A DNA stretch of 36,903 nt from Chrysochromulina tobinii (lineage: Eukaryota > Haptophyta > Prymnesiales > Chrysochromulinaceae), in the NCBI GenBank assembly GCA_001275005.1, contig JWZX01002771.1, forward strand, positions 1-36,903, in the 5' to 3' direction. Below the pieces are notes generated by a model. That model was not told the origin of the DNA. It did not search any database and was given only the letters and a program-made list of their open reading frames with translations. The position numbers and the translations under genes were made by a program. Positions 1 to 36,903 of the stretch are shown one piece after another (the stretch's first letter is position 1; the number at the start of each line of letters is the position of its first letter).

Positions 1-365
1 CACAAAACCCTACCGGTCCCTACCGTACGTTACTGAAACGACATCGGGCCGTGCGATACTCTACACACACTAGTGCCGCGTTCGGACGATTTCACACACA
101 CTTGAAAGCTGTTCCTCAGGTTCCGCTAACACTGCTCCGCTTGATCTGGTACGCTTGTGTGCGGAGCTCCTTTTTGTTTTCCTTTTTGCAGATCCCCTGT
201 CTCCAATATGCTTCCTCTTGTGCTTCCTCTTGTGCTGTAGACTGCCTCTGGCTGGATCCTTGTATTTTCCTCTGTTGCTCCTTGTGTTCGTGGCGCTCTG
301 CGCCATGCTACTTGTGTTGGTCCCTGTTGCTCCTTGGCTCCTGAACCATCACGTTCCACACTCCC
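1..365. other. Region without a supported gene, 3' flank of the first gene
   Basis: Short overlapping frames exist on both strands but none has recognisable content. The stretch lies downstream of the minus-strand gene that ends at 366, so it probably holds that gene's 3' UTR. Around 208-236 there is a small tandem repeat of a 12-bp unit (CTTCCTCTTGTG). Nothing else was seen. Confidence 0.4.
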
Positions 366-2521
366 TCAAGCTCTCTCCAAGTGCCAACGGGAGAGGTTTC
401 CCTTGGCCTTCCGGAGCGACTCCTCCATCCGCGCGCGTGCCAGAGAGAATGATCTCTGAGCCTCTCGCTCCACCCGTGCGGCTCGCTCCGCGGCCTCTTT
501 CTCTGACACCTCGGCGCGCTCCAAGGCCGACGACTGCCACGCCATCGGGTCAGCGAGCTCGAGAGCACTCGCAATGTCATATGGGAACGGCGCTTGGGCT
601 TGCCTTACTTGGAGCGGCTCGTCGAGACTCTCGTCGTCAAGATGGGTACGCTCCCACTGGTGCAGCTGCTCCTGCTGCTCCTGCGGATGCTGCTGCTGCT
701 GCTGTAGATTGAGATTGTGATTGAGATTGTGCTGCTGCAGGCCGGCCCAGTAGAGGACGCTCCGCTTCGTCGACTTGCTCGCTAGCAGCATCTGGACCTT
801 AGCGGCGAGCTTCGCCTTCTCCTCGGTCAGCTGCTCGATCTCGGCGTCCTTCTCGCGCCGCAGCTGCCTAATTTGGGCCTTGAACACAGTCTCGAGGTGC
901 ACTAATTTGGATGTCTTGGTATTCGACTCGAGGGAGAGGCCACTCGTCTCGATGACGTATTTCATCCCGAGCTCATCCAGCTTGGTGGTGAGTGCCGCCT
1001 CAATGGCCTCTCTCTCAATGGCCTCTCGCGCCACGCTGACGGCAAGCCGCCGACGCGCCTTGACACCGTCGGTACGTCGCCCCTCTGTCATGTCGGCCAG
1101 CTGGGCGCGCACTCGCTCGCACTCGGCCGACGCCCGTTGGTATGCCGCCTCGCTTCCCTGCGGCTCACGTGTGAATCGATGCATGTGCGCGTCAGCGGTA
1201 CTCAGTGGCACTCAGTGTACACTCAGTGGCACTCAGAAGCGCTCAGTGGCACTCAGCGTCACTCAGTGGCGCTCAGCGGCGCTCAGCGGCACTCAGCGGC
1301 ACACTGCGGCACACTGCGGCACTCTGCGGCACTCACCCGCAGCTCTTCCGCGAGCAAATGCAGATGCAGCGTCAGCAAGGCGGTCTCTTTGTCCCGCTTC
1401 AAGCTGATGTTCAAAATCTCCAAGCGCAGCTTCGCCATCTCGGCCGCGATCTCCGCCTGGCTCGCTTCTTGCACGAATAGCTTGGAGCGGAGCTCAACCA
1501 CTGTCATCTGACATGCGAACTCGAGACGGATGTCAGAGGCAACTATTGGCACTCGGAGGCACTCAGAGGCACCCAGTAGCACTCCGTGGCATTCCACCTG
1601 CAGCTTGCGGATTGAGTCTTCACCCTCTAGAGTACCCGTCTCCGCCCGGCTGAGCTCGCCCAGCGAGATTGAGAGCCACGCGTCCTTTTCCGCCACGAGC
1701 CGCGCGGCAAGGCTGCACAGACTCGCGCTGTGCGTGCTCTGCGCGGCGGCGGCGGCGGCCTCGAGCGCGGCCGCTGACTTCATGAGCCGTTGCACCTCCT
1801 TGCTTGTTCGCAGCATGTGGGCGCGCGCCGCCTCGCGGACGTGACGCTCCGCGTTCGGATCCTTGAATTGCATGCATGCATCCATCAGCCTGGCCTCGGA
1901 CTCGCTCTCGGCCGCTGCGGCGTGTTCCCGCGCGGAAGCGCTGCCCGATACGGCGTCGGCCACCAGACGAGCGTGCGCCGCCACGCCCTGGTCGAGAAGC
2001 TCTCGCAACGCGTCTCCGAGCCAAATGTCGTGCGGTCCGTTCGGAAGGTGCTTAAAGATCCGCTTCTGCTCTTTCGTCCAGGGCTGGCTCGACTGGGACG
2101 CCGCCGTGAGCGCAACTCGCAAGGCTGTATGTCGGCCAGCGAGCACCAGCTCTGCGAGGAGTCGCGCCTCGTCGTGCTTCATCACGCCAGTATGGTTGGG
2201 TGAGCTCTCTCCATTCGGAAATGCGCTCGCGCTCGGACTTCTAGTGAGCGCCTCCAAAGGTGGCGATGGCGCCCGCGGGCCCGATGGAGGCGATGGCGCG
2301 ACGCGGTGACGTCCTGAGGGCGACGACCTGACGGCCGTCAGGAAGGTCGCCGCCATGCTGCGAGTTGCCGGCGGAGATGTGGCTCGAGCTTGGGCCTCGG
2401 CTGCTTGCACACGGGTGGGGAATTTGGTGCACACGGAGCACTCGCGCTGCTTGTGCTTCCAGACCCCGCAGCTCGGACAGCGCTCCTTGGTGTGCGGGTC
2501 GCCAAAAGGAGCCGGCTGCAT
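366..2521 (-). CDS. Coiled-coil protein with N-terminal four-cysteine zinc ribbon (hypothetical)
   Basis: Three-exon model on the minus strand: 2521-1598, 1507-1337 and 1157-366, giving 628 codons plus stop; all junctions are phase 0 with GT-AG ends. I start at the ATG at 2521 because the frame upstream has no earlier ATG (only a TTG at 2587). Residues 15-31 read CPSCGVWKHKQRECSVC, a C-x2-C-x9-C-x2-C zinc ribbon with the spacing found in ribosomal protein bL32, but the rest is not ribosomal. A Ser/Pro-rich linker follows, then about 450 residues of Ala/Glu/Arg/Leu-rich heptad-like helix, with a Gln-rich patch near the C terminus. The short 1508-1597 intron is 90 nt and stop-free, so it might be retained. 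The function is unknown; a cytoskeletal or scaffold role would be a guess from the coiled coil alone. Confidence 0.6.
1158..1336 (-). repeat. Intron made of a decamer-type minisatellite
   Basis: This is the second intron of the zinc-ribbon coiled-coil gene (donor GTGAGT, acceptor CCGCAG, 179 nt). From about 1197 to 1336 it is a degenerate tandem array with a period near 10 bp; on the plus strand the units read CACTCAGTGG, CGCTCAGCGG and CACTGCGG. It contains a TGA in the reading frame on the minus strand, so it must be spliced out to join the two coding parts. Confidence 0.75.
1508..1597 (-). repeat. In-frame 90-nt intron with GAGTGCC repeats
   Basis: First intron of the zinc-ribbon gene. 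On the minus strand it starts GTGGAATGCC and ends CATGTCAG, and it carries repeated GAGTGCC units related to those in the neighbouring intron. It is an exact multiple of three and has no stop. The intron call rests on the repeat similarity, the splice-site sequences and the break it makes in an otherwise helical protein. Confidence 0.55.
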
Positions 2522-3322
2522 CAAGGGCGCGGGCTCCTCAGGGAGGGACTCCCACAGGGGTGAGTCCACAGTAACAGAGAGGTTCAAAAATGAGGATTTC
2601 TAGAAGTTGATTTAAAATGGATCTAATTTAGTAATTATGGATCTATTATAATAGTATATGGATCACCTATTATAGTCCTTGTATAGTCGTGACTACTAAA
2701 CAACGCGACTCCAGGGAGAGCGCTGGATGGCGAAACACGATACTCCTTGACGATGCGTATCCTGATTAATCCCAACGGGTATGTACAATTCTACACTATC
2801 AGTACACGTGGCAGATTGTGTGCATCTCGGCACCTCTCTCCTCCGCACCTCGTGGGGGAGATTCGAAGCGCATGGTGCGCGCGCATGATTGATGTCGAGC
2901 TCTCCGAAGCGAGAGCTAAGTGGTCCCGCCGCTCCGCCCACCCTCCGCTACATGTATGTATGCCTGGCCTAGGCGGTAGGCGCCTACATGTAGCTTTAGC
3001 AGGGACCGGGTTTTACCGCGCTCATCAGGCTGCTTCTGTATACATGTAACTTTGATGAGCCGCAATTCAAGTTTCAACACACGACAAGGTTTTCTGCGAC
3101 ATATTCACAGCTTTTCGAGTGAACAAAAATCGGCGAATTCACATGCAGTCAGCCTGTGCGCGAGCGAGGGGCGATTGGCGCTCGTCGCTCGGTTGCGATG
3201 CGGTTTCACACAATTTTGGTGCACACTTTCGCCCTGCACGCGAGAACGACTCGCTCTGTCTGGCCAACCTCGTCGGCCATTGGTGGTTTGGAAGCCAAAG
3301 GCACGCGCGCCCAGGGTCGCCG
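2522..3322. promoter_or_regulatory. Divergent intergenic region, probable shared promoter area
   Basis: About 800 bp separates two genes that are transcribed away from each other. An AT-rich patch at roughly 2603-2695 stands out from the GC-rich surroundings and contains repeated ATGGATCT units. Further on, the CTACATGTA motif recurs near 2949, 2983 and 3041. No defined core promoter element could be assigned. A plus-strand frame with an ATG at 3143 reads into the next gene and could be part of its 5' end. Confidence 0.35.
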
Positions 3323-4859
3323 ATGAGCTCCAAGGTCGACATGATCAACGCGCTGGGGCAGGCCGAAGTGGCACGCAAGAAGGCGCAGCGGTCCGCCTAC
3401 GTGCCCGATCTCTTTCTGCTCGAGCGGCTCAACTTCTTCACTCAGATCCCGAAGCAGTGCCCGCAGAGCCAAGCTTGCTTTGGCTCCTTCCTCGCTCGGC
3501 AGCTCGACAGCGGTGTGAGCTCGCTCGGAGCGAAGCTCCCGAAGCTCGAGGAGTACTGGCTCAAGGCGGCGGCGGTCTTGGAGCTCGAGAAGGGCTTGAC
3601 GGCCGCGCCGCTCTACTTCACTCGCATCCTGCGGGACGTGCTCCCGCTGCTCGGGCCCGACCTCCGAGAAGCGTACCAAGCGTACCAAAGGTACGCGGCG
3701 CGGGCCGACCCAAGCTCGGCGGCGGCTGCGCTGCCTCCGCTGCTGAGCGGCGCCGTGCTGGGCAGCTCGGACGGCGGCACGCCTGCGGGCGGCGACTCGC
3801 GATCAGCTGGTGGCACTGGCTTGCTGCGCCGGCACTGCGTGGTGCACTATCGCGTGGGCGACATGCTCTCGTTGCACGTGAACGGCGGCATGATCATCAA
3901 CCCAGCCGCCGTGGCAGCCGCAGCGGCAAGCTTCGCCCCGGCGCCCACGAGCGTCGAGATCCTCGATGGCGGCGTGGGCTGGGGCGTCGATGGCGCTGTC
4001 AACTCCGATGATGACCCGTCCTCTGTCATCTCGCGCTCGCTTGGGGTGCGACTGATGGCATCTGATTGCATCCCTCATCTCCGTCCTCCGTCATCTCGCG
4101 CTCGCTTGGGGTGCGACTGATGGCATCTGATTGCATCCCTCATCTCCGTCCTCTGTCATCTCGCGCTCGCTTGGGGTGCGACTGATGGCATCTGATGGCA
4201 TCTGATTGCATCCCTCATCTCGCGCTCGGGATGCTCTTCAATCTGAGTGCCTCTGAGTACGACTGATGGCATCTGATTGCATCCCTCCTCAGGTGCTCTT
4301 CAATCTGAGCCGCGCCCTGCAGGCGGCCCTGCCGAGCTCCCGAATCCTACCCTCGACGCTGCGCGCGGCAGATGGCGACTTCTTCGCGCTGACAGAGGCT
4401 GACTATGTCGTGGTGGCTGGGGGCTCGTTTGGGCTCCTTGGGGCCACGGCCGGCAAGCCCGGGCAGCAAGTGCGCTCGCCTGCATGTGATCATCACCTGG
4501 ACGTCGCCGGCTCGCGTCGCGCGCCCAGCGCGAAACCACTTCGCAAGGGCTGGCTCGAGTACCCTTACGATCTCGTCCGGACGCGCGCGGCTCACGAGCC
4601 ACTGCTCGAGCGTGCGCCGCAGCCGGTGTGGCGGCTGGGCAGTGCGCCGGACGATGCTCAGGACGACGCCGAGCGCCATACCGGGCGCGACGGCGCTCGG
4701 CCCCCCTCGCTGCAGTACGTCCTCGATGGCCGCGGAGATGACCTCGGAGATTCGCCGTGGGACGAGAAGCGCACTTTGCTTCCACACGGCGTCGAGCCCT
4801 GGCTGGAGACGTGGCAAGCGTGGGAGCGGTGGCACAAGATCAGGACAGGGGACACCTGA
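3323..4859 (+). CDS. Putative fucosyltransferase-like glycosyltransferase (HxRxGD type)
   Basis: Two-exon model: 3323-4045 and 4293-4859, phase 0 junction, 429 residues. The diagnostic blocks are CVVHYRVGDML (about 3835-3867), matching the H-x-R-x-G-D sugar-nucleotide loop of GT-B fucosyltransferase-like enzymes, and in exon 2 the AD-VVVAGGSFGLLGA block at about 4397-4445, which resembles the C-terminal nucleotide-sugar motif (aspartate, then a Gly-Ser-Phe turn) of that superfamily. It would transfer a sugar from a nucleotide donor, probably in the Golgi. No signal anchor is visible in this model, so the 5' end may be incomplete: the frame is open upstream with another ATG at 3143. The exon 1 end is duplicated inside the intron. 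The family assignment is moderate, and donor and acceptor are unknown. Confidence 0.55.
4046..4292 (+). repeat. Introner-like intron with three 65-bp repeats of the exon end
   Basis: Intron of the glycosyltransferase gene. A 65-bp unit starting GTCATCTCGCGCTCGC begins at 4025, 4090 and 4155, so the last 21 nt of exon 1 and the splice donor (GGGGTGCGACTG) occur three times. The rest is TGATGGCATC/TGATTGCATC decamers. It ends GATTGCATCCCTCCTCAG (4275-4292), an 18-nt block shared with introns of the P2X and SEC23 genes. Only the first donor keeps the reading frame, because 65 is not a multiple of three. Confidence 0.8.
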
Positions 4860-4909
4860 TACCTTTAATAGATCGGGGGCCCAGGCCGTGCGAGTGTGTC
4901 GTGTCAAAA

Positions 4910-5007
4910 CATTGGGCCCCTCTCACCCACTATGAGCGCTACCCTCTCGCCGGTAGCGCCGATGGCGCCCATCGCGAGTTCCACTGAGTGCGACTGATAC
5001 GTCCCTC
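4910..5007 (-). repeat. Inverted copy of the P2X exon 1/intron 1 junction
   Basis: On the plus strand this stretch reads almost identically to the minus-strand sequence at about 6763-6862: the end of P2X exon 1 (GGGCCC...CACTATGAGCGCTACC), the donor CTCGCCG|GTAGCG, and most of the intron through GAGTGCGACTGAT, followed by a shortened GTCCCT end. It lies between two convergent genes, 38 nt beyond the P2X stop codon. A P2X pre-mRNA that extends this far could fold back onto its own 5' splice site. Confidence 0.8.
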
Positions 5008-5044
5008 TCGCGTGGAGATGCTCGCGTCTCGCTTCGAATGTCGC

Positions 5045-7816
5045 CTATCCTGGTGGAGGTCCTGCGAGCCCAGGCGGTGGCGCTGACAGCTCTTCATTCT
5101 TGGCAGCAGAAGTAGCCACATTTTGGGCTGGGGCTGGGGCCGGCGCCGGCGCGGCTGTCGCGACCGCCTGCGCGACCGGCGCGGCCGGCGTGGCAGGCGC
5201 GGCCACCGTATGCTGCGCCGCGGCCAAAAGCGACGCCTCCTTCCACCCGCCTCCCGCCTCCTTGTGATACTCCTTCCACCCGAGCTTCCGCGCATCGTCG
5301 AGGCGATTCTGGGCAATGTAGTGCTTGATCCACGCGGTGCGTCGCTCCACATCCTTTGGATCCAATACCGCGGCCGTCCCCTTGACGAAATCGGGCAACG
5401 TGATCGCCTTGGGCTCCTCGCCGGCCGGTAGCCAGCCGAGCTTGCGAGCTTCGCGCATCTGGCCGGCGGCAAGCGAGCTCACGACGAGCTGCGAGGACCA
5501 GCCGAGCTTGATGGCCTCCGGGAGCTCGCCCGAGCTCAGATAATGACGAATCCACGCCGCGCGCCGCTCGTCGTCGGCGGTGAGGGGCGCATGCATGTCG
5601 TCCCCGTTCGGGCTCGTACGCCAGCCGAGCGCCTCTGCTTCGTCATACTGGCCCGTCGCGAGGTAATGCAGCAGCAGGTCGCGACGCGCCCTCTCCTCCG
5701 CGCGCGTCGCATTGGGCGCCGGCGCCGTCGCGGGCGGAAGCGTCGGATTGGCCGGGGTCGGCTGCGAATGTGAAGATGCAGCAGATGAAGCGGCGGGCGC
5801 ACCCGCCGCCGTGTCCTCCGCCGTGCCGAGCGCCGCCGCGCTGTCTCTTTCCGCGGCTTCGGCGCGGCGGCGCTCGGCGAACTTGCGCATCTCGGCCTGC
5901 GCATGGGCAAACGCCTGCTGGCAATACTGGCGCTGCGGGTCGGCAGCCTTACCATCACGATGTGTGCCCTCCGACGCTTGGGCCTTGGCGACAAGCTCGA
6001 GGGCCTTGTAGACGGACTCGAAGTTGCCTCCCTCACGTGCCACCATGAACTCGTCAAAGTTGATGCTCAGCTGCTCTGCCGCCGCGCCGGCCCCTGCCAT
6101 GGCCGCAGCCGTGGCCGCATCCGGCTTCTCCTCCACCTCCACGGGTGCCGTCTGCTTGCCCTTCGCCTTGCGCCTCGTCGTCTCGGACCCCTTCTTGCCC
6201 TTCGCGGCGGCCTTGTCGGCCGCGACGCGCCGATCTTCTGTGGCCGCGCGCATCACCAGGTTCGCCATCGCAAGGGCCTGTTCAAAGCTGACGCCGCCCA
6301 CCCCCGCAAACGCGCGCACCAGGTCGTCCACCTGCAGCAGCCCATCGCCGTCGTCGTCCAGGCTCTGGAACTGCGCGCTCGCCAGGACCGCCTTCATCCC
6401 AATCTCTGCGAACCTGTCCTCTGCGTTCAAGTTCTCGCGCGTCCGGTTGCATGCTCAGCTGATGAGGGACGCAATCAGAGCGCCTCAGAGGCCATCAGAG
6501 CACGCACCTGCGTTGAAGTTCTCGCGCGTCCGGTTGTCGATCATCTCAGCGCGCCCGTTGGGGGCAAACTTGAGCGCCCAAAAGGTGGCGATCTGCTTGG
6601 CGAGCCCGAGCAGCACTAGGCCCTCGATCAGCTTGCCGATGAGCAGGCCCCAATCCCACTGCCAGAGCAGGCCAGACGTGCGGAGTCGGAAGATGACGCC
6701 CTGCCGCCACCGGTGAACCTTGTCGAACTCGCGATAGTCACCTGATTAGGGACGCAATCATTTGCCATCAGTCGCCATCAGTCGCACTCAGTGGCACTCG
6801 CGATGGTCGCCATCGGCGCTACCGGCGAGAGGGTAGCGCTCATAGTGGGTGATGGGCCCAATGTCCCCCCACGTCGACGTGGTCGCCTTCGCGTCGACCC
6901 GTGCGAACACGGTCTGCTCATCGTACCCCGGCCGACCAGTCGTCGGGTCGATGTTCGAGTAGCGCACATCGATCTCGATCGCGAGGCCCGACGAGCGGAA
7001 GCTCGGGTACACATGGGCGCGGCCGGGCCGGTAGTCGGGCGACAGGTTGGTGTTCGCATCATTCAGCCGGAAGCCCTCCTCCGTCGCCAGCTGCACCCAC
7101 TCGCCCACGGTCAACCGGATGGCGCCGCCGCTCCGCACCGTGTGCCTGCCGCCCGTCTCGTTCTGAAAGTGGATGGTCGTGTCGACGGCGCCCGGGGTGC
7201 CGGCGGGCGCCGTGCTGCTGCCACTGCGTCCGGCGAACCGCATCGCGCCTTCAAAGCCGTGCTCGATGGCCATGTCCATCAGCTCCACGCCTACAGGGTA
7301 CACGGTTCGCTTGGAGGAGCAAACGCACTGCATGCCGCCCTCGAGCGTGGCGTCGACCGTGCCGTTGCGCAGCACGCACGCACTCCGCTGGCTCGCATTG
7401 TGTGCGGCGGCGCACGCCCAGCCGACCTCGCGGTACTCGACGAACGCCGTCGTGAAGTGCACCGCGTCACCCCCTTTGGCACTCACCTCGTACGGGCTGA
7501 CAATCTGACACTGCGGATCGTCCATCACAGTGTTCGGGTCGTATGCGTACGAAAACGCCGCCGGGTTGCAATAGGACAGCTCGCTGAGGTCGGCGTAGCC
7601 TGTGTGCTCAGTGTAGCGGCCCGCCTCAGGCCACCCGTTCACCGCACCGACGGGCGCCTCTGAGAAGGCCCACGCATCGGCAGCGTAGAGGTTGTAGGCC
7701 ACGTAGAAGACGACGAGTAGCTGCAGGAAAAGGTGCACGAGGCCCACCTCCCACACCTCGATGGTCACGCGCCGATCCATGACGAAGGTGAACGTCTTAT
7801 TCCAGTCGCGCGCCAT
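5045..7816 (-). CDS. P2X-like receptor channel with EF-hand and C-terminal HYL/LGW repeats
   Basis: Three exons on the minus strand: 7816-6823, 6741-6508 and 6420-5045, 867 codons including stop. TM1 is at about 24-44 (GLVHLFLQLLVVFYVAY). A six-cysteine ectodomain follows with potential N-glycosylation sites, a VGVELMDMAIEHGF stretch and an SGLAIEIDVRYSNID stretch that match the P2X beta-strands preceding TM2 (compare G-I-x-W-x-C-N-L-D). Then comes GVIFRLRTSGLLWQWDWGLL and TM2 at about 358-380. P2X receptors are trimeric ATP-gated cation channels; the family's K-x-K-G ATP-contact motif is not obvious here, so the ligand is uncertain. The long cytosolic tail carries an EF-hand loop at 431-442 (DDDGDGLLQVDD), a basic stretch, and four copies of an H-Y-L-x2-G-x4-EA-x2-LGW repeat (about 650-793). 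It shares a 212-bp promoter with the PDZ gene. A P2X fused to calcium-binding and repeat modules is unusual. Confidence 0.75.
6421..6507 (-). repeat. Introner-like intron with 28-nt flanking duplication (P2X intron 2)
   Basis: 87 nt, donor GCAG|GTGCGTG, acceptor GCAG|AGGACAGG. The last 28 nt of exon 2 (6508-6535) recur with one mismatch at the 3' end of the intron (6421-6448). Just before this copy stands GATTGCGTCCCTCATCAG, the 18-nt block shared by other introns. Splicing at that inner CAG would bring in an in-frame stop, so the outer acceptor must be used. The layout looks like an insertion with a long target-site duplication. Confidence 0.85.
6742..6822 (-). repeat. Introner-like intron (P2X intron 1)
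   Basis: 81 nt, donor CTCGCCG|GTAGCG, acceptor AATCAG|GTGACTATCG, phase 1; joining gives L-A-G-D-Y-R-E-F in frame. Inside it has CACTGAGTGCGACTGATGGC decamers and ends GATTGCGTCCCTAATCAG. A GGCGACCATCGCGAG segment near the start resembles the first bases of exon 2 (GGTGACTATCGCGAG), again a junction duplication. Confidence 0.85.
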
Positions 7817-8028
7817 GAAGATGGACGGGGTGGCAGTCGCGGCAGTTCACGATTTTCTCGCCGAAGTGCGGGGGGCGGGTACCGGGTAGGAAGGCGGCGG
7901 ATAACAGCCCGCCCGCGCAGGCGCAGCGCACGCGGGGCTCTTCGGTGGCCAGCAGCCACGTCACATGTTTCGTGCAAAACGCCGTTTCGAACGCGATTCG
8001 CGGACTCCGGGTGATTGCGTTCGGGGCC
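7817..8028. promoter_or_regulatory. Short divergent promoter between P2X and PDZ genes
   Basis: Only 212 bp separate the start codon of the minus-strand P2X gene from the ATG chosen for the plus-strand PDZ gene. The two promoters must overlap. No TATA-like box was recognised. The PDZ frame stays open upstream to 7945 without an ATG. Confidence 0.4.
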
Positions 8029-8823
8029 ATGCAAAGGCTGTACGACGGCGACGCCGACGGCGCCCTGGCGGTCGCATCAGGTTCCTCATCGGCCGAGGCG
8101 GGTGACGTCCTGGCTCCGCTTCCCCATGACGGCGGATACGAACTCAAGAGGTTCACGTTCGAGGAAGGCCCACTCGGCATGAAATTCGGCGGCACGTTGG
8201 AGCACACAACAGCTGGTGTCGAGGTTGCAATCGTGACGGTGTCGGAGTTGTTGCGCGACTCCCAGGCAGCGAAGCTCGGCGTCCCCGTGGGCTCGATCCT
8301 GAAGCTCATTGGCCAGACGAACATCACCCAGGTGAAGACGATGGCGGAGGTCCTCGATGTGCTCAGTGCGGCGCCACGGCCCGTTGAAATCGCGATGACC
8401 GTGCCGCGGCCCAAGAGGGATGACGAGTATGACGATGATGACATTGGGGCGATCATGATGGAGAAGCAGGTCACGCCTGGCACGGATATGGCGATCATGA
8501 TGGCCGAGCAGATGAAGGCCGAGTTTGCGGCGGACTATGCGGCGGCGGCAGCTGCGGAAGCGGCGGTCCAGGCAGAGCAGAAGAACGCGGAGGCCATGGG
8601 CAACTTCGTGATTGTCACCGAGAAGGGCACTGGGTTCTTCCACTTCGAGTTCTTTGCCGACGAGCTCAACGCACGCCGTGCGGCGGCGAAGCTGTGGTGC
8701 TGCTGGGTGCTCTTTTGCAGGCAAGGGGGAGCGCTCAACGAGGTGACGTCCGGCGGCCTTGGGTTCGCCTGTATGTCGATTCGGAATCATGTGTTGATGC
8801 AAATCAGCGGGGTTGGTAGCTGA
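8029..8823 (+). CDS. PDZ-domain protein (hypothetical)
   Basis: Single exon of 264 residues starting at the ATG at 8029; the frame is open further upstream but lacks an ATG. Residues about 42-125 form a PDZ-like domain: GPLGMKFGG is the carboxylate-binding loop region, IVTVSELLRDSQAAKLGV the helix and strand after it, then PVGSILKLIGQTNI, with the pattern GVPVGSILKLIG typical of PDZ beta-strands. An acidic DDEYDDDD patch and an Ala/Glu-rich helix follow. The C-terminal part (FFHFEFFADELNARR, then a Trp/Cys-rich segment) is not recognised. PDZ domains bind C-terminal peptides of membrane proteins, so a scaffold role is likely; a link to the divergent P2X gene is only a possibility from position. 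Confidence 0.6.
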   Translation: MQRLYDGDADGALAVASGSSSAEAGDVLAPLPHDGGYELKRFTFEEGPLGMKFGGTLEHTTAGVEVAIVTVSELLRDSQAAKLGVPVGSILKLIGQTNITQVKTMAEVLDVLSAAPRPVEIAMTVPRPKRDDEYDDDDIGAIMMEKQVTPGTDMAIMMAEQMKAEFAADYAAAAAAEAAVQAEQKNAEAMGNFVIVTEKGTGFFHFEFFADELNARRAAAKLWCCWVLFCRQGGALNEVTSGGLGFACMSIRNHVLMQISGVGS

Positions 8824-8922
8824 AGTTTTATGTTGAGCCGGCGCTCATCTTGGCGCGCCACGTGTTCGGACGCAAACGAAGTCTTCTGCACCTTTCGTGG
8901 CGGTGCGACAATTGTGTCTGGC

Positions 8923-11773
<2,851 letters not shown>

Positions 11774-13029
11774 GGGACGCGCCGTGGCGGGCGCGACCGG
11801 TACGGCGCGCGGGCCGTTGCGGGAGTGGCCCATCGGGCCAGACAGCTCGCATCTGGCCACGATGAGTATGTGTGTTGGCGCATGGGCGTGCGGCGTGTAG
11901 CGGCGAGGAGCGGCGGCGGGGGTGGGGGGTGAGAGTGGAGCGGCGATGCTGAGGCCACACGGCCCCCGCTTGTCGTTATGGCCCCATGTCCATGTGTGTG
12001 CCACGTGGTGGCAGGACCGGTGCTGGGCCCGGTGGGGCCTGGGCGTCTGAGCAGCGCCAGGGCGGGCCGACCAGGCTGCGGGGTGGCGTGTGCGTTGACA
12101 CAGCAAGGCCACATTTTTCTGATTTCAATATAGATATATTCAAACGTTTTCCGCTCGAGACGCGCCCCGAACCCCCGATGGGGACGCGCCCGCACGGCAC
12201 GTGCGTGCTGAATTCGCGTTCCCGCCTAGTTCCCGCCCGTCACTCCAGCAGTACTGTTTGCTCAATTTTACCTTTTAACCATTTAAGAGGTACGCATGGA
12301 GGTACGGGGACGTTTCCTTTCTGGATTCACGCACACTATCCACACCTCCTGAGTTACTTTGACGAACTGCTTGTCCTATTAATCTAGTATATAGGTCTAT
12401 TGACTATTGTTATCATGATAGCCATTGTACGGTTCCCGGGGGTTCGTCGGTTCCGCTGGTCCTGCGCGGCTGTACGCGTGTGGTCGGTCTTTCGGGTCCG
12501 GTCGGGGCTACGGGGCACCTGGTGGTTGCGTATCGTTTTACGCAGAACCGTACCTGTGTTTGCATGTTTGCAAGAGTAGACGGGGTGCCTGCTACACGCG
12601 ACGCACACGCTGCGTATTCTCACCCACGCTCGCGTGAACGCACGCCTACCTGCGTTGTAACGCATCCTTTGTGGTGTGTAGACCCGCACGCGGCACGGTG
12701 CGTACATGCATTTCATGCACCCCACTGCCGCGTCTTTGCGTCCATGTGCGCAAGCGCGGCGTGGCGCGTGCGATGCGTACATACGCACCCACCTGCGTGT
12801 ATGCACCCGACACTGAGTACTCGCCGGGAACCGACGGAATGTCATGCTCTCTAAAACTATAAGCGAGCGGTACGGTAGCGGGTACGGGGTAGCGGTACGG
12901 GGGATTGCTCGCAGGGCGGGCGCGGGGCGGCGGGGATCGCGGTCCCAGCCCTGGGGCGGTGGGAGGAATTGCGGCCGCGCCCCGCGCCCCGCAGCTCACC
13001 GACTCCACATCGTTCATTAATTGTTCATC
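11774..13029. other. Convergent intergenic region, no gene seen
   Basis: 1.26 kb between the 3' ends of SEC23 and the SKP1/LRR gene. Open frames here are short and uncharacteristic. There are AT-richer pockets near 12115-12150, 12235-12290 and 12380-12420, and a GGTACGG-type short repeat near 12869-12902. It probably holds two 3' UTRs; no RNA gene was recognised. Confidence 0.4.
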
Positions 13030-14914
13030 TCAGATACGCAGCTTAAACCCAGCCTTTCCTTGCATTGCCTTCCGAATCAAGGCCTCCCCTTCCTCGCCAA
13101 TGCAAGGGTCGCACTGGAGGTTGCACTCGGTCAATGCGCCGTTAGCAGCGATTGCCGGAGCGAGAGCTGCTGCACCCGCTGGGCCGAGCCTGTTGCCGCT
13201 AAGACTGCACGGCACAAAGGGGGCCATGTATATTCAGTCGTGCTGCAAAGCCAGGTCAGAAAGCAGGTCAGGGGGGTTCGAAATTTTGGCAAACTTACTC
13301 AATTTTGGTCAGCGCGCCTGTGACAACGGCCTGTGACAGGTCCGACGCCAGCAGGATCGCATCAGGCGGCTTGAGTCCCTTGAAGGAGAAGTTAGCGGTG
13401 GTCTGGTCGCGCTGGATGCCGCAGAGCGAGATGCCCTTCTGCTTGGCGACTTCAGCGAGCATCTTGGCGGACTTCATATCAAGCTGATTGCCCAGGAGGT
13501 TGGTCACCGTCAGCGCGCCATTAACGCGCAAAGCGTCGGCAATCGCTGTGATGCCCTCTGCAGTATAAGTTCCTTCGCCACATTCATTGACGCCGCACAG
13601 CTGGTTGCCTGAGAGGTCCAGCTGCAATACAAATCAAAGCAAGGCAAGGGTTAGAGAACAGAAAAGAGAAAAGGCTAATCTAGGGGGTCAGAAAGCGAGC
13701 ACCTGTGTCAGCGCGCCATTGATGCGCAGAGCGTTGGCAATCGCTGTGATGCCCTCTGCAGTGTAGGTGCCGCCGAAGTCGTACACTCCGCAGAGTGCGT
13801 TGTTGGAGAGGTCCAGGCTCGTCAGCCCGCCCATGACAGGCACGAGGTACGCAAGAAGCATGCCACCTTCGACGCCGATATTTCTCTCTTGCAGGTCGAG
13901 CTCAGAGACGGAGTCGTCGCGCATCATCTGCACCGGAATGCCGCAAATCTCGCCAGAGCCGGCGCAGGCGACAGCTGCAAGCAGGAGCTCGAGCGGCGGC
14001 TCGCCCTCTCCCTCGATGCAGCTGAGGAGAGCGGTTTCGGCAGGGCCTCCAAGGAACGGACTCTCGTCCTCGTACTTGTACTCGTCCTCTTCATCCCTCT
14101 CGTCCAGATCCACCTCGCGGACCGCGGCCACATTCACCTCGAAGCCCTCCCAGCGCAGTCGGGCCAGGCTGGGCAGCATCCTCCCCGCCGCCGCCGCCTC
14201 CCATGGCCGGCCCGCGTCGACGAGGACCTTGATGTTGAGATCGGTGATCTCAGCCAGCTGAGTCGGCGCGGGCTGCCCCTCGCAGCGGCTGAGGCGGGAG
14301 CAGAGCACGCGCCGCGCGAGCGCCGACCACGATCGGTTCACGCCCTTGAGCTCGGCCAGCGTGACCACGTCGACCATGCCCAGCCCCACCTCTTTGGCAT
14401 CGTCTGTGACTGCCATCCACAACGTAAGCTGCGGCTGCAGCGCGGGTGCTCCCCCCGCAGAGCCCACCATGGCTTCTGACAGCTGTCCCTCCGGCGAGAA
14501 CGCCGGCTCGGCGAGTGCCGCCACACGTTCCTCCGCACTGCCAAAGCCATCCGTTGCGCCGAGCAGCTCTGTCAGCTCATCGGCACGTTTGCCGTTGAGG
14601 CGCGAGGCGAGGGCGCGCTGCGCGTGATTGAGCGCCCCGGGGGCGTCGAGGAAGCTGGCGCATTCGACGAGCCTGAAGAGCTCCGAATTCGAGCACTGCT
14701 CGAGTCTCGCCGGCATGGAGTCGGCCTCGCACATCTCCCGGAGCACTGCCAGCTCTGCCGCCGCAATCGTCGGCACCGGGTAGACGCCATCTTCGGTTGG
14801 AGCGTCGTCCATCATGTCTTTGAGCGTGCCTGCTCGCTGGGCCACCCGGCGCGTCCACTCGACAGCCTCGCCCTCGCGCGCCCGCAAGCGCACGCGCTCC
14901 TCGCCGTAGGACAT
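13030..14914 (-). CDS. SKP1-like (BTB/POZ fold) protein fused to leucine-rich repeats
   Basis: Three exons on the minus strand: 14914-13703, 13621-13299 and 13204-13030, 569 residues. The first 120 or so residues resemble SKP1: RVRLRAREGEAVEW, VPTIAAAELAVLREMCE, LFRLVECASFLDAPGALNHA and ASRLNGKRADELTELLG follow the SKP1 order, with the final block matching the helix that contacts F-box proteins. A middle part of unknown fold (about 130-300) follows. From about 350 there are RNI-type LRRs (SVSELDLQ, GLTSLDLSNNALCG, INGALTQLDLSGNQLCG, ALTKIDLSGNRLG); the splices fall exactly within LRR consensus, which supports them. The introns are pyrimidine-rich and conventional, with GTAAGT in the second. 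SKP1 normally bridges cullin and F-box proteins; here the substrate-binding LRRs sit on the same chain. Confidence 0.7.
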
Positions 14915-15313
14915 TACCGTAAAATTTTGTCCGCTTCACGTCAACAGTTCTGCCGTGTGCAGGCAGTGCGCCTGCGCGCCGGCATGCGCCCGAGGTGCGC
15001 CCTGAAGCGTGAAGACGTGGGTGTGAATTCACAGACGAAAAACCGAGAGAACTGAGCATCAGAGACCGACATCCTACGGCTGCATTCGGGGCCCGGGTGC
15101 ATGAGCACGACGCATGAGAGAGACACATCTCTTGCACAATCTGTAGAAGCCACTGGTGTGCAGGCCATGTCACGACTTGCGCGTGCAGATCGAACCGCGC
15201 AACCGGCGGATGTCAGTATAGCGGTCCGGGACCGTGGGACCGTGACCTTTTCGGTCGCCGGTGTTCTAGGTCGAGTTGGGCGGCGCCTTTGGCGGCCACT
15301 CCCATCGACCCTC
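14915..15313. other. Intergenic, upstream of the SKP1/LRR gene
   Basis: About 400 bp between the start of the SKP1/LRR gene and the 3' end of the next minus-strand gene. It should contain the promoter of the former. No specific element was recognised. Confidence 0.35.
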
Positions 15314-15990
15314 TCAGAAGAAGACACTTGAGCCCTGGTTACGCTTGCGGATGGCAGCCGCCTGGTTGTCCGCCTCTTGGTCGGGGCGCATGTTGCCAGA
15401 CGCGGCTGCACGCGCCAGACCCGCCTCCATCTCCTCTCGCGCAGCCGACTTCATGGCCGCCGTCTGCTTGTGCTGGCCAAGCTGGGACTTGCCCCAGCCG
15501 TCACCTCCGAGAATACCGTTGGCGTGCGACTGGGCCTCGAGCGTACGCTGATAGGCCTCGACCTTGTCCGCGCGAGACTGCTGCTGCGAGGTGGCATACT
15601 GCTGCTGCGCAAATGCCTCGCGCCTCGCGACGAGCGCCTCACGGGCACGCTGCGCAGCGATCTCGGCCTCGGCCTGCTGGCGGAAGACTGCGGCCTCACG
15701 CTCGACACGAAGATCATCCTGGCGGTTCGCTTGGATGTCCTGCTGCTTCTTGAGCTGCGCCTGCGCCTTGCGTGCGCTGACCTGCTCTGCAAGGCCATCC
15801 ACGTAGGCGGTGCGGTTCTGTGCAGAAGCGTTCTCGGCGTCCATCCACGGAAACTGCAGGCACGAAGGTCGATGCGAGCAGTTAGCAAAAGAGAGAGAGT
15901 TGGGGAGCAGAGAGAGGGGGACCAGCGGGAAGCACGCGCGCGGCGCCGTCCGCGCCGCGCCCGCGCCGCGGTTTTACACACCATCGACAT
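15314..15990 (-). CDS. Small Gln/Ala-rich coiled-coil protein (hypothetical)
   Basis: The main open frame runs from an ATG at 15844 to 15314 (176 residues). A nine-base first exon is possible: ATGTCGATG at 15990-15982, donor GTGTGTAA, acceptor CTGCAG, resuming at 15853, giving 182 residues starting MSMFPWMDAENASAQNR. The protein is almost wholly helical and charged (QVSARKAQAQLKKQQDIQ, REAAVFRQQAEAEIAAQRA), ending RKRNQGSSVFF. Such short Gln/Arg-rich coiled coils are common among ciliary and cytoskeletal proteins, but nothing here fixes a family. The 5' mini-exon is an inference. Confidence 0.6.
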
Positions 15991-16259
15991 AATCTTTTTT
16001 TGAATGGAGACGGGTTTTTCCTAATTAGGCCCGACGTTCACGTTCACGTTCACGTTAAATTGCCATCTCGGCAAGACGCACGACCACCGGTCCCGTGGAG
16101 ATACACCGTGGAGGGCGCAGACGAATTAGGCCCGACTGCTCTCTGGGGCCGACTTCACGCACATCAAGTCCAAAAGTTCAAGTTCCTTAGGTTGTCTGTT
16201 GTTTATGTAGTAACTTGAACTTGACTTCACGCCCATCCCATCACGCGCCGCCCATCCCA

Positions 16260-19200
16260 TCAATCCAGGTCGGTCGCAGCGGGCCGCGATTTGAGGGAAG
16301 TCCTCACGGGCTGCGGCTTTTCGTCGTCGTAGGCAAGCATTTTCACGGCCTGCGGCCCCACCAAAGGCTTCGGCTTGGTCACGGCCTCTCCCACAGCTGG
16401 AGCTGCGGCAGGCTGCGCGGTGCCTGGCGCCTTGGGCGACGCGCCGGCGACGGCGGCGGCGAGCCCGGGCTCCGCAGCGGCGGCGAGCTCGCGAAGGGGC
16501 GTCGAGACGGTTGCGGCAGCGGCGACGAGCACGGCGATGATGCCCTGCCAGCCGCACGCTGCCTGCGCCGCACCGACGTCGCCGCGCACGACGGCGGCCA
16601 GGGTGAGGGCGAGCACCGTGCGACCGTCGGCCTCGGTGCAGCCGAGGAGCGCCGTGCCGAGCGCCGCCGCGCCGCCCGCCTCGAGGGCCGCGCCTCGCGC
16701 CTCGGGCCAACTCTCAAGCATCGCGCCCAACGCGGCCGCGAGGGGCACCGCCGCGTTCGGCTCGCTCGCGCTCATGTGTACGATGAGCAGGGGCACCGCG
16801 CCGGCCTGCGCAAGCGCACCTGCGAGCTTGGGATTGGTGGCGAGCTGCCGAGTCGCGTGAAGCCCTTCAGCTGCGTACTCGGTACCGACGTACTTTCGCG
16901 ACGCAGCACAGCCGAGGAGGAGGACGATCGAGTATGCCGTGCCGAGTGCAAAGGTGCCGTCGGCCACCAGGGCCTCGTCGCTCGTGCACGCGCCAAGCGT
17001 GTGCGCCACGAAGCGCACTGCCGTTGGGTCCGCGCCGAGCGCCTCACGCGCCGCGCCCTGTCGAGCGAGCAGCGCGGCGGTACCCTGCGCGCTCGCTTTG
17101 TGTAGCGCTTCACTGCGAGGATTCGAGCCCAGAAACGCTTCGAGCATCCCCTTCTGCGCGGCGGCGGCCTTGGCGGCGACGTGCACGTTGAGGACCGCGA
17201 GGACGGCAGGCCAGCCGCATGCGGCGTAGATGGCGTCCCAATCGCCACGGACGACCGCAGCGAGGGTGAGCGCGAGGACGAGCCGGCCGTCGGCCTCGGT
17301 GCAGCCGAGGAGCGCCGTGCCGAGCGCCGCCGCGCCGCCCGCCTCGAGGGCCGCGCCTCGCGCCTCGGGCCGACTCTCAAGCATCGCGCCCAACGCGGCC
17401 GCGAGGGGCACCGCCGCGTTCGGCTCACTCGAGCCGATGAGAAACACGACGGACGTGATGGCGCCCGGCACCTCGACGAACGCGCCCGCGAGAGCGCGAT
17501 CGCCGCTCAGCTTGAGGAGAGTGGCCAAGGATTGCTCGACGACGTGGTGGTCGTTGTGCGAGAGGAGCGCATGCACAGCTCGGGGCGTGCCCGCCGCGAG
17601 CAGCGCGGGCGCCACCGTCTCGGCGAACCCGACCAGGTTGCTCAAAGCGGTGAGCGCCATGGTGAGCACCGCAGCGTCCTGTTCGAAGAGGAGCCGACCG
17701 AGCGTCGCGAGCACGCCCGGCACGGCGCTCAGCGCCGTCGGGTCGACGTACGAAAAGTTGGCCAGGGCCGAGAGCGCCATCGCGCGCGTGCGCGCGTCCA
17801 GCTGCGTCGAGGCGCTCAGCTGCTGAGCGAGCGGCGGGAGCGCGCCCCATGACGCGAGCTGCAGACGAAAGGTATCATCCGCCGCAAAGTGCGAGAGCGC
17901 GTGCGTCGCGTGGCGCGCTCCCTCGCCCCCCTCGCTAATGGCCATCGAAAGGGCGGGCGGCAGGTTGAGCAGCACGAGCTCGCGCCGGCACAGTCGGTCC
18001 TCGGACACCTTGGCCAGCAGACCGAGCGCCGCCGTGCGCGCCTCGGTCTGGGCGCCGCCGTGGGCTCGTCCCTTGGTGGCCATGATCACGCCCGCGAGAG
18101 CGCTCTGAAAGGGCAGCGAGCGCAACGGCTCGAGGCTGAGCGCGCCGAGCGACGAGAGGTTCGCCAGGGTCGTGAGCGCTGCGGCTTTGGCCGTCTCTGT
18201 GGGCGGCGCCACGATGATGTTCACGTACGTTGCGAGGGCTCTCGGGTACTCGGCGATGGCGACCGCCGAGGTGGGCGCGGCGGAGAGGGTGGCGAGCGCC
18301 TGCATCGCCTGTAGGTGCGTCGCCTCGGCGGCCGAGGTGGACACGAGCGTCTCGCAGAGCAGTGTAATCCCGCCGCTGTTCTCAAGCACGGTCAGCTGTG
18401 CCTTGTCAGTTGGGTCGAGCAGGGCTAAGATGGTGGCCGCCGCCTTGTGCACCTCCTCCTGACGGCACGCCAGCAACGCCACCAGGGCAGGCAGCGCCGA
18501 CGCCTGGCGCACCGCATGACGAACCGCCTCGACACCGGAGTCGCCGATGGCACCAAAGGCGGCCAGCACCGAGAGAGCCTGCCCGGCGTCCTTGGACGCC
18601 TCTGCGGCGGCGCGTGAGTCCACGGCGTCGGCGCTGCCCGTCCTGCCCGTCCAGTTGGCGATCATGGCCGCTCGCATCATCTCCCTGATGACAGGGACGG
18701 CGGCGCCCGCGGCCAGCAGCGCAGGCGCGCCGTTATGGGCACATATCCTCGAGATGAGGTGCAGTGCACACGAGCGCGTCTGGGCCACATTTGGCAACTC
18801 GCGCTCCGGGAGCGAGATCAGCGCGAGCAGCGGACGTACGCCGTCGGCCGCAACGAGCTGCTGGCAGGCTGTCTCGGTCGTGATGACCGTGATGAGCAGC
18901 AGCGTAACCTCCTGCTGCACGGTGGGGTCTGACGAGCTGAGCAGCGCGCCTGCGATGGACGCGCAGCGGTGGGCGGCGAGCCGTGAGCTAGGTGGGCGTG
19001 TGCAACGCGAAGGGAGAGAGGGAGAGAGAGAGAGACAGACAGAGACAGAGGGGGAGAGGGGGAGAGGGGGAGAGAGAGAGAGAGAGAAAGAGAGGCGCTC
19101 GGGGCGGCGCGCTCGGGGCAGGGCAGGCAGGCTGGAGTCCGCGGGAACTCGCACCGAGGTACAGGATGCCTCCGCCACCGGCTAGGGCGTCCTTGACTCG

Positions 19201-20010
19201 ATCCTCTACGGCGAGGAGCCAGATGGCGTGGCAGAGCGCCGCCTGCACGGGCGGCTCCGACACGGCGCCGAGGACGTCCACGAGGCGCAGCGCGAGGCTG
19301 CCATCCTTGATCGAGTCGGCTGCCGGCTCGGCGGTCGCGCCGACCTCGCGGGCCACCCGCTGCACAAGCGTCGAGATTGCTTTGGCCGCGTCCACACGCT
19401 TCGGGACGGGCAGCGTCGCGTCGATCATGATCACCAGCAACGTGTCTACATCCGCCGCCGCGGCCTCCTCGCGCGACGTGCCAAAGAGGTGGACATGCTC
19501 GGGCATGGCGGCGGCCGCCACCGCTGCGCCTCTGTTCGAAGCTTCCACCTCCGCCAGCTTCTTTTTTGGGAAGAGGTGGAGGCCGCCGAGTTTGGACATG
19601 ACGCCCTTCTTCTTCTTCTGCGCGCCGGGCTCGGACTCGGGCTCGGTGCCGGCGTGCGGCAATCGCGCTGCGATCTCGTTCAGGTCCCACGAGCGAGGCG
19701 TGGCTTCAGCGTTCAGCGGCGCCTCCTGGTTGCGTGGGCGTGTATATGAGTTCATCCGCGTGATGGAGTTGAAGTAATACTTGCGCCCGGTGCCGGGCTC
19801 GAAACGCTCCTCCCAGCCCGGCGGCAATGGCGCAGAGCCACGCTGGATTGATGCCATCCGAGCGATGGGCTGCACCACGTGAACAGGCTCCTCCGCTCGC
19901 GAGGAATCCGTGCGTAGGGCCTGGAGGACCTCCGCGCGTGGCACGCCCGCTGCGATCAGCCCGGCTGCATCCGGGTTGCTTGCGAGCAACTCGTCGTCCG
20001 TGAGGGGCAT
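16260..20010 (-). CDS. WW-domain and armadillo-repeat protein
   Basis: Two exons on the minus strand, 20010-19155 and 18949-16260, 1181 residues. A WW-like domain lies at about 61-92 (PLPPGWEERFEPGTGRKYYF); its first Trp (66) is present but the second is replaced by Tyr (89), so proline-peptide binding may be altered. A Lys-rich stretch follows. From about 180 to 1120 there are armadillo/HEAT-type helical repeats (ILYLGALLSSSDPTVQQEV, GVRPLLALI, LPALVALLACRQEEV, AALTTLANLSSL). I chose the acceptor CATCGCAG at 18950-18957 because it continues the armadillo pattern in frame; an upstream CACCTAG would be out of frame with exon 1. Two blocks 663 bp apart are nearly identical in DNA. It probably acts as a scaffold; the partner is unknown. 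Confidence 0.7.
16624..16763 (-). repeat. Copy 1 of a 140-bp near-identical internal duplication
   Basis: Within the ARM gene. It matches 17287-17426 with a single mismatch seen by eye, encoding LESWPEARGAALEAGG here and LESRPEARGAALEAGG in the other copy. The spacing of 663 bp equals 221 codons, about five armadillo repeats. Confidence 0.9.
17287..17426 (-). repeat. Copy 2 of the 140-bp internal duplication
   Basis: Partner of 16624-16763. The sequence on either side of both copies is clearly diverged while the core is not, which suggests recent duplication followed by selection, or gene conversion within the repeat array. Confidence 0.9.
18950..19154 (-). repeat. ARM-gene intron with a long CT microsatellite
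   Basis: 205-nt intron, donor CTCG|GTGCGAG. On the plus strand about 19007-19095 is almost pure GA repeats, so on the transcribed strand it is a (CT)n tract of about 85 nt leading toward the 3' splice site, an extreme polypyrimidine tract. Confidence 0.75.
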
Positions 20011-20262
20011 ATTTGTCCGTGAGGTAGCTCGGAAGTATTTCCGTCAAGCTGCCACCGCGTCGGGAAGGAGAAGGAATCGTGCTTCGGCTCGGAACGAAAC
20101 TTTAGGCGCTCGTGCTGTTTTCGCCACCAAAGCGTGCTCACAGTGAGACTGTTGAGCCCTCCTTTTTTCTCAGATCTTGACAAACTTGTGGGCTTTTGGA
20201 CACAAACTGGCAAACTTCTTTTCGCCAATCGTGTGCGCATCGCCGACGCCGGGGCAGACAAC
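20011..20262. promoter_or_regulatory. Short divergent promoter between ARM and EF-hand genes
   Basis: 252 bp lie between the two outward-facing start codons. The plus-strand frame is open from 20134, but the ATG at 20263 precedes the acidic and proline-rich start that looks coding. No core promoter motif was recognised. Confidence 0.4.
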
Positions 20263-23082
20263 ATGGCGGACGCCGAACGCCGATTGTCAGAAGACTCAAC
20301 GGAGAAGGCTGAGCCAGAAGGTGGAGAGCCTAGCCCTCCGCCACCCCCCGAGCCCTCGCCACCTGAGCCATCTCCGCCTCCGCCCTCTCCATCCCCAAAC
20401 CCGCCAGAGCCATCTCCACCGCCTCCCTCTCCCGAGCCATCGCCACCACCGCCCTCTCCGCTACCGCCCGAGCCATCACCACCACCGCCCTCCCCGGGTC
20501 TGCCGCCCTCGCCGCCGCCGCCCTCTCCGCACCCATTGCCGCCGCCCTCTCTGCCGCCGCCGCCGCCCTCTCTGCCGCCAAACCATTTCATGCTGTTTGC
20601 CACGCACGTTGTGAGCCACTGGACCGAGTACTTGGTGCCCATCATCTGCGCGATCATCGTGCTCCTCGGCCTCTGCTTGCTGATTTTCATCACCTGCTAC
20701 CGCTGCAGCAAGAGCAAGAGTACACAAGGCTATCAGCAGCTCAAGGACAAACAAAAGAGTAGGGCTGAGGCGTTGGCCGAGACTGAGCGGCAGCGGAAGT
20801 TGGCGGCTCAGCGCGAGAAAGCGGAGCGGGCGGCGATTGACATGAAGCTCAACGCCGCGCGCGAGGGGCGCGACAAGCAGCGCGAGAGAGCGAAGCAGGC
20901 GGCGGCAGCAAGGGAGGGAGCAAAGGCGGCGGCGGCAGCGGCGCGGGCGAGCCGCTCGCTGAGCGCCGCCGAGTTGAAGAAGCTGGACGAGGAGGCGGCC
21001 GCGGCCGAAGCGGCGTACAAGATCGAGATGGCGCGCCAGGCCGAGATGGTGGCCAAGGCAGAGGCGATCAAGGAAGAGGCGATCGAGGCTTATCGGCGCG
21101 CCGCGGTCGTCCGGATTCAGCGACAGTGCAAGGCGAGGCGCGAGAGAGAGGACTATTTTCACGAGCTGGAGGAGGGCAGCATCGGCACGAACCACAGCCC
21201 GGTCAAGCCGCCCATCCCCCCTTTCAAGGCACTGAAGGCGGGTCCTGACGGGGTGCTCCGCGTCATGACGCCCGGCATGGCGCCCGGTGGCTCCCCGCGG
21301 CTGCACTCGCCCATGAAGGAGAAATCGGCCTTCGGTGACGACGCTCCGCCGCCCCCGCCGCCGAAGGCCGAGGGGATGTCGAATGCGTACGGTGTGTACG
21401 GAGTCGCCAAGGCGCCCAGGCTGCCCACGGTCAACACCCCTGGTGCGAACCCGTCCCCGAGCAAATCACCGTCCCCGACGGAGCGGCATAAGGTGGGCAC
21501 GTGGTTGCAGCAACGCCTGCCGTCGCCCATGCGTGCTGGCGCGGCGATCACAAACATCTTCGGCGGCTTTTCGGGCAGGCCGGAGCTCCAGCCTGGGCCG
21601 GCCAAGGCGCACGCGGACGCGCTGCTCGCCGCAGAGACCGAAGGTATGCCCATGCCGCGCTTCCCCGGCCAGGCGCGCGCCTTCAAGATCTCGGAGCGCA
21701 TCGAAGTGAAAGCCGCGGAGGTCGCCGCCGCCGCAGCGGTAATTGAGTCGAAAAAGGGCTCGCCCAAGGCCATCCGGGCGCCCAAGATGACCACGAGCAA
21801 GTGGCGAGGTGATGGCAAGGAGCCCGCCCCCAGCTCGCCGGCGCCGGCTCCGGCAGATCACGAGGCACCTCCGACGCCATATGGGGAACTGTTCAAGGGC
21901 ATGGAACGGAAGAGTGCCGAATCGCTCCCCGACTTCATCCGTCGAGCTCTTGTCGAGAAGCAGATCGAGCTCATCGAGCTCATGCGCAGCCTCGACACCG
22001 ACGGCTCGGGCCACATCACTGCCTTCGAGTTCATCCATGTCGTGAGCAATGCCGGTCTCACCGTACCGCCTCGTGAGGTGGGCAACGTGTTCCGTGCGCT
22101 CGATACTGATGCCTCCGGCTCGCTGAGCTACGAGGAGCTCAGCCGTCTACTCGGCCGGAGCCTCATCGTCGCGCCGAGCATTTCGGGGGGCAGAGCGTCG
22201 AACGCAGTCCCGCTGAGGAAGGTCGACTCCGTCGTCAAGTCAGAGGCCAACATCTTCGGCGGATTCAAAGTCACTGTAGGTGAGGGCGCCGAGCCAGTGC
22301 CCAACCAGATCCGCACCGCCCTCAACGAGCGTCACGCTCGCGTCGTCGACCTGTTCAAGCAGATGGACGATGATGGCTCGGGGCATATCTCGTGCGCCGA
22401 GTTCATCAAGGCGTTGGAGGAGTTCGGGCTGCAGGCGCCGTACGAGACGATGAGCGCCGTCTTCGCCTCCTTCGACATTGATGGCTCCGGGTCGATCGAG
22501 TACAAGGAGCTCGAGCAGCTCCTCATTAAGAGTTTCGTCAAGGCACCGACGCTCGCGCCCATGCCGATCCAGGCGCACAACAAGTACATGCTGCGCACGG
22601 GCAAGGTCAAGCGACAGGATCATCAGATCTTCCGCGGTTTTGTCTTCGAGTCTGGGCCGGACGCGGACTCGATCCCCACACAGCTACGCCAGGCGATCGA
22701 GGATCGTCACGCGCGCATCATCGACCTCTTCCATCAGATCGACGCCGATGGCAGCGGCGCGATCGATGCCGTCGAGTTCACCACCGGCATGGAGCAGTTT
22801 GGCCTCAAGGACGTGCCCGCAAACCACCTGAGTGCCGTCTTCCAGTCCCTCGACCTCGACGGCAGCGGGTCGATCGAGCTGAATGAACTCGAGAGAGCGA
22901 TCAAGAGGTCGAAGCTGGAGCAGCCGACCATCGAGACGCTCAACTGGCGCGAGCACAACGCAGTGCAGGCTGGTGCGGCGCTGGTGTCGAAGGCCAAGGA
23001 CTTACCTGCGCCGAAGTCCGGTGCCATCGTGAAGGCCAAGGACTCGGCTACGAGGAAGGAGTCGCCAAGGAAAAAAGGCTAG
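20263..23082 (+). CDS. Proline-rich single-pass membrane protein with IQ motif and six EF-hands
   Basis: Single exon, 939 residues. After an acidic start, about 25-105 is an extensin-like proline-rich region (repeats of SPPPPSP, EPSPPPP). A hydrophobic segment at about 122-147 (PIICAIIVLLGLCLLIFI) is followed by CYRCSKSKS, indicating a cytosolic C-terminal side. Next comes a Lys/Glu/Ala coiled coil, an IQ-like motif at about 280-298 (AAVVRIQRQCKARRER), a Pro-rich linker, then three modules of about 110 residues, each with two EF-hands (LDTDGSGHITAFE, LDTDASGSLSYEE, MDDDGSGHISCAE, FDIDGSGSIEYKE, IDADGSGAIDAVE, LDLDGSGSIELNE). All six loops have the acidic position 12. The modules are introduced by (N/Q)IFxGF and a P-x-Q-(I/L)-R-x-A...RHAR segment. 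It probably links a wall or matrix-facing domain to calcium sensing. Confidence 0.8.
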   Translation: MADAERRLSEDSTEKAEPEGGEPSPPPPPEPSPPEPSPPPPSPSPNPPEPSPPPPSPEPSPPPPSPLPPEPSPPPPSPGLPPSPPPPSPHPLPPPSLPPPPPSLPPNHFMLFATHVVSHWTEYLVPIICAIIVLLGLCLLIFITCYRCSKSKSTQGYQQLKDKQKSRAEALAETERQRKLAAQREKAERAAIDMKLNAAREGRDKQRERAKQAAAAREGAKAAAAAARASRSLSAAELKKLDEEAAAAEAAYKIEMARQAEMVAKAEAIKEEAIEAYRRAAVVRIQRQCKARREREDYFHELEEGSIGTNHSPVKPPIPPFKALKAGPDGVLRVMTPGMAPGGSPRLHSPMKEKSAFGDDAPPPPPPKAEGMSNAYGVYGVAKAPRLPTVNTPGANPSPSKSPSPTERHKVGTWLQQRLPSPMRAGAAITNIFGGFSGRPELQPGPAKAHADALLAAETEGMPMPRFPGQARAFKISERIEVKAAEVAAAAAVIESKKGSPKAIRAPKMTTSKWRGDGKEPAPSSPAPAPADHEAPPTPYGELFKGMERKSAESLPDFIRRALVEKQIELIELMRSLDTDGSGHITAFEFIHVVSNAGLTVPPREVGNVFRALDTDASGSLSYEELSRLLGRSLIVAPSISGGRASNAVPLRKVDSVVKSEANIFGGFKVTVGEGAEPVPNQIRTALNERHARVVDLFKQMDDDGSGHISCAEFIKALEEFGLQAPYETMSAVFASFDIDGSGSIEYKELEQLLIKSFVKAPTLAPMPIQAHNKYMLRTGKVKRQDHQIFRGFVFESGPDADSIPTQLRQAIEDRHARIIDLFHQIDADGSGAIDAVEFTTGMEQFGLKDVPANHLSAVFQSLDLDGSGSIELNELERAIKRSKLEQPTIETLNWREHNAVQAGAALVSKAKDLPAPKSGAIVKAKDSATRKESPRKKG

Positions 23083-24135
23083 CCGCCGCCGGCAAAGAAG
23101 CAATGAGGGAGGCGGCGGTAAGACGAGCTGCCATGGTGGCCTGCCCTGTTGGTGCACGGGCATCTCAGACCCATGCGCGCGAAGAGCGGCGTGGCGTCTG
23201 TGCGGTTGACGTGCAATAGTGATTTGGAGGATGTGTTCTCGTGATCAGTGCGTGCAACGTGGGACACACGATGCGATCGTGCATGTTGGGCCGTATATGT
23301 GGGTTGGGCCGTATGTGCGTCCGGTCTTAGTTGCGCCGGTTTCATTCACGGTGCTTGTGCCGCGTGTGCGGGCGCGCGGCCGGTCTGAAAGGCGCGAGCC
23401 TGTGTGCGACTGTGCGTGCGAACGACGTGACGCCCGGGTCGCCGTCGGCGGTATACCGTATAACCTAATACCTATACCGTCGTAAGCGCAAGCCGCAACG
23501 GGCGGCAACGACGCGTTACACGTTACACGCGCCATGGCGAGCTCCCGCGGCATTCCGTAAATAACTACATTCCCCGTTCTCCTTCAATCGTCTCCGAATC
23601 CCTTATTACGCGAGACCGGTCACCGGAAGACGCGTGCGAAACTTTGAGCGTTGAGCGTTCGGGGGTTCGGTGTCGTTTCCGCCGCGTCGGTTCGCGTAGA
23701 CTCAAGACGCTGGCTTACTTCGAGGCTGACTGCTTTTCGTTTTCGTTATACTTTTTCTGTTATCGGTTGTGCAGGATGCGAGTCGACAGTCGCCCCGTAG
23801 CCCCTACGCCCTGGCTTTCGACGCGTTAGTACGTCGGTCGCCGATTACGCAGGCACGGCATTCGCAGGTCGCAGCGGCCCCAGCGCGCCCCGGGGCGGGT
23901 CGGCGGGAGCGAAGCGGAGAACGCAAGCGAATCGCCATCCGATCCGATCCACGAACGAGAAGCGTCTTCTCGCTCGAGGTCCTCTCGGCACGGCAGTTGG
24001 CACGGCGGCATGTGCACTGCGAACTGCGATGCGATGATCATGCATCATGATGCGAATGTATCGGCGCGCTCGCGCCGGTCGAGTCGGGGGGGGCGCGGTC
24101 CGACCGCGTCAAGGTTGGAACTCCATGTGGAACAC
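23083..24135. other. Convergent intergenic region, no gene seen
   Basis: About 1 kb between the stop codons of the EF-hand gene and the methyltransferase gene. Frames are short and lack recognisable domains. It presumably holds both 3' UTRs. No tRNA or other RNA gene was recognised. Confidence 0.4.
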
Positions 24136-25014
24136 TCACTCATGCAAATATTGCATCAACACGAGGCTAGGGGCGCGCCTACCGGTGCGCTTGTTACGTT
24201 GGTTCAGCCACTGGGCATGGTACACAGACCATTGTCCCTGCGGCAGCGCCGCCGCGTGCTCCAGCACCACTGCTTCCTCCTCCATGCCCTCAGTGTGGCC
24301 TGGGTACAGCGTGACGCTCACGGCTCCGCCGACAGTGACCACACGCTGCGCCGCCTCAAGCGCAGGAATCGTGGTCGCTGTCGTGGTGACGATGGCCTTA
24401 TCTCCACCGGGCAGGTAGCCCAAGTTGAACACGACCAACCTCGCGCATCGCCCGCTCATCGCATCGAGCAGCTGGGCATGGCATCCGCGCTGCCACCGCA
24501 CAGCGAGGTTGCTGCTGCTGCTCGCGTGGTAAGCGTCCCACGCAGGGTAGCTGCTGCTGCCCCCAGACGACTCACACGCGTTCCCTTCGCCTTCGGCAAC
24601 CACCAACTTCCAGCCTTCAGACTCGAGGTGCTCCCGCATCCGCGCTTGTGCCCTCTCAATCGCCAAGTGCTGCACATCGAGGCAGATCAAGGTACCGCCT
24701 CCGACGCGCCCCAGAGCGCTTGCGAGAAAAGTGGCGTCGTGGCCATTGCCAAGCGTAGCGTCCACGACGGTATCGCCTGCTACGAGCGCAGCGGCCCAAT
24801 AGCGGTGGCCAAGGTCATTATGTGGGTGCATGAGGAATGCCTCCGCCGGCACTGGATGGCCGTCAAAGGTTCTATCAGCTGCGATCGGATGCTCCAAGAG
24901 CATATGCGGCAAACCTGATCGCCTTGACCACGTGCGTATCAGCCGGCCCAGTCGCCGCGCCGCGACGGTGCCGAGAAGCAACAGGAAGAGGCTGACTCGC
25001 ACCTTCGCCAACAT
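24136..25014 (-). CDS. MnmM-like (YtqB family) SAM-dependent tRNA methyltransferase
   Basis: Single exon, 292 residues. The core matches the PF06962 family, whose bacterial member MnmM (YtqB) methylates the 5-aminomethyl group of tRNA wobble uridine. Visible blocks are HRYWAAALVAGDTVVDATLGNGHDATFLA (motif I with the D-A-T-x-G-N-G-H-D signature), ICLDVQHLAIERAQ, VVFNLGYLPGGDK and VTLYPGHTEGMEEE. The first 19 residues (MLAKVRVSLFLLLLGTVAA) look like a signal peptide, followed by an Arg-rich stretch (RRLGRLIRTWSRR), which would fit a bipartite leader to a secondary plastid. An insertion rich in Ser and Gly at about 145-160 is not typical. A role in plastid tRNA modification is inferred from family and leader. 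Confidence 0.8.
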   Translation of the reverse strand: MLAKVRVSLFLLLLGTVAARRLGRLIRTWSRRSGLPHMLLEHPIAADRTFDGHPVPAEAFLMHPHNDLGHRYWAAALVAGDTVVDATLGNGHDATFLASALGRVGGGTLICLDVQHLAIERAQARMREHLESEGWKLVVAEGEGNACESSGGSSSYPAWDAYHASSSSNLAVRWQRGCHAQLLDAMSGRCARLVVFNLGYLPGGDKAIVTTTATTIPALEAAQRVVTVGGAVSVTLYPGHTEGMEEEAVVLEHAAALPQGQWSVYHAQWLNQRNKRTGRRAPSLVLMQYLHE

Positions 25015-25902
25015 TTCTGTTCAACTCACTTGTGGGCTCAAAAAGAAAGACATGGAAAGAGTGTGAACGTTAACACGACAGACGCGACAGCCGGTGCTAC
25101 CGGTACGGCACTGCGTTTAAGAAATATGTGAAGACAAATTAATGTAAAGCAAGTCAAATCCAATCTGCGATCGGGAGGGCAGAACCCGGCACCGCTGGGC
25201 GCCCCGACGGTGTCACTACCCCCACCCTCCTAGCCTCCGTATGCCCGACGCACGGGCGCCGGGCCTCCCGGGACCCCGCGACCGGTGGCGACATGCATGG
25301 TCCCGCGCCGCGCCGTGTGGCGAGACACCAAGCGATGACAGCACTTCGCGGAGCCCGCACCCCACACAGTCACAGCCAGCGCGCAGCGCGTCGCCTGACT
25401 CACAGAGTCAACAGACATGAGACAACCCGACAATCGCAAGCCCGAGTCACGATGACACGATCTCGGAATATGCGGACGTGGGGCACATACACAGGATTCG
25501 GGCGTCGACCTTTTGAGGAATCCAATTCCTTGGCCTCCTTGCAACCTTGGCCTGCGTGTCACGGCCCGCCTCGTGCACGGCACCGTACATGTACTCATGT
25601 AGGGTCCCTGCCGTGTCGCCGCCAAACCGAACCGAACTGGGAACTGGGTCGGCTCAACCACCATGCTCTACCATGCTCCATGCTTCCATGCTGAGAGACC
25701 CCCCAAACCTATCGCCGACGCCCGGCCCGTGCCGCGAGAGGTTGAGGGCCACCGAGAAGAGCCTCTCAATCTCTACCCTAACCCCAACCCCAAACCCCCA
25801 GACCCCAACCCCGAACCCGAACCCGAACGCCGCTCTCATCCAAGCTCTGATAGGCCGCCCGTGCCACCTTGGATGGAGCGCCATGTTTGCAGGCATGCAC
25901 GC
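25015..25902. other. Intergenic, upstream of the methyltransferase; telomere-like array
   Basis: About 890 bp between the start of the MnmM-like gene and the 3' end of the sterol methyltransferase gene. The only notable element is a degenerate CCCTAA/CCCCAA/CCCGAA array at about 25774-25831. Short frames on both strands have no recognisable content. Confidence 0.4.
25774..25831 (+). repeat. Degenerate telomere-like hexamer array
   Basis: Reads CTACCCTAACCCCAACCCCA, then CCCCAGACC, CCAACCCCGAA and CCCGAACCCGAA units: a six-base (CCCNAA)n pattern with varying fourth base. It resembles an interstitial telomeric tract but most units are not exact CCCTAA. Confidence 0.6.
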
Positions 25903-27105
25903 CTACAGTGGCTTGCGGCCGATGACCACGTACATTGGGGTGAAAGTACCCATCTCGCCGCCGGCGACGAGCCCAAGCTGTGCCTGTCGGAGCATCTCGC
26001 GAACCTTGCCCGAACCCCTGGGCGCAATGCCCACGAATTCCATGAAGTTGAGGACGATGTTCATCATGAAGGTGCCCCAATAGGTGAACTGCAGACGGAA
26101 GAGGCCCTCGCGTGACGCGAGGTTGTAGCTCGCGGTGAGGATCTTGTACCACGGCTCGCCGCCAGGGTTGGGGTCCAGCGCAGCGTCGCGGCTCTCAATG
26201 ATCTCGAATCCCGCGCGCTTCAGAGCCGCGTCGCAGCTCGTCGTCAGGGTGAGGCCGGGCAAGCCGTCGCCTTCCTCAATCTTCTTCTTGGACCAGACGT
26301 GGCGCTCGTTGAGAGGGTCGTGCTTCTCCGTCAGGCACCACTCGTACGAAGCAAAGTAACCGCCCGGTTTGAGCACGCGGAAGACCTCTGAGTACACATC
26401 CACCCGGTCGGGCGAGTGGCAGCAAGCCTCGATCGAGTAGCAGCTGTTGAAGGTGGCCTCAGCGAATGGCAGCTTGTGGAAGTCGGCTTGCACGAGCCGA
26501 CACCTATCGTCCAGGTGCGCCTCCTGGCACAGGCGGTTGCCGCGGTCAACCTGGTACTGGTTGAGCGTCACGCCGGTGACCTTTGCGCTGGTGAAGCGGC
26601 CGATGTTGCGCAGCGGGCCGCCGATGCCGCAGCCGCAGTCGAGCACGTGATCGGACGGCTTGATGCCCAAGCGCATCGCGAGGTAGTACTCGTGGCGCGC
26701 AATCGACATTCCGAAGTCCTCGCCCTGCAGTCGCTCGGCAAAGTGGAAACTCTGGCCCCAGCCCCACTCGTAGAAGTCTGTTGCGAGGTTGTAGTATGAG
26801 TTGACCAGGTCGACATATGCCGCGTTGCGTCCCTCAACACTCGTCTTCTTGTCATCGTGCAGCGCATTGTACTTGTCAATGTCGTGGCTGCCCTTGCCCG
26901 AGACCTGTCCGCTCTTGCCGCTCGTCCAACTGTCTAAGATCTGCGAGACGCGCCCGGAGAACGTCTGACGCACCGCCCTGCAGAGAGATTTGGTGGAGGC
27001 GGTGTCGGCGAGCGTGTCAGAGACAATGCGGGTCCAACGGTGCGTGATGCTGCACGTCGTCGAGCGCGCGCGCGCGCGGGGCGGGGCAGAAGGCTCTGCA
27101 CACAT
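25903..27105 (-). CDS. SMT1: Sterol 24-C-methyltransferase
   Basis: Single exon, 400 residues from the ATG at 27105; the frame is open upstream to a GTG at 27183 with no ATG. The enzyme transfers methyl from S-adenosylmethionine to C-24 of the sterol side chain. Signature blocks in order: YYNLATDFYEWGWGQSFHFA (substrate-binding region I of SMTs), HEYYLAMRLGIKPSDHVLDC, CGIGGPLRNIGRF (SAM motif I), VTGVTLNQYQVDR, YSIEACCHSPDR, VFRVLKPGGYFASYEWCLTE, and the C-terminal Sterol_MT_C domain (FTYWGTFMMNIVLNFMEFVG). Motif I reads D-C-G-C-G rather than the common D-V-G-C-G. The first 60 residues are Arg/Ser/Thr-rich and not conserved. It acts in sterol synthesis at the ER and would make 24-methyl sterols, consistent with an alga. 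Confidence 0.93.
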   Translation of the reverse strand: MCAEPSAPPRARARSTTCSITHRWTRIVSDTLADTASTKSLCRAVRQTFSGRVSQILDSWTSGKSGQVSGKGSHDIDKYNALHDDKKTSVEGRNAAYVDLVNSYYNLATDFYEWGWGQSFHFAERLQGEDFGMSIARHEYYLAMRLGIKPSDHVLDCGCGIGGPLRNIGRFTSAKVTGVTLNQYQVDRGNRLCQEAHLDDRCRLVQADFHKLPFAEATFNSCYSIEACCHSPDRVDVYSEVFRVLKPGGYFASYEWCLTEKHDPLNERHVWSKKKIEEGDGLPGLTLTTSCDAALKRAGFEIIESRDAALDPNPGGEPWYKILTASYNLASREGLFRLQFTYWGTFMMNIVLNFMEFVGIAPRGSGKVREMLRQAQLGLVAGGEMGTFTPMYVVIGRKPL

Positions 27106-27349
27106 AGATGCCGAGTGTCGAGATCTTCGGGTTACGCATCTGGACGTCCGCTTCCGGTAAAGATTCTCGTCCGGAAATTGCACCCGCGTTTGGGGTGGAC
27201 ACCGCGTTCCAGTGCTCCGAAATGTTTACCTCAAAGCAAACTGCGGTTGGGGCGTCCAAACACACGAGTGACGCACACGAGAAACCTCAGTGCATCAGAC
27301 GCACGCACATACGTGATACGTCTCCTCAGACGCGGGTCACTTCACCTGT

Positions 27350-28237
27350 TCACAGGTAGCCGAGGCCTGCCGCACTTCGCAACCGTTCATAGAGAGGGAA
27401 GGTGATGACGAAATGCGGCCCGAGGCGCAGGAATGTGGCAAACGCGCCGCGCCAGAGCGAAAACACGCCTTCCCTTCCACAGGTCTTGGCCAAACAGTCG
27501 TACACACCTGCGTACGCGCCGACGCGGTCGCCCATGACGCGAGTCTTGAGCATGTCGGCGGGCGCCGTGACGAGCGTCGCGCACACTGCCGATACTTGGG
27601 AGCAGAAGATGTGCAACCCAAGCCCGTCGGGTACTGGTAGCTGATCACGTAGCAGATGCTTGCTGTGATCGTACGAGGCTAGCTGCGAGGCGGCCATCAG
27701 CATGCCTCGCGCCACACTCGGCGTCGCGCCTCGCATAGCGATTCCCTCGGCGGCCACAGCACGCAGCCCGGCGACAGTGCTGGGCCACGTCGGCGGATGG
27801 CCGGCACGCAGCCCGGTTGTGTATCGCCCGTCCGCTCCGACTGCTCCAGCCTCTGCCATGAAGCTAACCTTGACCACATCAATCGGATTGCTGATGACAG
27901 ACCCGAGACCACCCGTGACCGCACCGGCGATGATCTTGCCGCCCAGGCCGTTATCGACTCCCAAAACTTGCTTGATGTAAGGGTATAGCCCCATGCGAGT
28001 CGTGGAGTATAAGGCCTCTCGCAACAGCGTGGCAGCCAGCGCTGTCGTCCAAAGTGAAGCGATGCCCTGCTCTGCGCTGATCTTCCGTGCACAGTCGCCG
28101 ACGCCGCGATAAAGTGCCGCACCGCCCGGCGATTGAAGGCGCAGTTTGACTACATCGGACGGATTGAGCAGCGCGGTGCTCAGGCCATTGGCCACGCCCG
28201 CGCACCCCATGTCGAGGACAATGTTGCCGATACCCAT
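27350..28237 (-). CDS. Mitochondrial carrier (SLC25) of the UCP/dicarboxylate group
   Basis: Single exon, 295 residues from the ATG at 28237, a normal length for the family; a longer frame begins at a GTG only. Three Solcar repeats carry the P-x-D-x-x-K signatures NPSDVVKLRLQ, NPIDVVKVSFM and APADMLKTRVM. Each is preceded by small-residue helices (GCAGVANGLSTALL, GAVTGGLGSVIS, CSQVSAVCATLVT) and followed by matrix helix and even-helix motifs (GIASLWTTALAATLLREALY, GVFSLWRGAFATFLRLGP). RMGLYPYIKQVLG is typical of the UCP, dicarboxylate and oxoglutarate carriers, which exchange small metabolites across the inner membrane. The exact substrate cannot be read from the sequence. Confidence 0.88.
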   Translation of the reverse strand: MGIGNIVLDMGCAGVANGLSTALLNPSDVVKLRLQSPGGAALYRGVGDCARKISAEQGIASLWTTALAATLLREALYSTTRMGLYPYIKQVLGVDNGLGGKIIAGAVTGGLGSVISNPIDVVKVSFMAEAGAVGADGRYTTGLRAGHPPTWPSTVAGLRAVAAEGIAMRGATPSVARGMLMAASQLASYDHSKHLLRDQLPVPDGLGLHIFCSQVSAVCATLVTAPADMLKTRVMGDRVGAYAGVYDCLAKTCGREGVFSLWRGAFATFLRLGPHFVITFPLYERLRSAAGLGYL

Positions 28238-28260
28238 TCGCTGCTCAGTACCGTGCACTC

Positions 28261-28280
28261 CAGTCAGTCAGTCAGTCAGT
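28261..28280 (+). repeat. CAGT tetranucleotide microsatellite
   Basis: Five exact CAGT units, 24-43 bp upstream of the carrier gene's start codon (in its 5' region on the minus strand). Confidence 0.9.
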
Positions 28281-28695
28281 TATGTCGCGGCCACACCCGC
28301 GCTCACCACACCTGCTTACTCCCCCAATGCGCATCGGACTCATGCCTCGGCCCTGTGGTGCTGCTGCCCAAGAGTTCGAGGAAAAAGAGCTCGAAACGGC
28401 GCCCTAACAGAATCGAAGCCGTCAATCCGTCGGGGAGTTGGGTAGGAGGGATAAGGTTGGTGTAGGTCCTAGATTCATGTACAGCTTTGTAAAATGTCGG
28501 ACGCGATGTGAACGAGATATTCACCGAGAATAATCGAGAATCCGAGATACCGTTACAGTTGAGATATGGGAGATTCAAACGAGTAATTGTTCTATCCGGC
28601 TTTGTAAACTGTCGGTAGGAGACTGCAGACTGCAGTGGTTAACTTGCAAGTTTCTTAGCTGTGAACATGGCTGTGAATCGAATCTCGCTTACCCG

Positions 28696-28727
28696 AAGTC
28701 AAGTCAAGTCGTGACTTGACTTGACTT
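28696..28727. repeat. Perfect 15-bp inverted repeat with 2-nt spacer
   Basis: AAGTCAAGTCAAGTC, then GT, then GACTTGACTTGACTT. Each arm is three AAGTC units. The strand composition makes it a hairpin or cruciform on either strand; there is no U-tract to suggest a terminator of the bacterial kind. Confidence 0.9.
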
Positions 28728-28939
28728 GAGGCATGCTGTCACATGCCGCAAGGCATTAGCAAGGCAAAGTTCTGAGCGCAAATTTGGCCAGGCTCTTATT
28801 CGCACTTATGGTATAGCGCGATAAGAGCCTCTGGGTGTGTTGCCATCTGTGTTGCGTGAAGTACAACAAACGCACAAACCACCACATGCGGTGAGGGGGT
28901 CATGGTCGCACAACTGTGGTCGCATCGCATGGTCCTTTG

Positions 28940-29422
28940 TCAGCCCATCCCCACCATTTCCGTCAGCCCAGCCCCACCGCCCGGGACACGAGCACCGTTG
29001 CTTCTCACCTCGAGACTCGCCGCCAGACCCCGACGCTCGGGGCTTGCCCATCGGTCACGCCTCTGCTCGCCGCGCGAGGCCTCACTCTGCGTCTCCGTCC
29101 ACGCCTCACTCCTTGGCACCGGAGTCGTGCCACTGCTGCCGCCGCCTGACGCCCTCGCCCTCGCCGCCAGTCCCCGCAGCGGCGGGCTAGCCCAACGCTC
29201 AGCGCTCGGGACGGCGCCCCGTTGTGTCGGTGGGCTGACCGCCCTCGTCGTCATCGCCGTCACTCTCGTCGGCGGCGGTGGTGTCGGCTGCCGCTGCGAA
29301 ACACCACGTTGCGCCGTCATCCGCTCCGCACTCCTCGTTGGCTTGGATGCCGTCGGCGGCGGCGCCGTAGGTACACTGTCTTGCACCGAGATGCGGTTTA
29401 GATTCCCGGCGCTGCTTGGCCT

Positions 29423-29454
<32 letters not shown>

Positions 29455-30610
29455 GCCGCCGCAGCGGCCACTGATGCGGCTGCGACGGCGCCGCCGCTGC
29501 CGTGCTGCGGCTCCCTTTGCTCGGCGACGTCCCGCCATCCTCGTCGTCGTGCCCTTCTGACTCCTTCTCGTCCTCCTTCTTGTCCGCCCAAGAGGCCACC
29601 GTGTCTTGAGAAAAGTCCCCGTCCTTCGTCTTTTGTTCGAAGGGGTCTCTGCTCGATGGAGAAAGTGTGTCGAGGAACGTTGTGTCGTCAGCGGTGCCAC
29701 CACGAAGAATCGGGCTTGCCGATGGGAGTGACTCACCGCCGCCGCTACCATGCGGCGCTGACCTCGTCCAGGACTCCCCCTTCGAAGCCCGCTCACTTGC
29801 CACGCCGCCGCTCATCACGTCGCCCATCGCGTCTCCGCCAACTCCTCCGCCAACTCCTCCGCCTCCTCCGCCTCCTCCGCCTCCTCCTCCACTGCTTCCG
29901 CCTCCGCCGCCTCCGCCGCCTCCGCCGCCTCCGTCGCCTCTGCAGCCTCCGCCGCTTCCACCGCCTCCACCGCCTCCGCTGCCCTGCGTTGCGGATGTGG
30001 GGACCGGCGTTGGCGGCGGCTTCAATGGCACGGGTGTGGCGCCCGGCGTTGGCGGCGGCCTTAAAGGCAGCAATCCGCTCGCTTGCAAGCGATGGATGGT
30101 CTTTGCAACCATGTCCTGCAGCTGGGCGATATCGCGCGTCGTCTGCCTGGTCTCCTCGTCGAGAAGGCGCGTGGCCGTGCGCAGGCGCTCGTGAGCCACC
30201 GCGCCATCACTCGTGTGCCACGATGAGCACACCTTCGGGGTCGTGAGCCGAATGCGCTCGTGTAGTATCTGGGCTGCCGCTCTGTGCTCCTCCGCAATCT
30301 GGTTGCGCACCGCCAGAGTGTTACGCTCGAGAGCGGCGCGCCACTCACGGTGCGTCGCGTCATGTTCGGCATCGTGCTGCGAGCTGCGAGCGACGGCGAG
30401 CGCCATCCACGTATTCCGATCACCACTCTGTACATCATCGCCAGGAAGTATCAATGGCGAACGAGCGATACTAGCTCGGCTGAGCCGCCGACTAGAGCTT
30501 CTCTCTACAAATCTACGGGCCACTAAGCTGGGCGAGGAAGCTTTGCCGCCCGGACTGCGCGGCGATGAACCGCACTTGGGAGGACTCATTGTCGTCGGCG
30601 TGTCGGGCAT
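28940..30610 (-). CDS. Low-complexity protein with N-terminal coiled coil (hypothetical)
   Basis: Single open frame, 556 residues from the ATG at 30610. Residues about 65-180 form a charged helical segment (WRAALERNTLAVRNQIAEEH, HERLRTATRLLDEETRQTTR) that is the best evidence this strand is coding. Then come a Pro-rich linker, about 60 residues of nearly pure glycine (29843-29990), an acidic Lys/Glu patch, a polyglutamine run of 10 (29424-29453) and a Ser/Arg/Pro-rich tail with a repeated RWASP(P/E)-x-RGLA motif. The opposite strand has a Pro-rich open frame through the same repeat, but without a plausible folded part. The function is unknown. Confidence 0.5.
29424..29453 (-). repeat. CAG/CTG trinucleotide run coding polyglutamine
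   Basis: About ten consecutive CTG units on the plus strand (CAG on the coding strand), followed by CCG units coding Arg on the minus strand. Such runs are prone to length change. Confidence 0.85.
29840..29990 (-). repeat. CCTCCG-type repeat coding a glycine run
   Basis: Tandem CTCCGC/CTCCTC hexamers on the plus strand, read as glycine on the minus-strand gene and as proline on the other strand. Confidence 0.85.
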
Positions 30611-30851
30611 GTGGTTCGGCTACATGTACCGAACACCAGCACGGCTCGGGATTGCTGTGAATGAAGGTATCTTCGCTACTTCGATGCGCGGGCTTTGCTT
30701 TCGCCAACATGAGGTCCTTTTCTCGTCTAGTGTTGGTGTGGATGACATTTGGTGTGATGTGAATGAACGTGAATTTCTCTTCTTTTTTTGGCAGTTTCTC
30801 TGCTCTCCGTCTGCATGTGGTCTTCGCAGCATCTCGCTCCTGCTGTGAATC
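30611..30851. promoter_or_regulatory. Short divergent promoter between low-complexity and LRR genes
   Basis: 241 bp between two outward-facing ATGs. A pyrimidine-rich TTCTCTTCTTTTTTTGGCAG stretch at about 30774-30793 could also be the 3' end of an intron in the 5' UTR of the LRR gene. Confidence 0.4.
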
Positions 30852-32096
30852 ATGGCTGAATTCATAATGATTGATCCACTTTCACAGCTCTTCAAGAACA
30901 TGCTGGGCGATCTGCACACGCCTTGGTCGCACCTCGCCCGCCGATTGCGCACGGATGCCTCCTTTACAACGCTGGTACTCGCCTCGACTCCATTCTCCTC
31001 CATGCCAACCGAGGTGCTGCAAGCACTCTCAGAGAGCGAACACGTCCACACCATACACTTCCAACTGATGGGCATGGTCGACACTGACTGCCGAATTGTC
31101 GCAAAGTTTGGGCTGCCCTTGCGGACTCTGACGACGCTCAAGCTCTCGCGCAATAGTATCAGCGCAGCAGGCATACCCGCCATCGCGTCAGCCGCACTGT
31201 TGCCAACTACATCTGCGCTCACGAGTCTGGATCTGAGCGCCAACCCTCTGGGCAGTGACCTCGCAGAATTGGGCCGCGCCGTCGCACGGAGCCGGGTGCG
31301 GATACTCAACCTGAGCAGCACTCAATGTGCCGAGGGCCTGACTGAGATGGTGACCGAGATGGCGAAGGCGCTGCGTGACGAGGGCTTGGACCGGCCTGGC
31401 ATGCTCCAGACATTGCAATTGCAGAATAACGCTATCGATGACGAGGTCGCGGCCAGCTTGGTGGCGCCACTCGCCGCTGCAGGCGTCTGTGAGCTTTTTC
31501 TAGGCAAGAACCGCATCGGAGACACTGGGGGGTCGGCACTGGCGCAAGGCTGTGCCGAGACCGACTGCCATGGCACTCTCACAAGCCCGTTGCGCAAGCT
31601 GAGCCTCATCGAGAATCGATTGGGCAACGCGGCGGCTTGCTCCTTTGCGAGTGCGCTCAGTGCGAGCTGCCCGTTGCTGGCGCTCAACTTGAGCCACAAC
31701 TCCATCGGCGACGAGGGCGTTGTTGCGCTCGCGGCCAGCGTGCAGCACAATGCACGGATCACCAGCCTCGACGTAGGCATCAATGTGGCGTCCAAACAGG
31801 CAACTTCAGATGTTGCGGCACACATGACGCGTGAGGCCCAGACCCGTCGTCGCCACGCGCAGTTCCGCCACGCTGCCCGCCACCTGCTCCTCTCCAACCG
31901 CTTCCCGCGCGGAGGCGAAGGAGAGATGCTGCTAGCCAAAGTTCCCCACGCCGTACTGCTCGCCATCTTAGAGCTCTCGAAGCCTGACGGCTTCAGTTTT
32001 GAGGCCACGCACGTGGCTGCGCACGCCGGTGCTCCGTCTCTTGCACAAACGTCTGTCGTTTTGCTTTCCGAGCTTAATCAGCCCGGAACGCGGTAA
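30852..32096 (+). CDS. Leucine-rich repeat (RNI-type) protein
   Basis: Single exon, 414 residues. Six or more RNI-like LRRs of about 28-30 residues are visible between about 90 and 310: LTTLKLSRNSISAAG, LTSLDLSANPLGSDL, VRILNLSSTQCAEG, LQTLQLQNNAIDDEV, VCELFLGKNRIGD, LRKLSLIENRLGNAA, LLALNLSHNSIGDEG and ITSLDVGINVAS. A basic helix (RRRHAQFRHAARHLLL) and a short C-terminal segment (AKVPHAVLLAILELS) follow. LRRs of this type mediate protein binding, as in ribonuclease-inhibitor and NLR-like proteins; there is no NACHT or other effector domain here. The partner is unknown. Confidence 0.75.
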   Translation: MAEFIMIDPLSQLFKNMLGDLHTPWSHLARRLRTDASFTTLVLASTPFSSMPTEVLQALSESEHVHTIHFQLMGMVDTDCRIVAKFGLPLRTLTTLKLSRNSISAAGIPAIASAALLPTTSALTSLDLSANPLGSDLAELGRAVARSRVRILNLSSTQCAEGLTEMVTEMAKALRDEGLDRPGMLQTLQLQNNAIDDEVAASLVAPLAAAGVCELFLGKNRIGDTGGSALAQGCAETDCHGTLTSPLRKLSLIENRLGNAAACSFASALSASCPLLALNLSHNSIGDEGVVALAASVQHNARITSLDVGINVASKQATSDVAAHMTREAQTRRRHAQFRHAARHLLLSNRFPRGGEGEMLLAKVPHAVLLAILELSKPDGFSFEATHVAAHAGAPSLAQTSVVLLSELNQPGTR

Positions 32097-32614
32097 CGGC
32101 GTCCGATCGGATTGTGCCGGATCGGCGGATGGAAAGCGAATCAGCGCAAAACGGCTTCGCGACACTACGTGCCTCGCCTCGTAGCCGGCACGAAGCCCTA
32201 AGCCGGTCGAGACCGTACAATCTACAAAGACCGTACCCTCCCGAACCCAAGAACAACCCATGGGCGCCTCACACCCGCACACCACGCAATCCACCATACG
32301 TGTACCGGGTACACATACACGTCTGACGTCACAGCACAAGACGTCGGACACCCCTGCGACCTTTCACGTCGCACACAGGCTTCATCCGCTCATCACCAGG
32401 CCGCCACATCCGAATGGTCAATGCACACGGTACACGCGACGCTGAGACCCCGCCCGACCCGCGAGCCCGACCCTGCCCCCCATCACAGTCACTGTTACTC
32501 ACAGTAATGCCCGTATACAGGACCTAAGGTGCTTGCAACTTCAGCTTCCCCAGAAGCAACTTAGAGCGTTCTGGGCTGAAAGCAGATCAAAGACCTAAGG
32601 TAATGAAGAGTTGA
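32097..32614. other. Convergent intergenic region, no gene seen
   Basis: About 520 bp between two converging stop codons. A GACCTAAGGT decamer appears twice (about 32521 and 32591). Nothing else could be supported. Confidence 0.4.
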
Positions 32615-34900
32615 TCATATGATGGAGAGTCGTGACACAGAGCCCTTTGCTAGTCCATCGACCCTCATCATTGTAGGTCGCTCAAAGGCGTTCAATGTGT
32701 GCGCTTTGGACGCGGTAGTCTGTGCCCTTCCTTTGACAGACGGTGGCAGCGCGCGGATTCCGTTAACGCCGATGCTCGCGAGCGGAGCACGGCCCGGCTT
32801 GACTTGGGCGAGCGAGGCGAGCGAGGCGGACTTGGGCAAGCCTGTGGGAAAGGTCGAGTGTGCCCGTGCGCGAGCATGTGGCACGCTTTGTTGTGCCTCT
32901 GGCTGAAGAGTGGCGATGGAGTGGCTCAAGTCACGCAGTAGGCCCTTCATCACCTCCGCCACCCCCGCCGTTGGGACTTCCTCCCTCGTCAGCGTGCCAA
33001 CCTCGCCCTCGGTACCTTCGAGGGGCATCTTTTCTTGATCGGCCTCGATCTCGGCCCTGAGCTCGGCCTCGATCTCGGCCCTGAGCTCGGCCTCATCGTC
33101 TTCAATGACCGGCTGCTCATCCCAACCAGGCGCGAAGGCCGGCTTGCCGCCCGGCAGTGTGAACTTGCCCCGGCGCTCGGGCACGGAGCCCGCCTCGATT
33201 GATAGCGAGACACCCACCTTGCGCTTTGTCCTCTTCGTCTCAACAGGGTCGCTACTAGCCTCCCCCGGGGCCTCCGAGGGCGCCGGAGGCTCCTCGTTAG
33301 GCTCCTCGAGTCGAAACGCGATCGCCTCCGGCCCCGCCGGCTCTAGCTGCCCAATTCCGACCTCCGGCACCCTCGCATGCCCCACTGGCTCCTGCTGTCG
33401 CGCTCTGGTTTCCCCGACCGTCGTCGGCTCGGAGGAGGCCGCGGACGGCGAGCGCGTCGGCGCCGGTGAGCGCTGTAGCGAGCGCGTCGGCGTGGCACCC
33501 GTCGGTGTGGAGATGGCGCGGGCAAGGTGGAGGCGGAGGAGGCCGCTCACTGCGTTCAGCGAGCCTCCCACCGCGTCCGCGGCCCATGCGGCAGCAGCGG
33601 CCAGCGGGCTTTGGACCAGCGGGCTTTGGGCTTTCGCCGAAGGTGACGACGAGAGCACTCGGCCTGGGCTAGCCTTGAGGTGGCCGATGGCGCGGGTGAG
33701 CAGGGATGGCGTTGGCGCCACAAGGGTTGGCTCCTCAAATGTGTGTGAGTCAGGCTTGGCTCCAAATCTCGGCGATGTGGGCAGCGAGCATGACGGTGGC
33801 AAGGACGGCTGGGTGCGGCCAGTGGTGCCCTGCGCACGTGATCGGCCCTTGGCAGCAAGCTCGTGCAGCGCCCTCTGTGCTTCTTCGAGTGCATGTATTG
33901 CCGCCGCACGCTCGCGCTTCGCTTCTTGTTCTGCGAGCAGCTTCGTATGCTGCGCGTCCCTCACGACGCCGCCTGCTCGTTCGGCCGCCAACCAGCGCTG
34001 CTTCGCGTCCTGCCAGCGCCAGCCGATCGAAACCAGCGCGCTCGACGGCCGTGGTCGCAGCTTACCAGAATGTGGCGACACGACGAGCGTAAGGGCGGCC
34101 GGCATGGGCTGAGCCACCGCAGCGGAAGCGGCGGCGGCTCCCTGGCCGACGCCTTCCATCTCCTCGTCGCCATCTGCAGCCCGCCTCGCGCGAACCAGAA
34201 GCTCATTCAGCTGGTGGAACGCTTGGCGTGGCGCACGCGCCATCGGAAGGCTCAGGGGGTCGTCGGCGAGGAGTTCAAGGGAGCGCCCTTTCGCCGCCGC
34301 CGCTCGCGCCAGGACGAGCTTCGAGAGCGGTTTGAAGGTAGACAAGCCGAGCTCGTCCACTTGGCGCAGCTGGCGCTGCAATAGCAACATCTCCTCGAGT
34401 GCCTCGCGTAACCCCTGCGTGTGCTGCGCCCGGCTCCGGCTTGCTGTAGCTGATGGTGTCTTGGGCCGGAAGCTCTCCAGCTGCCGACGAATGCCCTTGA
34501 TTCGTCGGATGAGAGGGGCTGTCAGCCCGTCGAGCAGCGCGATTGCCTCATCGAGCAGCTTCCCACGTTCAGTCATGATGAAGCGCAGGTGCTGAACCAT
34601 CGCACATCTCATGGCAAGGAGTTGGAAGCGTAGTTTGGAGTTGCCTGCCCCACGGCGAAGACCTACTGCTAAGATCAGTGCCGCCTCCTTCGATGCGGCT
34701 CGTTTACCCCGGCACTTGGCATCGTCAACCAGCCGCGCATCGAGGCGAACGAGCTCCGCTAGGGCTGAAAACCCCGAGCGTGGAGGTTCACTGCGAGAGA
34801 CAAGCTTGCGATTCGCGATGATGACACGATCTGCGCATGTCGCTTCGCGATAAAGGACTTCCTCGACGTCCTCTCGTGACATCCTTTGGGAGTCCACCAT
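32615..34900 (-). CDS. Large helical and disordered protein, unknown family
   Basis: Single open frame, 761 residues from the ATG at 34900. The first 230 residues look folded and helical (VEEVLYREATCADRVIIANR, FSALAELVRLDARLVDDA, LRFQLLAMRCAMVQHLRFIM, RLIRRIKGIRRQLESF-like, LREALEEMLLLQRQLRQVDE). A second helix at about 310-360 contains RWQDAKQRWLAAERAGG. The rest is Ser/Pro-rich and probably disordered, with an acidic duplicated ELRAEIEAELRAEIEAD coded by a 24-bp tandem repeat near 33045-33092. I do not recognise a family. No intron is needed to keep the frame open. Confidence 0.6.
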   Translation of the reverse strand: MVDSQRMSREDVEEVLYREATCADRVIIANRKLVSRSEPPRSGFSALAELVRLDARLVDDAKCRGKRAASKEAALILAVGLRRGAGNSKLRFQLLAMRCAMVQHLRFIMTERGKLLDEAIALLDGLTAPLIRRIKGIRRQLESFRPKTPSATASRSRAQHTQGLREALEEMLLLQRQLRQVDELGLSTFKPLSKLVLARAAAAKGRSLELLADDPLSLPMARAPRQAFHQLNELLVRARRAADGDEEMEGVGQGAAAASAAVAQPMPAALTLVVSPHSGKLRPRPSSALVSIGWRWQDAKQRWLAAERAGGVVRDAQHTKLLAEQEAKRERAAAIHALEEAQRALHELAAKGRSRAQGTTGRTQPSLPPSCSLPTSPRFGAKPDSHTFEEPTLVAPTPSLLTRAIGHLKASPGRVLSSSPSAKAQSPLVQSPLAAAAAWAADAVGGSLNAVSGLLRLHLARAISTPTGATPTRSLQRSPAPTRSPSAASSEPTTVGETRARQQEPVGHARVPEVGIGQLEPAGPEAIAFRLEEPNEEPPAPSEAPGEASSDPVETKRTKRKVGVSLSIEAGSVPERRGKFTLPGGKPAFAPGWDEQPVIEDDEAELRAEIEAELRAEIEADQEKMPLEGTEGEVGTLTREEVPTAGVAEVMKGLLRDLSHSIATLQPEAQQSVPHARARAHSTFPTGLPKSASLASLAQVKPGRAPLASIGVNGIRALPPSVKGRAQTTASKAHTLNAFERPTMMRVDGLAKGSVSRLSII

Positions 34901-35208
34901 GGCTCATTCAAAACGGGGAGTGTGAATGATCACCTTTGTCTGTGAAGTACCGTCTCCTTTCAAGACGACCAGCCAATTATGTACCAGGTATGGTTTGTTC
35001 GTTTGGAGCGCTCAAGCTCAGTGAACTAGACTATTGTCATGTGAAATGTACATTATCATCATCTTACTAAATGCTATAGGAATTACATGAGGGCTCAATT
35101 TCTGCCTGGCATGACAAGCGTCGTTTCGGCGCGTTTCGTACGGCCGAGACAACTTGGCGAAGTTGCTCCCCTCGCGCGAGCACATCTTTGGAATCCGGCT
35201 TGGTCAGT
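34901..35208. promoter_or_regulatory. Divergent intergenic region
   Basis: About 308 bp between outward-facing genes, with a more AT-rich centre at roughly 34975-35090. TTGGTCAG just before the ATG at 35209 could be a splice acceptor, in which case an upstream exon of the next gene lies here. Confidence 0.35.
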
Positions 35209-35796
35209 ATGCCCGTCGGCATCTCGCAGACGGGCACGCGCCTGATGCTGCACCTGATGAAATCGAGCGTCCCCAATGGGCCGCTGCTTCTGTGCCAGAC
35301 CGACCAGCAGCTCATTCAGCTCGCAGTGAACCATGGAGTCCCGATACCCATGGAACTCATGATGCAATTTGCCTCCTCAACTCCGGAAATGATTCTGCTA
35401 CCGGTCCGGCCCGTCGGGCTACCGCCTTCGCCGCCCCCAGTCGAGCTAGCGTCTCCCGAGAGCTATCCGTCGTCGCCACCCGACAGTCCACCGAAAAAGA
35501 CCCCCGCGCGGCACGTTGCGGAAAAGCTGGAAGCAGCTTCAGCAGCAGCTGACAGTGACATACCATCCGCTCGCAAGCCCAAGAAGCCCAAGAAGGTCAA
35601 AGGGTCCAAGAAGGCCAAGGCGGGCGCGACGGGAGCGGACGCCGCAGAAGAGGGTGATTACAGCATCGATCGGCCACCACAGAGGCCCAAGCGCGTTCGT
35701 CCTGCGAAGAAGCGAGCCGTTCAGAAAGAGCTGGAAGCTGCCGAGGACGAGGAGATGTGGAGACACACTCCCAGGACTACTGCGGCGCTCATGTGA
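35209..35796 (+). CDS. Small protein with Lys-rich tail (hypothetical)
   Basis: 195 residues from the ATG at 35209; the frame is open slightly upstream from a TTG. The first 75 residues look folded (MPVGISQTGTRLMLHLMKSS, PNGPLLLCQTDQQLIQLAVN). Then there is a Pro-rich linker (LPPSPPPVELASPESYPSS) and a strongly basic region (ARKPKKPKKVKGSKKAKAG, RPKRVRPAKKRAVQKELEAA) that could serve as a nuclear localisation or nucleic-acid-binding tail. No family is recognised. The N terminus may be extended by an upstream exon. Confidence 0.45.
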   Translation: MPVGISQTGTRLMLHLMKSSVPNGPLLLCQTDQQLIQLAVNHGVPIPMELMMQFASSTPEMILLPVRPVGLPPSPPPVELASPESYPSSPPDSPPKKTPARHVAEKLEAASAAADSDIPSARKPKKPKKVKGSKKAKAGATGADAAEEGDYSIDRPPQRPKRVRPAKKRAVQKELEAAEDEEMWRHTPRTTAALM

Positions 35797-36321
35797 GCGC
35801 GCCCGCCCATGCTACGGTGTAGATACCATTGATGCCGTGCTTCGCGTGGTATGGTGCGTCGTATCGAGCGAAATACTGTTCTGTCAGCCTGCGACGCGCA
35901 TTGGCTTAGAGGTGCCTGCGCGCGCAGTGCATGCGGGTTCTGGTCACGAGTAGCCTCAGAAGGTCCCTTAGAGAGAAGAGGGCGAGTAGCCTGCATAAGT
36001 AGCAAACCGGGTAGCAATTTTATACATAGTATTTTTCCGGAGACGATTTGCAGTTTGAATTTCTTACTGAATTTCCGGGGCCTATAATTATCTACTTAAA
36101 GATGTCGTGCGTACGTCGTGAAGCCTCCTGTGACACTCCCGACGCTGACTCAATTCTCACACGTAACTCACAGGAATCAACTTTCATCCGCATCCACGGT
36201 TTCACGTCGAAAGTTGGGTTTTGGAGATTTGGACCAAAACCGTTGCTTCCACAGCGCGACGCCGCCAACTGACGAGCGTTCCACGATCCTCTCGATCCAC
36301 TCCCGAACTCTCTCTTACAAA
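35797..36321. promoter_or_regulatory. Intergenic and 5' region of alpha-tubulin
   Basis: About 525 bp ending at the tubulin start codon. The stretch 36010-36110 is AT-richer than its surroundings (TTTTATACATAGTATTTTTC), which may mark the core promoter or the 3' end of the preceding transcript. No motif could be assigned with certainty. Confidence 0.35.

Positions 36322-36903
<582 letters not shown>

Follow-up and report, generated by a model that had tools for sequence, protein, structure and literature searches.

Why should introns of unrelated genes in one small part of the Chrysochromulina tobinii genome carry the same 18 nt? A preliminary description of contig JWZX01002771.1 (the 36,903-nt stretch analysed here in full as the window) had reported a shared block, GATTGCVTCCCTMMTCAG, at or near the 3' splice site of four introns in three genes, and had suggested an introner-like family. 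The block is found exactly at all four sites, 4275-4292 and 10220-10237 on the plus strand and 6459-6476 and 6742-6759 on the minus strand, and the window holds nine matches with at most three mismatches, whereas 100 shuffles gave 0.20 on average. In three of these introns it reaches the inferred 3' splice site; in the fourth, at 6421-6507 (-), it stops 38 nt short of it. The TGATGGC-type repeats thought to lie upstream in all four fail for SEC23 intron 2, whose units are TGATTGC. As for the gene names, SEC23 is certain, based on its Sec23 Pfam domains and an alignment to human Sec23A. The glycosyltransferase and P2X labels found no Pfam support at E<=0.01, and the supposed P2X gene showed only a sub-threshold EF-hand (E 0.0099) and no P2X match among the PDB sequences; it is called the two-TM/EF-hand-like gene below. 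An Rfam scan of the window gave nothing at the gathering threshold. The carrier at 27350-28258 (-) has its best named-organism match in Prymnesium polylepis, with 63% identity among the 120 matches listed, and environmental matches of up to 73% identity among those listed.

A genome-wide search for the 18-mer, proposed earlier as a check, covered 53.15 Mb in 2,253 contigs and returned 664 + 668 = 1,332 exact copies, with 0 + 0 for the reversed pattern. CTGATTGCNTCCCTCATCAGGT has 580 matches, versus 8 when its block is reverse-complemented and followed by GT. The 18 nt belong to a longer block of 20 nt, CTGATTGC(C/G/A)TCCCTCATCAG, and make up its end; introns with this block are called family A here. 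Sites for further analysis were taken mainly from 100 listed places of the 1,332 (those with the lowest contig numbers, a non-random choice) and from the window; from these and from the sites of a second family described below, duplicates and sites too close to locus ends were removed. When 145 family A sites with at most one mismatch from the consensus were aligned, strong conservation was confined to the segment from -20 to the AG, with little upstream, and the exon that follows starts with G in 82%, T in 61% and G in 59% of these sites. Upstream of the block lie variable units of 10-11 nt (TGATGACC, TGATTGCATGC and others), i.e. a variable filler. By eye, CTGAT at the start and ATCAG at the end of the block could form a 5 bp inverted repeat. 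Three block-like stretches in a viral collection, representing two distinct sequences, all have a T at the variable place and no intron-like context and were attributed to chance.

Such a block could be an ordinary splice signal, with introns converging on a single branch point and a single pyrimidine tract while minisatellites expand within them. CTGAT and CTCAC fit a branch-point consensus, and minisatellite arrays are common in the loci examined. Against convergence, with up to two mismatches allowed, nine of ten shuffled cores of the block matched once or not at all, and 84 matches came from the tenth, a core that resembles the true block. Convergence also predicts neither two unrelated tails nor the exon-derived repeats and donor sequence presented below, and it falls if the donor pairs hold. 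We regard this explanation as very improbable.

That the segments are introns whose removal restores proteins is predicted from coding evidence, most fully in SEC23 (8923-11773, plus strand; exons 8923-9810, 9915-10082, 10238-10423, 10508-10648, 10750-11133 and 11261-11773; 759 aa). With its five introns removed, residues 6-758 align to human Sec23A without a gap at any of the five junctions. Retention of intron 1, 2, 4 or 5 results in a frame shift and internal stops. Intron 3 (84 nt), if retained, leaves an open frame with only the final stop, and its removal therefore rests on the Sec23A alignment. SEC23 and nine further spliced peptides, selected from a set of 28, were compared to Pfam: in six of these ten, a domain crosses a junction (DSPc, JmjC, ADH_zinc_N, Exo_endo_phos, Asparaginase_C and the Sec23 domains), and four gave no match. 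The unrelated host genes include an asparaginase, a DSP phosphatase, a JmjC protein, a dehydrogenase and SEC23. Retention breaks the frame for 25 of the 28 hand-picked introns, and a broader but weak frame test was consistent at 32 of 55 sites, or 9 of 11 where both flanks look coding. Regarding orientation, when each upstream flank was judged by its best window out of many that overlap, it was coding-like in 59 of 81 clusters. Of those 59, 58 are in sense; the other 22 clusters were not classifiable. Downstream, 33 flanks are coding-like (30 sense, 3 antisense) and 48 are weak. Selection alone could account for both the exact ends and the sense orientation.

A further feature lies at the other end of these introns. 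In many cases the first 15-48 nt of the downstream exon, counted from the splice junction, reappear as the 5' half of the intron, an anatomy that, as read from the sequence, appears to be new. Such introns would obtain their 5' splice site from the duplicated exon and their 3' splice site from the insert. A first repeat test (112 sites, 111 tested) gave 55 with a score of at least 12, compared to 3 with the exon of another locus and 32 with the exon of the same locus shifted by 5-40 nt, a control that overlaps the repeat. In the family A test (110 sites), 44 of 62 non-nested sites reached a score of at least 12, versus 6 of 62 with another locus's exon, and 32 of the 44 repeats begin exactly at the junction. 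For the second family, B, the figures are 16 of 25 versus 3 of 25, with 14 of the 16 starting exactly at the junction, one of these 14 repeating family B sequence instead of exon. At this score, no repeat is present in 18 of the 62 family A sites, nor in 9 of the 25 family B sites.

A clean set was defined by a score of at least 12, a start within 1 nt of the junction, an identity of at least 0.85 and a filler of at least 18 nt. Starting from 108 A and 30 B sites before nested sites were left out, 41 of 90 sites qualified (27 of 62 A, 14 of 28 B). Their repeats measure 15-55 bp (shorter ones would fall below the score cut), with medians of 29 (A) and 32.5 bp (B), and six are exact. In three of the 27 A cases (L011, L022 and L047; 51-55 nt) the repeat extends into the filler, which makes 15-48 bp the safer range. 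The introns are 51-149 nt long (medians 81 in A, 79 in B), and the last exon base before them is G in 88%. They start with GT in 29 of 41 cases and with GC in three; the remaining nine start in other ways, and some of these are mirror cases, e.g. 6421-6507 in the window. The right end of the repeat showed no clear base preference across the 41 cases. A constant total of repeat plus filler was considered and dropped (correlation -0.61 in B, n=14; -0.01 in A, n=37, permutation p 0.48).

The window illustrates both the regular and the mirror arrangement. The gene first labelled a glycosyltransferase carries a family A insert at 4232-4292 (+), consisting of an exon-like copy TGCTCTTCAATCTGAG (4232-4247), filler and the block at 4275-4292, and the exonic copy of this 16-bp direct repeat follows at 4294-4309 (+). 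The 5' splice site of this insert is ambiguous. By eye, a tandem array of three ~65-nt units spans about 4023-4230 (+), before the intron end at 4292. Each unit has TGATGGCATCTGAT..ATCCCTCATCTC at its core and could supply a 5' splice site, GTGCG. In the two-TM/EF-hand-like gene, the family A intron at 6742-6810 (-) has an inferred GC 5' splice site, ends at the block 6742-6759 and has a diverged direct repeat (72% identity over 35). Its neighbour at 6421-6507 (-) is a mirror case that reads GTGCGTG, the block at 6459-6476, CTGAGCATGC and a copy of the upstream exon end; this copy (6421-6448) provides the inferred 3' splice site and differs by one mismatch from the exonic copy, AACCGGACGCGCGAGAACTTCAACGCAG, of the 28-nt repeat at 6508-6535 (-). 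By eye, 4913-5000 (+), downstream of the first gene, is an inverted near copy of the exon-intron segment at ~6770-6860 (-), including CACCCACTATGAGCGCTACCCTCTCGCCGGTAGCGCCGATGGC.

Within SEC23, intron 1 (9811-9914, +) consists of TGATGRCC units and is again a mirror case: the 23-bp exon end at 9788-9810 is repeated at 9892-9914, where it supplies the 3' splice site. Intron 2 (10083-10237, +), of family A, has two copies of the downstream exon (10238-10285), at 10083-10111 and 10167-10214, and is apparently the product of two successive inserts, each with its own exon copy. Intron 3 (10424-10507, +) is a diverged family B member (GCATGCAAACGCTCTCCACGGCGCC) with a repeat, GAGTTCAAGGTGTGC / GAGTTTCAGGTGTGC, across its splice junctions, and intron 4 (10649-10749, +), also family B (GCATGCATGTGCTCACCACGGCGCC), repeats the start of its downstream exon. 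Intron 5 (11134-11260, +) is built from TGATGGCACC units, and no direct repeat was seen by eye. Both families thus meet in one gene, as introns 1, 2 and 5 have A-type units and introns 3 and 4 belong to B.

Family B is defined by a second, unrelated 3' tail, GCATGCNNGTGCTCANCACGGCGCC, mostly ending in CCACAG, of which the genome contains 645 exact copies and none of the reversed pattern. In this tail no inverted terminal repeat was seen by eye. The family came to light in a search for direct repeats placed in GT-AG register, which served no other purpose: its 100 strand-specific cases from 394 pairs are no excess over other dinucleotide pairs (TG-GA 140, GC-AG 144), and tandem arrays are many among the cases listed. 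The B sites come from 20 stretches around places taken from 100 listed of the 645, and from the A loci. In two loci (L059 and L071), A-type units (TGATGACCTGCCT) are joined to a B tail, so that both families occur within one intron. Some sub-lineages have longer common tails beside differing repeats. One B sub-lineage with the longer tail TACCGGCGCTGCATGC.. is present at two places on contig C1789 (L075 and L078) and one on contig C90 (L057), each time adjoining a different exon repeat. Compared to the preliminary description, the variable filler, the second family, the long exon repeats and the restriction of similarity to the 3' end are additions; its introner-like family stands in the broad sense of a recurrent insert common to introns of unrelated genes.

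Where does the insert come from? Six fillers were used to search for donors. Four gave no clear donor: for two of them the only matches were to themselves or to the shared tail, and for the other two only relatives turned up, which have longer common tails and other repeats. The other two probably reveal their source, with the tail (pair 1) or apparently the whole (pair 2) of a donor intron, together with donor-gene exon, lying inside an unrelated gene. In pair 1, 62 nt in the filler of the asparaginase intron (contig C19) are 98% identical to part of an intron on contig C395. Within this match, 28 nt (one mismatch) recur on C395 after the last 3' splice site, in an open frame and exon-like, and are foreign in the asparaginase. 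The copy runs up to the donor 3' splice site, its 5' side is truncated, and in the recipient it is preceded by a 22-nt copy of the following asparaginase exon. In pair 2, the 5' half of a family B intron at C19:6617 reads VRFLKWETLDL, and the C1142 gene reads VRFLQWEALDL after its intron; at the nucleotide level this half is 85% identical to the C1142 exon over 34 nt, and similarity to the C1142 intron is 92% over 65 nt. This recipient holds what looks like the whole donor intron, and no long direct repeat was seen in it. The donor intron is now rearranged, with a tail two bases longer. Stretches were called donor exon from open frames, not family matches, and the exon-intron structure of the pair 2 recipient is likewise drawn without a protein match.

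Taken together, we consider it about an even chance that these introns arose by introner-like insertion, with the 3' part of an existing intron as the mobile unit and a staggered cut as its point of entry. The mobile tail would consist of branch region, pyrimidine tract and 3' splice site. It would be copied up to the donor 3' splice site, with a variable upstream cutoff, and the copy would enter an exon at a staggered cut starting from G|GT, and filling of the stagger would duplicate some 15-48 bp of exon. The upstream exon copy would then form the new intron's 5' half and give its 5' splice site, the tail would give the 3' splice site, and splicing, if it takes place in vivo as predicted, would restore the reading frame. 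As every new intron could itself become a donor of its tail, 3' ends would spread as lineages such as A and B, with the 5' halves renewed at every target.

Target-primed reverse transcription of the LINE/SINE type leaves a 3' end that stays the same, a 5' end that varies and target duplications of variable length. The introns described here resemble this in their fixed 3' end, variable 5' end and target duplication; the duplications vary in length, and 5' truncation is seen in pair 1 and in the sub-lineages. They differ in that no A-rich tail was seen and that the template would be a spliceosomal intron. The fixed 3' and variable 5' ends, the long duplications of variable length and the copies ending at splice sites suggest that intron RNA is copied 3'-first at a staggered cut, the vehicle being excised intron RNA and the process target-primed reverse transcription. 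An RNA-templated, 3'-anchored multiplication, whereby the tail of an excised intron enters a staggered cut elsewhere, the duplicated exon becomes the 5' half and the tail can move again, has in our view slightly less than an even chance of being correct. RVT_1 is found at 26 places in the genome, several of them in open frames of more than 1,700 codons, a possible source of reverse transcriptase.

The main rival is templated insertion at the DNA level. A repair polymerase at a staggered or nicked site would switch to a near or distant intron, copy part of it and return upstream in the exon, which yields filler and tandem duplication without RNA, and selection would retain the products that splice. 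The variable direct repeats are expected from this, as are the patchwork fillers (A units before B tails in L059 and L071) and the six bases (GTACGG) that donor and recipient of pair 1 have in common beyond the 3' splice site. Fillers are also more alike within a locus (0.545 over 68 pairs) than between loci (0.470 over 1,762 pairs), a difference reached in 0 of 500 permutations; this fits local DNA copying and is allowed by either model. The letter at block position 7 showed no excess of local sharing (40 of 79 pairs, 45.9 expected). Repair-born introns are, moreover, described in Daphnia (PMC4202315). What speaks against DNA templating is that both donor copies stop at the donor 3' splice site, that pair 2 resembles a whole intron with one base shared past that site, and that the same two tails are found over and over, in hundreds of copies. 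Selection that favours exact splicing could produce the same ends, which keeps template switching viable; we hold it to be possible but rather doubtful.

A further candidate is a DNA transposon of the non-autonomous kind whose target duplications are unusually long and whose right end serves as 3' splice site. Cut-and-paste elements produce target duplications of fixed length. Here the length varies, family A has no conserved left end, and the inserts contain sequence of other genes. Introners with a target duplication giving the 5' splice site are known, but the 2022 introner survey cites duplications of 3-9 bp (Gozashti et al. 2022; PMC9860276), compared to 15-55 bp in the 41 clean cases. 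We disfavour the transposon as improbable.

According to the same survey (PMC9860276), known introner families mostly resemble small DNA transposons. The present introns are like introners in being many, similar and at unrelated positions, and like some families in taking the 5' splice site from the target duplication and carrying the 3' one. In contrast to the surveyed introners, only the 3' end is common and the duplication is long and variable. To enter the survey, families needed similarity close to both intron boundaries, and those of low complexity were taken out by hand; here conservation is slight before -20 and the 5' half is often a local exon copy. Its genomes include a Chrysochromulina MAG, and in the Chrysochromulina example the duplications are 4 bp long, the insert brings the 5' splice site and the target supplies the 3' one. 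Families A and B are set apart from the survey families by description, not by sequence, so overlap is possible. The Daphnia neointrons attributed to staggered breaks also have a direct repeat of an exon end at the opposite intron end, but of 4-12 bp (PMC4202315); here the shortest clean case is 15 bp, and the repeats are accompanied by one of two recurrent tails. In Amoebophrya, introner elements are likewise repeated introns with direct repeats at their borders, of 3-5 nt, with inverted repeats of 8-20 nt and many non-canonical sites (PMC7789003), unlike the long direct repeats and mostly GT-AG ends found here. Repeats near splice sites in a set of 213 introns measure 4-30 bp, with a mean of 11.4 (PMC11782384). 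The gain of an RdRp intron in potato similarly ties a tandem genomic duplication to a new intron, but the opening of that abstract has no tail from another intron (PMC4974935). Among the titles and abstract openings listed, no introns with only the 3' end in common and long duplications were found.

Bulk intron gain is an old open question. In these introns the long repeats mark the insertion, and some inserts retain pieces of another gene's exons as traces of their donor, so that a single genome suffices to tell source and direction. Criteria that demand similarity at both ends and discard low-complexity families would pass over such introns, so the class could be wider than known. If the proposed mechanism is true, any intron, and not a dedicated transposon, can be a mobile unit, and intron 3' ends would be replicating lineages.
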